This document shows positions 1-64,000 of a stretch of DNA of 64,000 nucleotides, in pieces. Position 1 is the stretch's first letter. The number at the start of each line of letters is the position of its first letter. The notes beneath the pieces were generated by a model. The model was not told where the DNA came from. It saw only the letters and a program-made list of their open reading frames with translations, and did no database searches. Both the position numbers and the translations under genes were made by a program. Source of the DNA: a virus; IMG/VR virus record IMGVR_UViG_3300037247_001689, positions 52,333 through 116,332 of that record; one strand, given 5' to 3'.

Positions 1-47
1 AATAAATTAAGAAAAAAGATTGAGGGTGGGTCTCTCGTATTTAAGTT

Positions 48-332
48 TTAATCCAATGCCATGTATTCTTTCCATGGCATATTTGTAAAAAAATCTATAC
101 TCCCAACGGGGACACTAACTCCGTCATTTGAATGGCCGTAAAATGTTTCTTCTATCTCATACCCATAAAGTTTTAATATCTCTCTTAGTAAAATTTTCTC
201 AATGTTGGCCGTTTTTAAATCACAAACAAAACAAGCCTTATCACCATCACCAAAGATCATATCTCTTCCATATACTGTATGCCCGATATTCTTAATATCT
301 GATTTATAAACAGATATATATTTCGATTCCAT
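48..332 (-). CDS. hypothetical protein, 94 aa
   Basis: Function not recognised. The start is supported by a strong AAGGAG ribosome site just upstream. The protein is soluble, with no signal peptide or membrane segment and one short Cys pair (CFVC) near residue 35. It is the only minus-strand gene at this end and diverges from the gene starting at 428, so the 95-bp gap between them is a divergent promoter region. Confidence 0.7.
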   Translation of the reverse strand: MESKYISVYKSDIKNIGHTVYGRDMIFGDGDKACFVCDLKTANIEKILLREILKLYGYEIEETFYGHSNDGVSVPVGSIDFFTNMPWKEYMALD

Positions 333-354
333 TCTTAATCTCCTTTTTTAATAG

Positions 355-384
355 TTGACTTTATAATTTAATATAAGTTATAAA
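355..384 (+). promoter_or_regulatory. sigma70-type promoter candidate in a divergent gap
   Basis: TTGACT at 355-360, an 18-nt spacer and TATAAA at 379-384. An opposing TTGACT on the minus strand (403 to 398) faces the same A+T-rich centre, so this may be a face-to-face promoter pair for the genes at 48-332 and 428 onward. The 9-mer ATAAGTTAT at 373-381 matches one arm of the palindrome at 44053-44081. Confidence 0.5.
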
Positions 385-427
385 TAATTAAAGATATAGT
401 CAATGTTTAATTTATAGAGAGGGTTAT

Positions 428-715
428 ATGTCTGAATTAGAAGTAGGGTGTAAGGCTATTGTGATTGGTGGTATGCCTGATAATGTTGGTAAAATAGTAA
501 CCATTTTATTGTTTATTGGGACTGACGACAAAGAAGATGGGATCAAAGGCAACGATATCTGGGAAACGGACACCAAACTAACGGTTGGTCATTTTGATAA
601 TATAAATATACCTGATGGTAAATCAGTTTTGGAAAATGCCGTAAATATGCGTCGAATCGACGACCACAACACAGACGAATATTTCCAAAAAGAATTAAGT
701 CTAACAACACATTAA
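428..715 (+). CDS. hypothetical protein, 95 aa
   Basis: Function not recognised. The ATG follows a GAGAGGG ribosome site. The N-terminus (residues 5-30, VGCKAIVIGG then VGKIVTI) resembles a small beta-barrel of the KOW/SH3 kind seen in short phage proteins, but this is a weak reading. First gene of the left plus-strand cluster, directly downstream of the promoter candidate. Confidence 0.65.
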   Translation: MSELEVGCKAIVIGGMPDNVGKIVTILLFIGTDDKEDGIKGNDIWETDTKLTVGHFDNINIPDGKSVLENAVNMRRIDDHNTDEYFQKELSLTTH

Positions 716-722
716 GGATATT

Positions 723-842
723 ATGAACAAATACGCAATTGCTTTTTATGTGATTATAATTGGCGTGATGTTGTATTTCCTGCCTGATTTGATAAGATTA
801 AGAATAAAATTTGACACATGGATTTTAGGATTTTTTAGCTAA
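723..842 (+). CDS. small membrane protein, 39 aa
   Basis: A short reading frame with an AAGGAT ribosome site overlapping the previous stop codon. Residues 5-22 (AIAFYVIIIGVMLYFLPD) form one hydrophobic membrane segment followed by a basic stretch. It could be a holin-like or other small inner-membrane phage protein; the sequence alone does not decide. Confidence 0.5.
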   Translation: MNKYAIAFYVIIIGVMLYFLPDLIRLRIKFDTWILGFFS

Positions 843-860
843 CAATACATTAAAAAACAA

Positions 861-1094
861 ATGGCACTTATCGAAATTGGAAAATACAATAAACTGCCCC
901 ATTACGAATTAATCGGGAAAGGAACGGATTTTTATGTATGGATTAATGAAGACGGTAGAGGTGAATCTTCAAAGTGGATTAAGGGGAGAACAGCGTCAAA
1001 AGAATACTATAAAATAAAGAATGAAAAAGATAAAAATAAACAGATTCAAATGATAAAAGAACTTTACGCTCGGTATGAAAAAATAACACACTAA
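861..1094 (+). CDS. hypothetical protein, 77 aa
   Basis: Small basic soluble protein with a Lys/Glu-rich helical C-terminal half. No motif recognised. No clear Shine-Dalgarno sequence precedes the ATG. It lies between the small membrane protein and the zinc-finger gene in the same cluster. Confidence 0.55.
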   Translation: MALIEIGKYNKLPHYELIGKGTDFYVWINEDGRGESSKWIKGRTASKEYYKIKNEKDKNKQIQMIKELYARYEKITH

Positions 1095-1107
1095 TAAAGG
1101 ATGATAT

Positions 1108-1365
1108 ATGAGAACAGTATGGAAATGTGACTTCTGTCATAAAACAAATGATGATTCAAATTATATGGCTGATCATGAGGAAGAATGTAGTTACAACCCT
1201 AAAAATAAACTATGTTGGACGTGTTATCACGCGAAAGATAATCCAAATCAATACCCTTTCGGTGGCACACTGTTTCTATGCCTGAATAAAAAAGTCGAGT
1301 CCGATTATATGCACGATGTTATTGAAGAAAATAAACCATGTAATTATTGGGAGACTAAGCAATGA
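1108..1365 (+). CDS. Cys-rich zinc-binding protein, 85 aa
   Basis: Pattern CxxC (residues 7-10), HExxxC, then CWTC (36-39) and two later Cys residues, typical of a small zinc-binding fold. AAAGGA precedes the ATG. It is a paralogue of the minus-strand gene at 38321-38527: both share KCxFCxK, a Met-x-x-His-Glu segment, NPxxK and CxTC. It overlaps the next gene by ATGA. The role is unknown; a nucleic-acid or protein-binding finger is a guess. Confidence 0.7.
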   Translation: MRTVWKCDFCHKTNDDSNYMADHEEECSYNPKNKLCWTCYHAKDNPNQYPFGGTLFLCLNKKVESDYMHDVIEENKPCNYWETKQ

Positions 1366-1535
1366 AAAGTCAGACAATAACACTTATTATATTACAACTA
1401 GTTTTAATCTTTATCGGGGCTTGTAGACCAGATGAGCTAAAAATATATGATTATTACATAGGTTCTTTGCTTGGGGCAGTGCTATCCTTCTCAAATATGG
1501 CTATTTATAAAATTCAAAACAGGGCGGGTAAATGA
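1362..1535 (+). CDS. small membrane protein or lipoprotein, 57 aa
   Basis: It overlaps the preceding and following genes by ATGA, which strongly supports translation. Residues 5-20 are hydrophobic and end in IGAC, a possible lipobox with Cys 21; a second hydrophobic stretch lies at about residues 32-48. It is either a short lipoprotein or a two-segment membrane protein. The setting (next to exported proteins and a transglycosylase) suggests lysis or envelope function. Confidence 0.55.
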   Translation: MKSQTITLIILQLVLIFIGACRPDELKIYDYYIGSLLGAVLSFSNMAIYKIQNRAGK

Positions 1536-1807
1536 AAAAACTCTTAATTTTAATTATTATATTAATGGTTCCTTTGGTTGGATTTGGAAATTGCGGGACA
1601 ATAGAACATAATTACAAAAAGTATACTAGCGTCATTTCAGTCTATTGGGTTAGGGCAATCAATATGGAGAAAGGTAAGAAAACCATTAATGTGTTTACTA
1701 CGGACACGATGTCTAGTTGGGTAAGGCTCGATTTCAAAACAAAAAAAGAGACAGTGGCGTATTTTGATAATTTGGTGATAAAAATGAATCAGTGCAAATT
1801 CAAATAA
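1532..1807 (+). CDS. exported small protein, 91 aa
   Basis: The N-terminus MKKLLILIIILMVPLVGFG is a typical Sec signal peptide with likely cleavage after about residue 19. The mature part has Cys near its start (NCG) and near its end, so a disulphide in the periplasm is possible. It is coupled to the previous gene by ATGA overlap. No family recognised. Confidence 0.65.
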   Translation: MKKLLILIIILMVPLVGFGNCGTIEHNYKKYTSVISVYWVRAINMEKGKKTINVFTTDTMSSWVRLDFKTKKETVAYFDNLVIKMNQCKFK

Positions 1808-1817
1808 AAGGATAACT

Positions 1818-1988
1818 ATGAGAATGTGTATAATAATATCATGTATTTTATATTGGTTTATTGGTGGGTTTGACAGCCAGATTTACAATAATGATTTTTA
1901 TAACGCTTTTAAGCCCGCTACGTTGATATATTGCTTTGTCTGTTTCATTCAAGCTATTGAAAAAGATTTCTCACAAATAAAAGGATAA
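1818..1988 (+). CDS. small membrane protein, 56 aa
   Basis: Preceded by AAAAGGATAACT and ATG, a ribosome site shared with the next genes. Two hydrophobic stretches (residues 4-16 and about 34-46) rich in Ile, Cys and Phe suggest two membrane segments. The stop codon TAA is embedded in the ribosome site of the next gene. Holin-like by size and setting, but unproven. Confidence 0.5.
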   Translation: MRMCIIISCILYWFIGGFDSQIYNNDFYNAFKPATLIYCFVCFIQAIEKDFSQIKG

Positions 1989-1990
1989 CT

Positions 1991-2122
1991 ATGTCACAAA
2001 GTAAATTAGTAAAAGCGATTGATATTCTAGCGTGTAAATGGATGGCGTTTGGATTTATGACAGGTATGTCCTGTGGTGGCATGTTGGTATTTATTGCTAT
2101 CCATTATTTAGGAAAAGGATAA
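1991..2122 (+). CDS. small membrane protein, 43 aa
   Basis: One hydrophobic segment (about residues 17-38, with Met and Gly) after a short basic N-terminus. AAAGGATAACT precedes the ATG and also contains the stop codon of the upstream gene, so translation is coupled. It is a reasonable candidate for a lysis-associated membrane protein given the transglycosylase downstream. Confidence 0.5.
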   Translation: MSQSKLVKAIDILACKWMAFGFMTGMSCGGMLVFIAIHYLGKG

Positions 2123-2124
2123 AT

Positions 2125-2403
2125 ATGGATAAATCAAAAATAGGTGTTAACGAAAGGCCAATGCCGACAACAAAATGTCCAACGTCAAGACCAAATAAAA
2201 CTATGGATAAATGGATTAAAGAATCAGAAAACAATGCAAGGGTATACGGCCCGATATATGATGAAGGTGATTTAATAAGCAGAAAACCTTCCGTTGTTTA
2301 CGCAGTGAGTGATAGTACAAACGAAATAGACTTAAAGGGAGAATTTACAATTGAACATCTAGAGGCTTTAGTTTCACACATGAAAAAATATAATAAGGAG
2401 TGA
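2125..2403 (+). CDS. hypothetical protein, 92 aa
   Basis: The ATG at 2125 is chosen because it follows AAAAGGATAA with the usual spacing; an upstream in-frame ATG at 2038 would lie inside the preceding gene. Soluble and charged, no motif recognised. The C-terminal part (FTIEHLEALVSHMKKY) looks like an amphipathic helix. Confidence 0.6.
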   Translation: MDKSKIGVNERPMPTTKCPTSRPNKTMDKWIKESENNARVYGPIYDEGDLISRKPSVVYAVSDSTNEIDLKGEFTIEHLEALVSHMKKYNKE

Positions 2404-2552
2404 GTATATTTTTAAAACGAAAATTATAATCACGGTGCAGTAAGCGAGACTTATTTTACGGCGCTACCCAATTGAACTAGTCGAGCCTATGTTGGTATAA
2501 AAAATTGCTTTGGGGACTGCACTTAATTATTAAATGTAAACAGTGGATATTT
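2404..2552. other. non-coding gap with a tRNA-like D-arm
   Basis: No convincing reading frame. On the minus strand, 2488 to 2461 reads like the 5' part and D-arm of a tRNA (TAGTTCAATTGGGTAGCGC), followed by a small TAAG/CTTA hairpin with a 5-nt loop. A matching 3' acceptor strand and a standard T-loop are missing, so a functional tRNA cannot be called. It could be a tRNA relic or a leader structure. Confidence 0.3.
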
Positions 2553-3347
2553 ATGAAAACAATCCTAACAATAATCATAATACTAATTTCAAGTAGTTCA
2601 TCAGCCTTTGAAATCCCCAAAAATAAAAGAATTGATCATTGGGTTAATTATTTCCAAGGCAGACATTTCTTCCAAAAAGCATTGAATAAATCAGCACTAT
2701 ACCGTCCTAAAATCGTCTCTATTTTCGAGAAAAAAGGATTACCTAGCGAATTATCGTGGTTACCACTTATCGAATCAGTTTATGATTGTTCGGCACTTAG
2801 TGAAGCGAAAGCGGCGGGATGTTGGCAAATTATGGATAAAACAGGCAAGTCGCTTGGTTTAAAAAATGGTCCGTGGGAAGACCAGAGATACAACTTTGAA
2901 AAGTCCACCAACGCAGCGGCAGTCTATTTAAAAAAATTACACAGACGATTCGGAAGGTGGGAATTAGCAATTGCAGCTTACAACTATGGGCCGACAGCAT
3001 TACATAAGAAAGTAAAAAAGATTGGCAACGATTTCTGGGAATTGAAATTACCACAAGAGACAATGGATTATGTACCGAAATTTTACGCAGTGATCGTGAT
3101 TGTTTCGGATTTACAAAAATACGGATTTACAAAACCAAAGAACCGGTTCGTCACGGTAAAATTAAAGAAAGGCTCTCATAATTTACGGTATATTGCAAAA
3201 CTTTTGAGGGTTAAATATAGAGATTTTGAGAACTTAAATCCAGGTTTTAAGGTCGGGTATACTTCACCAGATAGGCAGATAACTCTGTTTTTACGGAAGG
3301 ATTGGAATTATAAGGTGCTTAATAATTTCGGGTTTTTGGAGAATTAA
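2553..3347 (+). CDS. exported lytic transglycosylase with LysM domain (probable endolysin)
   Basis: Cleaves peptidoglycan glycan strands. Residues 1-19 are a Sec signal peptide. Residues about 65-190 form an SLT domain of the MltD type, with catalytic Glu 74 in PLIES, a GCWQIM motif at 89-94 and AYNYG at 142-146. Residues about 199-248 form a LysM peptidoglycan-binding domain. The start at 2553 is preferred over one 48 bases upstream because the signal peptide begins there. A secreted transglycosylase acting in the periplasm fits host lysis in a Gram-negative cell; the membrane proteins just upstream could be its holin partners. Confidence 0.85.
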   Translation: MKTILTIIIILISSSSSAFEIPKNKRIDHWVNYFQGRHFFQKALNKSALYRPKIVSIFEKKGLPSELSWLPLIESVYDCSALSEAKAAGCWQIMDKTGKSLGLKNGPWEDQRYNFEKSTNAAAVYLKKLHRRFGRWELAIAAYNYGPTALHKKVKKIGNDFWELKLPQETMDYVPKFYAVIVIVSDLQKYGFTKPKNRFVTVKLKKGSHNLRYIAKLLRVKYRDFENLNPGFKVGYTSPDRQITLFLRKDWNYKVLNNFGFLEN

Positions 3348-3369
3348 AATTAAATAACTTATTATTTAC

Positions 3370-3398
3370 TTGACGGATTCCGACAAATTAAATAATAT
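3370..3398 (+). promoter_or_regulatory. sigma70-type promoter candidate
   Basis: TTGACG, a 17-nt spacer and TAATAT, placed in the gap between the transglycosylase gene and the gene at 3451. The 10-mer AATAACTTAT at 3353-3362, just upstream of the -35 box, equals one arm of the palindrome at 44053-44081. Confidence 0.4.
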
Positions 3399-3450
3399 TG
3401 AGACAAGTTAAACGAATTAAACCAAAAACACTTAATTGGGGAATTAAGAA

Positions 3451-3726
3451 ATGACTAAAAAAATAAGAATTTATGTAAGCCAGTATGGAAGTATTTACTC
3501 TCTAAAAATAAATGAATGGGTTAGTATTGTAAAAGAAGCTGTTAAGACTGGAAGTTATGAATTAACAAGTAAAAGATTAAAGTCAAAGCCAGCTTGTTTA
3601 AGAATTGATGGATATGGTCATTATTATTCTATACAATCGGATAAAGAATTAATTGAACCGCTTGACTGGGATTGTGAAGATTTTAAAAACTGGGCGGAGT
3701 CACACTATGAAGAAATGGCTGCTTAG
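3451..3726 (+). CDS. hypothetical protein, 91 aa
   Basis: Soluble acidic protein, no family recognised. It follows the promoter candidate at 3370 and opens a four-gene overlapping cluster of small unknown genes that ends at the hairpin at 4542-4573. A GGGGAA stretch 8-13 nt upstream of the ATG is the only ribosome-site candidate. Confidence 0.6.
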   Translation: MTKKIRIYVSQYGSIYSLKINEWVSIVKEAVKTGSYELTSKRLKSKPACLRIDGYGHYYSIQSDKELIEPLDWDCEDFKNWAESHYEEMAA

Positions 3727-4009
3727 CTTAACCGGCAACGAAAAACCGCTGAAAATAGTAGGCGGTTTAACTTTTAAAATTGAGAATAAAATGATTAAAG
3801 ATGATAAAAACGAAAAGACAACACCAAAGAAAAAAGCTCAGGATATTTTAATGGACAAGGTTTCTGTGGCACTTGGATATTGGACAGAAGGCGATTATGA
3901 TTCAGAAGTCATGACAGTAAAAGAAAGGGTTGAGGTACAAAGGCAAATGAAAATTCAGGCTGACAGAATAGCTAAAATGTTTGGTTTTGACGAAGCGTGG
4001 GAAAGCTAA
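3707..4009 (+). CDS. hypothetical protein with duplicated N-terminal module
   Basis: The ATG at 3707 overlaps the end of the previous gene. Residues 10-29 contain PLKIVGGLTFK and are encoded by a 57-bp segment that recurs in the gene at 4242. Translation could instead begin at the ATG at 3791, which closes the repeated segment; neither start has a good ribosome site. The rest (DKVSVALGYWTEGDYDSEVM then a Lys/Arg-rich helix) is not recognised. It overlaps the next gene by TAATG. Confidence 0.5.
   Translation: MKKWLLSLTGNEKPLKIVGGLTFKIENKMIKDDKNEKTTPKKKAQDILMDKVSVALGYWTEGDYDSEVMTVKERVEVQRQMKIQADRIAKMFGFDEAWES
3737..3793 (+). repeat. 57-bp duplicated module, copy 1
   Basis: Closely matches 4272-4328 and ends in both cases at an in-frame ATG. 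Contains AACCGC and GCGGTT as a 6-bp inverted repeat with a 12-nt loop. Several differences between the copies are silent third-position changes. Confidence 0.7.
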
Positions 4010-4248
4010 TGATAAAATTAAAAAAATATAAAACATGTAAATTTACATCTGGGTCTTATCATTGTTGGGAATATAAAGTATGTTCTGGTGAAGATGAAAA
4101 AGAAGAAAAAAGGGCATGCATATTGATGAAATTAATTAAAAAAAATAAAATTATTGGGCTAAGTCTCCGTGAATGGAAATATTTTAAACATCAAAATTTC
4201 ATGTATCATATTTCAGGAATGGAAATGAGGGAATTGTCAAAATGGTAG
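4009..4248 (+). CDS. hypothetical protein, 79 aa
   Basis: Small basic protein starting in a TAATG overlap with the preceding stop codon, so translation is probably coupled. It has three Cys residues in its first 35 positions but no clear zinc motif. Function not recognised. Confidence 0.5.
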   Translation: MIKLKKYKTCKFTSGSYHCWEYKVCSGEDEKEEKRACILMKLIKKNKIIGLSLREWKYFKHQNFMYHISGMEMRELSKW

Positions 4249-4535
4249 AATGGATTAATGAAATTATAAACAACAACCAACCGCTGAATATAGTTGGCGG
4301 CTTAACTTTTAAAACTGGGTGTAAAATGGCTATAGTATTTAAGAAAACATCAAAAGGATATGAATACAGAACAAGCTACAAAAAGCATATTACGTCAGAG
4401 TGGAAACTTGATATTTATAAATCGAGTGATTTAAAAGGGTGGATAGTTTATTTTTACAAGTATGGAGAATTTTTTAAAAAACAGCCATTAAATAAACTGA
4501 CAGCAGTAAAAGAATTTATAAAAAATAATATCTAA
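4242..4535 (+). CDS. hypothetical protein with duplicated N-terminal module
   Basis: Residues 11-29 carry PLNIVGGLTFK, the second copy of the module in the gene at 3707. The remaining part (from MAIVFKK onward) is basic and aromatic, without a recognised motif. The start overlaps the previous gene; an alternative start is the ATG at 4326 at the end of the repeat. Last gene before the convergent hairpin. Confidence 0.5.
   Translation: MVEWINEIINNNQPLNIVGGLTFKTGCKMAIVFKKTSKGYEYRTSYKKHITSEWKLDIYKSSDLKGWIVYFYKYGEFFKKQPLNKLTAVKEFIKNNI
4272..4328 (+). repeat. 57-bp duplicated module, copy 2
   Basis: Second copy of 3737-3793. Here the inverted repeat is CCGC/GCGG with an alternative CCAAC/GTTGG pairing. 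Confidence 0.7.
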
Positions 4536-4541
4536 CAATTC

Positions 4542-4573
4542 CCCTACGGTAACGGATAAAGCCGACCGTAGGG
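4542..4573. terminator. bidirectional terminator hairpin
   Basis: A perfect 9-bp stem, CCCTACGGT with ACCGTAGGG, and a 14-nt loop, lying exactly between convergent genes ending at 4535 and 4585. The downstream tract is only moderately T-rich on the plus strand and richer on the minus strand. Confidence 0.7.
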
Positions 4574-4584
4574 TTCTAATCTAA

Positions 4585-5265
4585 TTAAGGACCAATCTTA
4601 ATCGCCGACTGCTCAGTAAAACCAATTTTCTTCCTAACAGTTGGCGTTTGAACAATATCATTTGAAGTCTTAACCGATATCTTTAAATCCATAAATCTAG
4701 ATCCAAAGCTTTCCGTTTCGGTTCCAGATACAAGCAACCTAAAATATTGAAAAGTATCCATCTCAGCCAGTAACAATATTTGATCATCCCCGCCAGCTTC
4801 TCCATCGCCTCTGTCAGTCACATTTGAAGTTGCTTTATAGATCGTGGTCGTTCCATCTGTTAATTCAATGGAAACTTTTAAGCCGGACGAGTTAGAATCA
4901 ATTCTGAATTCTGGTTGCCAGTCATCTGCTTTATTTACTGTTTGCTCCCAGATATTAATATCGAAAGGAATTTGTAGGAATGTGCTTGGTATACTTGCGA
5001 AGGAATCAATATCAATTTGTTTTGCATTCAACTGATTTGTCATTGTCCAAGTATACTCTTCATATCCTACTGGAAATGAATCAAGGTTAGCATAGGGCCA
5101 TTGAAAAATACCCGTTGTTCCAAATTGTACGCATACCGTGTCTGCTAATAATGCTGGGGTAACATCATTCCTTTCTTTATCAAATAATTGAATAGTCACG
5201 GTGTCCCCATTTGCGAACAAAGCTTGAGCATGTGCATCTTGAATGTCTTTTAGATTGAGTTCCAT
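4585..5265 (-). CDS. probable virion accessory or fibre-associated protein, 226 aa
   Basis: Beta-rich, low in Cys and Lys-poor, in the style of phage surface proteins. It follows the long fibre gene after 9 bases with an AAGGAAAC ribosome site, so the two are probably co-transcribed. Residues about 85-205 look like a jelly-roll-type beta domain. No family recognised; a fibre tip, fibre partner or head-decoration protein are all possible. Confidence 0.55.
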   Translation of the reverse strand: MELNLKDIQDAHAQALFANGDTVTIQLFDKERNDVTPALLADTVCVQFGTTGIFQWPYANLDSFPVGYEEYTWTMTNQLNAKQIDIDSFASIPSTFLQIPFDINIWEQTVNKADDWQPEFRIDSNSSGLKVSIELTDGTTTIYKATSNVTDRGDGEAGGDDQILLLAEMDTFQYFRLLVSGTETESFGSRFMDLKISVKTSNDIVQTPTVRKKIGFTEQSAIKIGP

Positions 5266-5274
5266 TGTTTCCTT

Positions 5275-8200
5275 TTAGGTTGTCACTTTACTGGTTCTTA
5301 TGATTGGGTGATCAGCGCTATCAGTGATATCTTCCCAATCTTCCCCGACGAATAAACCGCTTGGTGGTGTAATCAAAGTTCCTGTTTTTCTAGATACAAA
5401 TTCCATGGCTGTTTCAGATTCGTTAACATATAAAACCTTCCCTTTTTGCCCTGTATAACTTGATGGCGTATCGGTTAACCCTGGTAATGTTAAAACTCCT
5501 GTTCCTCCAGCACCGCCTCCTGCTGTCGTATTCGGTATTTTCCCCCTGAGATCTTCAGTGTCATATAATGACCATGATGTCCCGCCTGGCTGTAATACAA
5601 ATGTAAACCTTGCGATTAAAAACCCGACACCTCTAAAACCGATAGGGATATCATAAACGGAAAAATTAGAAGCGTCTGATACTGCATTTGCAGGTATATT
5701 TTTTGAATAAGACCCAACGGGCAAATTTAACATTAAATGGGATGTTTGTCCTGTTCTGTTTTGGACTCCCCACACCACAAAACTAAAACTTGAATTTGAT
5801 AATGTTGCGCCTAACGCATCTAAAATTTCACTGTTAAGATTATTTATGGTTAAATAAGGTGTCACAGAATGATTAATAACATGCATGTCGTCACCTGTCT
5901 GCATGTCAAAAGATGGAAAATCTTGTTTATGAATTTGGTATGCCTTCCCAGATGTGGTCGAAACCCAAACGTCATCTGGAGTAGAACCTTCGTCAATCGT
6001 AACTGATCCTTCTACACCGCTATGGTAAACAGATTGCATTTGGCGCATTCTTTCTGTGATATGTGAAAGATGGCCTTGAAAAGAAGTAGTGCTTTCTATG
6101 TGATCATTCCAATTGTGATTTTTCAGAGCATCATCAGTTTGAGTTGTCGCGGCAGTTCTTAAGATAACAGAAGCTACTTTTATGTGTTCTGCTGTCGGCC
6201 AGTCAGATGTGCTGGTCGTTAAAACCTTTGTGCTTTTAGGAATGTATATAAAATTCTCTTGTGGTATGTCATCTGTACCAGGAGTTAAAACTATTGTTGC
6301 AGAAGGGGTCGCGGTAAACATCGTAAACCCGTCACTAAATATCATAGTTATATCAGGGTGCCCGTTTTCAGGGGAAAGACTACCCGTGATGACTGCACCA
6401 TTGCTTGAGACTGTAAAATTAATTGCCTCTCTGAATGTTCCGTTCCAAAAATTTACTACTGTATCCTCTGGCTCTCCGTTGGCATTAATAAAGAAAGATC
6501 CAGTCACAGCGTCAGTCTTAGTTACTCCCCCCATCATGATTGAATAATCTGGGAATTCTGGCTTTGTGTCCGTTAAGTCACCCGCGACTGTAGAGCTTAC
6601 CCAAATTGGCGAACCCTCAGTTAGCGATGATGTATCAACGCCACGAACTCTCCCAAAACGTGTTGCTAATCCGAAAGATTCATCTGGAATATCCATGGTT
6701 GTAACATATTTTGAAACAGATATGGTTTCGTGAGTGTCTGATATCATTTTTTCAATCGAAGGGCGTTCCATAAAAGTAGTAACTGGATATACAGCCTTCC
6801 CATTTTCAATCAAACTTCCAGAATCGTTATAGACAATAGTGTATAATTCTTGACCGACTTGAAGAACCGGACCTAACCCTGTTATTATATCAATCGTGAA
6901 ATCGTCAGAATTCCATGATAATACGTCATCAGGAGCACCTGTTAATTTTACAGAATCAAAAACATGTGCTTCAACTTTTTCTTCTGTATAATACTTATTT
7001 ATTCCTTCCGTTATATCGTCAGTATCGAGGGTTATGATACCTGTTTTGCCGGATACGCTTTGAACCAGATCTTCACTTGGTATTTTTTCCCAAATTAACC
7101 CTGAGTAAATCAAGGCATCGCCAGGTGCGACTTTAATATTTCCAGACCCGAAATCATGCGTACCGGAAACTGAGTTTTTATAAAAATCTCCTAAATCGCC
7201 TGTTCCATCAATTAAAGTTGGCGTATTTGTAATGATATTATAGGCACCTTTATAATCCATTACTGAAGCTGGTAATTGTGCAGCTGGGATTTTACTTCCA
7301 GAATCTAAAGTTGCCACACCATTTGCGGATCCTTTTTGTGAAAGTGGTATTTGCTGAACGTTGTCAACATTCCCAAGGTCGACTTGTGTTTTCGTAACAT
7401 TGTGGGGATCGTCGGTCGCGATTCTATGTGCGTTATTTAACACCACGTCAGAGTGGTTTTTACCATCAGAAGTACGATGCGTATCATTTAGAGCGACATT
7501 AGTATGGTCAGACCCATTCCCTGCTCTATGAGAATTATTTAGAACAACATCAGAGTGATCTTTACCATCACTTCCTGTGTGGGTCGTGTTTAATGCGACA
7601 TTAGTATGGTCAGACCCATTCCCATTGCGGTGAGTATTGTTTAACACAACATCACCATGACTTTTTCCGTCTGCGTCTCTGTGAAGGGTATTTGAGTTAA
7701 CATTCGTATTGCTGTTAACCCGTGATTCTGTATAATAAAGATTAACATTTTCATCGATATCATTTGTGTCGAGGACAACCGCCCCTGTTTGTTCATTAAC
7801 TGATTGAACAGATGCAGGAGAAGGGATGTCTTCCCAAATCAAACCATTGTATATTAATGAATCACCTTCTGATACTGCAACATTACCTGACCCAAAGTCT
7901 CTTGTACCTGCGACACTACAGATAAAATAGTCCCCGTTAGTTCCTGTTCCATCTATAACAGTAGGTGTGTTCGTGACAATATTATATGTACCTAAATAAG
8001 TCTGTGGGGATGTCGGTAGTAATGCGATTGGAACCTTGCCGTCTCCACCAAGAGGTGTATATCCGTTTGCTTGACCTTTTTCAGCTAGATTCTCAGCAGT
8101 ATATCCAAGTGCATCTTGTTTACCATTCCAAGTTGATTTCTCAGAATCTGAGACGAACCGGTTATTTAAATCTTGAGTGATAATTGCAGGGGGATGGTTA

Positions 8201-8427
8201 ACGGGGTGAGAATAATTATTAGCATTTTCATCAATATCTGCCAGTTTAGTTTCTTCTTCAGTCGTATAACTTGCAGTGTCGCCGTCCAATATCGCTTTAT
8301 TTGTGTGTGAATGCCCTAATGCTTCCTCCCATGCAACATCGCCGGGATTTGATGATTGTTTGACCAAATGCTCACCAGTATTCCCGTCTTGGGGTAGTTC
8401 TTTTGATCCTAACGTCGGTCTACTCAT
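5275..8427 (-). CDS. long tail fibre protein, 1050 aa
   Basis: Probable receptor-binding fibre at the tail tip. It contains two copies of a domain with the pattern YKGAYNIITNTPTL, GDxY, GSGN, GDxLIYxGLIWE (residues about 131-235 and 377-482), common in phage fibres, and five 17-residue His/Asp/Gly repeats between them (249-333). The central part (about 500-900) is beta-rich; the C-terminus has a GGGAGGTG hinge and a PGLTDTP motif. It is transcribed opposite to the main tail operon. The ATG lacks a Shine-Dalgarno site and is preceded by an ATATATATAGAA repeat. Confidence 0.8.
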   Translation of the reverse strand: MSRPTLGSKELPQDGNTGEHLVKQSSNPGDVAWEEALGHSHTNKAILDGDTASYTTEEETKLADIDENANNYSHPVNHPPAIITQDLNNRFVSDSEKSTWNGKQDALGYTAENLAEKGQANGYTPLGGDGKVPIALLPTSPQTYLGTYNIVTNTPTVIDGTGTNGDYFICSVAGTRDFGSGNVAVSEGDSLIYNGLIWEDIPSPASVQSVNEQTGAVVLDTNDIDENVNLYYTESRVNSNTNVNSNTLHRDADGKSHGDVVLNNTHRNGNGSDHTNVALNTTHTGSDGKDHSDVVLNNSHRAGNGSDHTNVALNDTHRTSDGKNHSDVVLNNAHRIATDDPHNVTKTQVDLGNVDNVQQIPLSQKGSANGVATLDSGSKIPAAQLPASVMDYKGAYNIITNTPTLIDGTGDLGDFYKNSVSGTHDFGSGNIKVAPGDALIYSGLIWEKIPSEDLVQSVSGKTGIITLDTDDITEGINKYYTEEKVEAHVFDSVKLTGAPDDVLSWNSDDFTIDIITGLGPVLQVGQELYTIVYNDSGSLIENGKAVYPVTTFMERPSIEKMISDTHETISVSKYVTTMDIPDESFGLATRFGRVRGVDTSSLTEGSPIWVSSTVAGDLTDTKPEFPDYSIMMGGVTKTDAVTGSFFINANGEPEDTVVNFWNGTFREAINFTVSSNGAVITGSLSPENGHPDITMIFSDGFTMFTATPSATIVLTPGTDDIPQENFIYIPKSTKVLTTSTSDWPTAEHIKVASVILRTAATTQTDDALKNHNWNDHIESTTSFQGHLSHITERMRQMQSVYHSGVEGSVTIDEGSTPDDVWVSTTSGKAYQIHKQDFPSFDMQTGDDMHVINHSVTPYLTINNLNSEILDALGATLSNSSFSFVVWGVQNRTGQTSHLMLNLPVGSYSKNIPANAVSDASNFSVYDIPIGFRGVGFLIARFTFVLQPGGTSWSLYDTEDLRGKIPNTTAGGGAGGTGVLTLPGLTDTPSSYTGQKGKVLYVNESETAMEFVSRKTGTLITPPSGLFVGEDWEDITDSADHPIIRTSKVTT
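7429..7683 (-). repeat. five 51-bp tandem repeats in the fibre gene
   Basis: Each unit encodes 17 residues of the form H-x-x-x-x-G-x-x-H-x-x-V-x-L-N-x-x. Units alternate between two versions (DGKxHxDVVLN and GNGSDHTNVALN), giving a 34-residue super-repeat. Confidence 0.85.
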
Positions 8428-8499
8428 GTCGTATATATATAGAAGGTTAACGATTTAGTTTTCTTCTAATATTTCACTACATATATATAGAATCAAACG

Positions 8500-8700
8500 C
8501 TATATCGATTCTAATTTAGATAAAACCCTCTGATCACTACTTTTTAACCTCGTTTTTACCCACGAAAGGGAACGTGGTTCCTTTGTTTCCGAATTTATAA
8601 AAACATTGTCGTTTAAAGCTTTCCTGATCAATTTCTCTAAAGACATATCCTTTTTGACTGCTAATATTTTTGCTTTTTGATGTACGCTTAATTCATCCAT
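8500..8700 (-). CDS. hypothetical protein, 66 aa
   Basis: Small basic helical protein. Its N-terminal part (LSVHQKAKILAVKKDMSLEKLIRKAL) has the length and pattern of a ribbon-helix-helix or similar small DNA-binding protein, but no confident match. It sits between the fibre gene and the promoter of the late operon, so a regulatory role is possible. Confidence 0.5.
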   Translation of the reverse strand: MDELSVHQKAKILAVKKDMSLEKLIRKALNDNVFINSETKEPRSLSWVKTRLKSSDQRVLSKLESI

Positions 8701-8792
8701 AAATATCTGTGTTTGCGGTTAGTGTTACGTTTACGTTTTAAATAATCCAAATTTACCGCTTATCCGTTTGCATTTCAAACAGCATTTATAGA

Positions 8793-8798
8793 TATAAT
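8793..8798 (+). promoter_or_regulatory. -10 box candidate for the late operon
   Basis: A perfect TATAAT in the gap before the first late gene. TTGCAT at 8768-8773 is a weak -35 with a 19-nt spacer, so an activator or a phage-modified polymerase may be needed. Confidence 0.4.
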
Positions 8799-8823
8799 AC
8801 AGAAAAACTTAACAGATAGGACT

Positions 8824-9543
8824 ATGAACAAATTAAACATCATACCGAGAAGAGACCAGCAACGGTTTATAAAGGATACAAAGGGAATCGTTTTGCATTA
8901 TGCGATTCGGTCCTGTCCTTGTGACGGTGTTAATTGTTCTGTTTGTGGCGGTAAAATGAAATATTATGATGACCCTGTTCCGATTAATGCCGCAATTTTA
9001 GCTGGTAACAATTCTAGCAAAAAAGAAGCGAGAATGGCAAATATTGATATGGGGAATTATCAGTTAATTGTAGAAGGTAGATTTGCACTTGCGAAACATG
9101 ATCGTGTTAAACCATTTGGAACCAGAGAATTTGAACAATTGGATGAGATATTATTGGTCGAACAATCCATTTTAACATTCACCCCAATTCATCCACGATT
9201 AGTAACAATTAGTTTTGTAAATCAGAGTAGCGGTGTTTTAAGCTATGAAGGTGATAAAGATTTTACATTTGATCTTGAGTCAAAAAATGGTGGACCACCT
9301 GTCTATTCGAAAGAAATTAAATGGTTAACGGATCCGGCAATTGGTCAGAAAAAATTCTCAGTTAGATATCAACATTATCCTGAATATGAAATTCAAGAGA
9401 TTCCTTCAGCGAGATTTAGCGAAGGCCAAAAATTAATGCAAAAAATACCACTGTCAAAAATAACGCTGACGGGGAATATAAAAACAAAATCAAATGAGAA
9501 GTCAGTAGATGCAGTTATCGGCGGGGGTATGAAATATGTTTGA
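8824..9543 (+). CDS. probable structural protein at the head end of the late operon, 239 aa
   Basis: Residues 32-45 carry CPCDGVNCSVCGGKM, a compact Cys cluster of the kind found in phage connector or head-tail proteins. The rest is beta-rich. The start has a weak AGATAGG ribosome site. It overlaps the protease gene by 8 bases. No portal or terminase gene precedes it, so its exact role stays open. Confidence 0.55.
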   Translation: MNKLNIIPRRDQQRFIKDTKGIVLHYAIRSCPCDGVNCSVCGGKMKYYDDPVPINAAILAGNNSSKKEARMANIDMGNYQLIVEGRFALAKHDRVKPFGTREFEQLDEILLVEQSILTFTPIHPRLVTISFVNQSSGVLSYEGDKDFTFDLESKNGGPPVYSKEIKWLTDPAIGQKKFSVRYQHYPEYEIQEIPSARFSEGQKLMQKIPLSKITLTGNIKTKSNEKSVDAVIGGGMKYV

Positions 9544-10240
9544 TGATAGCAATGTTATGCTTAATTTCTGGATTACAGATATCGGGGATTTAGAACTTGA
9601 AAAAAGTCTTGGAAGCGGTGCAAGGATACTTGGTGGTTACGCAGCTGGAACCACGAAAGATTTTCAAGATGAACAAATGATAATGAAAGGGATGGATTTT
9701 AATTATTTGAAATCTAATCAGGGCGTTATTAACTGGGATCATCAAAAACGAATGATCATTGGAAAGCCAATACCTTCGTTCGTCGGGATGGTAGCAGGAA
9801 AAGGACTGTATGTAAAAGGTATTTTATCTCAAAAATCTGATTATCCAAATCCAAACCATCCAGATACACAAAAAGCATTAGAGCAAGCTGAGTGGGCATG
9901 GGATCATGCAATGAGATATAAAAGCAATCCTAATTCAGTACCACCCTTGGCATGGTCAATCGAAGGTCAGATGGTTAAAAAAGGTAACATGATTTATAAG
10001 TCAATGGCAACAGCAGTCGCTTTGACCGATAAAGCGATTAACCCTCATGATTGTACAGTAACAGCACTTGCGAAATCATTTGCTGAACAGGAAAAAGAGG
10101 ACACGACGAACATTTTAGTTTCAAAAGGTTTTGATCCTTCGGATATTACAAACCATAGAAAATATCAATTATTTTGTAAAAGCATCGGCTTGTCAGTCGA
10201 TCAATCAGAAATCCTTTTATTTAAAATAAGGAGTTTATAA
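9536..10240 (+). CDS. prohead maturation protease
   Basis: Cleaves scaffold and capsid protein in the prohead. The sequence follows the S78-like order: GGYAAGTT near residue 33, INWDHQ with catalytic His 69, IGKPI near 76, and AWSIEGQ with nucleophile Ser 141. Its 234 residues fit the family. It lies directly upstream of the scaffold and capsid genes, the usual order, and overlaps the next ATG by one base. Confidence 0.85.
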   Translation: MFDDSNVMLNFWITDIGDLELEKSLGSGARILGGYAAGTTKDFQDEQMIMKGMDFNYLKSNQGVINWDHQKRMIIGKPIPSFVGMVAGKGLYVKGILSQKSDYPNPNHPDTQKALEQAEWAWDHAMRYKSNPNSVPPLAWSIEGQMVKKGNMIYKSMATAVALTDKAINPHDCTVTALAKSFAEQEKEDTTNILVSKGFDPSDITNHRKYQLFCKSIGLSVDQSEILLFKIRSL

Positions 10241-11061
10241 TGGCTGATAAGTTAACAGCAGAAGAAGAAGCAAAGGCTAGAGAGCTTAAGCAAAAAACGA
10301 GTACGGAAAAGTCAAAACTGGATCAAATCGTTGATGGTGTTTCTGAAATGACAGACCTGTTAAAATCACAGGCCGGTGAAAAAAAGCCTGACGAAGATCC
10401 AAAAAAAGATGATTTGGACATGGATTTAAGTGTTGAGGATATGGCTAAAGCGATTATGGCTTCTGAAGATCCTAACAAAATGTTCAAAAGTTTGCTGGAG
10501 CATTGTGATGTTGGTCTTGAAAACATTTTGGATGAGAATCAAGAACGATATTACAGTGATGAAATGCTGAAATCGCTGGAAGATTCTACTGAAAAAACCG
10601 ACTTAGTGTTAAATGGCGTTATTCAGGCTGGCAAGGCTGCAAATGAAAGATACGCGAAAGCGTATTCTGTGAACGCAAAGATAATGCTGAGTATGATGAA
10701 GTCTTTTGGCGGCATGGTCTCAGAAATGTCCGAAATGAAAAAATCAATGACCCCTCCCGTAGCAGCAGATCCGGTCATTGAAAAAGAAATTGACACACCG
10801 TTAGGTGATGGAGCGGCAGTGCCTCCAAAATCACTTGATACTGATCTAAATGCAACAGGGGCGAAGTACACAACGGATCAGATGACATCTGCATTGAAAA
10901 AATCTTTCCAAGATACGGATCCTGTAAAGTATCACACGTATACCAAGCAGCTGCGTAAACTTGGCGGTGATGCAGATTTATTTTATTCACATCTGGATGG
11001 ATCTAACAGTCCATCAATCAGAGACGATGCATCAACGATGTTCATACATCTAATTAATTAA
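10240..11061 (+). CDS. capsid scaffold protein
   Basis: Charged, helical and low-complexity in its first 110 residues, as scaffolds are, with a Pro/Asp-rich linker around residues 185-200. The position between protease and major capsid protein makes scaffolding the natural reading. No sequence motif is diagnostic. Confidence 0.7.
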   Translation: MADKLTAEEEAKARELKQKTSTEKSKLDQIVDGVSEMTDLLKSQAGEKKPDEDPKKDDLDMDLSVEDMAKAIMASEDPNKMFKSLLEHCDVGLENILDENQERYYSDEMLKSLEDSTEKTDLVLNGVIQAGKAANERYAKAYSVNAKIMLSMMKSFGGMVSEMSEMKKSMTPPVAADPVIEKEIDTPLGDGAAVPPKSLDTDLNATGAKYTTDQMTSALKKSFQDTDPVKYHTYTKQLRKLGGDADLFYSHLDGSNSPSIRDDASTMFIHLIN

Positions 11062-11073
11062 AAAGAGGAAGAT

Positions 11074-12978
11074 ATGGCACCAACTCCACAAGTGCAAAAA
11101 ACCCCTGATGTTGTTACCAGAGAAGAGTTTGAATTTCAAGCAAATCAGCTTAGTAGCTTAATGAAGGCTAATAAGCTACAGGGTAGTCAGATTGAGTTCA
11201 TGAAACATTCTCATGAAATGCAAAAAGGGATGAAACCATCATTTATAATGCCAGAAACATCAAAAACATTTGATGATATGTTGGCAGAGAGTGGCTTCAC
11301 CAGTGAAGAATGGTTTAACGAAGTTTCAGAAAACCTTGCTCGTGAAAAAGGCGTTCAGGGTCCGGCATTACATTCGATGCAAAAGTCCTTATCTGAATCA
11401 GCACGTTTAAAAACAGCTGAAAAGGACATGATGACTAATCATCCTGAGATATCAGCACAGCTTGCGAAATCATGGGGAACACCTGAATATGAAAATGTGT
11501 TAAGCATGAACAAAGCAATTTTGGGTGATCCAGCAGATCCAAGCGCACCTGGTTCATGGTTTACATTTTTAGAAGAAAACCTTTCTCCTGACATTCAGCG
11601 TATTATCTTTGAGAGACAAGATGCAACCGCGATGATGAGCGTCCCGACTGCCATTACTACTTCAGTTAACCCTGAAGTTGGAAAATTGGTGAGTGGTGGT
11701 TCTGGTTGGGGTAAGCATAGTCTTGGTTTTCCAGAAGGCGATACCGCTGATTTCGGAGGACAGGAAGTTTCTGAACGGATCTTCAGCAAGCTGTATCAAA
11801 AAGGTGTTAGAGCCAGAGTTACTGAATATTTAATCGGTAACCAACAGAAAATGCTGACTCGTGACCCTATTGCTTACGAGCGTGAGTTAAGATTGCTGGA
11901 ATTCGTTTTAGGCTGTAACCATCAGATCATGTATGGTGATCCAACGATTAATAAACGTGGCTCAGTCGAGCTTGAAATGCCTGGTATTTTATATCAAATG
12001 GATCGTGACGAATCAGATAATGGATATCGCCCACATGTTCAGGATTGGAATGGAAAAACATTTAGCGACACTCCTGCTAATAACCCACTGAATATTTTCA
12101 GACAAGTTGGCGAAGATCTGTGCATTAACGGTCGTATCGCAGGTAATAATATTACTGGGCGTTACAAGGTTTTAATTGACCTTTCAACTTCAAACCTGAT
12201 CAGTACCCTTGTTGATGATAAACAGCGTATTATGATTGAAAATTACGCTAAAATTGCTCAAGAATGGGGTCAAAGTTTCACTGGCTTCGTGACTGATGTC
12301 GGTACATTCAACTGGCAACGATCTAAAACAATGGATCTGACAGAGAATGATACTTGGACACCAACCGAAAGAATTTCTGATTTTGCCATCGTTTGGCCAA
12401 CAATCACAGAAACAGCAGTTCCAACATCTCCATCAGGTGAGCCTAAAACACTTCCTAACGCGAATTATGTTTACAAAGTGACAGCTGTTAATGATCAAGC
12501 TGAAAGTAATGTTTCAAATTCATTCACAAATGCAGTTGCGACATCAACACAGCAAATAACGATTAACATCCCGTATGATGCAGCATTTGCAGGTGGTGTG
12601 GTTGGTGGTAAAGTGATTACCCCGTGTCGACATTTTAACCTTTATCGGTTAAGAGCAGGTGAAGCAGATGTTACAGAGAACTATTCATGCATCGCCAAGA
12701 TTGCAATCAATGGAACAAGTACCACAACTTATGTTGATTACAATCAGAAAATGCCTGGTATGGCTGATATGTTCTTTATCTCAAATGATCCACGAGATAT
12801 TGCTTACACTTCATTAGTTCCTGAATTTGAAATCCCTCTGTATGATATTTCAAAAGGTTCTACACGTCAGTGGATGCTGTATTGTATTAAGGGGCTTAAC
12901 CTTTGGAATCCAAAACGTTGTTATGTTGTGCGTAACGTTCCTAAGTTCAGTACAAGTTCAATCAATCCTTGGGCTTAA
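11074..12978 (+). CDS. major capsid protein (HK97 type) with Ig-like insertion, 634 aa
   Basis: Forms the head shell. It is preceded by an AGAGGAAG ribosome site and follows protease and scaffold genes. Residues 1-110 are helical and may be a delta domain removed by the protease. Residues about 150-445 and 565-634 look like the shell fold. Residues about 448-565 form a Ser/Thr/Val-rich segment with YVYKVTAVNDQAES and FNLYRLRAG motifs, typical of fibronectin-III/Ig-like modules inserted in capsid proteins. The length is above the usual 300-400 residues partly for this reason. Confidence 0.8.
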   Translation: MAPTPQVQKTPDVVTREEFEFQANQLSSLMKANKLQGSQIEFMKHSHEMQKGMKPSFIMPETSKTFDDMLAESGFTSEEWFNEVSENLAREKGVQGPALHSMQKSLSESARLKTAEKDMMTNHPEISAQLAKSWGTPEYENVLSMNKAILGDPADPSAPGSWFTFLEENLSPDIQRIIFERQDATAMMSVPTAITTSVNPEVGKLVSGGSGWGKHSLGFPEGDTADFGGQEVSERIFSKLYQKGVRARVTEYLIGNQQKMLTRDPIAYERELRLLEFVLGCNHQIMYGDPTINKRGSVELEMPGILYQMDRDESDNGYRPHVQDWNGKTFSDTPANNPLNIFRQVGEDLCINGRIAGNNITGRYKVLIDLSTSNLISTLVDDKQRIMIENYAKIAQEWGQSFTGFVTDVGTFNWQRSKTMDLTENDTWTPTERISDFAIVWPTITETAVPTSPSGEPKTLPNANYVYKVTAVNDQAESNVSNSFTNAVATSTQQITINIPYDAAFAGGVVGGKVITPCRHFNLYRLRAGEADVTENYSCIAKIAINGTSTTTYVDYNQKMPGMADMFFISNDPRDIAYTSLVPEFEIPLYDISKGSTRQWMLYCIKGLNLWNPKRCYVVRNVPKFSTSSINPWA

Positions 12979-13590
12979 ATGAAGTCGGAAGTCATCATTA
13001 GAAATTGGTTAATGGGGTGGTTTAGGCCGGAAGAAGAAACGGAACTAAACACCCCTGATAAATTGCGGCCAAAATTAGATAAAAGCTACTATGATTCTTT
13101 CATGGACCAATTTGTCGATAGCAAAAAAAAGCCTGTTTTTAGTGAGGATGAAAAGGAAGCGGTAAAAAAAATTATTGTGCAACCGCTTACTTTTGCAACC
13201 GGACATCCGCTTAATATTTCTGAAAAGCCGAAAGTCGGACATATATATATTACTGAAGCTGATTACTCAGAGACGAGTCATTATATCGGGTCAAGAATAC
13301 TTTATGGGAAAACACCAACCAGTATTGTCGTCGTAGGGTCAACTGTTGGTAGTCTCTTAAATATGGCAGAACCAAGCATATTGATTAGGATAATTTCAAT
13401 TTTGCTTTGGGCAGGTAGGAACTATTTTACATCTCAGCATCTTGAAGAACCGACTATTAACGAAACGAATTTAGCGCAAGACGAAACTAACTCATTCGAC
13501 AAAGGCATTGCGATGAGAAGTCTTATAATGTCATACAAAACAGAGATATCAAGCCCAATCACAAACTTTGGAGTTCTGGAAGATGGCTAA
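12979..13590 (+). CDS. probable head-completion or neck protein, 203 aa
   Basis: Begins immediately after the capsid stop codon, with no separate ribosome site, so translation is probably coupled. The middle (about residues 110-150) is hydrophobic. The position between capsid and sheath genes fits a connector or neck protein; no family recognised. Confidence 0.55.
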   Translation: MKSEVIIRNWLMGWFRPEEETELNTPDKLRPKLDKSYYDSFMDQFVDSKKKPVFSEDEKEAVKKIIVQPLTFATGHPLNISEKPKVGHIYITEADYSETSHYIGSRILYGKTPTSIVVVGSTVGSLLNMAEPSILIRIISILLWAGRNYFTSQHLEEPTINETNLAQDETNSFDKGIAMRSLIMSYKTEISSPITNFGVLEDG

Positions 13591-13819
13591 AAATAAAAAA
13601 GACACTGATCAACCACAGAATGAAGAAAAACCAGTTGAACAGCCAAATCCCAAACAATCATATATTTCAGCCAAGAATTTTGCTAAAAAACTAAGGTTGG
13701 AATTAAAAGAAAAAAACATATCAGAAACAGTATTTGTAGCATTCGAGCGAACGGTAAAATCTATCGATTCTGAAGAAAATTTCAGAAAGGTCTGGAAATC
13801 AACTTTTTATAGGTCATAA
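13583..13819 (+). CDS. small structural or assembly protein, 78 aa
   Basis: Starts at ATG 13583 inside the end of the previous gene, with GGAG about 9 bases upstream; an in-frame start 15 bases earlier is less likely. The Lys/Gln/Pro-rich N-terminus is probably disordered, followed by a basic helical part. Ends two bases before the sheath gene. Role unknown. Confidence 0.5.
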   Translation: MAKNKKDTDQPQNEEKPVEQPNPKQSYISAKNFAKKLRLELKEKNISETVFVAFERTVKSIDSEENFRKVWKSTFYRS

Positions 13820-13821
13820 TC

Positions 13822-15579
13822 ATGGCAAAAGTATTTCAATTTTTCGGTGCTACGGTATATAAACCGGGTGTCTATTCAAAGATATTAACGATTGGTGCGG
13901 GAACGCCAACTCCTGATGGTAATAACGCATTATTGATTATCGCTGAAGCTCCCAACGGTCCGGCTTTCGGTGAGACGGTTTCCGGTGGGAATGTGAACGA
14001 TTTTAAAATTGTCTTAGGCGAACAAGGACCAGCAATTGAAGCTGCATTTGGCGCTTTCAATGCTTCCCCAATCGGCGGCGCTCAGGATGTTAGGATATTT
14101 AACCCAAGGGCATTAGTTCAGGCAACTGATACTATTCACGTCACAGAGCCATCAACAACCCCATCCATTGATATAGCTAGTCGAATATATGGACCTATTG
14201 GAAACGGAGTTACTGTTAGTCTTGCTTCAACAATCGCTTCCGTAAAATTTCCATGGGCAGATGACGCGATCACACAGGTTATTGATAATCCGATTTTTGA
14301 CATTACATTAGCACTTGGTTTTATACAAGTTGACGCTACGAAAATATCAGTTGGACCAACGGGAAGTTTAATAGATTTTAAATTCACAGAGTACCTAAAA
14401 TTAATTGACCTAATTAACGCTATTGAATTTCAAACCGGCGCTACTATCGTAAAAGATACTAATACTTCTGACAACGAATCAACAGTAGACCTTTTTGATC
14501 ACATAGTTGCTGAACTTGATATAGCGACAGTAGTAACAATAAAGGGTGATTTATCTCAGTTATTTACATTTCTTGACCAGGGTGTTCCTGATCTTGAAGC
14601 TACTAAGCTTGCAACTGCAACGATAATGGTGGATGATTTTGATCTTACTTTATCCGGTGGCACTTCCGGTGTCGATCCAGATGCGACACAGTGGGGTAAG
14701 GTTTATGATGAACTTGAAAATCAAAAAATTGCTGTCACATGCCCAATCACTGACGGGTTACCAACTCCTTACGCTGACACTTTAACAGCCGCAATTAATG
14801 CACTAGATGAGCAACATGCCGTTAAAATGGCGGGTGTCAAATATAAGGGACGAAAACGACATTCATTTATTTCAGCTCACGGTGGGTTCGGGTGGTCAGG
14901 ACAATTTGTCGCTAAACCCTCAGATGCCGATGCAATTGTAACACTCGCGAAAACGCATAATTCAGAATGGTCCTGCTTTTTCGGGGATGGGTTGAACGCT
15001 TTTAACGAAGCTGGTATTGAGTATGCTCAACTACCTTGTTATTTCGCAGTCAGAGCAGCATCAATGTTCTTAGGCGGATTAGCAGCTAGAGTTATCACAG
15101 GTCAAACAGTAAACGCGATTCGTGCAAGTTCTCCATATTCAGGATCAAAAGAGCATTATACTGAAGCAGATGCTATCAAACTGCATAGAGCTTCTGTAAT
15201 TATCGCTGAAACGGATGAAGAAGGAACCAGAATTAGGCAGATGTACACCACTTGGACTCAAACTGATGATGCAAGGAAAACGGTACCATCCAGAGTTCGT
15301 TGTGCAGCCTTATCTGATAATGATCTTGCTAGAAAAATTGAAAGCAGAATTTCAGAATTTCAGCTAGACGGTATTACACCTGCAAACTCTGTAATGATCC
15401 GTTTCATGAAAAACGTTCTGAACTCTCATATTGGTAAAACTATTAAATGGGTGACCAGTTACGGAACAGTTACCTATTCACAAAAAGGAATTGAATTCCA
15501 ATACAACATTGCTGAACTTAATGTTCCAGAAATTCCAGAAATTGGGTTCGGAACAGTTGAATTTACTAATGCATCTTAA
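13822..15579 (+). CDS. contractile tail sheath protein, 585 aa
   Basis: Polymerises around the tail tube and contracts on infection. The N-terminus (VYKPGVYSKI, then LLIIAEAPNGPAFG and IEAAFGAF) and the C-terminal half (DDARKTVPSRVRC, ending in an ISEFQLDG and NVLNSHIGK segment) match the sheath family layout. Residues about 105-300 form the variable surface domain. The length is within the normal range. Directly upstream of the tube gene. Confidence 0.93.
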   Translation: MAKVFQFFGATVYKPGVYSKILTIGAGTPTPDGNNALLIIAEAPNGPAFGETVSGGNVNDFKIVLGEQGPAIEAAFGAFNASPIGGAQDVRIFNPRALVQATDTIHVTEPSTTPSIDIASRIYGPIGNGVTVSLASTIASVKFPWADDAITQVIDNPIFDITLALGFIQVDATKISVGPTGSLIDFKFTEYLKLIDLINAIEFQTGATIVKDTNTSDNESTVDLFDHIVAELDIATVVTIKGDLSQLFTFLDQGVPDLEATKLATATIMVDDFDLTLSGGTSGVDPDATQWGKVYDELENQKIAVTCPITDGLPTPYADTLTAAINALDEQHAVKMAGVKYKGRKRHSFISAHGGFGWSGQFVAKPSDADAIVTLAKTHNSEWSCFFGDGLNAFNEAGIEYAQLPCYFAVRAASMFLGGLAARVITGQTVNAIRASSPYSGSKEHYTEADAIKLHRASVIIAETDEEGTRIRQMYTTWTQTDDARKTVPSRVRCAALSDNDLARKIESRISEFQLDGITPANSVMIRFMKNVLNSHIGKTIKWVTSYGTVTYSQKGIEFQYNIAELNVPEIPEIGFGTVEFTNAS

Positions 15580-15593
15580 TTTTAAGGCGAAAA

Positions 15594-16151
15594 ATGGCAG
15601 ACACTATTAAAAAGAATTATGAACCGCCACAATGGTACCAAGACGGGATGGACGGTGCTGACGAAGCCGGTGATTTAAGATTCGTTCATTCCAGTGCAGC
15701 AATTGTCAGAATCGGTGAAGTCCCTATCGTGGCGCTTGAAAATGTATCGATCACTGTATCTATCGTCAGAAATCCAATTATGGTAATCGGATCACCTGTT
15801 GCTATAGGATTTGACTTCGGCGGTTATAATGCTAACATCTCAGGTCAGATAGTGATGAACGCAGCATCGACACTTAATAAGAGCCAATTTTTCGCTAAAA
15901 GTGTTAATGATCTGGTGGCAAATATCAATACAGTATTTGATATTGATATTCTTGCGCAAGACGCGAATGCTGAAAATGTTGATGAACGATTAACAGAACC
16001 GTTTATTATATTGAAAAATTGCCAGAACACAGGTGAAACAATTAATTTATCAACAAATGCCAACATTAGGCAATCGTTCACCGCTGTAGCAACATTCATG
16101 GAAAGGGATATTGCAGACGCACTGAAAGATTTCAATAAAATAGCAGCGTAG
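15594..16151 (+). CDS. tail tube protein, 185 aa
   Basis: Expected to form the inner tube. The order sheath, tube, chaperones, tape measure is diagnostic. The protein is beta-rich with a C-terminal helix (MERDIADALKDFNKIA). AAGGCGA lies upstream of the ATG. Confidence 0.85.
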   Translation: MADTIKKNYEPPQWYQDGMDGADEAGDLRFVHSSAAIVRIGEVPIVALENVSITVSIVRNPIMVIGSPVAIGFDFGGYNANISGQIVMNAASTLNKSQFFAKSVNDLVANINTVFDIDILAQDANAENVDERLTEPFIILKNCQNTGETINLSTNANIRQSFTAVATFMERDIADALKDFNKIAA

Positions 16152-16182
16152 TATTAAATGTTAACAAATCAGGAGACGAATT

Positions 16183-16632
16183 ATGGCAGACAAAAAGAAA
16201 GACACAAAACCTATTGACAAAAAAACCGCAGCAGCAAAAAAGAAATGGGATGCATATGTCGGTAAAAAGCTAAAAAAAGCTAATTATCAAGATAGTGAAA
16301 GCACCTATGTTTTTGAATTTGATAATAAAGCATTTGAGTTTAGAATCCCCACCATATTTGAAAAGACAAAAATCAAAGCTATTCTAGCAAGCATCACACG
16401 TTTTCCAGGCGCAAATCTAACCACATCTTCACAGTTTGATATTTACAGTTCGGGTGATCTGGATCTGATGTATTCGACAAAGGCAATAACGCATACATCT
16501 GTATTAATGAACAACCCCACCGAATTTGATCCTGAAACATTTGGCGAAGAAAAAATATATGGATTAGGGGAATTGATCACATTCGCTGAAAATAAATTTC
16601 ATGAGAATAAAAAAAAACAATCTACCAAATAG
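16183..16632 (+). CDS. tail assembly chaperone, upstream frame
   Basis: A gpG-like chaperone that coats the tape measure protein during tail assembly. AGGAGACG precedes the ATG. The Lys/Ala-rich N-terminus is followed by a compact domain (residues about 30-140). The frame ends just after nine A residues, AAT AAA AAA AAA CAA in reading frame, where a -1 slip enters the long frame that continues to 17267. The unshifted product is 149 residues; the fusion would be about 361. Confidence 0.85.
   Translation: MADKKKDTKPIDKKTAAAKKKWDAYVGKKLKKANYQDSESTYVFEFDNKAFEFRIPTIFEKTKIKAILASITRFPGANLTTSSQFDIYSSGDLDLMYSTKAITHTSVLMNNPTEFDPETFGEEKIYGLGELITFAENKFHENKKKQSTK
16609..16617 (+). promoter_or_regulatory. 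-1 programmed frameshift site (A AAA AAA)
   Basis: Nine A residues in frame as three AAA codons, giving a perfect X XXY YYZ heptamer. A stop codon in the -1 frame lies at 16608-16610 just upstream, so the downstream frame can only be entered here. Place and direction agree with the lambda G/GT type of frameshift. Confidence 0.85.
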
Positions 16633-17267
16633 CAGTAGATGAAGTTTTTTCGATTGATTTTCTTTACCGTGAACATTTCAAGCTGACGAAAAATAGTGAT
16701 GACTATCTTAATGCAACTGATTATGATATTGAACTCTGGTATCATTCATATCAGGCTAAAAATAATCTCAAAACATTATCAAAAGGTTATGATTTAGAAG
16801 ATTCGAGCGCAACCAGTGCTGAATTAGGGGTCAAATATAAAGGTGATGTTTTAGAACAAAAAGCATTAGAATTTTGCGGTTTGAAAATTGAAGCACAAAA
16901 GGATATCCTGTTTTCATCGCTAATCGGTAAAAAAAGCAATGTACTTCAACAAAAAGACGATGCAGCTACAAGCACAATGGCAGTTGCTTTTGTTCAGTAC
17001 ATGCTAAATAATCTTGATAAGATTGGCAAAAAAGAAGCATGGTTAAATAGAACAGAATATCATAGTTTCAAAATTTTCATGAAACTTTCTGTCAAAGGGA
17101 AAACTCAATATCATAACGAATTGCAAAAATATCACGATACCGAAATGGGAAAACACAAACAGCCCCCACTCACACTCACTGAACCGGTGAAGGCTTCGTC
17201 TCCTGAGCCACACGTTCAGGGGGGCTGTCCCGATTTTAATGATCCTAAGAAGTGGGAGAAGATTTAA
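16611..17267 (+). CDS. tail assembly chaperone, frameshift extension (gpGT-like T domain)
   Basis: An open frame of about 217 codons in the -1 frame relative to the chaperone at 16183. It begins inside the slippery run and has no good start of its own; a TTG at 16881 lacks a ribosome site. Expected to be made only as the C-terminal part of the fusion, linking chaperone to tail tube protein. The C-terminus is Pro/Lys-rich (PPLTLTEPVK) and the stop overlaps the tape measure start (TAATG). Confidence 0.85.
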   Translation, partial: KKTIYQIAVDEVFSIDFLYREHFKLTKNSDDYLNATDYDIELWYHSYQAKNNLKTLSKGYDLEDSSATSAELGVKYKGDVLEQKALEFCGLKIEAQKDILFSSLIGKKSNVLQQKDDAATSTMAVAFVQYMLNNLDKIGKKEAWLNRTEYHSFKIFMKLSVKGKTQYHNELQKYHDTEMGKHKQPPLTLTEPVKASSPEPHVQGGCPDFNDPKKWEKI

Positions 17268-19276
17268 TGAGTGATGTCAGTATTCAAATAGATGCCCAAA
17301 CAGGGGATATCTCAGGTCTTCAAAAAATAGAAGCTGGTTATACTTCAGTACTCACCAAAGCACGTCAACTATTCCAAGAAATATCATCCCCCATTACAGC
17401 ACTTGCAGACAGGTCAAAACAAGCGAGAGGTCTTGAAGATTTAAGCCGGAAAGCCACTGAAATTGAGCAAAAACTAGCAAGGACAAGACTTGATCAACTG
17501 CAAGGCGTTGCTGGACCAATAACAGGTCCAGGATATATGCAAAGTTTAAAAGATGATCTTGAAGCGACAAATATTCAAAGGCAGATGGGGCAACAAGCAA
17601 TGGCACGACCTCAAATGGGGGGATTTGGCCAAAGAGCTTTAAGAATGGGCCGTTTTGCTGGTGGAAAAGCTTTAAGATATGGCGGTGCAATTGCTGGTAT
17701 TGCAGGGGCTTATAGTTTATTCTCTGGAATCGCCGAAAACATGGGATTTGCAAAACAATCTGAAGAAGATTATGCAATGGCATTGTCACAAGGTCGAGGA
17801 ATGATCGGTGGTGATTTTGGCGGGAAAGGTGGATTTTTTGCAATACGAGAAATATTGAATGATTTGGGTGATGTAGCACTGGCAACCTCAAAAGATATGT
17901 TGCCTCTTTTGGGAACCGCAAAAGAATTAGGAAATTTATCAGGTGGAAAAGGGGGATTTACCGGTCAATTTGCCGGTACTGTAAATTTAGCTAAAATGTT
18001 GGGCGTTGATACTGCCACGCTCAATCAATTATTCCAAGGTGGAATTCGCGGTGGTGGTTTTGGCGATACTGAACAAATGCGATTAATGAGCCAAGGGTTA
18101 ATGTTGAATCCCGCTATGAGATTTCGTGGCACAGAAGCGATACAATCATTTCAACAAATGATGGAAGGAAATGTTGGCGGTACTCAGCAACTTGGCGGGT
18201 TCGGAATGTTTAATCTCATGAACACGTTGAATGCATCCCCATTTTTAGCTTATCGTGGGGCTGGTGGTGCTCAAAGAATGTCAGGAATTAATCAGGCATT
18301 TACCCAAGGCGGCAACGAGAACATGCAATATTTTCAAGCGATGGCATTAAGCCCAGCTTTTCAATCAGCAAATAATAGAAGATTGGCGGCATATAATGCG
18401 ACACAAGGCGGTCCAACTGATTTTGGTTCGGGTAGATATGATCAGATAATAGCTGATGTTTTTCAGGAATTAGGAGCATTTGCAACCGCTGGAGATGTCC
18501 AAAAACAATTGTCGAGTTTAGGCTTTACCGGTGCGGCTAAATATGTTGGTGAACAGTACAAAGGGAACATGGGCAAAATGGGTATCCAAAATTTATTTGA
18601 ACGATACCAGACAGCATACGGAAAAGGAGAAGGTAACGAACTATTGATGACAGCACAGATGGCAAAAGATATGGGTGTTAGTTTTGCAGATGTCGGCGTT
18701 TTAAGAAAATCATTTCAAGATCCTGAATTTATCCGTTTAGCAAAAGAGGGAAAACTTGACCCTAAAGAAATGGCTGGTGCCTATGGAGCGTTTGAAAGTA
18801 AAGGTGCTGAAGGAATGACGGCTTATCTATCAACAAAAAGAAAGTCTGACCAAGCAATGCAGAAAATGGCAGAACACATCCAGACAATGGTTACAGATTT
18901 ATTGCCAGCATTGATACCAGCACTTGAGACGATGGCAGAGTATTTGCCTGTTTTTACTAAAAACATAGTGAAAGTAGCAGATTTTATTTTTGGTGGTACA
19001 CCTGAAACAGACCAGTCAACACAAAAAAGAGCGACGATACAAGCAGCTATAGAGATAACAAGAGAACCATCTGTTTTTTCGGAACATAAAAGAAGACTGG
19101 AAAAACAAAATATTCTTTATCCTGTAAGTGACGCACAAAGAGCAGCTGCAATCGCATCTGAGGAAATGTACAGAGGGGCTGGACCGCAAGGTGAAAATGC
19201 AGTCGGTGTACTAAAACAGATATTAAAAAAGATTGAAACGCCCACACTTAATCAAGGTGAGGTAGAATTAGAATGA
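17267..19276 (+). CDS. tape measure protein, 669 aa
   Basis: Sets tail length and may help DNA entry. The ATG at 17267 overlaps the chaperone stop (TAATG) and has GGAGAAG upstream; an in-frame GTG/ATG five codons earlier is less likely. Helical and Gly/Ala/Gln-rich, with a hydrophobic segment at about residues 135-160 (GGAIAGIAGAYSLFSG) and another near 545-565. At 1.5 angstrom per residue the tail would be about 100 nm. Overlaps the next gene by ATGA. Confidence 0.85.
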   Translation: MSDVSIQIDAQTGDISGLQKIEAGYTSVLTKARQLFQEISSPITALADRSKQARGLEDLSRKATEIEQKLARTRLDQLQGVAGPITGPGYMQSLKDDLEATNIQRQMGQQAMARPQMGGFGQRALRMGRFAGGKALRYGGAIAGIAGAYSLFSGIAENMGFAKQSEEDYAMALSQGRGMIGGDFGGKGGFFAIREILNDLGDVALATSKDMLPLLGTAKELGNLSGGKGGFTGQFAGTVNLAKMLGVDTATLNQLFQGGIRGGGFGDTEQMRLMSQGLMLNPAMRFRGTEAIQSFQQMMEGNVGGTQQLGGFGMFNLMNTLNASPFLAYRGAGGAQRMSGINQAFTQGGNENMQYFQAMALSPAFQSANNRRLAAYNATQGGPTDFGSGRYDQIIADVFQELGAFATAGDVQKQLSSLGFTGAAKYVGEQYKGNMGKMGIQNLFERYQTAYGKGEGNELLMTAQMAKDMGVSFADVGVLRKSFQDPEFIRLAKEGKLDPKEMAGAYGAFESKGAEGMTAYLSTKRKSDQAMQKMAEHIQTMVTDLLPALIPALETMAEYLPVFTKNIVKVADFIFGGTPETDQSTQKRATIQAAIEITREPSVFSEHKRRLEKQNILYPVSDAQRAAAIASEEMYRGAGPQGENAVGVLKQILKKIETPTLNQGEVELE

Positions 19277-20835
19277 CATCACCTAAAATAACGATATATT
19301 TTACGCCTGACGTTAAAGAAATTAACAGGATACCAATATCTGACATAAAATTCCCAGCTTCTGAAGAATTAAAGAGAGGTAGATTTCAGATCGATATCAG
19401 TTCTCCATGTATTATTAACGCTGATTGTACGTCTCATAGGGCATCGATAAAAAGCACAGCTACCTTAAATTTTATCGGGAAATGTTTTGGTGAGCGTTCG
19501 GAATATGTGTTTAAAAACAATGATTATTTTGAGATTTGGAATACTGCTGACACTCGTAATCCTTGGTGTTATTTTCGTGGTGTGGTTACTCAAACAGCGA
19601 GAACATGGACAGCTAATAAAAGATCATTTTCACTCACTTTAGATAATTCAGGCGGGTGGTTATTAGGTGATAATGCTATTTATTATTTAGGACAATTGAT
19701 AATCACTCAGCAACATGTCACAAATAATTTTTTCAATGCAATAAAGGTGAGATATGGTTGGGCAACTACGGCTGGAAAAGAAACCGACAAAGGAAAAGCA
19801 TTAGGACTATTAAAAGTAAAATCACCATCTCAATTACTTGAAACGCTGATAAATAGAATCGCAAATGAAAGAGTTAAATTATTAAAATCAGATTTCTACG
19901 AGAATCAGGATTCGATAAAACCGATTGATTATGAGACGGGGAATGAAGTTGACGAGGGGGGGAAAAGGAATGTTTTTGTCGTAGATAAATTATCCGAAAT
20001 GGAAGGATCCATATTAGAAATCCTGAAACAATTTGAAGGTAGACCGTTTGCTGAGATTTTCATTGTCGAAACAAAAGAGAAATCAAAATTAATATGGAGA
20101 AATAGCAGATGGCATGATTCAGATGATATTTTATGCATGGGGGATAGATCTGGGAAAGCTGAGAATATTGTTTCAATATATACGGATCCATCTGTAAATT
20201 TTACAAACACCACAATCAAATCTGAATTTTCTGCACAAAATAATTACATTTCCGAAAAACAGTTTTCAGGATTTCTTAAAGAAGATGAGAAAACGACAAG
20301 TGACGATGTTGTGAATGCTTTTTATATTTATCCTGTTGGATTTGATACCAAACAAAATATTCCATCTGTAATTATCACTCAAACTGCATACGATAAGGAA
20401 GGAGCAAGGCAAATACTTGATGAAAGTTCTGTAATTAGACATGGATACCGACCGATTACGATAAAATTACCTTTTATCCCTGATTTTGGGGAAGCCTCTG
20501 ATTTTAGTGAAAAGGATGTAGAAACAAGAAGTACTGATATTAAAGCTAACAGAAGCGCACAAGCAAGGATAATGCTTGAATATACAGGGTACGCTTCAAA
20601 AATGTATAGGAATATCCAAAATTCGGGGAACGGGCAAACAGTTATGCAAAATAATTTAGAATGCACCGTTGCCGATGATTTTAGAGTATTTAGGACTGAA
20701 CAAGAGTCCCCATTTTTTGTGAATGTTCATCAAATGACGTGGTATTTTGACGCAAAAACTCCAAGAACAGTCTTGCAATGGGATAGAGGATTTGAAAGGC
20801 CATTAGGTTCTGACAAGGTATCAAATATAAGGTAG
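19273..20835 (+). CDS. probable baseplate hub protein, 520 aa
   Basis: Occupies the hub (gp27/gpD-like) position between tape measure and spike. Beta-rich N-terminal third with GVVTQTARTW and SFSLTLDNSGGWLLG, the split-barrel pattern of hub proteins; a charged helical middle; a C-terminal part with TVADDFRVF and PRTVLQWDRGFERP. Family assignment rests on position and length. Confidence 0.65.
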   Translation: MTSPKITIYFTPDVKEINRIPISDIKFPASEELKRGRFQIDISSPCIINADCTSHRASIKSTATLNFIGKCFGERSEYVFKNNDYFEIWNTADTRNPWCYFRGVVTQTARTWTANKRSFSLTLDNSGGWLLGDNAIYYLGQLIITQQHVTNNFFNAIKVRYGWATTAGKETDKGKALGLLKVKSPSQLLETLINRIANERVKLLKSDFYENQDSIKPIDYETGNEVDEGGKRNVFVVDKLSEMEGSILEILKQFEGRPFAEIFIVETKEKSKLIWRNSRWHDSDDILCMGDRSGKAENIVSIYTDPSVNFTNTTIKSEFSAQNNYISEKQFSGFLKEDEKTTSDDVVNAFYIYPVGFDTKQNIPSVIITQTAYDKEGARQILDESSVIRHGYRPITIKLPFIPDFGEASDFSEKDVETRSTDIKANRSAQARIMLEYTGYASKMYRNIQNSGNGQTVMQNNLECTVADDFRVFRTEQESPFFVNVHQMTWYFDAKTPRTVLQWDRGFERPLGSDKVSNIR

Positions 20836-20837
20836 CC

Positions 20838-21731
20838 ATGAAACATAAAGGAAGAACAGATGAAGAAGGTAATTTTAGGGACCAATCCAGAGAAAAAGAC
20901 GGGTATATCAATAAGAAATGGAATGAAAAGTTACCGTTTGAAGCACTTGTCACAGCATGGTTCCCAGGTTCACAAACTATAAATGTTAGTTATTGGACTC
21001 CGTTTGGTCAAAAAGAAATTGAACATGTCAGTGTTTATGGTAATTTTATGGAAGCGGTTGGTACTATTAAAACGCCAAGAATAGCAACTGCAAAAGGGAC
21101 TGACACCGAAAATAGTTGGCAAATATACAAAAATCCATCACAAGATGACCCTAATAGTGACCAATATGTTTTAGATAATCATATTGGCGCTTTTATCTAC
21201 AAAACAAATACAGGCTATGTCGCCAATGGATTTAGATTCGTCACTCCTGATTCCCCACTTCTAAAAAATGCGAAGTATGGCCGGACATTAACCAGATATG
21301 ATGATGGTTCTTACCGTATCCATGATGATGATGGAAATATGCAATTTAAACATCCATCCGGCTTAAGTATAAAAATTGGAAAAACAGGGGATGATATCGA
21401 TCTCGATTCTCCTCTTCCTAATCATGCAAAAAACGTTCAGGATTATGATAATTCAGTCGTTATAAAATATACAATTCCATCTGATGAAGGCGAGATAACA
21501 ATTGAAGCTGACGGATTAGGGAACATTAAATTAACGCATCCCAACAATAGTTTTGAATTTAATATTGATAAGGACGGGAAACTAGAGGCTAAAAACGCGA
21601 CAACGAGTTTAAAAAAATTACATGACGATATGAACGATATCGTTGCAGCAATTGTCGTCAATGATGGGGTTGGCCCGAATACCGGAAATTTAACAACTTT
21701 AAAAACAGCAACCGATACCCTTTTAAAATAA
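20838..21731 (+). CDS. baseplate spike / gpV-like protein, 297 aa
   Basis: Membrane-piercing spike of the baseplate. Residues about 30-100 form an OB-like domain. Residues 185-285 show the repeat pattern of a beta-helix (GSYRIHDDDGNMQFKHPSGL, EITIEADGLGNIKLTHP, FEFNIDKDGKLEAKNA) and a C-terminal helix with LKKLHDDMNDIVAAI, common at the end of gpV-like proteins. It overlaps the next ATG by one base. Confidence 0.8.
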   Translation: MKHKGRTDEEGNFRDQSREKDGYINKKWNEKLPFEALVTAWFPGSQTINVSYWTPFGQKEIEHVSVYGNFMEAVGTIKTPRIATAKGTDTENSWQIYKNPSQDDPNSDQYVLDNHIGAFIYKTNTGYVANGFRFVTPDSPLLKNAKYGRTLTRYDDGSYRIHDDDGNMQFKHPSGLSIKIGKTGDDIDLDSPLPNHAKNVQDYDNSVVIKYTIPSDEGEITIEADGLGNIKLTHPNNSFEFNIDKDGKLEAKNATTSLKKLHDDMNDIVAAIVVNDGVGPNTGNLTTLKTATDTLLK

Positions 21732-22504
21732 TGTCTAATTACACCTACGAAGAATTAGAAAGGATTGCTGATGCTGTGAGAGGTGTCTGGCAAGATTGCT
21801 ACCGTGGCGGATTTCTGCCAGGGATGAGAGCAAAAATTGGCGATACTGGAGTGAGAGCTTTTCAGGGATTAATTGGCGATGTTATTGTTATGCAGGGAGG
21901 ATCTTTACTCTCAGGACCACTTAAAGCTATTATCGGGATGCAAGGGGTCAAAGCCGCTGAAGAAGCTTTAAGGATTGAGGACGGGTACGCACCATATGAT
22001 ATGAAGCCAGGATTTTTACGATCCCCAAAAGCACTTGTTTACCAAAGTGGACCAAAAGCCGGACAAACTAAAAAAACCCCTCATCTTATAATTTCTTTTC
22101 GCCATGTCACACCGGGATCAACAAGCACTCTTGGAAGTCCAATGACAACTTCATTACATAGGGCAGCTAAAAAAGGTATTAATTTTCAGGAGCAATTAGG
22201 GACCGCTGAAGATCCAAGCGATTATGGACTTGTAAATTCAAAGGGCTATGAATGGCAAAATGGCGCTCATGCAGGGATGACAAACGTAGGCGGGAAAGGA
22301 CATTCTCAATATCGAACATTTAGAATTGTCTCTGCTAATTCAGCGCCGAATTCGTGGTGGAATCCCGGGCAACAACCTAATAAAGTAATTGACGCCACTA
22401 TTAAATATGCAGAACCTTATATTAAAGAAGGGTTAAAACGGGCTGCGAAAGCTGAAGTGATTGAGCATATTCAGGGTATTTTTAATAAGCCTGTTAGGAT
22501 GTAA
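21731..22504 (+). CDS. tail-associated structural protein, 257 aa
   Basis: The C-terminal motif YRTFRIVSANSAPNSWWNPG (about residues 198-217) resembles the RTVSDKSPPGSWxHPG motif of phage minor tail or tail-completion proteins. The N-terminal part is Gly-rich and helical. Lies directly after the spike gene and before the only sizeable gap in the tail operon. Confidence 0.55.
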   Translation: MSNYTYEELERIADAVRGVWQDCYRGGFLPGMRAKIGDTGVRAFQGLIGDVIVMQGGSLLSGPLKAIIGMQGVKAAEEALRIEDGYAPYDMKPGFLRSPKALVYQSGPKAGQTKKTPHLIISFRHVTPGSTSTLGSPMTTSLHRAAKKGINFQEQLGTAEDPSDYGLVNSKGYEWQNGAHAGMTNVGGKGHSQYRTFRIVSANSAPNSWWNPGQQPNKVIDATIKYAEPYIKEGLKRAAKAEVIEHIQGIFNKPVRM

Positions 22505-22526
22505 AATATCGTTTCCATCCCTTTGA

Positions 22527-22584
22527 CTAAAACCTATTTTTAGCCAAATAATAAGAATAAATTAACTATAATTTGGCGACTAAA
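22527..22584 (+). promoter_or_regulatory. two alternative hairpins before gene 22584
   Basis: CTAAAA at 22527-22532 can pair with TTTTAG at 22538-22543. The same TTTAG can pair with CTAAA at 22580-22584 together with CCAAAT (22544-22549) and ATTTGG (22571-22576). The second fold covers the start codon. TTGACT at 22523-22528 and TATAAT at 22567-22572 are also present but not at promoter spacing. Confidence 0.45.
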
Positions 22585-23576
22585 TGGCATTAGAAGATCT
22601 CACCACATTTGACCAATTAATCATTAGAATTGTTGAGCGAAAAGATTTCGGACGACAGGCTGAAACTAATTTAGATGAAGGCGTTACACCAAAATTAAAT
22701 GATAGGTTCGATACCCAAAGAGAATCTGTTCGTGATCAGACCAAAATAGCAGAATTTAAATTCCCTATTAATTTTGAAGGAAAAACATTCTATTATCAAC
22801 AATACGCTGCAACCAATAATTATCGGCAAAATACTGAAAATGGGATTACTGGTATTGTTTCAGAAATGTATGGGAAAGGGCTTACTGATGTAGTAATGAA
22901 CGGAATTTTTCCGACAGCAGCAGAAGTTAATATCATAGCCTCAACGACTGGTAATGATTTTTTATCGCAATTCAAACCCCGGGATTTTGCTGATAATATA
23001 AAACGGTTTTTTGGTTTCTATGCTGATCTACACGACCCTTATTCTAAAATCTGGACTGAAGGGAATTATTATATAGACTCAAATATATCAATAAGTGATT
23101 TGGTTAGAAGTGGCGGAAGCGTTAGAAAAATAGGTGTCGGAAAAACCCCGAACAAAGCCGGTTATGAAATGATTGTTGTGGATGAATACGCCAGATCAAT
23201 TCAAGGAATTCAGCCTAAAGATTTACAGATTTTCGCGGGAAAAGAATCACCGTTTACATTCGGTTGGCGACTAAATGCAACAGTCATTGAAGATAAACTT
23301 GACGCTAATTTTAAGCCAATCCCAGATGATTTATTACAATTTTTAGCTTCATTTAGATTGCCCGCAATATCTGAAATCCCTTTAATCGGTCCATTTTCAC
23401 AGACCTTTAATAAACTAATTGCAATTAATAATGCCATTTTAAATGTGATGAACACGATTGAATCTTATATTGATTTACCAAACCAAACCATTCAGGATTT
23501 AAATAGATATCTGTCATCCTATCAGCGGATATTCAACAAAGCAAATGCAATCGGTCAGCAAATACAGGATATTTAA
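22584..23576 (+). CDS. tail or baseplate structural protein, 330 aa
   Basis: No family recognised. Mixed alpha/beta, with a C-terminal helical region of about 80 residues (LIAINNAILNVMNTIESYID) that could trimerise. It has no Shine-Dalgarno site and its ATG lies in a predicted hairpin. The following gene starts in a TAATG overlap. Confidence 0.6.
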   Translation: MALEDLTTFDQLIIRIVERKDFGRQAETNLDEGVTPKLNDRFDTQRESVRDQTKIAEFKFPINFEGKTFYYQQYAATNNYRQNTENGITGIVSEMYGKGLTDVVMNGIFPTAAEVNIIASTTGNDFLSQFKPRDFADNIKRFFGFYADLHDPYSKIWTEGNYYIDSNISISDLVRSGGSVRKIGVGKTPNKAGYEMIVVDEYARSIQGIQPKDLQIFAGKESPFTFGWRLNATVIEDKLDANFKPIPDDLLQFLASFRLPAISEIPLIGPFSQTFNKLIAINNAILNVMNTIESYIDLPNQTIQDLNRYLSSYQRIFNKANAIGQQIQDI

Positions 23577-24466
23577 TGACAAAAGAAACGGATGAACTAG
23601 CGAGTGATTACACAGAAGCTTCTTTGATTTTAGCTGAACAGACAACACAGGTGGGAAGTGGGCTTTATCAACTAAACGATAAAATCGATTATGAAGAAAA
23701 TTATCCGAACGGCGTGATTGAATTTTTAAAAACAGATGAAGTGAAACAAATAGCAGATTTAGCGGGTGTAATTCCTGAATCTATTCAACCGCCAATCGTA
23801 ATCACTGATGCATTAATAGACCGTGTTAACGAGATATTCGAAGTCGATATTCTAAATCTAAGCAGTGTTGAAAAAACATTATTGAGTTCAGAAATCCAAA
23901 ACATTATAAATGATATCCCCATCCCAACGCAAGATATTATCACCACATGGGCCGAAAATTACTCTAAATTTGTTGCTGCAGCTGCAGAGGGCAGTATTAT
24001 CATTCCATCAAAATTCAGAACCGTTCAAATCGCTTCAACAGATATCAGCTTAGACGCTTTTATCAAAAGAACGAATACAAGAAAAGTCGTTATTATCGGG
24101 TTAAATAAACTATCTTATCCCCACATAACAAGACGTTTTAAAGTTCCAGGTGTTTTACAAGCAACTTTAGTTTCTGCAACGGGATTAACCAGTGATGATA
24201 ATATTTTATTCACTTCTCTTAGTAAAGAAATTGGTGCCGGTGAAGTTAAAAAAGGTAATTCTGTCATCATTACCAACAACGCTCAAAGTACTGATCAATT
24301 AAAACAACAGAAAACAATTCTCGATTATGTAGATGAAGATAGCGGATTTATAAGAATTTCTAATCCATTGCCGTTTGATTTAGATGATACATTTGATGTA
24401 AAAATACATCAATTCTCTAAAGATCAAATTCTCGCTCACCCAGAATTTATTAAAATACCGATATAA
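23576..24466 (+). CDS. tail or baseplate structural protein, 296 aa
   Basis: No family recognised. Helical N-terminal half (residues 1-130, acidic) and beta-rich C-terminal half. It is linked to the previous gene by TAATG and precedes the lipoprotein gene by three bases. A baseplate component is the likely role from its place. Confidence 0.55.
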   Translation: MTKETDELASDYTEASLILAEQTTQVGSGLYQLNDKIDYEENYPNGVIEFLKTDEVKQIADLAGVIPESIQPPIVITDALIDRVNEIFEVDILNLSSVEKTLLSSEIQNIINDIPIPTQDIITTWAENYSKFVAAAAEGSIIIPSKFRTVQIASTDISLDAFIKRTNTRKVVIIGLNKLSYPHITRRFKVPGVLQATLVSATGLTSDDNILFTSLSKEIGAGEVKKGNSVIITNNAQSTDQLKQQKTILDYVDEDSGFIRISNPLPFDLDDTFDVKIHQFSKDQILAHPEFIKIPI

Positions 24467-24469
24467 ATT

Positions 24470-24826
24470 ATGGAAAAATCAATATTCCTTATCATTACAA
24501 TTTTGTCAGTTGCTTCATGCTCTTACAATTTAGTAGATGCCCCGAAACATAAGACGGATTATATTAAAAATGTAATCAGTTGTGATGCGAGAACGACAAA
24601 ATACACGCTCTTAAATCCAGATGAATTGGCGGAATATTTACAAGATGATGATCATGGCTCTTTTTGGATAAAATACGAGATTAATAAAACGAAAGAAAAA
24701 AGGAAGATTAATATTTACAGGTTCATATTAAATGATGCATCCAATTATTCTGTGTCATTCGAAAGAAAAACATTCCCTTATTCTGAGTGTAGGAAGATTA
24801 AAACTAAACTAAAATATCTAAAATGA
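24470..24826 (+). CDS. lipoprotein encoded inside the baseplate operon, 118 aa
   Basis: The signal peptide MEKSIFLIITILSVASC ends in a lipobox with Cys 17. Two further Cys lie in the mature part, which is basic and beta-rich. Translation is linked on both sides (3-base gap before, ATGA overlap after). A lipidated protein would go to the envelope rather than the virion; superinfection exclusion or a lysis function are candidates, as for other phage lipoproteins. Confidence 0.65.
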   Translation: MEKSIFLIITILSVASCSYNLVDAPKHKTDYIKNVISCDARTTKYTLLNPDELAEYLQDDDHGSFWIKYEINKTKEKRKINIYRFILNDASNYSVSFERKTFPYSECRKIKTKLKYLK

Positions 24827-25197
24827 CAGCGGGTGCGAATTTTGAGATCGTAAATAATAGAGTTCAGTTCTGGAAAACGTTGGTAACGGGTGATAAATTA
24901 ATCACCCAGGATCATGAGGCTAGATTTGGCCAGCGACAAGGCTCATATAATCCTGAGCAACAATACGGAAACCCTTATGTAAACACATTATCTGACGACT
25001 CAATCAGTGAAACAGAACGAGACTTATTGCTTGTTTCTCAAACAAAAGAATGTTCATTACAGGATGACAGAATCATTGACGCGGTTGTCGATACAACATC
25101 AATAGTTAGAAAAGGGACAGAAATATCTTTCAAGTACAAACTTTTTAAAACTTCAGGTGGTTCAATTCAGAGAGATTTTAGCAGTGACAACAATTAG
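24823..25197 (+). CDS. probable baseplate wedge protein (gpW/gp25 position), 124 aa
   Basis: Small acidic protein directly before the gpJ-like gene, where gpW/gp25 wedge proteins usually stand. It contains SETERDLLLVSQTKECSLQDD and IDAVVDTTSIV, loosely like the gp25 region for local Tyr/Asp repeats. The assignment is mainly by position. It overlaps the next gene. Confidence 0.5.
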   Translation: MTAGANFEIVNNRVQFWKTLVTGDKLITQDHEARFGQRQGSYNPEQQYGNPYVNTLSDDSISETERDLLLVSQTKECSLQDDRIIDAVVDTTSIVRKGTEISFKYKLFKTSGGSIQRDFSSDNN

Positions 25198-26323
25198 AAC
25201 AAAAGATGATTATGTAGCGAAATCAATTGAGGCGATTGAACAACGAACCCCTTCTGATATTCAAAATGAAACTGGTTTTGATTTCAGAAAAGCAGCGCCA
25301 CTCCGTTCATATGTTGAGGGCCTTTCGATTGTCGTTGCGGTTTCTGATCAACAAAACGAAGCTGAAGTTAAAAAACAAGCGAGGGAGTCGTTATTTTTCT
25401 TGGCAGGGGTCGAAACATTTACCGCAAGTAAAGCAAGCGGGGCATTATCAATTACTTCGACACAGGCAATAACAATACCAGCCGGTGAACCCGTATACTC
25501 AACAGAATTTGGTACCAGAGTTGGTGAAGTAATCATAGAAGTAGTATTCGCAAGTGCTGAAACATTAGACGTTGATATGATTTCTGATGAAGCAGGGGCT
25601 GATGTCGTTTTTGTACAGAATGATCTTTTTATACTTGCTGATAATCAATCAGGTGGAAATCTAACAATTATTAATAACGGAGCTGATGAAGAATCAGACT
25701 ACGACAGGTCAAAACGGATAAGATCAGCACTGCTCGCAAAAACAAGTGGAACTGTTCAGGCGCTTACAGATGCGGCCAATAACACGGTATTGATCGATGG
25801 TGGCTCAGGGAACATTATTGAAAGTGTTATAAGTGTGTTTATGTCATTTCCATGGAAAGTTCTTGATCCAAATACAATTGACCCTACGAGATTAGGCGAA
25901 ATTGTAATGTCGATTCAATCAAGTTTAGGTGTTCCTAGCCAAGACATGCTTGATGCAATAGAACTCAACTTGGTCGGTACTGATGAACTTGACCCACAGG
26001 GAAGACAAGGAGCTGGTCAAAATGTATTATTATTGCCAGTTGAGACAGAAGATGTCGCTTTTTCAGTTCCTTATAAAAAAGTAGTTGGCGGTGATCATTC
26101 TCAAGTCACGCTCGATATCCAAGGTCAGATTACAACATTTGTTGATTCACTAGTACAAGGACAAGACCTTGTACCGACTAATTGGCAAGCAGCGATATCA
26201 GGTGATAATAAACCGGATGATGTTGATTATTATGATGAAGGAAATCTAACACCTTCAACAGTTTTGCCGATTGATACCGACAAGATTTGGAATATTACAG
26301 CAATAGTAGTCACGGAAATATAA
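25184..26323 (+). CDS. baseplate J-like protein, 379 aa
   Basis: Wedge component at the periphery of the baseplate. The motif EESDYDRSKRIRSALLAKTSGTVQALTDAA matches the conserved E-x-D-x-x-x-R-x-R region of gpJ proteins, preceded by a beta-rich segment with IPAGEPVYSTEFG. The GTG at 25184 within the previous gene is preferred to a GTG 27 bases earlier. Confidence 0.82.
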   Translation: MTTIRTKDDYVAKSIEAIEQRTPSDIQNETGFDFRKAAPLRSYVEGLSIVVAVSDQQNEAEVKKQARESLFFLAGVETFTASKASGALSITSTQAITIPAGEPVYSTEFGTRVGEVIIEVVFASAETLDVDMISDEAGADVVFVQNDLFILADNQSGGNLTIINNGADEESDYDRSKRIRSALLAKTSGTVQALTDAANNTVLIDGGSGNIIESVISVFMSFPWKVLDPNTIDPTRLGEIVMSIQSSLGVPSQDMLDAIELNLVGTDELDPQGRQGAGQNVLLLPVETEDVAFSVPYKKVVGGDHSQVTLDIQGQITTFVDSLVQGQDLVPTNWQAAISGDNKPDDVDYYDEGNLTPSTVLPIDTDKIWNITAIVVTEI

Positions 26324-27109
26324 ATGCTTGGAATTGAATTATCGATAAGAGATTATAGAGATCTTCTAATTAAGCAAATGCCGGGATGGATGGAGCTTAA
26401 TGATCCAGACTTATTAAATTATTTCTCTCTTTCCGGCTTTGATTATTTCGAAAAAGAAGGTGTAATTGTTGTTGACGGCACAGAATACGACCGGTTTGAA
26501 TGGACATTAGGCGATTTTAAAACAGATTTAGGGATTGCTGGAACAGGTAATTATGATGACTGTATAATTGATATAATAGAAAATATAGATTCAGATGATA
26601 ATGTTTTTATCTATACAAATCCAAATTATATCATGCTGGATTCGATGGCGACTATCATTAAGAAAAAAGATGATAGAAGAAATCTATTGATAACAGAAAT
26701 GAATCCTTATCTTGCAACAGTTGACGGATTATTATTGTTCTGGGAAGCAATGTTTCAAAGTACCAGAGGTGTAATTGATGCGGTTCCTGAAACGGATGCT
26801 GAATACATGGCAAGAGTGATATCATTATTATTCGGAGCCAGTACATCTTTAGTCGTTGTAAGAGCTGTTTTTGAAAGACTTGGTTTAATTAATTTTACAA
26901 TTGAAGATTCAAGGAAGGACACTTTTAAATGGAACTTAAAAGCTGAAGCGATGTCTGTTAATTTACACATGCAGCAAGCAGATATCGGAAAAATACCACT
27001 GATTAAAAACGTGTTTTTAAATATCACTTTAGCTGGAATGAGATTATTTATATTTGTTGATGGAATTGGATACGCTTCATCATATGGGGCATCATACGGA
27101 AACTCATAA
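26324..27109 (+). CDS. probable tail protein I-like baseplate protein, 261 aa
   Basis: Follows gpJ without a gap, the usual place of the gpI-like protein that bridges baseplate and fibre. It has a helical middle (VDGLLLFWEAMFQSTRGVIDAVPETDAEYM) typical of such proteins and a Gly/Ser/Tyr-rich C-terminus. No strict motif. Confidence 0.6.
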   Translation: MLGIELSIRDYRDLLIKQMPGWMELNDPDLLNYFSLSGFDYFEKEGVIVVDGTEYDRFEWTLGDFKTDLGIAGTGNYDDCIIDIIENIDSDDNVFIYTNPNYIMLDSMATIIKKKDDRRNLLITEMNPYLATVDGLLLFWEAMFQSTRGVIDAVPETDAEYMARVISLLFGASTSLVVVRAVFERLGLINFTIEDSRKDTFKWNLKAEAMSVNLHMQQADIGKIPLIKNVFLNITLAGMRLFIFVDGIGYASSYGASYGNS

Positions 27110-27121
27110 TTAAAAAATAAA

Positions 27122-28801
27122 ATGGTAGCTGATTTAAATCCTGCGGGAACAACAAGAACAACAAAATCTGGCCGTGGAAGACACTTGCCAAATCTTTTGG
27201 ATTTTTGGAATCATAAATGGTTTCAGGAATACATGGATGATTTTTTAGACAAAAATGTTCTTGAAAATAACGGTATTGTTTCAGGATGTGTTATATCTGA
27301 TGGTGGTGGAAATTCAATTGATTGTACCAGTGGAGAAGCATATATCAACGGTGTACCTATTACAGTTGCGACACCAGCAAACTTCCCGACAACTGGTGAT
27401 GGCTTTTATGTTGCTCATGTGAATAGTAGCGGAACGGTTGTTTATACAAAATATACGGATATAACGATTCAAAATGCAGTTACTCCTGACAATTCCGCAT
27501 TAATCGGTTTTGCAATTGTTGGACAAGCTGCTTTTACTCTGTTTAGTTATTATAATGATATTGTTAATTTAAACGGGGCAGTTGGAAATATAACCTCACC
27601 TCTTTGCGCAATAGATTTTTCTAACGGGATCAATTTTCAGGGCTCAGGAGAAATTACACACGTAAGCCCCGCCGGTGCAACATATATCGAAGAACCAACC
27701 AAATTATTAAAAACGGTTTCCGGTGCTAATGAATTTAGAACTGAAAAAGATGGTGGAATTCGTATGGGTGCTGCAGAGAATATATGTTTGCAGAGTGAGG
27801 ATTATACAACAACGTGGCAAACTCAAAGATTAACAGTCACTGCTAATGCAGCTACAGCACCAGATGGGCTAGCGACCGCTGATAAACTTCATCAAACAAT
27901 AGAAGCTAGTACTCATTATATTAAACAAAATATCACTGGCGATACATCAGAAGTGCATACTGAAATGGTATTTGCAAAGGCTGATGAGGTTGATCAATTA
28001 TTAGTAAGGGTTACTGATATCAGTATTGTTAATTATGTACACGCAACATTTAATTTAACTACTGGCACAATAGTATCATCTGGTGATTTTGGAAATGGTG
28101 TTTTCAAAGCTGCTGGTATTATTCCTTTAGCTGATGGTTGGTATTTATGTATTCTGATTGGAGCACCAGAACTAGTTGATTCAGGGACTATTACAGTATA
28201 TCAACAACTGGTAGGTGAAAGCGATTTGAATGCAACTGATGGTCTGTATTTGTGGGGCAATGATTTAAAACAATTACCACTCGCAACACCATATATACCT
28301 ACTACTGTAGCCCCTGTTACACAAACGGCAGACTCAACACTATTGACAACGGTTGGAAATGTACCTGATTTAAATAGTGATTTTGGTGTAAAATGGGATA
28401 TGCTTCCAATGGGACAGCATGTTGGAATTGGTCCAGATAAATATGTTTTTTCGATTGCGGGTACTTTAGGTTTTGAATGCAGGTTATCCAATACGGTAGA
28501 TAACAGAATCATTCTGTATTGGGACGGCGCTGAGATTGGTAATGATTTATTCCCTGCTGTAAACAATGATTTTTTAATATTAAGAGATTATGCAATTCAT
28601 AGAATTGGCGACACCTTATATGGTTACGTTGACCATATTTTATCAGGTTCAAAAGTAATTTCTGATATAGTTAATCCAAATTATCCAACAAATATAGGTT
28701 TTGGTAATGATTCATCAGGGAATAGAGGTGCGTATTTTAGAAATAATTATTTTAAATTTTATAAAATAGGATTCGCAGGATCGGAGGAGCGTATATCATG
28801 A
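27122..28801 (+). CDS. tail fibre protein, 559 aa
   Basis: Residues 1-60 (basic, then DFWNHKWFQEYMDDFLDKNVL) form a baseplate-anchoring helix. Residues 60-160 resemble the common fibre domain with a TPANFPTTGDGFYVAHV pattern. Residues about 220-370 look like a carbohydrate-binding module (ENICLQSEDYTTTWQTQRLTV, typical of phage concanavalin-like domains), and the end contains another lectin-like beta region. Probable receptor binding. Confidence 0.78.
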   Translation: MVADLNPAGTTRTTKSGRGRHLPNLLDFWNHKWFQEYMDDFLDKNVLENNGIVSGCVISDGGGNSIDCTSGEAYINGVPITVATPANFPTTGDGFYVAHVNSSGTVVYTKYTDITIQNAVTPDNSALIGFAIVGQAAFTLFSYYNDIVNLNGAVGNITSPLCAIDFSNGINFQGSGEITHVSPAGATYIEEPTKLLKTVSGANEFRTEKDGGIRMGAAENICLQSEDYTTTWQTQRLTVTANAATAPDGLATADKLHQTIEASTHYIKQNITGDTSEVHTEMVFAKADEVDQLLVRVTDISIVNYVHATFNLTTGTIVSSGDFGNGVFKAAGIIPLADGWYLCILIGAPELVDSGTITVYQQLVGESDLNATDGLYLWGNDLKQLPLATPYIPTTVAPVTQTADSTLLTTVGNVPDLNSDFGVKWDMLPMGQHVGIGPDKYVFSIAGTLGFECRLSNTVDNRIILYWDGAEIGNDLFPAVNNDFLILRDYAIHRIGDTLYGYVDHILSGSKVISDIVNPNYPTNIGFGNDSSGNRGAYFRNNYFKFYKIGFAGSEERIS

Positions 28802-29145
28802 TGACAATAACACATTGCAAAAACACTTCAGCATTAATGTCTGAAGTAAAAGAAAAGTTTCCAGAATTTGAAAACGAGGGAAGTTTTTTAATCAGGGAGA
28901 AAAAACCGCATTCAGTAAAAAAAGGTAATGAAACATTGAATCGTTGTCGGTTTTCAGAAAAAGAATTGGAAATGGTTAAACAGTTGAAAAATTTAACATT
29001 ACTTGGTGATTACGAAGAATGTTTTGCTAATCCTGAATCAAAAGAAATTTATGACAGAATCTGGGAATCTGGGAAAATAATTGATGAAGAAACAGGACAG
29101 AAAAAACCTGTTGAATTTTCAAGATTTTTAGGTGAAAAATATTAA
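28798..29145 (+). CDS. small fibre-associated protein, 115 aa
   Basis: Charged, helical protein between two fibre genes, starting in an ATGATG overlap with the first. Size and place fit a fibre-assembly chaperone or a cap, but no family recognised. Confidence 0.55.
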   Translation: MMTITHCKNTSALMSEVKEKFPEFENEGSFLIREKKPHSVKKGNETLNRCRFSEKELEMVKQLKNLTLLGDYEECFANPESKEIYDRIWESGKIIDEETGQKKPVEFSRFLGEKY

Positions 29146-29156
29146 AATAAAACATT

Positions 29157-30635
29157 ATGGCTAAAACATTACCACTAGATTCATCAAAATTTCCAAGCCT
29201 TGCGACGTTGGCGGAATATGTTAAGTCAATAACGCTTACATCTTCTCAGATTAATGACGAGCCAACAACAAGGTCTAATGCTGATATTGCTCTAGATTTA
29301 AAGATTAACACTAATGTGCCAGATATGGTTGTCTTCACTTCATCAGAATTGAATAATTATTCAGATGATGCGCGGTATGTAAGATATGATCAAGGAACAA
29401 AAACGTTCAAACAAAAAGGTGGTTCTACTAGAACCCCAATAACAGGCGACTGGACGTTAATCAAATCAATTGAAACGTTAACAGCTTCACTTAATTTCCC
29501 AGTAGGTTATGACCGAGGAAAAATAATAACGGATCGGCACTTTGAAATCCCCGTTGGAAATAAAGGAAGTGGGGAGCCATATGAGATATTTATAGGCGGT
29601 GATAATGCGGATTGTAATTTTATTTTAGACAAAGATTATACTGATTTAAGTTTATCATTAACGGATGAGCAAAAAAGAACGGTCAAAAACAGAGGTTCAG
29701 GCAATAGAATCATATTAAATAATAGACAGATTTTTTCAGGTAATCGACCCATAGAATTTAACAGTCCAGTTATTATTAATGATCCCTACATAATCAGCCA
29801 GAACGGCTTTAGTTATCCAGGGTTTAAATTAGGATCACCTGCTAATGATTGCCTATTTACAGACTGGTGGATTGCGTGGGGAGGACTGGATATCGTTGGC
29901 GATGGTTCAATATTAATACCCCCTGTTCATAACCCATTTTCAGGTCCATTGCAATATAAAGTGTTCTCAGATGATCCAGCGGGTAGATTTTTAAGATATA
30001 ATACTCCTATCGGTGGTTCAACTGGTGTTGATCCTGATGTACATAGTAGAACTTCACCCTCGACTTTGGCGACGATAGCAACGTACACATCCAGCGCATC
30101 AAATGAAATAAGCGGGATACCAGATGTTGACACTATTAAGTTGAAGATTGGAGCAAGGGTTTTTGATGCAGGCGGCAGTATACCTCAAAAAATTTCTGGC
30201 ACACCGAAAACAACAATAATAAAACAAGGTGGTATCGTCCACAACGGACCAGATAATAATTCCATTTTCCTAATTGATTCAGAAACAGGTGGTGACGTTA
30301 TTGTATCGGCTACTGGTAATCTTACTATTGATATGTCTGGTAATAGTGGAATCTCTCATCAGATGGACGCTGCACAACAAATTACAGGTAGAATGCTTTT
30401 CGGGCAGTTAAGTACCGCTGATTTTTGGGGTAAAGCAATACCGTATACCGGCGCGCTTAAAAAGGAAGCGCCCACTGGGGCCGTTGACAGAACTGCGACT
30501 AATCCAGGACAACAGGGTCTTGAAGACGATTTAGTTTTTGATAACTCTTTTTCAACTTTGCCGAACATAGCAAAGATAAACCCAGACGAAACCAGAGTTA
30601 TATCCAATCAACGACATTCATATTTAATAATGTAA
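29157..30635 (+). CDS. tail fibre protein or adhesin, 492 aa
   Basis: Beta-rich with Gly/Asn/Ser turns and low Cys. N-terminal residues 1-90 look like a short coiled attachment part, then a long beta region with repeated N-G/D-G pairs. A second receptor-binding protein is the likely role. Ends four bases before the next gene. Confidence 0.65.
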   Translation: MAKTLPLDSSKFPSLATLAEYVKSITLTSSQINDEPTTRSNADIALDLKINTNVPDMVVFTSSELNNYSDDARYVRYDQGTKTFKQKGGSTRTPITGDWTLIKSIETLTASLNFPVGYDRGKIITDRHFEIPVGNKGSGEPYEIFIGGDNADCNFILDKDYTDLSLSLTDEQKRTVKNRGSGNRIILNNRQIFSGNRPIEFNSPVIINDPYIISQNGFSYPGFKLGSPANDCLFTDWWIAWGGLDIVGDGSILIPPVHNPFSGPLQYKVFSDDPAGRFLRYNTPIGGSTGVDPDVHSRTSPSTLATIATYTSSASNEISGIPDVDTIKLKIGARVFDAGGSIPQKISGTPKTTIIKQGGIVHNGPDNNSIFLIDSETGGDVIVSATGNLTIDMSGNSGISHQMDAAQQITGRMLFGQLSTADFWGKAIPYTGALKKEAPTGAVDRTATNPGQQGLEDDLVFDNSFSTLPNIAKINPDETRVISNQRHSYLIM

Positions 30636-30639
30636 TACT

Positions 30640-31086
30640 ATGAAAATAAGAAAAACAGACATACCAGAGTGTGACACAAGAAAAAAAATTGAAGAGGCTT
30701 TGGAAATCTACAAAAAAGATGAAGAATATAGGAATAATATTGGAAACAGAGCACACACAGAACACCCAAAAATAAGAGAATTGTATTTAAGTGGCGGTGA
30801 GTTTGAATTTATCGATAAAACACTGGAAGAAGAAGAAGTAGACGCTATTAAAGAAGCTGAAGAAAAATCAGAGAAATCAAAAAAAGACCGGATTATATTA
30901 GCTAAAACAGACCCAGTTGCCAGAGATTCATTAATCACTGAGTTAATGACAGAATCAGGATTTTCAGAAACAAAAACAACATTGGCTTATGTCCAAAAAA
31001 TGGAAGATAAAAAAGACATGAGCCAATATTTTACTGACAGAGCTTCTAAATTATCAGAAATACAAACGATGATTTCAGACGCTTAA
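30640..31086 (+). CDS. probable tail fibre assembly chaperone, 148 aa
   Basis: Highly charged helical protein with a Glu/Lys-rich centre (residues 60-90), the last gene of the late operon and directly after a fibre gene, as fibre chaperones usually are. Its stop codon overlaps the stop codon of the convergent lipoprotein gene. Confidence 0.6.
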   Translation: MKIRKTDIPECDTRKKIEEALEIYKKDEEYRNNIGNRAHTEHPKIRELYLSGGEFEFIDKTLEEEEVDAIKEAEEKSEKSKKDRIILAKTDPVARDSLITELMTESGFSETKTTLAYVQKMEDKKDMSQYFTDRASKLSEIQTMISDA

Positions 31087-32456
31087 AAAGAAACTATCTG
31101 TCCACATTCTCCTATTGTTTCTGTGGTAATTGGTGTCATTGTGTTAGCATCTGTTATTTTTAATATTACTTGTACATTATCAATAACTCTATATGCTCCA
31201 ATATCCAACGTGTCAGTATCACCTTTATTAACATCAAAACAATCAGGTATTACTTTATAATCTTCTAATAAAGTAGTACTTACTTCATTTACAACGTCTT
31301 CTTTAGATAATCTAAAAAAATTCTCCGAACCATCATTATTATTCTTTGAATAAAAATATAATTTATTCCCTGCTTTTATCGTTAAATCAAAAATAGTATG
31401 ACCTGAATAATTTAAATTTTTATTGATCATGTCGGTTGAATAATTTCCCAGTAAGTATATTTTATCTCCACAAATCATAATATCATCATCACCTACTATA
31501 TGCGCTGTGCAACCTGATAATCCAGTGCTTACGTTTATTTTAGTGTAATTTGGGCCACCTTCATTTTCGTAAGCATATCTTTCTTTATATTGAGCGTATC
31601 TAGTGTTTAAGATACCATTATCACCAGACAATCTATAAAATCCTCTTTCGTCTCTAGCCTGAACAAAAAATCCTGTTTTGTGCGGTATGAAGAATTTTTT
31701 TTCATTAATAAATAATTCCTCTGAATGTTCGAAAACTTCACCGCCGTCTGTGATAACCATATCAGGAATAATCAAATCAGAACCAGCACTTAATCTAATT
31801 TCAGCACCCGTGTCAACCATCACGTCACCGTTTTTATTAAACGATATCTGGCTAATACTACCACCAAAAACAGATAATGACATCAAACTATTTTTCCCTG
31901 AAACCGTATTCTCCTGAACAATTTCACTATCAGTCAAATAATTAATATTATCACCGATTTTTACATAATAAGGAGAGTTTCCGAGATTTGAAAGCTTCCT
32001 TGGTTCATATAATTCAGGTGCGCATATCTGATCAACTCTGTTAACAATGCAAGTAGCAATTAAAGTGTCATCAGTGGCATCAATATAAAATGTCAGTGCG
32101 ATATCATCAGAATACATTACCTTATGCATCATTTTCAACTTATGCGTATCTGGGATTTCAATTTCAAGCACGAACCCGTCATCCATAGTGAACATATTTC
32201 CACCATCGTATGACGCCATCATTATTGACAAACTAGTTGTTGAATCAGATATCGATTCTCCTGGAGGTATAAAATCCCTTCTTATAATATTATCAACCCC
32301 GTTCAAATTAATTCTAAACGATTCTAAATTAACACTGGAATCACTCGTTTCTTCTTCACAATCACTATATTCACATGGGTCATAAACGTCATCACCTCGG
32401 CTACATGACATCAATAATCCGATTGACACAATAAATAATAATATTAAATTTCTCAT
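31083..32456 (-). CDS. surface lipoprotein, 457 aa
   Basis: The ATG at 32456 is preferred because GGAG lies six bases upstream; the ATG 12 bases earlier overlaps that site. MRNLILLFIVSIGLLMSC is a lipoprotein signal with the lipidated Cys at residue 18, followed by an acidic Asp/Glu/Ser linker. The mature part is beta-rich with repeated IxxDG and GDxxY units, like a beta-propeller. It is not a structural gene and lies on the opposite strand to the late operon, as lysogenic-conversion genes do. Possible host-surface change or phage exclusion; no family recognised. Confidence 0.72.
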   Translation of the reverse strand: MRNLILLFIVSIGLLMSCSRGDDVYDPCEYSDCEEETSDSSVNLESFRINLNGVDNIIRRDFIPPGESISDSTTSLSIMMASYDGGNMFTMDDGFVLEIEIPDTHKLKMMHKVMYSDDIALTFYIDATDDTLIATCIVNRVDQICAPELYEPRKLSNLGNSPYYVKIGDNINYLTDSEIVQENTVSGKNSLMSLSVFGGSISQISFNKNGDVMVDTGAEIRLSAGSDLIIPDMVITDGGEVFEHSEELFINEKKFFIPHKTGFFVQARDERGFYRLSGDNGILNTRYAQYKERYAYENEGGPNYTKINVSTGLSGCTAHIVGDDDIMICGDKIYLLGNYSTDMINKNLNYSGHTIFDLTIKAGNKLYFYSKNNNDGSENFFRLSKEDVVNEVSTTLLEDYKVIPDCFDVNKGDTDTLDIGAYRVIDNVQVILKITDANTMTPITTETIGECGQIVSF

Positions 32457-32509
32457 AGTTTTCTCCATTTATAAGTTTAATTATTCCTTACTACAATAAA
32501 GACTGAATG

Positions 32510-33886
32510 TCAAGATATTAACATAGACGTTTTCTCATCAAGAAAAATTTTCTCAATATCTGTCTCCTGCTGAACTTTTTCAATTAACTCTGGAATTTTA
32601 TAAGACATTAATTTCTTAATTCCTGGGATAATTGTGTCTGTCAGAACATCCACATTTTTAGTTATTTCAAGCGTTTCGTTAAAATTCTTTTCCATCCTGG
32701 CTGATAATTTCTGAGCTATTTTTAAACGATTCAATTCTTTTTCTTTCTGTGCAATATACCCTTCAGATCCGATATACTTATCAAGTGTAGCGTTAAGATC
32801 AGCTTTCTTTTCGGATATCTTTTCATAGCTGTCATCGAGATTTGATACGTTTAAATCTATTTTTTTAATAACACCATCCGTATTCTCAAACATGTCTTTG
32901 TATCTAAGTAATTCTTCTTTATCATCTTTATGTTTTTTTATCTGATCAACAATGACCTGCTTAACTTGATCCAGTTTAGAATTAAGATTACAGATTGTTC
33001 CGACAAATGACTCTTTTAGGAAGATTAGTTTTAGTTCTTCTTCGGTTCTGTTATTTTTAACATCGATTTTTTTTAATTCCTTCTTATCGAGCTTTGACTC
33101 CTCTATGCTATCTTTGGTTAGAAAAATAAAAAGCACTGTAGCAGCAAAATTAATAACGGACCATCCAATTTGCCCAACTCCACTAGGCGGATAAAGTGAA
33201 ATAATAAACATCAATACACAAGCAGCAAACATCCAAACGGGAACTCTTAAAATTAAATCTATGATTTTACCAGTTTTTATATGTTTACTGACAACACTTT
33301 TCTTATTAGACTTCTTCCACTTATTAAACCTTTTCATAATATCAGATTCAATATCAAGCATTTCGTCACATTCAAGTATTAGTTTGTCAAATGAAAGGTC
33401 TTTATATTTTCCCATATTACCTCTGAATTTTGAAGAGAGTATGGATATTATTTTTTTGTCGTACATTAATGAACTTCTCAGTTTTTTTGTTTTATCACTG
33501 TCTGGACATCCACAATGGTCAAAGATATATTTTTTAGGCATGTTATCTTTTTCTATATAGTAATCTTTTTTATCTGAATCACACAAATCATGAACATTAC
33601 CATATTTTTTGTTAAGAATAGAATACTGATAATTATCCTCATGCACCTTTAGTCTCTCGTTTATTATCATTTGTATCTGTTGGATGTCTTCTATCTTTAT
33701 ATAATCAACCCCAATCTCTAATAATCTTTTATTTATTTCTTCTACTCGTTGATTATCAATTATATTCATGTATTCCAATTTCGTCTCCTTTTTTGGTTCT
33801 AATATTTTTGGCAAATCTTCTTTTGATAACATGTTTAGTGAGTGTTTATTTGTCGGATCAAAACTAAATGGTAAAATATTAGCCAT
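32510..33886 (-). CDS. membrane protein with coiled coils, 458 aa
   Basis: The ATG at 33886 is inside the end of the small gene upstream and has GGAGG about 12 bases before it; a start 18 codons earlier is less likely. Two membrane segments at about residues 208-232 and 239-257, a soluble domain before them with a Cys pair at about 125-127, and long coiled coils from 265 to the end. The architecture recalls membrane-anchored tethering proteins; function unknown. Neighbours are small membrane proteins, so these may act together in the envelope. Confidence 0.65.
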   Translation of the reverse strand: MANILPFSFDPTNKHSLNMLSKEDLPKILEPKKETKLEYMNIIDNQRVEEINKRLLEIGVDYIKIEDIQQIQMIINERLKVHEDNYQYSILNKKYGNVHDLCDSDKKDYYIEKDNMPKKYIFDHCGCPDSDKTKKLRSSLMYDKKIISILSSKFRGNMGKYKDLSFDKLILECDEMLDIESDIMKRFNKWKKSNKKSVVSKHIKTGKIIDLILRVPVWMFAACVLMFIISLYPPSGVGQIGWSVINFAATVLFIFLTKDSIEESKLDKKELKKIDVKNNRTEEELKLIFLKESFVGTICNLNSKLDQVKQVIVDQIKKHKDDKEELLRYKDMFENTDGVIKKIDLNVSNLDDSYEKISEKKADLNATLDKYIGSEGYIAQKEKELNRLKIAQKLSARMEKNFNETLEITKNVDVLTDTIIPGIKKLMSYKIPELIEKVQQETDIEKIFLDEKTSMLIS

Positions 33887-34037
33887 TTTTACGCTTCGCC
33901 TCCAAAACTTCGAAATCAACATATTTACAAATTTCCTCATTCAGACATCTAACTATGTACGGGATATCTCTTGTCTTGACACCGTTCATATTCGCTTCTT
34001 CATTCTTGTTTTCTGGCAGTGTGAATGTCTTATCCAT
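33879..34037 (-). CDS. hypothetical protein, 52 aa
   Basis: Short frame with TGAGGAAT just before the ATG and its stop codon eight bases beyond the start of the next gene, a coupled arrangement. Charged and soluble, with two Cys. Unknown function. Confidence 0.55.
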   Translation of the reverse strand: MDKTFTLPENKNEEANMNGVKTRDIPYIVRCLNEEICKYVDFEVLEAKRKNG

Positions 34038-34043
34038 AATTCC

Positions 34044-34400
34044 TCAGTTGATTATATTACCGGTTTCTGACATTTCCTCATGTGTTAAATCAGGATTAGA
34101 ATTGATGCTGATGTTTTTCTCTTTATCGTCCCATGTTATTTGCCAGTATTGATCGTGGAGCCAAATATTGATCTTTTTAAAATTACCTTTTTTATGATGA
34201 TTTTCAATTGAACCCTGTAGTGCTATCCATAAAACAGAACCCATTCTAAGTTGAGCATCATACTGATCTGTTTTTAACTGGACCGATTTTTTTAGTTCCG
34301 CGATTAATTCTACCTGCACAGAACTTCGTTTCTGATTAATGTAGTTTTCAACAAGTAATAATATTATAAAAATTGACATCAAAATAATTACAAGTCCCAT
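34044..34400 (-). CDS. membrane-anchored protein, 118 aa
   Basis: Residues 1-18 (MGLVIILMSIFIILLLVE) are one membrane segment; residues about 20-50 form a short coiled coil; the C-terminal part is soluble with Trp pairs (WLHDQYWQITWDD). AGAGG precedes the ATG at 34400, which is preferred over a GTG six bases upstream. It follows a 36-residue membrane protein and may form a complex with it; possible spanin-like or exclusion role. Confidence 0.6.
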   Translation of the reverse strand: MGLVIILMSIFIILLLVENYINQKRSSVQVELIAELKKSVQLKTDQYDAQLRMGSVLWIALQGSIENHHKKGNFKKINIWLHDQYWQITWDDKEKNISINSNPDLTHEEMSETGNIIN

Positions 34401-34409
34401 ACCCACCTC

Positions 34410-34520
34410 TTAAAAGAATTTCAAACCAATCATAATAAATTCATACATAAAATAAACTGTCAGTAAAAAAGGTAGTCCTGCGTATAAAATTACTTTGATT
34501 GACTTGGTTAGTTTGTTCAT
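34410..34520 (-). CDS. small membrane protein, 36 aa
   Basis: Overlaps the upstream stop codon as ATGA and ends ten bases before the next start, with a ribosome site in between, so it is probably translated. Basic N-terminus, then one hydrophobic segment (about residues 9-31). Unknown function. Confidence 0.5.
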   Translation of the reverse strand: MNKLTKSIKVILYAGLPFLLTVYFMYEFIMIGLKFF

Positions 34521-34723
34521 ATCATAGCTGGTAAATTAATTACTTTTGATGACTGATAAAATCCATAGTCTCGCGTTACGTTCGGTATAGAATCAATTTT
34601 TGTAATCTTACCACCTTGGTTAATATATTTTCTAACGGCAGCTTCTACAAATTTTATATCTGGATTGAATAAAATCTGTTTTTTCTTCCTTCTCTTTGGT
34701 TTATTTTCGTATGTTAAATCCAT
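34517..34723 (-). CDS. hypothetical basic protein, 68 aa
   Basis: Residues 8-15 are a run of Lys/Arg (KPKRRKKK), followed by a compact segment that could bind nucleic acid. A weak AAGGAACC ribosome site precedes the ATG. ATGA overlap with the following membrane gene. No family recognised. Confidence 0.6.
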   Translation of the reverse strand: MDLTYENKPKRRKKKQILFNPDIKFVEAAVRKYINQGGKITKIDSIPNVTRDYGFYQSSKVINLPAMI

Positions 34724-34746
34724 TTGGTTCCTTTTGTTTGTTTAAT

Positions 34747-35028
34747 TTAATCGATCACACCTTTTTTGAAATACTGTTCGTCATCCGCACCTGAATCAGT
34801 GATACATCCCGACCTTGAAAGTTGTGGAAGAGGATTTTTATAATCCTCATTGTTATCAGCTAATGGACACGCTAAATCCAGTTCAAACACTTTTGCAGGA
34901 TATGCGGTTATCATATTTTGCTTTCCGTAGAGTTCCAGACCTGCACTTCTGCACTTCTTAAAAGCCTTTACAAGTTCATTAAAAGCTTTTTTCTGCTTGT
35001 CTGTTATTTCGAATTCTTCTATTTTCAT
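34747..35028 (-). CDS. hypothetical protein, 93 aa
   Basis: The N-terminal half is helical (EITDKQKKAFNELVKAFKKCRSAGLELYG), the second half acidic with two Cys and repeated Asp. It resembles small phage proteins of unknown function. ATGA overlap with the antirepressor gene upstream shows a shared transcript. Confidence 0.6.
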   Translation of the reverse strand: MKIEEFEITDKQKKAFNELVKAFKKCRSAGLELYGKQNMITAYPAKVFELDLACPLADNNEDYKNPLPQLSRSGCITDSGADDEQYFKKGVID

Positions 35029-35795
35029 TTCTCCAATTCCCGTAAAAGTATTTTAGTAATGGATACCTGACCTTTGCCGGTTACCATTATTTTTTGGCAA
35101 AGTTGATTTTTTGTTTCGGTTCCATTTTTGATAGGAACTTCTGTCGTGTATTCGTCGAATATAAACCATCCGTATTTCATTACATGCTGGTAGGGTTCGT
35201 TTACATTTTTTTCATTATATCTGAAATATTTCAAATCCCTGAATTTTTGGAATAATTGCTTAGGACCAATCTCATAACCATTTTTACTTAGGTGTTTTGC
35301 AAATGCGCCAACTGAAATTGTATCTGTTGTTTCTTCCATGTGTTTTGCAAATGCAATCTGAGGTTCAGCTTCTTTTAATTCGAGCTGAAGCTTTTCTTTT
35401 TCTTCTACTTCATGGACTAATGCGATTAGAGCTTCCTTGTAGCTTTGTGGTAGTTTTGGGATGTTTTGCTGCGCCAAACTTTTATAATGAAGAAATGAGT
35501 TCACAACTTTTTGTTTAAATTCAACTGCCTTTTCCGTGTTCCTTGAAAGAGTTCCAAGGAAAGTTGTTTGCCCTTCATTTAAGAAACAGATGTTTTCCTT
35601 CTGGCAACTGTCTGAATTTAAAGAAGGTGCGATTTCAAATCCGACCTTGCCATATCTTTCCATTCGTTCTAAATACTTTCTTACGGTTTTTACAACTGAA
35701 GAATTATCAACACCTAATCCGTCTGCAATTTGGCGTGATTCCATTTTCAATTCTCCGTCAATTTCTTCTAATGGTATTAAATCTTTTTCATTCAT
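35025..35795 (-). CDS. Rha-type antirepressor with KilAC (ANT) domain, 256 aa
   Basis: Probable regulator that counters or modulates repressor action. Residues about 10-95 fit the Rha/N-terminal type (MESRQIADGLGVDNSSVVKTVRKYLE, then LNEGQTTFLGTLSRNTEKAVEFKQKVV). Residues 115-150 are a coiled linker (LVHEVEEKEKLQLELKEAEPQ). Residues about 150-256 are a KilAC domain, with SVGAFAKHL and a VTGKGQVSITKIL end. Such two-domain proteins are frequent in phages. Confidence 0.82.
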   Translation of the reverse strand: MNEKDLIPLEEIDGELKMESRQIADGLGVDNSSVVKTVRKYLERMERYGKVGFEIAPSLNSDSCQKENICFLNEGQTTFLGTLSRNTEKAVEFKQKVVNSFLHYKSLAQQNIPKLPQSYKEALIALVHEVEEKEKLQLELKEAEPQIAFAKHMEETTDTISVGAFAKHLSKNGYEIGPKQLFQKFRDLKYFRYNEKNVNEPYQHVMKYGWFIFDEYTTEVPIKNGTETKNQLCQKIMVTGKGQVSITKILLRELEK

Positions 35796-35826
35796 TTCAG
35801 TACTCCATCCTTATTAAAATCATTGG

Positions 35827-36120
35827 TTAAGTTTTAGTACCAGGAATTTTAGCCCATGCAGGACTGAATGTAATAGCCTTCTCCCAACTCACACAATATG
35901 GAACTACTTTATCAAAGTAATTGCGCTCCGCCCCAAAATTACCGTCTTTTAATCTTTCAGACTTGTATTCATCCCAAGATAATTCTCTCCATTTGTCGCC
36001 AGTTCGCTTTAGAATGACCATCACATTCAATGAAATTGTTTCATATTCGCTTTGATTAAAAACACAACTCCAAGGATGTTCTTTCAAGAAATCACTTGGC
36101 TTAATCATGTTGTTGTCCAT
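35827..36120 (-). CDS. hypothetical protein, 97 aa
   Basis: Soluble protein with several Trp and a WRELSWDEY segment. AAAGGAGAT lies just upstream of the ATG. No family recognised. It is the neighbour of the antirepressor in the same minus-strand transcript. Confidence 0.6.
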   Translation of the reverse strand: MDNNMIKPSDFLKEHPWSCVFNQSEYETISLNVMVILKRTGDKWRELSWDEYKSERLKDGNFGAERNYFDKVVPYCVSWEKAITFSPAWAKIPGTKT

Positions 36121-36161
36121 CTAAATCTCCTTTAAAATATTATCAAAATCATTAAGTAATA

Positions 36162-36593
36162 CTACAATATTAATTGGATATCTTCTTTTGAAAACTCTGA
36201 TCTTATTTCTTGGTATGGAAGTTTAAATTCTTCCGACAATTCTCTGCATTGATCATCTGTTAAAATCGGTAAGTCTGGAAATTCTTCAAAATCTGACATA
36301 CAATATCTTTCAATAAAATTTCTTAAAGGAATCCTGTCTTCTTTACTGAACTCTATTAAATTATAAGCATGTTTTTTCATATTATCAGTAACTGCCACCT
36401 TATATTTTTCATTACTATCAGAGATTTTTTTATTAAACTTTTTGGTTTCGATATCGTATTCAGACTTTCTTTTCTCTTGCTCTGCTGCAACCTCAAGCAT
36501 GATCTCAAGCCCTTTTTTGGCCAATTCTTTACATTGCTGAATAGTGATTTTGTCATTTGTGGATATTTCTTCTAAGATGCTGTATAAATTCAT
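36162..36593 (-). CDS. hypothetical coiled-coil protein, 143 aa
   Basis: Residues 20-85 are helical and highly charged, probably a coiled coil; the end is acidic. AGGAGAACCAA precedes the ATG. A TTGACA on the minus strand (36665 to 36660) may give it its own promoter. Function unknown. Confidence 0.6.
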   Translation of the reverse strand: MNLYSILEEISTNDKITIQQCKELAKKGLEIMLEVAAEQEKRKSEYDIETKKFNKKISDSNEKYKVAVTDNMKKHAYNLIEFSKEDRIPLRNFIERYCMSDFEEFPDLPILTDDQCRELSEEFKLPYQEIRSEFSKEDIQLIL

Positions 36594-36636
36594 TTTGGTT
36601 CTCCTGTTGTGGTTATTAATTAATTCAAGTTAAACT

Positions 36637-36665
36637 AACCTAAATTAATGTTAACAAACTGTCAA
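36637..36665 (-). promoter_or_regulatory. promoter candidate for gene 36162-36593
   Basis: A perfect TTGACA on the minus strand followed after 17 bases by TAGGTT, a weak -10. The -35 overlaps the stop codon of the upstream HTH gene. Confidence 0.35.
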
Positions 36666-36832
36666 CTTTTAATTAATAAAAAATCTATTATTTTTTGTAT
36701 TGACTTAGAAAACCCGTCTTTAGCCCACCTTGTAATAGTTGATTTGTCTACCTTAAGCTTTTCAGCTAGTTCAACATTGGTCTTACATCCCATTGACTGC
36801 TTTAATCTTTCAATTCTTAATTTGTTGTCCAT
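36662..36832 (-). CDS. CI-like helix-turn-helix regulator, 56 aa
   Basis: Residues 1-45 match the small phage CI/Cro HTH layout: LRIERLKQSMGCKTNVELAEKL, then KVDKSTITRWAKDG as the recognition helix, and a short tail. The ATG at 36832 follows AAAGGAGAT with short spacing; an ATG nine codons earlier is less likely because it lies in the previous gene. Probably a DNA-binding regulator, although too short to have an oligomerisation domain. Confidence 0.72.
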   Translation of the reverse strand: MDNKLRIERLKQSMGCKTNVELAEKLKVDKSTITRWAKDGFSKSIQKIIDFLLIKS

Positions 36833-36840
36833 GATCTCCT

Positions 36841-37341
36841 TTAAATTTCCACCACACATTCAACTACAAATTGCCCCGCAATTGAATGAATGAATTTCTG
36901 ATGGATAAAATGATCCTTATCTTTTACCTGGTTGTATTTTTCTTTATCAATTAGAAACGATTTCTTAATTAACGGTTTATTATGCGCTCCCGGGATAGAA
37001 AAAGTTCCTCGAATTTTCACCATATCCTTTTTCCCGTTCAGGAGAATATGATTATTACCGGATTCTAAATCTTCAATGAGACTATCAGGGCAATCTTTAA
37101 ACTCCTTTGTATGCCTTTTTTTGGTCAAAACATAACCTCTTTTCGGCAACAGAAGTTTTTCAAGGGTATCGACTTTTTTAGATTTCAACCGTGACCGGAT
37201 CACATCTTTATCAATTCCGCTTTCAATAGCCTCTACAGTCTGCAATAATTTGCTTTGAGTTAGCCAACGGTTGTCAAAGTACCTGATTAAATCCCCTCTT
37301 GTTTTATCGGACTTTTGAGGTGGTTTTGTTTGGAGTTTCAT
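36841..37341 (-). CDS. hypothetical protein, 166 aa
   Basis: Basic protein with an N-terminal half that looks like a helical DNA-binding module (RGDLIRYFDNRWLTQSKLLQTVEAIESGIDKDVIRSRLKSKK, possibly HTH) and a beta-rich C-terminal half. It is translationally coupled by ATGA to the gene upstream. No family recognised. Confidence 0.6.
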   Translation of the reverse strand: MKLQTKPPQKSDKTRGDLIRYFDNRWLTQSKLLQTVEAIESGIDKDVIRSRLKSKKVDTLEKLLLPKRGYVLTKKRHTKEFKDCPDSLIEDLESGNNHILLNGKKDMVKIRGTFSIPGAHNKPLIKKSFLIDKEKYNQVKDKDHFIHQKFIHSIAGQFVVECVVEI

Positions 37342-37844
37342 CCAGTTTCTGTCGGTATGAAGTTAATTGCAAGCTGCCGGTATGAAATTAAAACACCAAT
37401 CAAGGTAAAATAATCAATCGGTCTATGAAGGAAATCACCGGTTTCACCAAGGAAAACCATTTCCGAATCATTTATATCGATAGAAATGCATCCTTCTTTA
37501 TTGAAAGTTGCAAATTCTAATGGTTCATCAGTTTTATCCTGCTCCCATCCGTTTATTCTAAGGAAATATAGGCAGCGTTTCATTTCTTTTTGTTGATAAG
37601 TTGGTGTATTAGAGATTTTATTTTCAATTTCCCTTTTCCTGTTTGCAGCTTTCCATGACCCGTCACATTTAGAACATTTAAAAGCTGTATTTGGTTTGTG
37701 ACCAACCCCTAGAAGTTCTCCAAAAAGAGTACATCTTTTTCCTAAATAAAGATGGATGCATGTGATATTATCATCATTGCAGTATCTGTCGTTATCAAAA
37801 ATGTGCCATCCTTCTTCAATTTCTATATGTTGTTTTTCTTCCAT
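37338..37844 (-). CDS. hypothetical Cys-containing protein, 168 aa
   Basis: Residues 22-65 carry CNDDNITCIH and CSKCDGSW, a possible zinc site with two Cys pairs. The remainder is alpha/beta. No family recognised. It shares the operon of the initiator and helicase genes. Confidence 0.6.
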   Translation of the reverse strand: MEEKQHIEIEEGWHIFDNDRYCNDDNITCIHLYLGKRCTLFGELLGVGHKPNTAFKCSKCDGSWKAANRKREIENKISNTPTYQQKEMKRCLYFLRINGWEQDKTDEPLEFATFNKEGCISIDINDSEMVFLGETGDFLHRPIDYFTLIGVLISYRQLAINFIPTETG

Positions 37845-37864
37845 TTTTAGTTATTAGTTAAAGT

Positions 37865-38266
37865 TTAAAAACAAGTTTGCCCTGATTTAATTAAATTATC
37901 ATCCTTCTTTTGATTAAGTTCTTTTTCGTGATCTTCAGAAGATTGAAAAGCTGTGCAAGTAGGTTTTTTATCAACATAACACCATTCATCGCGTTGGGTA
38001 TCGGTCATCATGTCACCCCAAATCATACAATGTGGGGGATTACCATCCTTTCCCATTTTAGCGCAAACTTCACAGAACTGGTCTTCAAAAAACATTTGCT
38101 CAGTTCCGTTTGATGGCTGGTAGTGTTCTATTTTTATCAAATTAAGATTGATCTCAAAATAATTAACCCACCCTTTGATACAATCAAACGTTCGTTTATT
38201 ATCTCGTTTACAATTTCCATCTGATTCTAAATTGTAGTGTCTGCATTGTTCTTTGTCGCATTTCAT
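37865..38266 (-). CDS. Cys-rich hypothetical protein, 133 aa
   Basis: Eleven Cys in two groups: CxxxxC and C-rich N-terminus (residues 2-30), then CEVCAKMG, HCMIWG and EWCYVDKKPTC near 66-106, suggesting several zinc sites. The ATG at 38266 is chosen since GAGG lies six bases upstream; a TTG four codons earlier overlaps that site. The GATG immediately follows the stop codon that the shifted frame of the preceding gene would reach. Confidence 0.6.
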   Translation of the reverse strand: MKCDKEQCRHYNLESDGNCKRDNKRTFDCIKGWVNYFEINLNLIKIEHYQPSNGTEQMFFEDQFCEVCAKMGKDGNPPHCMIWGDMMTDTQRDEWCYVDKKPTCTAFQSSEDHEKELNQKKDDNLIKSGQTCF

Positions 38267-38320
38267 CTTAAGCCTCAATTTTTGGATTCACCTTTTCTAA
38301 TTTCCACCCTTCACAATTCT

Positions 38321-38527
38321 TCATATTCCCGTGGTTGTCCCAATCAGTAATATTTTTTTACACCCTACGATAGAAAGCCAATCTTCATATTCTCCCATGA
38401 TTTTATCCCCACATGTACTACATGATTTAGTCGCTGGATTATTCGGGCATTTACTCTCATGATCTATCATTATTGCTTTATACTTATCAAACTTACCGCA
38501 AAAACTACATTTGTATCCTTCTATCAT
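38321..38527 (-). CDS. zinc-finger protein, frameshifted C-terminus
   Basis: Cys pattern CSFC (7-10), HESKC, then CSTC, shared with the gene at 1108-1365. In this frame the protein stops early after SIVGCKK and an unrelated tail. At a run of seven A (38354-38360 region) a -1 shift restores a frame continuing to 38268 with CKK, NITDWDNHG and NMKNCEGW, which aligns with the paralogue's Cys-Trp ending. So it is a broken gene, a slippage-controlled gene or a base error. Confidence 0.65.
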   Translation of the reverse strand: MIEGYKCSFCGKFDKYKAIMIDHESKCPNNPATKSCSTCGDKIMGEYEDWLSIVGCKKILLIGTTTGI

Positions 38528-38538
38528 TTTATTTCTCT

Positions 38539-38982
38539 TTAAGGTTTAACTAATTCAGTGTGCTGGTTTGAATTTCCGACCACTTTCTTTTTAAACTCGT
38601 TAATCCAGCTTTGCTTAATGCTGCAACCTGTAACAAATTCTCTACGAGGTATAAATTCAGCAGTAAAACATGCATCATGGTCGTCATATGAAATAACATG
38701 CCGATTGTTTTCTTCTGATTCGATTACGTCATTTTCATAGATATGAACCCCTTTCCATTCTGAAGGAAAATTGCCCCTTAAAGTCCAATCCCCTCTCTGT
38801 TTTTCGGTTATTTCCTGCCAAGTAGTAGTGTCATGAAGCCCTGTCCATTGTTCCAATATCGAGCTGTTCCCACCATCAACTGAAAGCTGATATTCAGCGA
38901 AAAAACCGGCTAAATATTCAAACTTATCAGAAAACGTATAAACATCGTTGAATGGATCGTAGTATCTAAATTTCTTTTTCAT
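38539..38982 (-). CDS. YopX-family protein, 147 aa
   Basis: Shows the YopX pattern: KKKFRYYDPFNDVYTF near the start, LEQWTGLHDTT (about 43-53), GVHIYENDVIE (about 78-88) and a following strand with VISYDD and CFTAEF. The family is common in phages, function unknown. Length is normal for it. Confidence 0.75.
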   Translation of the reverse strand: MKKKFRYYDPFNDVYTFSDKFEYLAGFFAEYQLSVDGGNSSILEQWTGLHDTTTWQEITEKQRGDWTLRGNFPSEWKGVHIYENDVIESEENNRHVISYDDHDACFTAEFIPRREFVTGCSIKQSWINEFKKKVVGNSNQHTELVKP

Positions 38983-38996
38983 AATATGTTTAATGG

Positions 38997-39311
38997 TTAG
39001 TGTTTAACTTCATGACAATCAATATTATATCCTGTTATATGCACCCTTTCAATCACAGTAACTCCTTTATTATAACGCATTGAAAACGATTTACTTTGTG
39101 TCCTGCAATGATACCATTTTATGAATCCCCTGAAAATTTTGTATTTATCTTTTGGTGATTGAACTCCACTTACATCCCATGAGAAATATTCACGCTTAAA
39201 AACTTTTCGATTTACATAAATCGATATTGTGGCTATGTACTCTTTTTTAATTTTTGACGGGTTTTTTAAATTATCAGGTTCTCGTTTTTTCTTCTTAAAA
39301 AAAATAAACAT
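38997..39311 (-). CDS. hypothetical protein, 104 aa
   Basis: Basic, with Lys/Arg-rich N-terminus (FFKKKKREPDNLKN). No motif recognised. A weak AGAGAG ribosome site precedes it. Part of the minus-strand middle operon. Confidence 0.55.
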   Translation of the reverse strand: MFIFFKKKKREPDNLKNPSKIKKEYIATISIYVNRKVFKREYFSWDVSGVQSPKDKYKIFRGFIKWYHCRTQSKSFSMRYNKGVTVIERVHITGYNIDCHEVKH

Positions 39312-39338
39312 AATCTATCTCTCTATTAATGGTTGGTT

Positions 39339-39575
39339 TTATTTACCGTAATTTCTGCCTTTAGTACAAATTAAATGTGAAATATCTCTTGTTATTCCAT
39401 GATGAGTTGGTCTTAAATAATCTAACGGGCATTTATCACAATATTCATGTCCACATTTCACACCTGATAATTTGACAATTATTTCCCTCGCTACTTCTAA
39501 AGCCTCAGCCTTTTTTTCTAATTCTATCACAGGTGCTAACGCTTCATACTCGTCCTTTGTTAAAATAAATTGCAT
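39339..39575 (-). CDS. hypothetical Cys-containing protein, 78 aa
   Basis: A helical N-terminal half (ALAPVIELEKKAEALEVAREIIVK) and a C-terminal half with CGHEYCDKCPL and a HLICTKGR segment, probably one zinc site. AAGGAGG lies upstream of the ATG. Confidence 0.6.
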   Translation of the reverse strand: MQFILTKDEYEALAPVIELEKKAEALEVAREIIVKLSGVKCGHEYCDKCPLDYLRPTHHGITRDISHLICTKGRNYGK

Positions 39576-39604
39576 AATCCTCCTTAATGGTTAATTGAAG
39601 TATC

Positions 39605-40135
39605 CTATTGTTTGCATTTTTCGCATGATTGAAATGGTTCGCAGTTACATTCTTTTATATTGTCTCTAAATTCATTAAATATTTTTTGTTTTTCAACAAA
39701 CTCTTCCAAAATAATTCTATTATCTCTGTTCTTTAACCCAGAAATAGCAAAATCAAAACAAATTTTTATGTTTGATAATACTTTATCAACAGTATCATTA
39801 GTAAAACCATTTTTGATTGATTTATGATATTTATTGTATATTTTATAAATATACATAATGAACTTTGACTTATCTACTTTTGTGACTATTATTTTTGGTT
39901 TGTCTTTATCATTAATCATCTTATGACATCTTTCACAAACTGTTATAAAATAATTGTCTGGATAGTCCCACGGTTCACGACCATGAATGTATCCTTTATG
40001 GTGAAGCTGTATATTCATGTTCGTGGTGTCATTGCATACCCTGCATAAACTATCATCGCGTTTGAATATTTCGAGCCTTTTCATCTGCCAACGTTTATCT
40101 TTAAATTTATTTGCGTACCAATCTTTTCCTTCCAT
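39605..40135 (-). CDS. HNH endonuclease, 176 aa
   Basis: Residues 10-85 form the HNH nuclease fold: CRVC (about 31-34), QLHHKGYIHGREPWDYPDNYF with the catalytic His pair, and VCERCH. The C-terminal half is helical and ends in a Cys-rich tail (CNCEPFQSCEKC). The start overlaps the stop codon of the helicase gene (TAATG). Free-standing homing-type or phage-packaging-related nuclease. Confidence 0.8.
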   Translation of the reverse strand: MEGKDWYANKFKDKRWQMKRLEIFKRDDSLCRVCNDTTNMNIQLHHKGYIHGREPWDYPDNYFITVCERCHKMINDKDKPKIIVTKVDKSKFIMYIYKIYNKYHKSIKNGFTNDTVDKVLSNIKICFDFAISGLKNRDNRIILEEFVEKQKIFNEFRDNIKECNCEPFQSCEKCKQ

Positions 40136-41442
40136 TAATAATCTCCATAAGGTTCAAAAAGTGTATACTCAGGTATAAATTTCTGCTTAAACATTCCAGT
40201 TCCACTTTCCCTTGATTTTCCAATAATTATTTCTGCTAAGTCAGGGGTTTCAGTTTTAGGGTTGTAAACAATATCCCGATAAATAAACATGATAATGTCA
40301 GCATCTTGCTCAAATGATCCTGTACCTTTTAAATCTGACATTATAGGTCTTTTATTTGGTCTTTTTTCAAGGTCCCTATTCAATTGGGCTAATGCTATGA
40401 CTGGGCAATTTATAGTCCTGGCTAAGCCTTTAAGACCCCTTGAAACGTCCTCAAGTGCTTCTAGTTTGTTTTTTTTAGGGTCCAGCCCGATTAATTGAGC
40501 GTAATCTATGCAAACCAGATCTAGTTTATTTTGTGAATTTAAATATATTGCCGATGAAATTAACTTATCAAATTTCATATTTGGTTCATCAATGAAAGTT
40601 ATATTATAATCTGACAATTCAGCAGCTGATCCATAAAATTTATCAAGTTCATATCTTTGAAGCTCTTTCCCTGATAAAAGATCACGGGTGTTGATTCTCG
40701 ATTTTTGTGCCACCATTCTATTTATTAATTTTTCTTTACTACTTTCCAGTGAATTTACAAGAATATTTGGCTTGTTACTATGCAACGAACATCCATTTAT
40801 TATATTCAATAAAAATGCGGTTTTTCCCATTGATGGCCTCGCGCCTATTATTATAAAGTCATCATCCTGTAAACCACCTGTTAAATTATCAAACTTTGCT
40901 ATTCCGGTTTTTAAACCAGTATTTGTATTTGGGTTTTTTGCCCTTTCTTCAATATCTAGAACATATTCTGCTATAGCATCTTTTATTTTTGAATATTTTA
41001 TCCCTTTTATGTTATAATTTTTAAGACCATCGTTTAATTTTAGAAGTATATCATCAGGGTCTGCGGAAAGTTGAGAACATTCCTTAGATATTTCATCTGT
41101 CAGCCTTATCAAATATCTAAGCTTATATTTAGATATCAATTCATTACAATATTTTGGGACTCCTGAGATAGCAGGAAACGATTCTTGTAATTCAAGAATG
41201 TACGTCAGTGATGTGTCTCCACCCCTTTTGATTATTTCCTCATGTATTATAACTTCCTCTACAAATATTTTCCCTGAAAATAAATATTTTATAACCTCAA
41301 ATATTATCCTATTATCTGGAATAAAAAAACACTCTGGAGATAATAAATCCAAAACCTCTGGTATAATTTCGTTATTATAAATCATTGCTCCTAACACAGC
41401 CTCTTCTATTTCGATAGAATATGGTACTTGATTAACTTTCAT
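40135..41442 (-). CDS. dnaB: replicative DNA helicase (DnaB type), 435 aa
   Basis: Unwinds DNA at the phage fork. Residues 1-110 are the helical N-terminal domain (EEAVLGAMI, FFIPDNRIIFEVI), then a RecA-like ATPase with Walker A GARPSMGKTAF at about 200-210, Walker B VCIDYAQL at about 310-317, and IIMFIYRD followed by IIIGKSRESGTG near the end. The length is close to the family. It shares ATGA with the initiator gene, its probable loader. Confidence 0.93.
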   Translation of the reverse strand: MKVNQVPYSIEIEEAVLGAMIYNNEIIPEVLDLLSPECFFIPDNRIIFEVIKYLFSGKIFVEEVIIHEEIIKRGGDTSLTYILELQESFPAISGVPKYCNELISKYKLRYLIRLTDEISKECSQLSADPDDILLKLNDGLKNYNIKGIKYSKIKDAIAEYVLDIEERAKNPNTNTGLKTGIAKFDNLTGGLQDDDFIIIGARPSMGKTAFLLNIINGCSLHSNKPNILVNSLESSKEKLINRMVAQKSRINTRDLLSGKELQRYELDKFYGSAAELSDYNITFIDEPNMKFDKLISSAIYLNSQNKLDLVCIDYAQLIGLDPKKNKLEALEDVSRGLKGLARTINCPVIALAQLNRDLEKRPNKRPIMSDLKGTGSFEQDADIIMFIYRDIVYNPKTETPDLAEIIIGKSRESGTGMFKQKFIPEYTLFEPYGDY

Positions 41443-42230
41443 AATTCCCTATGTGAGGGGTGTGTTATTGTTTCAGTAATAGGTACATGTTCACTACTTT
41501 GCAATATTATTGAAGTGAAATGTTCCCTTATTTTCTTTGGACTTCTTAAGTTTGGTATCCATGAAAATTTGTCCGTGCTATTAATCGGATTATGAGCAAA
41601 GTTTATCACTTTCTGAATATCAGAAGCTGATCTTTTATCTATCCTCATAGTATAATCAAAATCTAAACACCATTTTTGATAATTAGGTTCAGGATTATTT
41701 TCATCTGATTTTAATAAAACCTTGTATAAATATTTTGATAATTTCATTTCTAAACAATCGTCCGAAAATTTGTTTTCTGACTTGTTAGTTAATTCTTTTT
41801 TATTATTAGTTGTTTTCTTTCTTCTTGTTTGTGGTTCACCTGATGGTTCACTAGGTAGTTCACTAGACTGTCCGTTAGATGGTTCATCGTCATTTATGCT
41901 TGACTGAAATCTATCATAATTACAGATAGTTATAATAGAAGTTAGATGGTTCGGTTTATGACCAATCATGTTGTCGTCCTCAAGCCGTTTTAGAAAACGT
42001 TTTACTTTATTTCTTGACCACTTCCAATCATCTGCCAATGTCTCTATTGATCTACCAGATTGACCACGTTCAAGTGTTATACGCTGGCCGTTCTTTTCAA
42101 AATATCCAGGTGAATGATTCGCATTTCCAAATAAATCAATCCAAGCTTGACCTTTTGTAAATTTCTCAGATTTCCACATTGAATTTTTAAACAAACTCCT
42201 ATTAACAGCAAAAAAGTTTTTATTTGCCAC
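41439..42230 (-). CDS. replication initiator / replisome organiser, 263 aa
   Basis: Winged-helix initiator that would bind the origin and load the helicase. The start is taken as GTG at 42230 because ANKNFFAVNRSLFKNSMWKS is the family N-terminus; an ATG at 42293 lies inside the upstream gene. Residues about 10-105 are the DNA-binding domain (AWIDLFGNANH, GRSIETLADDWKWSRNKVKRFLKRLEDDNMI), residues about 110-140 a repetitive linker, and the C-terminal part resembles the DnaD-like helicase-interaction domain. The linker is encoded by 12-bp tandem repeats. Confidence 0.8.
   Translation of the reverse strand: MANKNFFAVNRSLFKNSMWKSEKFTKGQAWIDLFGNANHSPGYFEKNGQRITLERGQSGRSIETLADDWKWSRNKVKRFLKRLEDDNMIGHKPNHLTSIITICNYDRFQSSINDDEPSNGQSSELPSEPSGEPQTRRKKTTNNKKELTNKSENKFSDDCLEMKLSKYLYKVLLKSDENNPEPNYQKWCLDFDYTMRIDKRSASDIQKVINFAHNPINSTDKFSWIPNLRSPKKIREHFTSIILQSSEHVPITETITHPSHREL
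41830..41889. repeat. 12-bp tandem repeats, candidate iterons / replication origin
   Basis: Five contiguous 12-bp units (41830, 41842, 41854, 41866, 41878). Units 1, 2, 3 and 5 share GTTCA in register; unit 4 is degenerate. A T-rich stretch at about 41790-41830 is adjacent. Lambda O has its iteron origin in the same position of the coding sequence. Confidence 0.6.
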
Positions 42231-42231
42231 A

Positions 42232-42417
42232 TTATCTACCCGTATATTTTTTAATTTCTTCCTTGGCTGAATCAGATAAAGGGGAATACCCATTTAATTG
42301 ACCAGCAAAACCAGCATATGTAATATTGATGTCGGTTTTATCTTTAATAAAAGTGTTATAAAACCACTTCAAACTCTGTCCGTTTTCTTTTAATTTTTCT
42401 TTGAATTTCTTTTCCAT
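42232..42417 (-). CDS. small HTH-like protein, 61 aa
   Basis: Pattern LKENGQSLKWFYNTFIKDKTDINITYAGFAGQLNGYSPLSDSAKEEIKKY, with two short helices separated by a Gly turn, similar to small phage regulators of Cro type. It ends just before the initiator start. The ribosome site is weak (AAGGAT, 12 bases upstream). Confidence 0.55.
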   Translation of the reverse strand: MEKKFKEKLKENGQSLKWFYNTFIKDKTDINITYAGFAGQLNGYSPLSDSAKEEIKKYTGR

Positions 42418-42541
42418 AATAATATATTATTATCCTTAGACACGTTTAGTCAAATAAAAATCAAACATTCTTACTATGAATAATATTCAAAAATAAAAAC
42501 GTTTGAATGAATTAAATTAATAGTTCAATAATATCAGGTAC
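42418..42541. other. A+T-rich gap
   Basis: No gene seen. It contains several TTGAxx stretches (minus strand) that could serve as -35 boxes for the initiator-helicase transcript, but none has a convincing -10 at standard spacing. Confidence 0.3.
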
Positions 42542-42850
42542 TTACGAACATCCCTGGGACGATGAGCAATTTCTGCACACGAAACAAGTACCTGTGCGTA
42601 GAAAATCTGTACTCCCGCAAGTTCCACACGGTTCATGATCGCTAGAAGCAACCGGTTTAATTTCTTCAACTTTATTCACTTTACCTTTTTTCGTCATAAA
42701 ATCCGAAAGAGTTATAAAAGCTGTATCAATATTCCTTCTAAAAACTTCTTTCGTTAATTCTATGTCATGCGTCTTACAGGATATAAATAAGCTTTCACTC
42801 TGAGCCATCGCTGTTGAAGAATTATCTTTAATATAATAATCATTAACCAT
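42542..42850 (-). CDS. orphan zinc-ribbon protein like the class II RNR C-terminus, 102 aa
   Basis: Residues about 73-102 carry CGTCGSTDFLRTGTCFVCRNCSSSQGCS, the pattern of the C-terminal zinc ribbon of class II (B12-dependent) ribonucleotide reductases. The N-terminal part is helical (DNSSTAMAQSESLFISCKTHDIELTKEVFRRNID). No reductase lies in the window, so either it is encoded elsewhere or the ribbon has another use. A long hairpin overlaps the ribosome site. Confidence 0.65.
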   Translation of the reverse strand: MVNDYYIKDNSSTAMAQSESLFISCKTHDIELTKEVFRRNIDTAFITLSDFMTKKGKVNKVEEIKPVASSDHEPCGTCGSTDFLRTGTCFVCRNCSSSQGCS

Positions 42851-42857
42851 AAAATCC

Positions 42858-42916
42858 TTTGTTTGATAGTTACCAGCTAAATTTTTGAAAAGCGTAACCG
42901 AATCTTATCAAACAAA
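42858..42916 (-). promoter_or_regulatory. long hairpin in the leader of gene 42542-42850
   Basis: TTTGTTTGATA (42858-42868) and TATCAAACAAA (42906-42916) pair over 11 bp; inside them GTTAC (42869-42873) and GTAAC (42894-42898) pair over 5 bp. The inner arm abuts the AAAGGA ribosome site at 42855-42860, so the hairpin could hide it. Confidence 0.6.
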
Positions 42917-43032
42917 AGCCATAATCTGAAATTAATAACGTGCATGTTGTTTACTGTTTATTAGAAAACTTTTCATTCTACGTTAAATAGTATTGGAATC
43001 ATTACACATTTGAGCATTATTTAAACCGTTAC
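42917..43032. other. gap upstream of the hairpin
   Basis: A+T-rich, no reading frame and no clear promoter. Together with the hairpin the gap is 182 bases. Confidence 0.4.
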
Positions 43033-43515
43033 TTAAGAAACTGTTTGACAATTTCTTTTCCTGTTATTGCTTTTATTATTATTTTGTTCTGTGCTTGTTG
43101 CCCATTTGCAGTTCGATGGTTCATAATTTCCATCGTTATTCATTCTTTCTAACGAATATTTTCTAGAAGGTCTTTTACCCATATCCTTGTAAAAATTAAT
43201 AAAGGAATTTACCCACCTGCCACACATTTGTATTCCTCTTCCTCCATATCGTTTATAGCTTTGGTTTTTCTTATTAGTGCACCTTTGCTTTGCACTCTTC
43301 CAAATAGCATATTCTGGCTTTCCAGAGTTGTTTGTGGTGTTTTTTCTATCATGGTCTTCAATAATTTTTCTGGTCAGTGGCCAGAAAAATTGGCATTCAC
43401 CATCTTTTAAATCATAATCCTCATACAACTGTTCATCAATTGGTACTTCCTCGTGACGCCTGCATTCACCAGATTTTATACAGTCATCATTTTTACACAT
43501 TGTCATTCCAATCAT
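43033..43515 (-). CDS. HNH/AP2-type phage endonuclease-like protein, 160 aa
   Basis: C-terminal residues about 70-150 carry IWKSAKQRCTNKKNQSYKRYGGRGIQMCGRW, then DMGKRPSRKYSLERMNNDGNYEPSNCKWAT, the classic motif of a widespread phage protein with AP2/HNH-like DNA-binding fold. The N-terminal part has a Cys cluster (CKNDDC, ECRRHEE). Role possibly nicking or DNA binding. Confidence 0.72.
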   Translation of the reverse strand: MIGMTMCKNDDCIKSGECRRHEEVPIDEQLYEDYDLKDGECQFFWPLTRKIIEDHDRKNTTNNSGKPEYAIWKSAKQRCTNKKNQSYKRYGGRGIQMCGRWVNSFINFYKDMGKRPSRKYSLERMNNDGNYEPSNCKWATSTEQNNNKSNNRKRNCQTVS

Positions 43516-43542
43516 GCTCTACCCGTTCTGTATAATTAGTAT

Positions 43543-43626
43543 TTATTTCTTATCAATTTTAGGTAAAACGGTAATTGTAAACTTTTTCTCGCCTTTTCTT
43601 TTAATGCCGAACATTACTAATTTCAT
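43543..43626 (-). CDS. very small basic protein, 27 aa
   Basis: AAGGAG nine bases before the ATG; the frame fills the space between two genes. Basic sequence (MKLVMFGIKRKGEKKFTITV then Pro/Lys-rich). Its translation is likely but unproven; no known family. Confidence 0.4.
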   Translation of the reverse strand: MKLVMFGIKRKGEKKFTITVLPKIDKK

Positions 43627-43628
43627 TT

Positions 43629-44012
43629 TTATAACTCCTTGAAATATTTTGTTTCCATAATATCATCAATATTATTAGAGGCTTTTCTTAGATGTTTAAG
43701 GGGGTCATTATCGACTTTAGATTCACTTTCTGGGATCCTTCTTTTTAACATCCGTTCTATCATGTATTTAATTCCTCTTGAGATCGACAATAATTTCTTA
43801 TGTTCTGATCTGTTGATAATTACCTCATCGCCCCAAACTTTATTATAAGGCTTTTTAATAATATCTGCGATACGTGCTCTAATATCATGAGATGTAGATT
43901 TTCCAGAAATGACCAATGAAATAGCGGTTTGCGTTTTTCCTAATTCACCGGCAATCTTTGGCTGGCTGTACTTTTTTTCTTTCAGAGCTTGTCTAATTTT
44001 TTTTGGTTCCAT
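43629..44012 (-). CDS. Ner/Cro-like HTH regulator, 127 aa
   Basis: Residues 1-60 follow the Ner type of HTH (KKIRQALKEKKYSQPKIAGELGKTQTAISLVI as the HTH, and IADIIKKPYNKVWGDE as the typical end), and residues 61-127 add a basic helical tail. It diverges from the early operon, with its own promoter overlapping a 10-bp palindrome, so it probably represses its own and early transcription. Confidence 0.75.
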   Translation of the reverse strand: MEPKKIRQALKEKKYSQPKIAGELGKTQTAISLVISGKSTSHDIRARIADIIKKPYNKVWGDEVIINRSEHKKLLSISRGIKYMIERMLKRRIPESESKVDNDPLKHLRKASNNIDDIMETKYFKEL

Positions 44013-44052
44013 TTTTAATTTAAAAAAAGAGTTGAATAATTTGTAATTTTAA

Positions 44053-44081
44053 AATAACTTATGATTCAGTTATAAGTTATT
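44053..44081. promoter_or_regulatory. operator palindrome in the early divergent region
   Basis: AATAACTTAT (44053-44062), nine bases, ATAAGTTATT (44072-44081): a perfect 10-bp inverted repeat. It covers the -10 box and the start of the regulator promoter. Single-arm copies are at 373-381 and 3353-3362. Confidence 0.65.
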
Positions 44082-44097
44082 AAAGTTTAATCGTCAA
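44069..44097 (-). promoter_or_regulatory. promoter of the Ner-like regulator gene
   Basis: On the minus strand TTGACG (44097 to 44092), a 17-base spacer and TATAAC (44074 to 44069). The palindrome overlaps the -10 box. Confidence 0.6.
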
Positions 44098-44120
44098 GTG
44101 GGGAAATAAATGGAGGTTTT

Positions 44121-44570
44121 ATGGGATTTTTACAAAACAAGTTAAAAGAATTACTAAAGCTGAACGCTATTAATTTAGAAGCAAGGGATTCAAAAGAAGA
44201 AATAGAAATCGCTGAACAAACATTAGTTGCTCTTAAAAATGAGAATAATTATTTTGAGCATCTTTCGGAAAAAGAAATTAAAAATGTTGTAAGGGGTATT
44301 GAAAAAGATTTTAAAAATACTAAGTGTATAATAACAAAAATTAAGAATAAAATGAAATTCGACAAGGACATAGACGTCTCTTTTAGCTTTGGGACATATA
44401 CTATGAGAGTCGGGAAACTTTTTGTTACTATATCTATTCATACTGCAACGGTAGACATAGATAATAATGGCAAAGGGTTAACATTTAATGATGAACATGG
44501 ATTTTTAAGTTTTGTGAAAAAGTACTATATTTCACAGCAAGGACAAAATTTTATTGATGCCATTGATTAA
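44121..44570 (+). CDS. hypothetical protein, 149 aa
   Basis: First gene of the early operon, with a strong GGAGG ribosome site. A charged helical N-terminal half and a beta-rich C-terminal half (DIDVSFSFGTYTMRVGKLFVTISIHTATVDID). No family recognised. Confidence 0.65.
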   Translation: MGFLQNKLKELLKLNAINLEARDSKEEIEIAEQTLVALKNENNYFEHLSEKEIKNVVRGIEKDFKNTKCIITKIKNKMKFDKDIDVSFSFGTYTMRVGKLFVTISIHTATVDIDNNGKGLTFNDEHGFLSFVKKYYISQQGQNFIDAID

Positions 44571-44592
44571 CAAAACAAACAAATAGAGGATT

Positions 44593-44796
44593 ATGGAAAA
44601 TGATAAAATTTTAAATGTTGATGACAAAGTAAAATTTCATTCGGGTAATTATGCTGGTTTAACGGGCGTTATAACTGAAACTGATTGGAATTCAAAACAC
44701 CCGAAAGCTATTTATGGAGTGTGGCACACAGTAAAATTGTCTAACGGGAAAATAGGTCATATTGAAAAGTCCGAACATTATGAAAAAATAAAATGA
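44593..44796 (+). CDS. small SH3/KOW-like protein, 67 aa
   Basis: Residues 10-60 show a KOW-like beta-barrel: DKVKFHSGNYAGLTGVITETDW and GVWHTVKLSNGKIGHI. Possible nucleic-acid or protein binding. TAGAGG precedes it; ATGA overlap with the next gene. Confidence 0.65.
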   Translation: MENDKILNVDDKVKFHSGNYAGLTGVITETDWNSKHPKAIYGVWHTVKLSNGKIGHIEKSEHYEKIK

Positions 44797-45230
44797 AACT
44801 AAACTTAGCAAAAACATGGACGGGATGGGAGGCAATTGATGAGAGAGCAAAAGCTTATCATAAAAAAGGCCAATTGGCTGATGTTTATTATCTGGAAATA
44901 AAAAAATATCAAGATCAAAGATCAGCCAAGTTTAATGCTAAATATTGGAAAATGCTCAGTGAAGTCATTAAAAACACTGAAAGATATAGCTCAAGCGAAC
45001 AACTTCACCACGATATCAAATGGGCATTAGGAATCACCACCACTGAGAAAAATGAATTCACAGGCGAAATTATAACAAGGGTTGGGTCTACTGATTTTTC
45101 AAAAATGGGGGCAATTGAGTTCGAAAAATTTTATCAAAATTCCATTACATTAATTATTAAACATATTTTAACTGGAGTAACGAAACAGGAATTAATGGAT
45201 AGGGTTAATCATATTTTGAGGTTTTCTTAA
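44793..45230 (+). CDS. phage protein of the recombination/NinB-like neighbourhood (DUF1367-like), 145 aa
   Basis: Contains SAKFNAKYWKMLSEVIKNTERYSSSEQLHHDIKWALGI and STDFSKMGAIEFEKFYQNSITLIIKHIL, the pattern of a DUF1367-type phage protein. The family is usually found near replication and recombination genes; function not established. Starts in ATGA overlap with the gene before. Confidence 0.55.
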   Translation: MKLNLAKTWTGWEAIDERAKAYHKKGQLADVYYLEIKKYQDQRSAKFNAKYWKMLSEVIKNTERYSSSEQLHHDIKWALGITTTEKNEFTGEIITRVGSTDFSKMGAIEFEKFYQNSITLIIKHILTGVTKQELMDRVNHILRFS

Positions 45231-45254
45231 TTACTAACAAAAAAGAGGAGAAGC

Positions 45255-45968
45255 ATGAAAATAAGCAACGAAGTTACAGATGTACTTTCAAATTCAGAAA
45301 TCAAAGGGAATTTACTTTTTCTTCCAAAAGTTGATTTGGATAGGAAACTGCATGTTTCAGTTAATAAGGTTTTAGACGCTCTTGGTGGTAAATGGAACCG
45401 AAAACAAAAAGCGCATATCTTCAAAGAATCACCAGAACAAACACTTGAAGAAATCCTTTTAACTGGGCAATTCACTGATGCAAAAAAAGAATATCAGTTT
45501 TTTGAAACACCTGATTTATTATCGATGTATTTAGTGGAACTGGCAGATATAAAATCAAACGAAACAAGACTTGAGCCAAATGCAGGAAAGGCTGGTATTG
45601 CTAAATTCATTATTGATTGTGATTGCATTGAATTAATGAATGAAAATAGAAAGTATTTATCTGAAAACGGGTATAACCTGGTTGGTGATGATTTTCTTAA
45701 ATTCAATGGTGAATATGATGTTATAGTAGCAACCCCACCATTCTCAAAACAACAGGATATTGACCACGTTACACACATGATAAAACTTGCAAAACGTTGC
45801 GTGGTTTCTGTAATGTCTGCCTCAGTTATGTGGAGAACAAACAAAAAAGCGGTAGATTTCCGCGCAATGGTTGACGAATTAGGTGGTACTTTTGAAGAAC
45901 TTCCAGATGATTCATTCAAGGAAAGTGGAACGATGGTTAAAACCTGCGTTGTTCATATTGAATTGTAA
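45255..45968 (+). CDS. DNA adenine-methyltransferase-like protein, 237 aa
   Basis: Class I methyltransferase fold: motif I LEPNAGKAG (106-114), and at 159-163 ATPPF in the place of the usual NPPF/Y motif IV. The N-terminal part (LGGKWNRKQKAHIFKE) resembles that of phage-borne DNA methylases. AAGAGGAG precedes the ATG. If active it would methylate adenines; the Thr in place of Asn leaves some doubt. Confidence 0.7.
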   Translation: MKISNEVTDVLSNSEIKGNLLFLPKVDLDRKLHVSVNKVLDALGGKWNRKQKAHIFKESPEQTLEEILLTGQFTDAKKEYQFFETPDLLSMYLVELADIKSNETRLEPNAGKAGIAKFIIDCDCIELMNENRKYLSENGYNLVGDDFLKFNGEYDVIVATPPFSKQQDIDHVTHMIKLAKRCVVSVMSASVMWRTNKKAVDFRAMVDELGGTFEELPDDSFKESGTMVKTCVVHIEL

Positions 45969-45974
45969 ATCTGT

Positions 45975-45999
45975 TTAAGCGGTCTTAATGATCGCTTAA
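45975..45999 (+). other. intergenic hairpin after the methyltransferase gene
   Basis: TTAAGCGGTC and GATCGCTTAA pair over 10 bp with one G-U pair and a 5-base loop. No T-tract follows, so it is not a classic terminator. Confidence 0.5.
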
Positions 46000-46019
46000 C
46001 AATACTTATTAAAGGATAT

Positions 46020-46409
46020 ATGAGAAAATTATTTTTATTATTAATATTTATGATCGCATCTAATCTCTCAGCACATGAGAATTATGTCTACCCAAACATT
46101 GAGCTTAATACTATTGTAGACCGGCAAAAAAGGGAAATATACAATACTGCAACAGTTTACATTCTTGTTGACGCTCACCCAATACATCATATTTTAGGGT
46201 ATAACATCCATGCAAAAACAGGGTTTATGGGATTTGAACTAATAACTTCTGACAGAGTTGTAGCAAGGTTAGGAGGCGGTAAATATGATAAGGATGAGGA
46301 TATCGTTCTTTATACCTCGATTGGATATCTATTAAAAAAATCCCTCGTTATATCATTTTCAACATACGGTGGTCATTTACCATCGCTTGATATTAAATAT
46401 ATTTATTAA
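46020..46409 (+). CDS. exported protein, 129 aa
   Basis: MRKLFLLLIFMIASNLSA is a Sec signal peptide with likely cleavage after Ala 18. The mature part (about 111 residues) is beta-rich without Cys. An early exported protein may alter the envelope, for example to exclude other phages; no family recognised. Confidence 0.65.
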   Translation: MRKLFLLLIFMIASNLSAHENYVYPNIELNTIVDRQKREIYNTATVYILVDAHPIHHILGYNIHAKTGFMGFELITSDRVVARLGGGKYDKDEDIVLYTSIGYLLKKSLVISFSTYGGHLPSLDIKYIY

Positions 46410-46417
46410 AGGATATT

Positions 46418-46642
46418 ATGAAAAATACGATAGAAGAAATGAAGAGACTATGGCCGGACATTGAATTTTTAATAATGGACAACCCGCCGAATTTGGACGT
46501 GTGGACAAGTGAAGGTGACTACAGAACAATAAAAAAAATAATACAAGACGGATTGACTATGCCTTATAAGGTAAATGTTATAATTAGCCCAGATGTTTTA
46601 AAAGAAGAAATGAAGAAAACGGAATCAAATCAACAACAATAA
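46418..46642 (+). CDS. hypothetical protein, 74 aa
   Basis: Small acidic protein with a weak AAGGAT ribosome site. No recognised motif. One of a series of short early genes with similar spacing. Confidence 0.55.
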   Translation: MKNTIEEMKRLWPDIEFLIMDNPPNLDVWTSEGDYRTIKKIIQDGLTMPYKVNVIISPDVLKEEMKKTESNQQQ

Positions 46643-46664
46643 AATAACATAAACAAAGGACACA

Positions 46665-46928
46665 ATGGAACTATACCACGCAACAACAGAAAAGAAAGCT
46701 AAAAAATACAGGAAAACAGGCCATATTAAAAAACCAGTCAGAGGTTTTACGACAATTCAAGCTGCCATGGCATGGGCAATGAAAGTTAATAGGACGGTTA
46801 TTTACAAATTCCATGCAAGTGACCCACATAAGCTTCCAGATCATCATAATAAATTTGGTGAGGCTTGGTGGAATGATGGTGATGTTGAAGATTTTAACTG
46901 TGTTTTTAGTGCTACTAAGGATGCTTAA
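46665..46928 (+). CDS. small protein with ADP-ribosyltransferase-like pattern, 87 aa
   Basis: Begins LYHATTEKKAKKYRKTGHIKKPVRGFTTIQAAMAWAMK, an order seen in small ADP-ribosyltransferase-fold phage proteins: H in YHAT, a short helix, and a strand before the A-x-x-W-A helix. The Glu usually seen at the end is not clear. If real, it might modify a host protein early in infection. AAAGGAC precedes the ATG. Confidence 0.45.
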   Translation: MELYHATTEKKAKKYRKTGHIKKPVRGFTTIQAAMAWAMKVNRTVIYKFHASDPHKLPDHHNKFGEAWWNDGDVEDFNCVFSATKDA

Positions 46929-46949
46929 TAATATTTAATAAAGGACATT

Positions 46950-47360
46950 ATGGAAGAAACAGACCTAATACAACGAATTTTAGACACGGACGAAAAGCCA
47001 CCAACTGAAATAGATTATGATCATTTATTTTGGTTGCTCATGAACAGAGATATCCATAATTATCTAATGTGCAATACTAAAGGTAGAGAGGATGGATACG
47101 CTAAAGCAACCTATCATGGTAACTTGTGTGATATATTTTGTGCATGTCTATTTAAATGTGAAATAGACGAAATATTAGGTTGGTCACATACCTCACATAT
47201 AAGAAAACTACACGAAGAATCTCAATCACTAACTAATCATTTAGGTACTGAAATAGGATTCGACCGGAAAGATGAAGACCCTGATTATGACAAATACGCT
47301 AGATTATTTTTTGATAAGTTTCTTAAAATAGCAATGAGTACTATTCAGAAAACAACATGA
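46950..47360 (+). CDS. hypothetical protein, 136 aa
   Basis: Helical and acidic with four Cys. No family recognised. AAAGGAC before the ATG. In the series of short early genes. Confidence 0.55.
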   Translation: MEETDLIQRILDTDEKPPTEIDYDHLFWLLMNRDIHNYLMCNTKGREDGYAKATYHGNLCDIFCACLFKCEIDEILGWSHTSHIRKLHEESQSLTNHLGTEIGFDRKDEDPDYDKYARLFFDKFLKIAMSTIQKTT

Positions 47361-47373
47361 ACAAAGAGGTATT

Positions 47374-47613
47374 ATGGAATATACAGACAAAGAAATATGC
47401 AGCGTTTTACCAGAAATTGCAAAAATAAGCCGTGACCTATACGATAACGATGCGGATTTTAAAAAAGAAGTTGAAACGTTTACAAAGTGCATAACCGATA
47501 AGGTTGACGAGTTGATATCAGAAAACGGAACGATTAAAGCCAATGCCTTAATATTGGCGTGTTTTGGAACAATAAAATCAGTTTGTAAAAATGTAACTCC
47601 TATAGAGGAATAA
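47374..47613 (+). CDS. hypothetical protein, 79 aa
   Basis: Helical and acidic with three Cys; function unknown. AAAGAGG precedes the ATG. The next gene starts in a TAATG overlap. Confidence 0.55.
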   Translation: MEYTDKEICSVLPEIAKISRDLYDNDADFKKEVETFTKCITDKVDELISENGTIKANALILACFGTIKSVCKNVTPIEE

Positions 47614-48038
47614 TGGACGACAACATATTGGATTTAGGCGAATTCAAATTAAAAAAGAAAAACATATATTCCCGTGACGGTAACTGCAGACATATTAATC
47701 TAGTTGCTGATGATATTGGTGAAACAATAGTATGTGATGATTGCGGTCTTCAGGTGTCTGCTTTTTGGGCGTTAATGAAATATTGCAGGAATGTCAAAAA
47801 ATACAAGGAAGATTTAAACAGAAGATCGAGAATTTTAAAAGAACTTGAAAGTAAAACAATCACTCTAAAAGCTGCATTGCAAGTCGAAAAAGCATGGAGA
47901 AGAAGAAACTCAGTTCCTACTTGCCCACATTGTCACGAGGGAATTTTACCGACTGATGGTTTTGGTGGAGCGTCGAGGTCGAAAGACTATGAAATGCAAC
48001 TTAGGAAATTTAAGGATAAGGATAAAGGTAAACTATGA
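47613..48038 (+). CDS. zinc-finger phage protein, 141 aa
   Basis: CRHINLVAD and CDDCGLQVSAFWAL (about residues 25-52), then CPHCHEG near 112, a pattern seen in a small phage protein family with two zinc sites. The middle is a charged helix. ATGA overlap with the methyltransferase gene links the two. Confidence 0.6.
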   Translation: MDDNILDLGEFKLKKKNIYSRDGNCRHINLVADDIGETIVCDDCGLQVSAFWALMKYCRNVKKYKEDLNRRSRILKELESKTITLKAALQVEKAWRRRNSVPTCPHCHEGILPTDGFGGASRSKDYEMQLRKFKDKDKGKL

Positions 48039-49102
48039 TTAAATTATATCAAGGAAACTGTCTAACGGTTTTGAAAACCTTAGAACCTGAATCAATTAAT
48101 TGCTGTGTAACTTCACCGCCTTATTTCGGACTTCGCGATTATGGCGTTGATGGGCAATTAGGTTTAGAAAAAACACCTGAAGAATTTGTCGAAAATCTTG
48201 TAAAAGTTTTCAGGGAAACTAAACGAGTGTTAAAGGATGATGGCACACTTTGGTTAAACCTTGGTGATTCATACGCTGCTAATGGCGGTCATAAACAATC
48301 CGCCGGAAATAAACAAAATACAAATAAGGGCAGTATTAAACATGAAGTTAGAAAGCCAAGTCCCGGATTAAAACAAAAAGATTTAATCGGTATTCCTTGG
48401 CGTGTAGCCTTCGCACTTCAAGCTGATGGATGGTATTTAAGACAAGATATAATATGGAGTAAACCAAACCCAATGCCGGAGTCGGTAAAAGACCGCTGTA
48501 CTAAATCGCATGAATATATTTTTCTGTTCAGTAAATCCCCTAAGTATTATTATGATTACGAAGCTATAAAAGAACCTGCGATTTGTGGTAACAATGGATC
48601 AAAATTTGACACAGGAAAAACGGGAATTAATAAAGATCGAAATTGGAAAAAGCGGCCGTCAGCAAAAAAAGGAAGCTTCAACGGAAAAACAGAAGCAATG
48701 GCAAATACTGGTCAAAATGCATTTAGATCCGTTGTTGATAAGAGAAATAAAAGGGATGTTTGGGAAATAGAAGATCATAATTCCCTTATTCAATGGCTTT
48801 CAGAAACGAATCCAGAACTACTTAATGAATATTTTGATACAACTCCTGATGTCTGGAAAATTGCAACAAAACCGTATAAAGAAGCACATTTCGCAACTTT
48901 TCCACCTGATTTAATAAAACCTTGTATTCTTGCAGGTTGTCCAGAAGGAGGAGTCGTTTTAGATACATTTATGGGATCCGGTACCGTGGGTGAAGTTTCA
49001 AAAATAAACAACCGTAGCTTTAAAGGAATCGAATTAAACCCAGAATATTTAAAATTATCTGAAAAACGAATTGGAAAAGCAAACTATCAACTAGGATTCT
49101 AA
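48035..49102 (+). CDS. site-specific DNA methyltransferase (N4-cytosine or N6-adenine), 355 aa
   Basis: Modifies DNA by methyl transfer from SAM. Motif IV TSPPYFGLRDYG (26-37) near the N-terminus and motif I VLDTFMGSGTVGEVSKINNRSFKGIELNPEY near the end give the beta-class order. The TSPPY form is common in N4-cytosine enzymes. Residues in between are target-recognition. No restriction gene was seen beside it, so protection from host restriction or regulation is likely. Confidence 0.9.
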   Translation: MIKLYQGNCLTVLKTLEPESINCCVTSPPYFGLRDYGVDGQLGLEKTPEEFVENLVKVFRETKRVLKDDGTLWLNLGDSYAANGGHKQSAGNKQNTNKGSIKHEVRKPSPGLKQKDLIGIPWRVAFALQADGWYLRQDIIWSKPNPMPESVKDRCTKSHEYIFLFSKSPKYYYDYEAIKEPAICGNNGSKFDTGKTGINKDRNWKKRPSAKKGSFNGKTEAMANTGQNAFRSVVDKRNKRDVWEIEDHNSLIQWLSETNPELLNEYFDTTPDVWKIATKPYKEAHFATFPPDLIKPCILAGCPEGGVVLDTFMGSGTVGEVSKINNRSFKGIELNPEYLKLSEKRIGKANYQLGF

Positions 49103-49732
49103 ATGAAATTCCCCGAAAAGCTAACCGATATAATGAGAGTTAAAAACATTACAGCACAGGACATTTCAAAATTAAGTTTCAGAAAATTATCCAGAGATTT
49201 AGTGGTATCATTTAAAAAAGGTGATGCCATACCAACACCATATCAATTGAAATTGTTAAGTAAGATACTAGGAATTGATATGGAACTATTCTTAAACGAT
49301 ACTCCCGATCATCAATTACCTGTCAGACAACTTGGGATACAAATCACAGAATTTGGTAAGGTGAGTAAGATTAATAAGCCAGGTAAGAAGATAAAATCTG
49401 GTAAGATTAAAAATTCAATTACACGGCACCATAAAATTCCGAAGCCAGGTGAATTACTATGCAGTCATTGTTTTCAAATAGACGAAAGATGCCGATACAG
49501 TCATCCCGAAGACGAAGAAATCAAACTAATGTTTGGGAATCCCGGAACCGGTGGAAAATCACCAGACGAAATTGTTGCACTTTTATGCTTGAAATGCACT
49601 GCTATTCTCGATGCAAAACCCCCTAAAAACGCCAGCAGATTGATAAAAGATGAACATACAATTCTTTGGGCGAAGGCGATCATTTTTACACAGGCAATGC
49701 GAATCGCCGAACTTGAAAATAAAAATAAATAA
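49103..49732 (+). CDS. HTH plus degenerate HNH-like protein, 209 aa
   Basis: Residues 1-75 resemble an XRE-like HTH (LTDIMRVKNITAQDISKLSFRKLS, then LSKILGID). Residues about 120-200 have CSHC, CRYSH and GTGGKSPDEIVALLCLKC, the layout of phage HNH-type proteins, but several of the usual His are missing. A DNA-binding zinc protein is the safe reading. It directly follows the methyltransferase. Confidence 0.5.
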   Translation: MKFPEKLTDIMRVKNITAQDISKLSFRKLSRDLVVSFKKGDAIPTPYQLKLLSKILGIDMELFLNDTPDHQLPVRQLGIQITEFGKVSKINKPGKKIKSGKIKNSITRHHKIPKPGELLCSHCFQIDERCRYSHPEDEEIKLMFGNPGTGGKSPDEIVALLCLKCTAILDAKPPKNASRLIKDEHTILWAKAIIFTQAMRIAELENKNK

Positions 49733-49736
49733 AATA

Positions 49737-49765
49737 TTGACTTAATGCGTAATGTGATTAATAAT
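49737..49765 (+). promoter_or_regulatory. promoter candidate for the recombination operon
   Basis: TTGACT, a 17-base spacer and AATAAT. It lies in the 72-base gap between the HTH/HNH-like gene and the gene at 49805. Confidence 0.55.
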
Positions 49766-49804
49766 CTAATTAACATTTTAAAGTAGAATTAATTTAACAA
49801 GGTA

Positions 49805-50068
49805 ATGCATATGGTAGTTACTATTGATAAAATAGAGGAATTTAGGACAGATCTTAAGCATAAGATTGAAAAAGCTGTCAAATTTCTAAAGTGGGACCGC
49901 ATGAAATTAGCGGAGGAATACGGAAATCATGAGCGGCAATCAACTTATTCCAGAGCCACGATAACACAGCTTGCAAATGTTTGGGCTGGCAGAGAAAAAG
50001 ATTCTCAAAAAATGTATGATTTTCTCGCTGAAAAAGTTGAAGAAAAAAAGGAAGGTAAACAATGGTAG
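49805..50068 (+). CDS. small HTH-like protein, 87 aa
   Basis: First gene of the recombination operon. The pattern LKWDRMKLAEEYGNHERQSTYSRATITQLANVWAG suggests a helix-turn-helix. AAGG lies upstream; translation from an ATG at 49811 is possible. Overlaps the next gene by 7 bases. Possible regulator; no family recognised. Confidence 0.55.
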   Translation: MHMVVTIDKIEEFRTDLKHKIEKAVKFLKWDRMKLAEEYGNHERQSTYSRATITQLANVWAGREKDSQKMYDFLAEKVEEKKEGKQW

Positions 50069-51087
50069 CAATTCACGAACAAGTTATCAACCTTGAAGAA
50101 AAAGACCTGAAAGATTTCAAGCCAGAAGTAGGCAAGATTTATTCAGGACTTCCAAACGAGTTGTACCATAAGCAATCAGATTCCGAAAGCTCCACGACTG
50201 TCAAGGAGTTGAATGTCTCTTTAAAACACCGTGAAGATATGGAATTTAAACATACGGAAGCAATGGCAATGGGATCATTATTTCATGATTCAATGGAAGC
50301 CTTAAGGACTGGTCAGGATTTATCTGAATTATCAGCGGTAATTGATAATTATGGGAAGTCAAAAAAAGAAGATGCTGCAAATTTTATTCTGAAATATTAT
50401 CCAATGGTTTTTGGTAATGAGTATGAAAAAGATTTAGACGAAATGCAAGCAATTTCAAGAAGTGATTTGCATGATGTTGCGGCAGGATTAGAAAGACGCT
50501 TCTTATCTGGTAAAAACAAAGTCACCACTGAAAACTTTGACCGCTCAGAATTAATGGTTGAAGCAATCAGAAATCATCCTGCAGCCGGAAAGATAATTGA
50601 ATTAAAAGGCAGTGCTGAATTATCATTTTTTACTGAAGTGATTATTGATATTGATGGTGAGAAAATAGCAATTAAAATCAGAGTCAGACCGGATGATTTA
50701 ATCGAATTTGAAGATCAAATCTGGATTATCGATTGGAAATCAATAGGTGAATACGCCACTGAAAAGAATATTAAAAAAGCACTATGGCGATATCGATATG
50801 ATATTCAAGCGGCAATGTATCAGGACGCTCTAACTCATTTCACCGATAAACCAGTCCATTTCAGGTTTGTGTTTGCTGAATCAAACAAACCGGCAAAAGA
50901 AAAAGTCAGGATCGTTCAACTTCCTGAATGGGATTTAGAATCAGGCTGGCAAGATTATAGAAATGCACTGACAAAAAAAGCACAATTCATTCATGATCAA
51001 TCGATCTGGAAAGGCTTTGATATTCCAAAAGATGGAATTGATATCATTCAAATGCGTAATGAGCCATACGGAGAAAACAGATGGTAA
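50062..51087 (+). CDS. PD-(D/E)XK exonuclease (RecE-like), 341 aa
   Basis: Degrades DNA ends to give single strands for annealing. YHKQSDSESSTTVKELNVS at the N-terminus and MGSLFHDSMEA (His 75) are family marks, then Glu 186, RPDDLIEF (Asp 211) and IIDWKS (Asp 224, Lys 226) as the catalytic centre, with WRYRYDIQAAMYQDAL after it. It overlaps the annealing-protein gene by 7 bases. Confidence 0.85.
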   Translation: MVAIHEQVINLEEKDLKDFKPEVGKIYSGLPNELYHKQSDSESSTTVKELNVSLKHREDMEFKHTEAMAMGSLFHDSMEALRTGQDLSELSAVIDNYGKSKKEDAANFILKYYPMVFGNEYEKDLDEMQAISRSDLHDVAAGLERRFLSGKNKVTTENFDRSELMVEAIRNHPAAGKIIELKGSAELSFFTEVIIDIDGEKIAIKIRVRPDDLIEFEDQIWIIDWKSIGEYATEKNIKKALWRYRYDIQAAMYQDALTHFTDKPVHFRFVFAESNKPAKEKVRIVQLPEWDLESGWQDYRNALTKKAQFIHDQSIWKGFDIPKDGIDIIQMRNEPYGENRW

Positions 51088-52106
51088 ATCAATCAAAAGA
51101 AGTTAAAAAAAGAGAAATACAAGGGCCTATCCAGATTCCACTAGAATTGATGGAGAGTATGCAGGCAACATTAGATTTATGTGTTCCTGCGACGTCAAAG
51201 GCTGTTCAAACCATTAATGATTCATTGGTAATTGCCAATGGGTTAAATTCACTCAGAGAATTTTTCCAGAATAAAGAAGTTAAAAAACTTGTAACAACAA
51301 TGCAGGATACCAGCGTCGGGTTTTTGACTGATAGGTCACCAGAAGGGTTAAAATGGTCAAACATGGGGAAAACGGGAAAATATCTGAAAGAACCATATAC
51401 ATATGATGAGGTAGTCGAAGCTTTAATGCCTCCGATGCTGGAAGGTTATAGATTTACAGGTAATGAAATTAATATCATTGCAGCTAACGGAATGCCGGTA
51501 AAAAAAGGTAAATACAGAAAAGTAACCGAACTTGTTGACGGATTTTCACACTCAATTGGTGGGCCAACAAAAGAAGGCGCAGTTGCAAAGATGAAATGTA
51601 GAGCTAGTTGGGTGACTAAAGAAGGGGAAAAGCAATCAATTGGGTATGACCCTGATTTATGTATCATCCATGTTGAATTTACTAAACGTAGTGGAATTGA
51701 TATGTTAATCGGCCTCGCTGAAAGCAAATTATTGTCAAGAGTTTTGACTCGTATTTCAGGAAAATTAGTAATTGAAGGTGATATACATTCAGACGAAACC
51801 ACCCCAACTGATGTAACACCAGAAACGAAGCCAAAAGCAACAAATATTATGGCAGGTGATGTTCAACAACCAGAAAAGAAACCAGTTGAAAAGCCAAAAG
51901 TATCATTTGTTGAAAAACTGGGAGTTGTTGTTGATGACAAAGATTATGCAAAAGTCATTCAGGAATTATTAAAAGAAGGAGCAATTAAAACGCCGGATAA
52001 AGACCAAAACGTTTTAAGAACCAAAGATGAAAATCTGGCAACTGAATTGTTCAATATAATTGAAGACAGAAAAGATCTGCATGATTCATCCAAAAATGAC
52101 GAATAA
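51081..52106 (+). CDS. RecT-like single-strand annealing protein, 341 aa
   Basis: The core (residues about 115-230) reads GYRFTGNEINIIAANGMPVKKGKYRKV, GGPTKEGAVAKMKCRASWV and LIGLAESKLLSRVLTRISG, which follows a RecT-like family pattern in phages, with a low-complexity Lys/Glu/Pro tail from about 240. Position between exonuclease and ATPase supports it. Sequence identity to classical RecT is weak. Confidence 0.65.
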   Translation: MVNQSKEVKKREIQGPIQIPLELMESMQATLDLCVPATSKAVQTINDSLVIANGLNSLREFFQNKEVKKLVTTMQDTSVGFLTDRSPEGLKWSNMGKTGKYLKEPYTYDEVVEALMPPMLEGYRFTGNEINIIAANGMPVKKGKYRKVTELVDGFSHSIGGPTKEGAVAKMKCRASWVTKEGEKQSIGYDPDLCIIHVEFTKRSGIDMLIGLAESKLLSRVLTRISGKLVIEGDIHSDETTPTDVTPETKPKATNIMAGDVQQPEKKPVEKPKVSFVEKLGVVVDDKDYAKVIQELLKEGAIKTPDKDQNVLRTKDENLATELFNIIEDRKDLHDSSKNDE

Positions 52107-52110
52107 AATC

Positions 52111-52137
52111 GAGTTGTAAAGTAATCCTTTACAACTC
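52111..52137 (+). other. intergenic hairpin after the annealing-protein gene
   Basis: GAGTTGTAAAG and CTTTACAACTC pair perfectly over 11 bp with a 5-base loop. It is followed by ATTAAC, not a T-tract. AGGAGACGG for the next gene comes shortly after. Confidence 0.6.
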
Positions 52138-52160
52138 ATTAACAAAGATCAGGAGACGGA

Positions 52161-53951
52161 ATGCAAGTAGTAAACAAACAGAATGCAGTAGTATTTGAAT
52201 TAGTGATCAGCAATTTTAAGGGCATCGAAGTTTTTGCCCACATATTTACAAAAGGGGAACCGCTTATTGTTTTTGGTGACAACGGGGCGGGTAAAACAGC
52301 CATAATTCTTGCCCTTTATGCTGCACTTGATAAACGGAAAATACCTATTAAATACGATAGCTTGGTTGGTCCATATTCAATTGATGCTATTAAGAAAGCG
52401 AAGGTTAAGCTCGGCATTGAAGGTGATAGTGGCATCATGGAACTCAACGGAAAGACACTGGAAAAATTCTATGTAAATTTCAGTATAACAGCCAGCGGGA
52501 CAGTTAATTTAAGCCTTACAGATGCAATTACAGGAGAAGTTGACAAATCCCCCTCAAAAGAAAAAATTAAGAATTTATTGGGACTTTTCCTCGATCCGGT
52601 TGATTTAGCCGCAACTCTCGAAGAACCACACGGTGACCGTAAAATGGCTGAGAAATTAGCAGCGATGGTCGGACTTGATTTAAGCCCTTATGTAAAACGT
52701 GAAGAAGCTCTTTTTGCGGAAAAACAGGAAGAAAATGTTACCAGAAAAATTCTGAAAGGTAAATTTGCAGACCTTGATAAACCCCAAGATGATTGGCCGA
52801 CTAAATATATTGATCCTGCTTCCATTTCCGGTAAACTTCAGAAACTAAATGAATTTAATACCAAGGAAGAAGAAAAGATAAGAACAATTAAATTATCGCT
52901 TAATGAATACACACTGGCAGTCGAAACCAAAGATAAAATTGCTGATGAAATATTAACGACAAGTGATAATGTCATCGTTTCTAAAAAAGACTTTGATGGA
53001 AAAACAGAAAAGCTTTCAAACGATAAAGTGTTATTCGAACAGCTTAAGACAGAACATAAACCGGAAGGATGGCTTGATATCCAGAGTGCTGAAAAAATCG
53101 ATGAAGAAATAAGATTACTGACAGAAAAGGCGCATAAGATGAGAGCGTATGACAAAGCAATATCAGAGCGTACAAATTCGATTATCATCGCTACGGAAAA
53201 AGTAAGCCAGTCTAAAAAATCTTTCGATGAAAAGTCAGAACTTCATAAAAACAAAAAGCTTGAAAAAACAAAGCATGATGGAATTGTCGCCGATAAAAAA
53301 GAATCTTCTGAAAAAGTAACTGAAGAAAACAAACCCCTTGATTGGTCCGGTGAAAAAGATCCAGAAGGAATCAAAACACCACTTCAGTTTTTAACTGATA
53401 AAATGGCAACTGTTGAGAAAGACAATATCCAGGTTAATAACGCAAAAAAATACTATGAAGATGAAGAAGGTATTAAACTAGTTGAAAAATCCATCAAAGA
53501 TATCGATGCTAAACGAGCGCAAAACACCAACGAAAAACTGGCCAAGGTTTCCAGCGTTGATTTCCCAATGGAAGGAATAACCGTTGATGAGAATACAGTC
53601 TGGTATGATTCAAATGATGGCAGAGGAAAACAAACGATTCTAGACCGGTCAGAAGGTGAGAGAATGAGAATCTGTACTCATATTCTAATTGCTGGCAATA
53701 CTGGACCACTGAATGTAATTGTAGTTCGTCAGGGTCACGCGCTCAGTCAAAGAAGCCAAGAAATCATTTTCGAAGTTGCGGCTGAGTACGGATATACTGT
53801 CATTCTTGAAACAATTATTGCTGAACGTCCAGGCGCAGTTAAAATCGTGGCGGGTAATATCGGGAGTATTATTCCTCCAAAATTAGTATCAGATGAACCG
53901 GTGGAAGAAAAAAAGGACGAAGATGATTCCTTTCCAAAAATGAACTGGTAG
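52161..53951 (+). CDS. SbcC/RecN-like AAA ATPase with coiled coil, 596 aa
   Basis: Probable motor or regulator in phage recombination. Walker A GDNGAGKTA (39-47), a long Lys/Glu-rich coiled coil from about residue 200 to 460, and an ABC-type signature SEGERMRICTHILIA near 500. The Walker-B area LNVIVVRQGHALSQRS lacks the normal Asp-Glu pair. Acidic C-terminus. It is coupled with exonuclease and annealing genes, as in many phages. Confidence 0.82.
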   Translation: MQVVNKQNAVVFELVISNFKGIEVFAHIFTKGEPLIVFGDNGAGKTAIILALYAALDKRKIPIKYDSLVGPYSIDAIKKAKVKLGIEGDSGIMELNGKTLEKFYVNFSITASGTVNLSLTDAITGEVDKSPSKEKIKNLLGLFLDPVDLAATLEEPHGDRKMAEKLAAMVGLDLSPYVKREEALFAEKQEENVTRKILKGKFADLDKPQDDWPTKYIDPASISGKLQKLNEFNTKEEEKIRTIKLSLNEYTLAVETKDKIADEILTTSDNVIVSKKDFDGKTEKLSNDKVLFEQLKTEHKPEGWLDIQSAEKIDEEIRLLTEKAHKMRAYDKAISERTNSIIIATEKVSQSKKSFDEKSELHKNKKLEKTKHDGIVADKKESSEKVTEENKPLDWSGEKDPEGIKTPLQFLTDKMATVEKDNIQVNNAKKYYEDEEGIKLVEKSIKDIDAKRAQNTNEKLAKVSSVDFPMEGITVDENTVWYDSNDGRGKQTILDRSEGERMRICTHILIAGNTGPLNVIVVRQGHALSQRSQEIIFEVAAEYGYTVILETIIAERPGAVKIVAGNIGSIIPPKLVSDEPVEEKKDEDDSFPKMNW

Positions 53952-53962
53952 TGGATCACTTA

Positions 53963-53988
53963 TGAGTGACAAATTAGTTTGTCACTCA
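53963..53988 (+). terminator. terminator-like hairpin after the ATPase gene
   Basis: TGAGTGACAAA and TTTGTCACTCA pair perfectly over 11 bp with a 4-base loop, followed by CTTTTTAAATTT. The T-tract makes this the most terminator-like of the early-operon hairpins. Confidence 0.65.
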
Positions 53989-54016
53989 CTTTTTAAATTT
54001 AAAAAAATGGAGTAGA

Positions 54017-54601
54017 ATGAAAAAGAAAATTGAATTTGTTGGAAAAAGCAAGTCGTTATCAAACAACGAAAAAGAAAATCTGAAAAAAAGATTAGTTAAT
54101 AATTCATTTGAAAAACGTGAATTGAAAATAAAAAATAAAATACCGGCTTTCTGTGATATGGTATATGCCATTTTTATTGGTAAATATGAAAAAGAACTTT
54201 CAGCAATGCCTGCATGTTGGAAGATATTGAAACAAAATATTAAAATTGCCGGTATTGATAGAAGTTGGGATTCAGAAAAACACATGCCGCTGTTGATGTC
54301 AAAAGAACGTATTTTCCCAAACCTGAGTAATAACGATACACCAAATGTTGATGTAAAAGAGTATCCAAGCGTTCATAATAAAATTGAAAAAATTGATAAT
54401 GAATGGTCAGTTTTAAAGGAGCATAGGTCTCGCGTCAGATATAAAGTTGAAGCTGCACTCGACCAGTTTAAATCATCAAAACAACTTTTTGAAGGATGGC
54501 CGGAAGCTTACGCTGTTTATCTTGAGTTATTTCCACCGGAAGAATTTAAGTATCTTCCAATGATTCCCGTATCTGATTTAAACAAAGAACTTGGACTTTA
54601 A
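54017..54601 (+). CDS. Nmad5-like protein (predicted DNA-modification associated), 194 aa
   Basis: The C-terminal segment with LFEGWPEAYAVYLELFPP and LPMIPVSDLNKELGL recalls the end of the Nmad5 family, together with a helical middle (NEWSVLKEHRSRVRYKVEAALDQFKSSKQL). The family was named for its links to nucleotide modification; its biochemistry is not settled. With two methyltransferases nearby it may belong to a modification pathway. The match is from memory and not verified. Confidence 0.5.
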   Translation: MKKKIEFVGKSKSLSNNEKENLKKRLVNNSFEKRELKIKNKIPAFCDMVYAIFIGKYEKELSAMPACWKILKQNIKIAGIDRSWDSEKHMPLLMSKERIFPNLSNNDTPNVDVKEYPSVHNKIEKIDNEWSVLKEHRSRVRYKVEAALDQFKSSKQLFEGWPEAYAVYLELFPPEEFKYLPMIPVSDLNKELGL

Positions 54602-54619
54602 ACCTCAATCCGGTCAGAA

Positions 54620-54868
54620 ATGGCCGTTTATTTTATGAAAGTTAAATATAAAACAGCAGCGGATTTTGATAAAGAATCGACAGATGCCGCAAACTCACTT
54701 CCAATATTTAAAAAACGTGCTTTCCATAGGGCAATGTTTAGTGACGGCAAAAAACTTGGTGAAGCAAAAGAAATAGCAGGTATTGAAAGCACAGATGTAG
54801 CCGCAAAACTTTTAATTTTAATTCATGATACTGTTTATATTCCTAAAAATCTGGAAGATATAAAATGA
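54620..54868 (+). CDS. hypothetical protein, 82 aa
   Basis: Small helical protein. No ribosome site is evident before the ATG at 54620; a later in-frame ATG (residue 6) is possible. The function is not recognised. The next gene overlaps by ATGA. Confidence 0.55.
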   Translation: MAVYFMKVKYKTAADFDKESTDAANSLPIFKKRAFHRAMFSDGKKLGEAKEIAGIESTDVAAKLLILIHDTVYIPKNLEDIK

Positions 54869-55014
54869 ACCCACACACAATCGGACAAATATTTCTTGCT
54901 ATCGTTATTTTACTTGCTTTGTATGGTCTATATAATATAAGTTATAAAATAAAAAGACTATTCATTAAAAGAAGTAGAAGAAATAACGGAATTATCGGGG
55001 ATTACAAGGGATGA
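54865..55014 (+). CDS. small membrane protein, 49 aa
   Basis: ATGA overlaps with both neighbours make translation very likely. One membrane segment (residues about 7-27: GQIFLAIVILLALYGLYNI), then a basic tail (KRLFIKRSRRNNG). Possibly anchors a helicase or replication complex to the membrane. Confidence 0.6.
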   Translation: MNPHTIGQIFLAIVILLALYGLYNISYKIKRLFIKRSRRNNGIIGDYKG

Positions 55015-56633
55015 AAAGTATCAGTTTATCAGGGGATCAATTTTTTAAAGATTTTTATTACTTCCAAAGAGAAGCTGTTGAGGCATCAATAAAACATTTA
55101 GTAGAAGAAAAAAAAAGGAATGGTGTAATTGTACAGCCTACTGGTAGCGGAAAGACATACACATTGGCTGGTCAAGTAAAAGTATTTGCAGGTGATTACC
55201 AAGGACGAGTTTTGATGGTTTCTCATACCAAAAATATTGTGGACCAAGACCATAAAACCGCAAAAAAATTATGGAAGGAAGGATCGCACTTATTCGGCGT
55301 AAACTCAGCAGGACTAGGCAGGAGAGATTTTAATAAACAAGTGCTGTTTACAGGTATTCAAAGTGTTTATAAAGACGCAAAAAAGATTGGTAAAGTTAAT
55401 TTTTTAATACCGGATGAATGCCACGCAATTAATATGGTCGATTCAGTAATGTATAAACAGTTTATTGAAGATCTTTATGACATAAATCCTGATATGAGGG
55501 TCGGGGGATTAACTGCTCATGATTTTAGAATGACAATGGGTAAAATATGGGGGCCATCAAAAGACCTACTTTTTGACGATTTAATTTACAAAGCCAATGT
55601 AAAAGAACTGATTGCTCAGAAATATATATCAAAGCCGATAAACCCACCAATAAAAGATGAAAAAGCTCTTATTGATACGACGGGTGTTGAGATAATAAAA
55701 ACCAAAAATGATACTGAATACAATCAGCAACAACTTGATGAACGGGTAAATATACCAGATAAAATTAAGCGCCAAACCAAGATTGTACTAGATGGAAGCT
55801 TACCCCACGAGTCAATCGCATCATTTGCGCATAATATTAAACATTGTGAACTAATCGCACAGAGTTATATTGATCAAGGTGAAAAATCGATTGCTGTTGT
55901 CCACTCAGAAATTAAAGGTGATGAAAAAAAATTAATAGAAGATTTTAAATCCGGTAAGATAAGGGTTCTGGTAAGCGTTAATATGTTCGTCGAAGGGTTT
56001 GACGCTCCAAATATCCAAGTAATTGACGACAGAAAGCCAACGGCATCCCCTGGCAGATATGGGCAAATGGGCGGACGTGGTTTTAGAGTTTGTAAAGAAA
56101 TAGGAAAATATAGTTTTAAATACTTCTGTTTCTCAGGAAACGTTGGCTTGCATGGTCCCCTTGATCAGATCGAATCATACGCAAGTGAAGATACAGACGA
56201 ACCGCCATTCAAAAGATGTAAAGGTCATGGTTGCAAAATGATGGTACATGCGAGAATGAAAATTTGTCCTCATTGCGGTTATATTTTCCCCGTAAAAGAA
56301 ATTGATCCGAAAGACAGAACGCTTGATACACTTGATTTAAACTCTCTTATTTCCGAACCAAAATGGTTCACTGTAAAAAGAATGATGTGCCAGCCATCAA
56401 AGAATAAAAACGCGATATCTGCTCAATATATTTGTGAAGGGCTTAAGCCAAGAGCCGATATTGAGTACAATGACGATGGAATTACCTGGCTAAAAAATCA
56501 TCTTGGAAATGATATCCCTTTCGACATCACAAACTTTTTCAACGGTGGGTATCGGTCTAAATTAACACCACCTAAGCGAATCTTTGTTGATGAAGCCGGT
56601 TTGGCATCAAAGATTTTGAAATATGAATTTTAA
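55011..56633 (+). CDS. SF2 helicase with C-terminal zinc finger, 540 aa
   Basis: DNA or RNA helicase of the type III-restriction/UvsW-like group. Motif I PTGSGKT (43-49), motif II DECH (135-138), and in the second RecA domain VNMFVEGFDAPN (323-334) and QMGGRGFR (352-359, motif VI). Residues 403-422 bind zinc with C-x4-C and CPHC. The length of 540 is normal for a phage branch-migration or origin helicase. Confidence 0.88.
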   Translation: MKSISLSGDQFFKDFYYFQREAVEASIKHLVEEKKRNGVIVQPTGSGKTYTLAGQVKVFAGDYQGRVLMVSHTKNIVDQDHKTAKKLWKEGSHLFGVNSAGLGRRDFNKQVLFTGIQSVYKDAKKIGKVNFLIPDECHAINMVDSVMYKQFIEDLYDINPDMRVGGLTAHDFRMTMGKIWGPSKDLLFDDLIYKANVKELIAQKYISKPINPPIKDEKALIDTTGVEIIKTKNDTEYNQQQLDERVNIPDKIKRQTKIVLDGSLPHESIASFAHNIKHCELIAQSYIDQGEKSIAVVHSEIKGDEKKLIEDFKSGKIRVLVSVNMFVEGFDAPNIQVIDDRKPTASPGRYGQMGGRGFRVCKEIGKYSFKYFCFSGNVGLHGPLDQIESYASEDTDEPPFKRCKGHGCKMMVHARMKICPHCGYIFPVKEIDPKDRTLDTLDLNSLISEPKWFTVKRMMCQPSKNKNAISAQYICEGLKPRADIEYNDDGITWLKNHLGNDIPFDITNFFNGGYRSKLTPPKRIFVDEAGLASKILKYEF

Positions 56634-56642
56634 GGAGACGAA

Positions 56643-56993
56643 GTGAAAAAACAACATGACTCAGATTGTGCAGTCTACAACATGCCAGCTATGACTAATG
56701 GACCCTGTGATTGTGGTTATGAAGAATTGATACCAGAAATGACAGACCCATTAGGAAAACATTGGGATCAGCCAGATAAAGAAAACATATTAATTGATAG
56801 CACTCATGCATTAATGACAGAAGGAAATTTTAAAAACCTTCATGAATATTCCAGAAGCCAACCATCAGGTGTATATCCAGGCAAAATGTGGAAAGCTGGA
56901 AACCAAAAAGGGGATTGGTGGTTAAGGTGGTACGGTATTCATGAAGACCCAAAATTATGCACTAACAATTCAAGAGAAATTATAATCGTATAA
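56643..56993 (+). CDS. conserved phage protein with Cys pair, 116 aa
   Basis: Starts with GTG after AGGAGACGAA. The pattern HDSDCAVYNMPAMTNGPCDCGY, then DPLGKHWDQPDKENILIDSTHALM and EYSRSQPSGVYPGKMWK with LRWYGIH, is one I know as a widespread phage protein of unknown function. One zinc site is likely. Confidence 0.65.
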   Translation: MKKQHDSDCAVYNMPAMTNGPCDCGYEELIPEMTDPLGKHWDQPDKENILIDSTHALMTEGNFKNLHEYSRSQPSGVYPGKMWKAGNQKGDWWLRWYGIHEDPKLCTNNSREIIIV

Positions 56994-57191
56994 ATGAAAT
57001 TCCCAAAAACGACAGAATATCTCAAGAAATTGGCGCCAATATTCAACGTTAATATTGAGATAATCTGGACATATACAGATGACTATTCAAAAGAAGAAAT
57101 CCTTCAGTTGAGAGATGAATTAAAAGCTGAAGGAATTTTCACCAAAAAACTAAGGCGATATAATAGACAACCAACCACTGGAGACCAATGA
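56994..57191 (+). CDS. hypothetical protein, 65 aa
   Basis: Small basic protein starting directly after the previous stop codon. The C-terminal part (EEILQLRDELKAEGIFTKKLRRY) is helical. No family recognised. Overlaps the next gene by ATGA. Confidence 0.55.
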   Translation: MKFPKTTEYLKKLAPIFNVNIEIIWTYTDDYSKEEILQLRDELKAEGIFTKKLRRYNRQPTTGDQ

Positions 57192-57502
57192 AATCATACT
57201 CACCAGCAAGCAGCCGATCATGGTCAAATTCCTGTTCAATTAACTACGGGAAAGGAATCGAAAATGCAAAGGAAGTAACAGATCATATCAACTCACTTAA
57301 AAAAGGTGAAAGGATAGTAGCAGCGAAGATAACTGAAATAGTAGGACTAATGAAAAGTAAGAAAGCATATACTTTATTGCAAATCTTATCCGGTCAAAAC
57401 ATGATCACTTGCAAAAGGTCGTCCGGCAATTCCAGAAAGTGGTTTAAAAAGCATGATTTAACAGAAACTGAAGTTCAGGAAGCATCGCATTACATCGTTT
57501 AA
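57188..57502 (+). CDS. winged-helix-like protein, 104 aa
   Basis: Residues about 40-85 (GERIVAAKITEIVGLMKSKKAYTLLQILSGQNMITCKRSSG then a strand) have the length and order of a winged HTH domain, which suggests DNA binding. No family recognised. ATGA overlap with its neighbour. Confidence 0.55.
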   Translation: MKSYSPASSRSWSNSCSINYGKGIENAKEVTDHINSLKKGERIVAAKITEIVGLMKSKKAYTLLQILSGQNMITCKRSSGNSRKWFKKHDLTETEVQEASHYIV

Positions 57503-57516
57503 TTTTGGAGGGAAAA

Positions 57517-57696
57517 GTGGTAAATAAAACCGGTTTAAGAGAATCATTAAAAGCGGCAGTAAAAAGAAATCCAGACGCAATTGATATCATTTCAATGGTA
57601 TCAGGAGTACCTGAAAATGAAATTCAAAAATTTGTTGACGGTGATGATGAGGCACTAAGAGAGGTTCAAATGATGGTTTTAAAGGTGCATCAATGA
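57517..57696 (+). CDS. small HTH-like protein, 59 aa
   Basis: GGAGGGAAAA precedes the GTG at 57517; a TTG four codons earlier overlaps that site. The sequence LRESLKAAVKRNPDAIDIISMVSGVPENEIQKFVDGDDEALREVQ fits a short XRE-like or similar helical DNA-binding fold. ATGA overlap with the next gene. Confidence 0.5.
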   Translation: MVNKTGLRESLKAAVKRNPDAIDIISMVSGVPENEIQKFVDGDDEALREVQMMVLKVHQ

Positions 57697-57860
57697 CAAT
57701 CGCAATTCAAAAAATATTAAACCCAAAAGACGAAGATATTTGTACATATTGCAAAGTTGATCTTGATAAAAAAAACAAAGAAACAATAAAAGATGAAAAA
57801 GGCAATTATTTTCATGATGAAATCTGCCAGAATGCATTTTTCAGAAGCAGGGGTTATTGA
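57693..57860 (+). CDS. small Cys/His protein, 55 aa
   Basis: ATGA overlap supports translation. CTYC near residue 17 and HDEIC near 44 give one likely zinc site (CxxC...HxxxC). Function unknown. Confidence 0.55.
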   Translation: MTIAIQKILNPKDEDICTYCKVDLDKKNKETIKDEKGNYFHDEICQNAFFRSRGY

Positions 57861-57886
57861 TTATTAATGTTTTAAAAGGAGAATGA

Positions 57887-58267
57887 ATGAAATTTAACAA
57901 CGAATTTTTAGCTGAATCAGTTGATAGTATCGACGCAGCTATTTTCACAGGTGATTGCATGTTTGATGCTGATGACCGGAAAGAATTTAGACGTTTTTTG
58001 GAACGGTGGGATAAGGCAACGGAAGATGATAAGTGGGTTAAACCTGAAGAAAAACCACCAAGGAAAGAAAAGATATTCAATTCCTCAAATGTTGAAAAAA
58101 TAATGTGGGATGATAATAACTTGTATGTACATTTTACAAATTTAAGTGTCTATAAATATTCAGATGTTCCTGAAAATGTTTCAATCAAAGCCAGCAATGC
58201 AAAAAGTATCGGATCATTTCTAAACAGAGAGGTTAAGGGGACTTATAGCTACAAACGAATAAAATGA
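57887..58267 (+). CDS. KTSC-domain protein, 126 aa
   Basis: Residues about 65-126 form a KTSC domain (SSNVEKIMWDDNNLYVHFTNLSVYKYSDVP, then GSFLNREVKGTYSYKRI), which occurs in phages and near recombination genes; function not clear. The N-terminal part is acidic (FNNEFLAESVDSIDA). AAAAGGAGAATG precedes it. Overlaps the next gene by ATGA. Confidence 0.78.
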   Translation: MKFNNEFLAESVDSIDAAIFTGDCMFDADDRKEFRRFLERWDKATEDDKWVKPEEKPPRKEKIFNSSNVEKIMWDDNNLYVHFTNLSVYKYSDVPENVSIKASNAKSIGSFLNREVKGTYSYKRIK

Positions 58268-58458
58268 AAGCGATACTTTATACCGGCAGAAAAAGGGAGA
58301 TTGAACGGGAAATAAACATTTACCCAGATGAAACCGGTATCTATAAAACACGATGTCCAGAGTGTGGTGGTACTGGGTGGTGGAATTATGCATATCCAGA
58401 AAACGAAGGGCCATGCAATGTCTGCAAAGGAACCGGACAAATTTATATAACAGGATAA
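58264..58458 (+). CDS. DnaJ-type zinc-finger protein, 64 aa
   Basis: Two CxxCxGxG repeats, CPECGGTG and CNVCKGTG, form a small DnaJ-like zinc finger. Such proteins often accompany phage early genes as possible chaperone or fold partners. ATGA overlap with the KTSC gene. Confidence 0.72.
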   Translation: MKAILYTGRKREIEREINIYPDETGIYKTRCPECGGTGWWNYAYPENEGPCNVCKGTGQIYITG

Positions 58459-58460
58459 GA

Positions 58461-58862
58461 ATGTCAAAATTAACTGAACTATTCGAAGCAATCAATAAGT
58501 ATCAAAAAGAGCATGGGTCAACAATGAACAAGATAATGCTCAGAAAAGATTTATATGATGAACTTGCAGGATTAATCCCAGAAGATAAGAACAAAGGAAA
58601 ATCCCTTTCTCTTTTTAATACAAGAATAGATGTTATCTCAATGAATATAGATGGTTGTCTTTTTGGTGAAAACCTTGAATTTATAGCAACTGTAGATGAT
58701 AGATATTGTTATTTGCGATCAGAAGACGGTGATAAAGCAAATTGGCAAGTCAGGGATTTAGGACCTTCATTATGGGATAATAAATTTCCACAGTACGGGA
58801 ATCCTTCTGCTGATGAATTACTTAAATGGATAAAAAATGATAAAAATAAACTCAATGGGTGA
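58461..58862 (+). CDS. hypothetical protein, 133 aa
   Basis: Starts at ATG 58461 with AGGATAAGA upstream; longer in-frame versions would overlap the zinc-finger gene. Soluble alpha/beta protein with several aromatic residues near the end. No family recognised. Confidence 0.6.
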   Translation: MSKLTELFEAINKYQKEHGSTMNKIMLRKDLYDELAGLIPEDKNKGKSLSLFNTRIDVISMNIDGCLFGENLEFIATVDDRYCYLRSEDGDKANWQVRDLGPSLWDNKFPQYGNPSADELLKWIKNDKNKLNG

Positions 58863-58884
58863 AAGCATCCACAAAGGAAGTAAG

Positions 58885-59019
58885 ATGTACATAATCAAAG
58901 AACGCCCACCAGAAATGAAAAAGGGAATAGTAATTCTAAACGGGAAAGCTTTTGAGATTAAAAGTATTATCAGTAAAGAAGGAAATACTAAAATCGGGTT
59001 AATCGGATTGTTTTTGTGA
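58885..59019 (+). CDS. hypothetical small protein, 44 aa
   Basis: AAAGGAAG before the ATG at 58885. Beta-rich with a basic middle (MYIIKERPPEMKKGIVILNG). Unknown function. Confidence 0.5.
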   Translation: MYIIKERPPEMKKGIVILNGKAFEIKSIISKEGNTKIGLIGLFL

Positions 59020-59032
59020 GAATATTTCCATA

Positions 59033-59212
59033 ATGAAAAAGACTAAATTTAACTGGAAATGTGCCCATTGTGGCAAAAGAAATATTGATGCACTTTCCTT
59101 TCAGTTTGATGTCCCTCACACATATGAAGTTGAGTGGGAGTGTGACAAATGCGGGAAAGATACAAAAATAACATTTTCATTCACTACGGATATTCCAAAT
59201 ACTAAGCCATGA
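59033..59212 (+). CDS. zinc-ribbon protein, 59 aa
   Basis: CAHCGK (about residues 10-15) and CDKCGK (about 42-47) make a two-hairpin zinc ribbon. ATGA overlap with the nuclease gene supports it. No ribosome site is evident. Confidence 0.6.
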   Translation: MKKTKFNWKCAHCGKRNIDALSFQFDVPHTYEVEWECDKCGKDTKITFSFTTDIPNTKP

Positions 59213-59619
59213 AAAAAGAAGAACATCAAATCCAAGTAGCAGTATTCCAATGGATAAATCTAATGAAAAATAGATATCCTGCTTTATACAATGCCTACGC
59301 CATCCCAAACGGAGGCAGTAGAAACGAAAAAGAAGCGGCCAATTTAAAAGCTGAAGGTGTAAAGGCAGGGGTACTTGATGTCTGCCTTGCTTATCCTTCA
59401 AAAGATTTCCACGGGCTTTATATTGAGCATAAAACTAAAAAAGGGGAACTCACCAAAGATAAACCGATCTATATAAAAAATACAAGAATCGTTCGATACA
59501 TCAGGGAAGGTCAAGAGACTTGGTTTAAAAGGCTTCAGGATGCTGGTTATTGTTGTGAGATTTCAAGGTCTATTGATGAATCAATCGATATTTTTAAGTG
59601 GTATTTGGAGATTAAATAG
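59209..59619 (+). CDS. VRR-NUC endonuclease, 136 aa
   Basis: Holliday-junction-type or other structure-specific nuclease. HQIQVAVFQWI (6-16), IPNGGSR (32-38), AEGVKAGVLDV with Asp 57, and YIEHKTKKGEL with Glu 73 and Lys 75, then AGY near 112, match the VRR-NUC family. It has about 15 extra residues after KKGELT before the usual helix. Coupled to the zinc-ribbon gene. Confidence 0.85.
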   Translation: MKKEEHQIQVAVFQWINLMKNRYPALYNAYAIPNGGSRNEKEAANLKAEGVKAGVLDVCLAYPSKDFHGLYIEHKTKKGELTKDKPIYIKNTRIVRYIREGQETWFKRLQDAGYCCEISRSIDESIDIFKWYLEIK

Positions 59620-59622
59620 TTG

Positions 59623-59652
59623 TTGACAGACATACACACCAAAGCATACGAT
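59623..59652 (+). promoter_or_regulatory. promoter candidate before the RHH regulator
   Basis: A perfect TTGACA, an 18-base spacer and TACGAT. A transcript from here would begin about at the ATG at 59659, suggesting a leaderless message. Confidence 0.5.
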
Positions 59653-59658
59653 GAAAAC

Positions 59659-59811
59659 ATGAAAAGAATAAACGTGCATTTAGAAGAAAGACAAATCAAA
59701 GAGCTTAAAGAATACTTCAAAGAGACTGGAACACGTCCTGCAGAAAGTATTCGTAGAGCTATTGATTTATTTTTAGCGGGAAAGAAAAAGATTCACAAAC
59801 AAATTAAATAG
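59659..59811 (+). CDS. ribbon-helix-helix regulator, 50 aa
   Basis: MKRINVHLEERQIKELKEYFKETG followed by PAESIRRAIDLFLAG is a CopG/Arc-type ribbon-helix-helix DNA-binding protein. The ATG at 59659 fits the family start; a TTG at 59620 with GGAG ten bases upstream is an alternative that adds 13 residues. Confidence 0.72.
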   Translation: MKRINVHLEERQIKELKEYFKETGTRPAESIRRAIDLFLAGKKKIHKQIK

Positions 59812-59819
59812 GAGACGAT

Positions 59820-61421
59820 ATGAAAACAACAGTTGTTAGTACCTGTGATCATGACCATGAGTATAATGAATTTTCTTCTCAGATCAGGAAAAACTTTAGT
59901 GCCAGTTCTAGTGAAAAGCTTTTTATGACAGATTCTGAAAATTTGTTTGATTTATTTCTGGATAGTCTTCCCACAGATAGACAACATTACGTCTGCCATG
60001 CTTGCCGTAGATTTGTTAATAGTTTTGGTGGTTTGATTTCCATTAATGAAAGTGGATTAACAACACCAGTTATGTGGCCAACGGAAGGTATACCAGCGTT
60101 TTTTAAAAATGCAGTTGACAGAATGTACCTGAGAGTATCACGAGCTAAAGTGACAGGTGTATTCTATTCAAAAAGTCATATTCTTGGCGAACCGATGACA
60201 GGTGGAGGCGACACCGGAAAGCAATTATGGCATCACATGTCTGTTGAAGATTGTCCTGCACACCATCATATATTAAAAACTCCTTTTCAGGAATCAGCAG
60301 AGAAGAAAGAAGATTTTAAAAATATGAACAGGGCACTGGAAGAGTTTTCGATTAAAACCATAACCCAAGCAGTTACTCTTTTGAAAAATGACAACCTTTA
60401 CCGTTCAGAAAAAGTTTTAGGTTGTGCAAAATGGTTAAAAGAAGTTCATGATTCATTGGGAAAAACGAAACACGAAGAGCGTCAAAATAACATGCTATGG
60501 CGTTTCATTGCTAATGCACCTGAAGATTTCTGCCATCCTAGAAGTTCAATGATTGGCACACTTTTGGACGATCTCGAATCAGATATGGACTTCAGCCAAG
60601 CAGAACGAAGATTTGCTGATAAAATGCACCCATTGAAATATCAAAGACCCCAAGCATTGCCAAGCCAAGGTAATATTGAACAGGCTGAAAAGATTGTTGA
60701 AAAATTGGGTATTGCAAGGTCATTAGAGCGAAGATTTGCAAGATTGGACGAAATTGAGTCTATTTGGGAACCTAAAAATATTGGGAAGAAGGAAAGTGAA
60801 GGTGGTATTTTCTCGCATCTTGAAACAAAAGAAAAGCCAGAACAAGAAACGATTGTTACATCTGAAAAAACGATCACCTGGGAAAAATTCTCAAAAAATG
60901 TCCTTCCTGAAGCCGAAAAGATCGAGCTGTATATTGGGCATGGTGGCAATAGTTATGCTGCCTTGGTTACTGCGACCCATGAAGATGCACCTCCTATTTT
61001 GCAATGGGATAAAGAAGAATTAAGGAACCCAGTTTCTCATTACCTGTATTCAGGTGGGTCAGCAGGTCATATTTGGGGTCTTCAAACTGGTGAATATTGC
61101 GTAGTAAACGCTGTTTGTTTTGAACCTTCAATGTGGAATGAAGGAAAGTATTCTCATCAGGGAAAAGGGGTTATGTTTATATTGGAAGGCGCAAAGGACA
61201 CCCGAAACAGTTCACTGGCTTTATTTCCTGAAACATTAAAATCAGAATTAAGGGCAATCAGGTCAACGATTGAGTCTTTTTCAAGTAAGGGCAAAATATC
61301 CGGTGAAGAATCAGCATCTGCATGTGGATTACTTTTGCAGAGTAATGGAAATTGGAACGCAAAATTTGTCGTAACATCTTCAGGAATTAAGTCAAAATAT
61401 AAACTTGATCGGTGGGACTAA
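59820..61421 (+). CDS. large conserved phage protein, 533 aa
   Basis: AGGAGACGATATG start. Residues 58-75 carry YVCHACRRFVNSFGGL, a Cys pair; then an N-terminal region of mixed fold with VTGVFYSKSHILGEP and WHHMSVEDCPAHHH; a helical middle; a Glu/Lys-rich linker at about 335-355; and a beta-rich C-terminus with HGGNSYAALVTATHEDA and a FILEGAKDTRNSSLALFPE segment. I recall it as an abundant phage family without a known role. The size and early expression suggest an important function. Confidence 0.6.
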   Translation: MKTTVVSTCDHDHEYNEFSSQIRKNFSASSSEKLFMTDSENLFDLFLDSLPTDRQHYVCHACRRFVNSFGGLISINESGLTTPVMWPTEGIPAFFKNAVDRMYLRVSRAKVTGVFYSKSHILGEPMTGGGDTGKQLWHHMSVEDCPAHHHILKTPFQESAEKKEDFKNMNRALEEFSIKTITQAVTLLKNDNLYRSEKVLGCAKWLKEVHDSLGKTKHEERQNNMLWRFIANAPEDFCHPRSSMIGTLLDDLESDMDFSQAERRFADKMHPLKYQRPQALPSQGNIEQAEKIVEKLGIARSLERRFARLDEIESIWEPKNIGKKESEGGIFSHLETKEKPEQETIVTSEKTITWEKFSKNVLPEAEKIELYIGHGGNSYAALVTATHEDAPPILQWDKEELRNPVSHYLYSGGSAGHIWGLQTGEYCVVNAVCFEPSMWNEGKYSHQGKGVMFILEGAKDTRNSSLALFPETLKSELRAIRSTIESFSSKGKISGEESASACGLLLQSNGNWNAKFVVTSSGIKSKYKLDRWD

Positions 61422-61437
61422 TTAAATTAACCAAAAC

Positions 61438-61466
61438 TTCACACATCCCTGCTATGGATGTGTGAA
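61438..61466 (+). other. intergenic hairpin after gene 59820
   Basis: TTCACACATCC and GGATGTGTGAA pair perfectly over 11 bp with a 7-base loop. No T-tract follows; the AGGAGACGAA site of the next gene begins shortly after. Confidence 0.6.
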
Positions 61467-61482
61467 TACTAAAGGAGACGAA

Positions 61483-61749
61483 TTGAACAACCTAAAGGAA
61501 ACACTTGGAAATGAAAAATGGTTACGTAAAAACGAGGACAGCCTTAAGAAACTGCTTCTTGAAACATGGACGCATATGCACAATCTCAACGGCTTAAAAA
61601 TTGGTTTCGGCTTAAAATTAATTGGCGTTGACTGGAGATCTGACGACGAACTCAGTAAAATCATGTTATGGCTTGAAAAGGTTGGTATAATGGTTAGACA
61701 AAACACTTACCAAATTAAAGCCAGTCACAGAAGTATTTTTAAGGGATAA
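61483..61749 (+). CDS. hypothetical protein, 88 aa
   Basis: The TTG start at 61483 follows AGGAGACGAA; a GTG seven codons earlier falls in the hairpin. Helical and basic with MLWLEKVGIMVRQN near the end, possibly a winged helix. Function unknown. Confidence 0.6.
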   Translation: MNNLKETLGNEKWLRKNEDSLKKLLLETWTHMHNLNGLKIGFGLKLIGVDWRSDDELSKIMLWLEKVGIMVRQNTYQIKASHRSIFKG

Positions 61750-61766
61750 TAAATCAGGAGACAAAA

Positions 61767-62114
61767 GTGACAACTTACATAACAGACCCAAAAGAAGTAA
61801 TGAAGGCGTATATTAAGAAAATATTGTCTGAGAAAAAAGAAATATTTATAAAATATCACAATTATGATGATATTGCCGTATTGATAAATACCGGTGATGA
61901 GACGGACAGTTTTTTCGTTTGGAAAAAGATGAATGAATATCAGGTAGGATTTTGTTCATCTGGAAATTTGGAAAGTGATTTTGAATCAAAAGAAGACGCT
62001 TTGGCGTGGGCGGTCAGTAAAAAATATCCTATTTACACTGTTGATATTGATATGGAAGGATTTATGCTTAAAAGTTTAAATATTGAAAGAAAAAAAGATG
62101 AATTGCAAAGTTAA
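61767..62114 (+). CDS. hypothetical protein, 115 aa
   Basis: Starts with GTG after AGGAGACAAAA. Alpha/beta protein, acidic, with a KYPIYTVDIDMEG strand near the end. No family recognised. Confidence 0.6.
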   Translation: MTTYITDPKEVMKAYIKKILSEKKEIFIKYHNYDDIAVLINTGDETDSFFVWKKMNEYQVGFCSSGNLESDFESKEDALAWAVSKKYPIYTVDIDMEGFMLKSLNIERKKDELQS

Positions 62115-62132
62115 AATCAATCAGGAGACGAA

Positions 62133-62291
62133 ATGCCACAACCAGAACCACCACCAAAAGATGTTAACTACCTAAATCTGTCAGAACGTCACCAAGAACA
62201 CATCAAAGACCAAGCTAAAAAACGTCAACTTTCGCCCTCTGAGATACTATCAGAATGTATAGAATACCATCTTCAAAACGCTAATACATAA
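62133..62291 (+). CDS. RHH-like small regulator, 52 aa
   Basis: AGGAGACGAA precedes the ATG. Pro-rich N-terminus, then LNLSERHQEHIKDQAKKRQLSPSEILSECIEYHLQ, the pattern of a ribbon-helix-helix protein. Ends in a TAATG overlap with the next gene. Confidence 0.6.
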   Translation: MPQPEPPPKDVNYLNLSERHQEHIKDQAKKRQLSPSEILSECIEYHLQNANT

Positions 62292-62809
62292 TGGAAATAC
62301 TAATAATAGGGAATGGCCACGATGAGGTTGTCGAAAAGTTGAGGGAATTGATATCTGATCACGATGACATAGACCTCTATATGTTTGACGAAAAAGAATC
62401 ATATGAATTAAAAGCAGGTGGTTTACCGGTATTATCATTTGGAAGAAGAGCAGTGGTTGAACATGAATTATGGTCAGGGATAAAAGGGTTCGTTAAAAAT
62501 AATATTATATTAGTCAATGACTCACCATGGGATAGTTTTCTTAAAAAGAAACCTAGTATTGATGATTTGATTGTAAAATTTGAGGCAATTCCAATAAAAA
62601 TAGAACGATATATCCAAGACCGTGAACTGGAATATGGATACACTCATACCTTCGGAAAGCAACTTCACATTAAGAGAGAGTTAGATATCAATAACACAAA
62701 TAGATTATCCAACTCTCACAATTCAAGAAGCAGATCAATTTTAAAGATAAATAGGTACAATAAAAAACCGCTTATTTCTCGTAAACATGGGATGGATAAT
62801 AGGAGTTGA
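62291..62809 (+). CDS. hypothetical protein, 172 aa
   Basis: The N-terminal half (ILIIGNGHDEVVEKLRELI, then LPVLSFGRRAVVEHELW) resembles a thioredoxin/glutaredoxin-type fold without the active Cys. The C-terminal third is basic and Asn/Ser/Arg-rich, probably disordered and RNA- or DNA-binding. No family recognised. Confidence 0.55.
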   Translation: MEILIIGNGHDEVVEKLRELISDHDDIDLYMFDEKESYELKAGGLPVLSFGRRAVVEHELWSGIKGFVKNNIILVNDSPWDSFLKKKPSIDDLIVKFEAIPIKIERYIQDRELEYGYTHTFGKQLHIKRELDINNTNRLSNSHNSRSRSILKINRYNKKPLISRKHGMDNRS

Positions 62810-62811
62810 TT

Positions 62812-63252
62812 ATGAAAAATGAAAAAATGACGCTAGCTGATGCTTATAATAAATCGAACCAAGGTGACACATTAAAAGGAAATGGCCATTCTTTTATTAT
62901 TGGTAGTGGTGAAGATTCAGATCACGATTATAGTCTACACGAGGGCACGCAGCCAATATGGGAAATTATACCAGCGGAACCGGTTATTATAATACCTCTT
63001 GATTATGTAAAAGATCTATTTAAAAATCAAGGAGTCAGAGAAGTTGTATATCATAGAAATGATCTTCTTGACCTTCTTGAGAAATTCGCCAAAAACGGGC
63101 AATTTAAAGACCGTAAAAACACACAACCTTTAATCGATGCCGTTGACGATTTTATACAAGATATTTTCAAAAATACTCTTGATAAAGTTGATAGCATTTC
63201 CCATTTAAAACGCATTGAATACGCACGTACTCACATTGAACTCATAAAATAA
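62812..63252 (+). CDS. hypothetical protein, 146 aa
   Basis: AGGAGTTGATT precedes the ATG at 62812. Soluble alpha/beta protein with HEGTQPIWEIIPAEP and a helical C-terminal half. No family recognised. Confidence 0.6.
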   Translation: MKNEKMTLADAYNKSNQGDTLKGNGHSFIIGSGEDSDHDYSLHEGTQPIWEIIPAEPVIIIPLDYVKDLFKNQGVREVVYHRNDLLDLLEKFAKNGQFKDRKNTQPLIDAVDDFIQDIFKNTLDKVDSISHLKRIEYARTHIELIK

Positions 63253-63253
63253 C

Positions 63254-63652
63254 ATGGAACTTAAAGACCAATTATGTAGTTATGATCAAGGTTTAAAACT
63301 GTTCAAATTAGGCATCAAATGCACCTCATACTGGAAGTACATGTTTGAAGATCCTAACACAATTGCAATAGGTCCACCATTTTTAAAAAAGTTAAGCATA
63401 AATTGCTTACCTGCTTATTCCGTAGCAGAACTAATGGAAATGGTGCCATGCTTGATTGATAGAAAATATCTATTAAGGATAAGAAAAAGGTGTGTAAATT
63501 CACACGTTCAATATAATATCGGGTACTTAACATTTGCAGATTGTGAAAACCTAATTAATAAAAACGGTGAAAATTTAGCGTCTGCATTGGCAAACGTCCT
63601 GATCTGGCTCATACAAAATAATCATATAGATTCATCTAACCTAAAACTATGA
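63254..63652 (+). CDS. conserved phage hypothetical protein, 132 aa
   Basis: LCSYDQGLKLFKLGIKCTSYW, an LPAYSVAELMEMVPCLID segment and an ALANVLIWLIQNNHI end follow the pattern of a common phage protein of unknown function. ATGA overlap with the next gene. Confidence 0.6.
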   Translation: MELKDQLCSYDQGLKLFKLGIKCTSYWKYMFEDPNTIAIGPPFLKKLSINCLPAYSVAELMEMVPCLIDRKYLLRIRKRCVNSHVQYNIGYLTFADCENLINKNGENLASALANVLIWLIQNNHIDSSNLKL

Positions 63653-63882
63653 GACGACACAATCCAAAATGGAGATCAGTCTACACTAAAAGAGGGAAGA
63701 TAAACCCAAGGTTTGCCGATAAAGTAATTCTACCTTCAAAAACAACAGGTATGCAAATTCTGTCAGGGATAATTAAAAACTATTCCTGCCACATGCTATA
63801 TCATATCAGAAATGACCGTGATAATGACTGTAGATTTGAACGATCTTGGAAAGAATACCGTAAAACTCAATGGAAAATTTAA
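63649..63882 (+). CDS. hypothetical basic protein, 77 aa
   Basis: Basic with many Arg and Lys and two Cys; ATGA overlap with the gene before it. No family recognised. Confidence 0.55.
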   Translation: MRRHNPKWRSVYTKRGKINPRFADKVILPSKTTGMQILSGIIKNYSCHMLYHIRNDRDNDCRFERSWKEYRKTQWKI

Positions 63883-63893
63883 AGGAGTTAAAT

Positions 63894-64000
63894 ATGACAT
63901 TTACAGAACTATATCAAAAGTACTTAGGACTCATCTGGAAAGCATTTGAATATGATATTAGCGTATTTTCACAAGGATGGATTTATTATTGGTTATTAAT
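63894..64000 (+). CDS. partial gene at the window end
   Basis: AAAGGAG seven bases before the ATG. It starts MTFTELYQKYLGLIWKAFEY and runs out of the window. Function not determinable. Confidence 0.5.
   Translation, partial: MTFTELYQKYLGLIWKAFEYDISVFSQGWIYYWLL

What the first reader, a model, noticed from the sequence alone, without database searches (positions are those of the whole stretch)
16609..16617. -1 frameshift on nine A residues joins the two tail-chaperone frames
The upstream frame reads AAT AAA AAA AAA CAA and the -1 frame is closed by TAA at 16608-16610 and then open to 17267. The resulting gpG/gpGT-like pair lies directly before the tape measure gene. Both the slip site and the gene order agree with the known lambda-type arrangement; the length of the fusion would be about 361 residues.
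Basis: partly seen in the sequence, partly recalled or inferred. Interest (0 to 1): 0.65.

Follow-up and report, generated by a model that had tools for sequence, protein, structure and literature searches.

The report
Frameshifted tail-assembly chaperone gene pair
Two overlapping genes in an unclassified tailed phage are almost certainly read as one longer protein through a slip on nine adenines, an ordinary way for phages to make their two tail-assembly helper proteins, here shown to be conserved in two distant relatives.

Summary
A9 (16609-16617) ends an upstream frame (16183-16632, 149 aa). The -1 frame opens right after TAA 16608-16610 and runs to 17267; a slip gives a 361-residue fusion. 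Both keep exactly nine A in the same phase, at chaperone identities of only 35-44%. A_AAA_AAA is the only slippery heptamer in the 22-nt interval where a shift can occur. The second frame has no ATG/GTG/TTG before 16881. Genome-wide, in-phase AAA AAA AAA is strongly avoided (1 seen, 14 expected), and this is the only copy. Gene order is sheath, tube, chaperone pair, tape measure, so this is a myovirus (P2-like rather than lambda-like). Neither frame matches a PHROG or Pfam family, and links to named chaperones are weak. Whether the ribosome or RNA polymerase slips is open: no stimulatory RNA structure was detected, and A9 is long enough for polymerase slippage. I favour ribosomal -1 shifting. 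This is a new member of a known kind, in a poorly represented phage lineage.

The parts
16183..16632 (+). upstream frame, short chaperone (gpG/gpE-like), 149 aa, TAG 16630-16632
   Evidence: ORF with AGGAGA ribosome-binding site (-8.1 kcal/mol); homologues in L007 and L008 at 35-36% identity
16609..16617 (+). A9 slip site; heptamer A_AAA_AAA = 16611-16617
   Evidence: only X_XXY_YYZ heptamer in the shift interval; conserved in phase in L007 10831-10839 and L008 10759-10767
16608..16610 (+). TAA closing the -1 frame immediately upstream; the shift must happen in 16611-16632
16611..17267 (+). second (-1) frame, C-terminal part of the long chaperone (GT/E'-like); in the fusion its first new codon is ACA 16617-16619
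   Evidence: 218 aa, 42-44% identical to the second frames of L007 and L008; no ATG/GTG/TTG before TTG 16881
17267..19276 (+). putative tape measure protein, 669 aa; ATG overlaps the TAA of the second frame
   Evidence: position between chaperone and hub; homologues in L007, L008 and L013 at 35-38% identity; no family hit
15594..16151 (+). putative tail tube protein
   Evidence: position between sheath and chaperone; L008 homologue weak to Pfam Phage_tube_2, E 0.038, below cut-off
13822..15579 (+). tail sheath protein
   Evidence: 59-62% identical to homologues that match PHROG 279 tail sheath, E 4e-18 and 1e-15
25157..26323 (+). baseplate J / wedge protein (context: contractile tail)
   Evidence: Pfam Baseplate_J 1.4e-12; PHROG 6 4.8e-18

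Best explanation
[quoted passage not shown] Most ribosomes read 16183-16632 and stop at TAG, making a short chaperone. A minority slip back one base on A_AAA_AAA inside the A9 run (two tRNA-Lys re-pair perfectly with AAA) and continue in the -1 frame to 17265, making a 361-residue chaperone with a 216-residue C-terminal extension. By analogy with lambda and P2, many short copies coat the tape measure protein and the few long ones recruit tube subunits. Shown: sequence, frames, conservation, lack of a start codon, gene order. Inferred: that both products are made, that the ribosome is the slipping machine, the ratio, and the chaperone activity. Component confidences: fusion made from the A9 site 0.95; tail chaperone role 0.88; ribosomal rather than transcriptional 0.7.
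For: A9 in the same phase in three phages whose chaperone proteins share only 35-44% identity, while both flanks have diverged. Homology of the 0 frame ends at the A9, and homology of the -1 frame begins there. Both parts show coding-type substitution (third positions differ most: 0.60-0.68 and 0.56-0.66). The shift interval in the window is only 22 nt and A_AAA_AAA is the only slippery heptamer there; likewise the only one in L007 (115 nt) and L008 (91 nt). There is no ATG/GTG/TTG in the second frame before 16881 (window) or 10902 (L008). In-phase AAA AAA AAA is avoided genome-wide except here. The gene lies between tube and tape measure in all three. The literature gives high shifting on A runs (A7 10%, A9 40%, PMC3711429) and AAAAAAA as a proposed tail-assembly slip site (PMC6256562). 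Shift direction is the same in 3 of 3, which PMC3711429 takes as pointing to ribosomal shifting.
Against: No downstream structure beyond shuffles in any of the three (z +0.33, -0.12, -0.31) and no upstream Shine-Dalgarno-like stimulator (-2.7, -4.1, -1.1 kcal/mol), so the usual ribosomal stimulators are missing. A9 is the length at which bacterial RNA polymerase slips (PMC5009743). Neither frame has a recognised family match.
Confidence: 0.66

Rival explanations
1. Transcriptional slippage: RNA polymerase adds one A (or drops two) at the A9 run, so a fraction of mRNAs encode the fusion in one frame and ordinary translation makes the 361-residue protein.
For: Run is 9 A in all three phages although tandem tRNA slippage needs only seven. 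Slippage at runs of 9 A or T is efficient in E. coli and used by Thermus dnaX (PMC5009743). No RNA structure or SD stimulator is conserved. A runs of 8 or more are avoided in genes in all phases, not only in phase.
Against: Known tail-chaperone cases are described as ribosomal. Shift direction is the same in 3 of 3 orthologues, the criterion PMC3711429 uses for ribosomal shifting, though three related phages are few. The two extra A are explained by a conserved Lys codon.
Confidence: 0.27
2. Independent or re-initiated translation of the second frame as a separate protein.
For: L007 has ATG 10803 in the -1 frame upstream of A9; in the window ATA 16629 overlaps the TAG.
Against: Window: no ATG/GTG/TTG before TTG 16881, which would delete about 90 conserved residues. 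L008: none before TTG 10902. No candidate has a ribosome-binding site (+2.2 to -3.3 kcal/mol against -8.0 to -10.0 at the real starts of the first frame). Start positions are not shared.
Confidence: 0.03
3. Assembly error in a homopolymer: the true sequence has A10 (or A7) and the gene is one frame, or the gene is broken.
For: Homopolymers are error-prone and this is a metagenome contig.
Against: Three independent metagenome records show exactly nine A at the same codon; both frames are under protein-level constraint.
Confidence: 0.02
4. The frame change is real but the pair is not a tail chaperone.
For: No family hit; structure models have pLDDT about 69 and no significant match.
Against: Position between tube and tape measure in three phages. 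Weak fold match of the first frame to LP65 Orf100 (E 0.016, prob 0.97), which sits between sheath/tube genes and the next long tail gene of that phage, and to annotated tail assembly chaperones. Second-frame profile matches the Touem01 second frame over 29 columns, P 9e-4.
Confidence: 0.07

Closest known systems
P2-type gpE / gpE+E' tail chaperone frameshift (myoviruses)
   Same: two overlapping frames, -1 shift, between tube and tape measure, contractile tail
   Different: no detectable sequence similarity by PHROGs/Pfam; slip site is A_AAA_AAA in A9 (P2 site is a T-rich heptamer, own knowledge)
Lambda gpG / gpGT
   Same: -1 frameshift near the end of the upstream frame, directly before the tape measure; long form with C-terminal extension (PMC5009743)
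   Different: lambda heptamer is G_GGA_AAG (own knowledge) and lambda lacks a sheath; here the extension (216 residues) is longer than the short protein
Paenibacillus larvae phage tail assembly pairs with proposed AAAAAAA slip site (PMC6256562)
   Same: same heptamer, same gene order
   Different: unrelated phages, prediction only; run length there not stated as nine
Thermus thermophilus dnaX transcriptional slippage at nine A/T (PMC5009743)
   Same: homopolymer of nine makes two products from one gene
   Different: there RNA polymerase slips and the longer product is the unshifted one; here the longer product needs the shift
Lactobacillus phage LfeInf and LP65 tape measure chaperones (Herelleviridae)
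   Same: joined chaperone CDS before the tape measure in LfeInf; weak fold match to LP65 Orf100
   Different: no sequence match (hhalign P 0.23 to the LfeInf short form)

Membership tests
Frameshifted tail assembly chaperones (lambda G/GT, P2 E/E+E') | two overlapping frames joined by a -1 shift near the end of the first | tested here: met
   same in L007 and L008
Frameshifted tail assembly chaperones (lambda G/GT, P2 E/E+E') | slippery heptamer X_XXY_YYZ in the overlap, conserved in relatives | tested here: met
   A_AAA_AAA, sole heptamer in the interval in three phages
Frameshifted tail assembly chaperones (lambda G/GT, P2 E/E+E') | gene lies between the major tail (tube) gene and the tape measure gene | tested here: met
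   sheath by PHROG 279 in homologues, baseplate J; tube and tape measure by position and conservation only
Frameshifted tail assembly chaperones (lambda G/GT, P2 E/E+E') | second frame has no start of its own | tested here: met
   met in window and L008; L007 has ATG 10803 without ribosome-binding site
Frameshifted tail assembly chaperones (lambda G/GT, P2 E/E+E') | homology or shared fold with a known chaperone | tested here: inconclusive
   no PHROG/Pfam/tblastn hit; Foldseek E 0.016 to LP65 Orf100; hhalign P 9e-4 to Touem01 second frame
Frameshifted tail assembly chaperones (lambda G/GT, P2 E/E+E') | both products made, long form minor, absent from virions, needed for tails | not testable with these tools
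   needs proteomics and genetics
Transcriptional slippage genes (Thermus dnaX type) | homopolymer of nine or more A or T | tested here: met
   A9 in three phages
Transcriptional slippage genes (Thermus dnaX type) | mRNAs with added or missing A | not testable with these tools
   needs RNA sequencing
Transcriptional slippage genes (Thermus dnaX type) | shift direction not kept among orthologues (criterion of PMC3711429) | tested here: inconclusive
   direction is the same in 3 of 3, but only three related phages

The most novel reading that the evidence does not exclude
The short-to-long chaperone ratio in this phage lineage is set by RNA polymerase slippage on A9 rather than by the ribosome, a route for which I found no established tail-chaperone case in the papers searched.
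Probability: 0.25. Interest if true: 0.55.

Novelty: new member of a known kind. Interest (0 to 1): 0.3.

Why it matters
It extends the frameshifted tail chaperone to a contractile-phage lineage whose tail proteins mostly match no PHROG or Pfam family, and gives an annotation handle there: an in-phase AAA AAA AAA, otherwise avoided in the genome, marks the chaperone. It would also let one test whether ribosome or polymerase slippage sets the chaperone ratio at a bare A9 site with no detected stimulator.

Tried and rejected
Near-identity and protein searches of known phages with both frames gave nothing. Downstream RNA structure: none beyond shuffles. Rfam: none. Genome collection: sheath query found nothing; hub query found a scaffolded MAG (CP070742.1) holding pieces of a fourth relative, but the slip site falls into assembly gaps, so it neither supports nor opposes. 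Further scans of viral contigs with MCP, hub, sheath and chaperone profiles returned only the same two relatives. Structure models (pLDDT about 69 from three-row alignments) gave no significant fold match. Independent start, re-initiation and assembly error were considered and rejected as stated under rivals.

Full report
Observation. The window is the right part (52333-116332) of a 116,332-base IMG/VR virus record. It contains AAT AAA AAA AAA CAA with nine A at 16609-16617. The -1 frame is stopped by TAA 16608-16610 and then open to TAA 17265-17267. A slip at A_AAA_AAA (16611-16617) gives 145 + 216 = 361 residues. The shift can only happen in 16611-16632, 22 nt, and A_AAA_AAA is the only X_XXY_YYZ heptamer there.

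Context. Upstream lie head genes (maturation protease; major capsid protein similar to Herelleviridae-type capsids), a tail sheath (homologues match PHROG 279) and a likely tube. Downstream lie a likely tape measure, whose ATG overlaps the stop of the second frame (TAATG), a hub-like gene and baseplate J. It is therefore a myovirus. Tube and tape measure are named from position and conservation, not from family hits.

Relatives. A scan with the sheath found L007, and with a two-sheath profile L008. Both have the same gene order. L007: 10351-10848, CGG AAA AAA AAA GTA TCA TAG, A9 at 10831-10839, -1 frame to 11483. L008: 10324-10788, CGG AAA AAA AAA GTC ... TAG, A9 at 10759-10767, -1 frame to 11390. 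First-frame proteins are 35-36% and second-frame proteins 42-44% identical to the window. After the A9 the 0-frame tails (QSTK, VS, VSTEEP) are short, while the -1 frame continues at once with shared sequence (T-IYQIAVDEVFSI, S-IIEQSIDNVFSI, S-LYRRAVDDVFSI). Third codon positions vary most in each part in its own frame. A fourth relative in a Zixiibacteriota MAG has its slip site in assembly gaps.

Statistics. In 119 ORFs of 100 aa or more, 29 Lys-Lys-Lys triplets occur and one is AAA AAA AAA, this one, although AAA is 78% of Lys codons. With codons shuffled among synonymous sites 14.0 are expected (no shuffle of 500 as low); A runs of nine or more in genes: 2 against 18.6 expected. The same single in-phase copy is found in the fetched parts of L007 and L008, where the numbers are too small for a test. 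PMC5009743 reports the same avoidance in E. coli.

Start codons. In the window the second frame has no ATG/GTG/TTG before TTG 16881, and in L008 none before TTG 10902. In L007 ATG 10803 lies upstream of the run but has no ribosome-binding site (-3.3 kcal/mol against -8.0 to -10.0 at the first-frame starts; background median -2.4). The second frame is thus conserved over about 210 residues and reachable only through the first.

Mechanism. A fusion made by slippage on A9 is close to certain on comparative grounds. Ribosomal -1 slippage is my choice because tail-chaperone precedents are ribosomal, AAAAAAA has been proposed for such pairs (PMC6256562), A runs shift well in reporters (A7 10%, A9 40%, PMC3711429) and the direction is the same in three orthologues (criterion). 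Against it, no structure or Shine-Dalgarno stimulator was found, and A9 meets the length at which bacterial RNA polymerase slips (PMC5009743). Avoidance of A8+ runs in all phases does not decide between the two. The frameshift is thus supported, but 'ribosomal' is inferred.

Function. By analogy with lambda (PMC5009743): short chaperone on the tape measure, long form recruiting tube subunits. Neither frame has a family match. The first-frame model resembles LP65 Orf100, which lies between the sheath/tube genes and the next long tail gene, weakly (E 0.016). The second-frame profile matches the second frame of Pseudomonas phage Touem01 over 29 residues (P 9e-4). These are leads, not proof.

Verdict.

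Noticed in passing
window 55108-55116: The only other A9 run in a gene of this genome, near the start of a 540-codon ORF (55011-56633), read G AA AAA AAA A GG (not in the in-phase AAA AAA AAA register). Could be a slip site or alternative-start region.
   Followed up: partly
L013 and L016 (CP070742.1, Candidatus Zixiibacteriota MAG): Pieces of a related myovirus lie between runs of N at two distant places of a scaffolded 'chromosome', one with capsid/sheath/tube, one with tape measure/hub; either a split prophage or a binning/scaffolding artefact.
   Followed up: partly
L005 8067-8697 (Pseudomonas phage Touem01): The chaperone pair before the tape measure seems to need a +1 or -2 shift (CGC AAA AAA CCG region); the second frame is annotated only as a hypothetical protein.
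   Followed up: no
window genome, all ORFs: A runs of 7 or more in coding strands are depleted (71 against 110.6 expected; A8+ 14 against 46.7) while T runs are not clearly so.
   Followed up: partly
window 17252-17280 and L008 11388-11392: Stop of the second frame and start of the tape measure overlap as TAATG in the window and L008 (not in L007), so tape measure translation could be coupled to ribosomes that have shifted.
   Followed up: no
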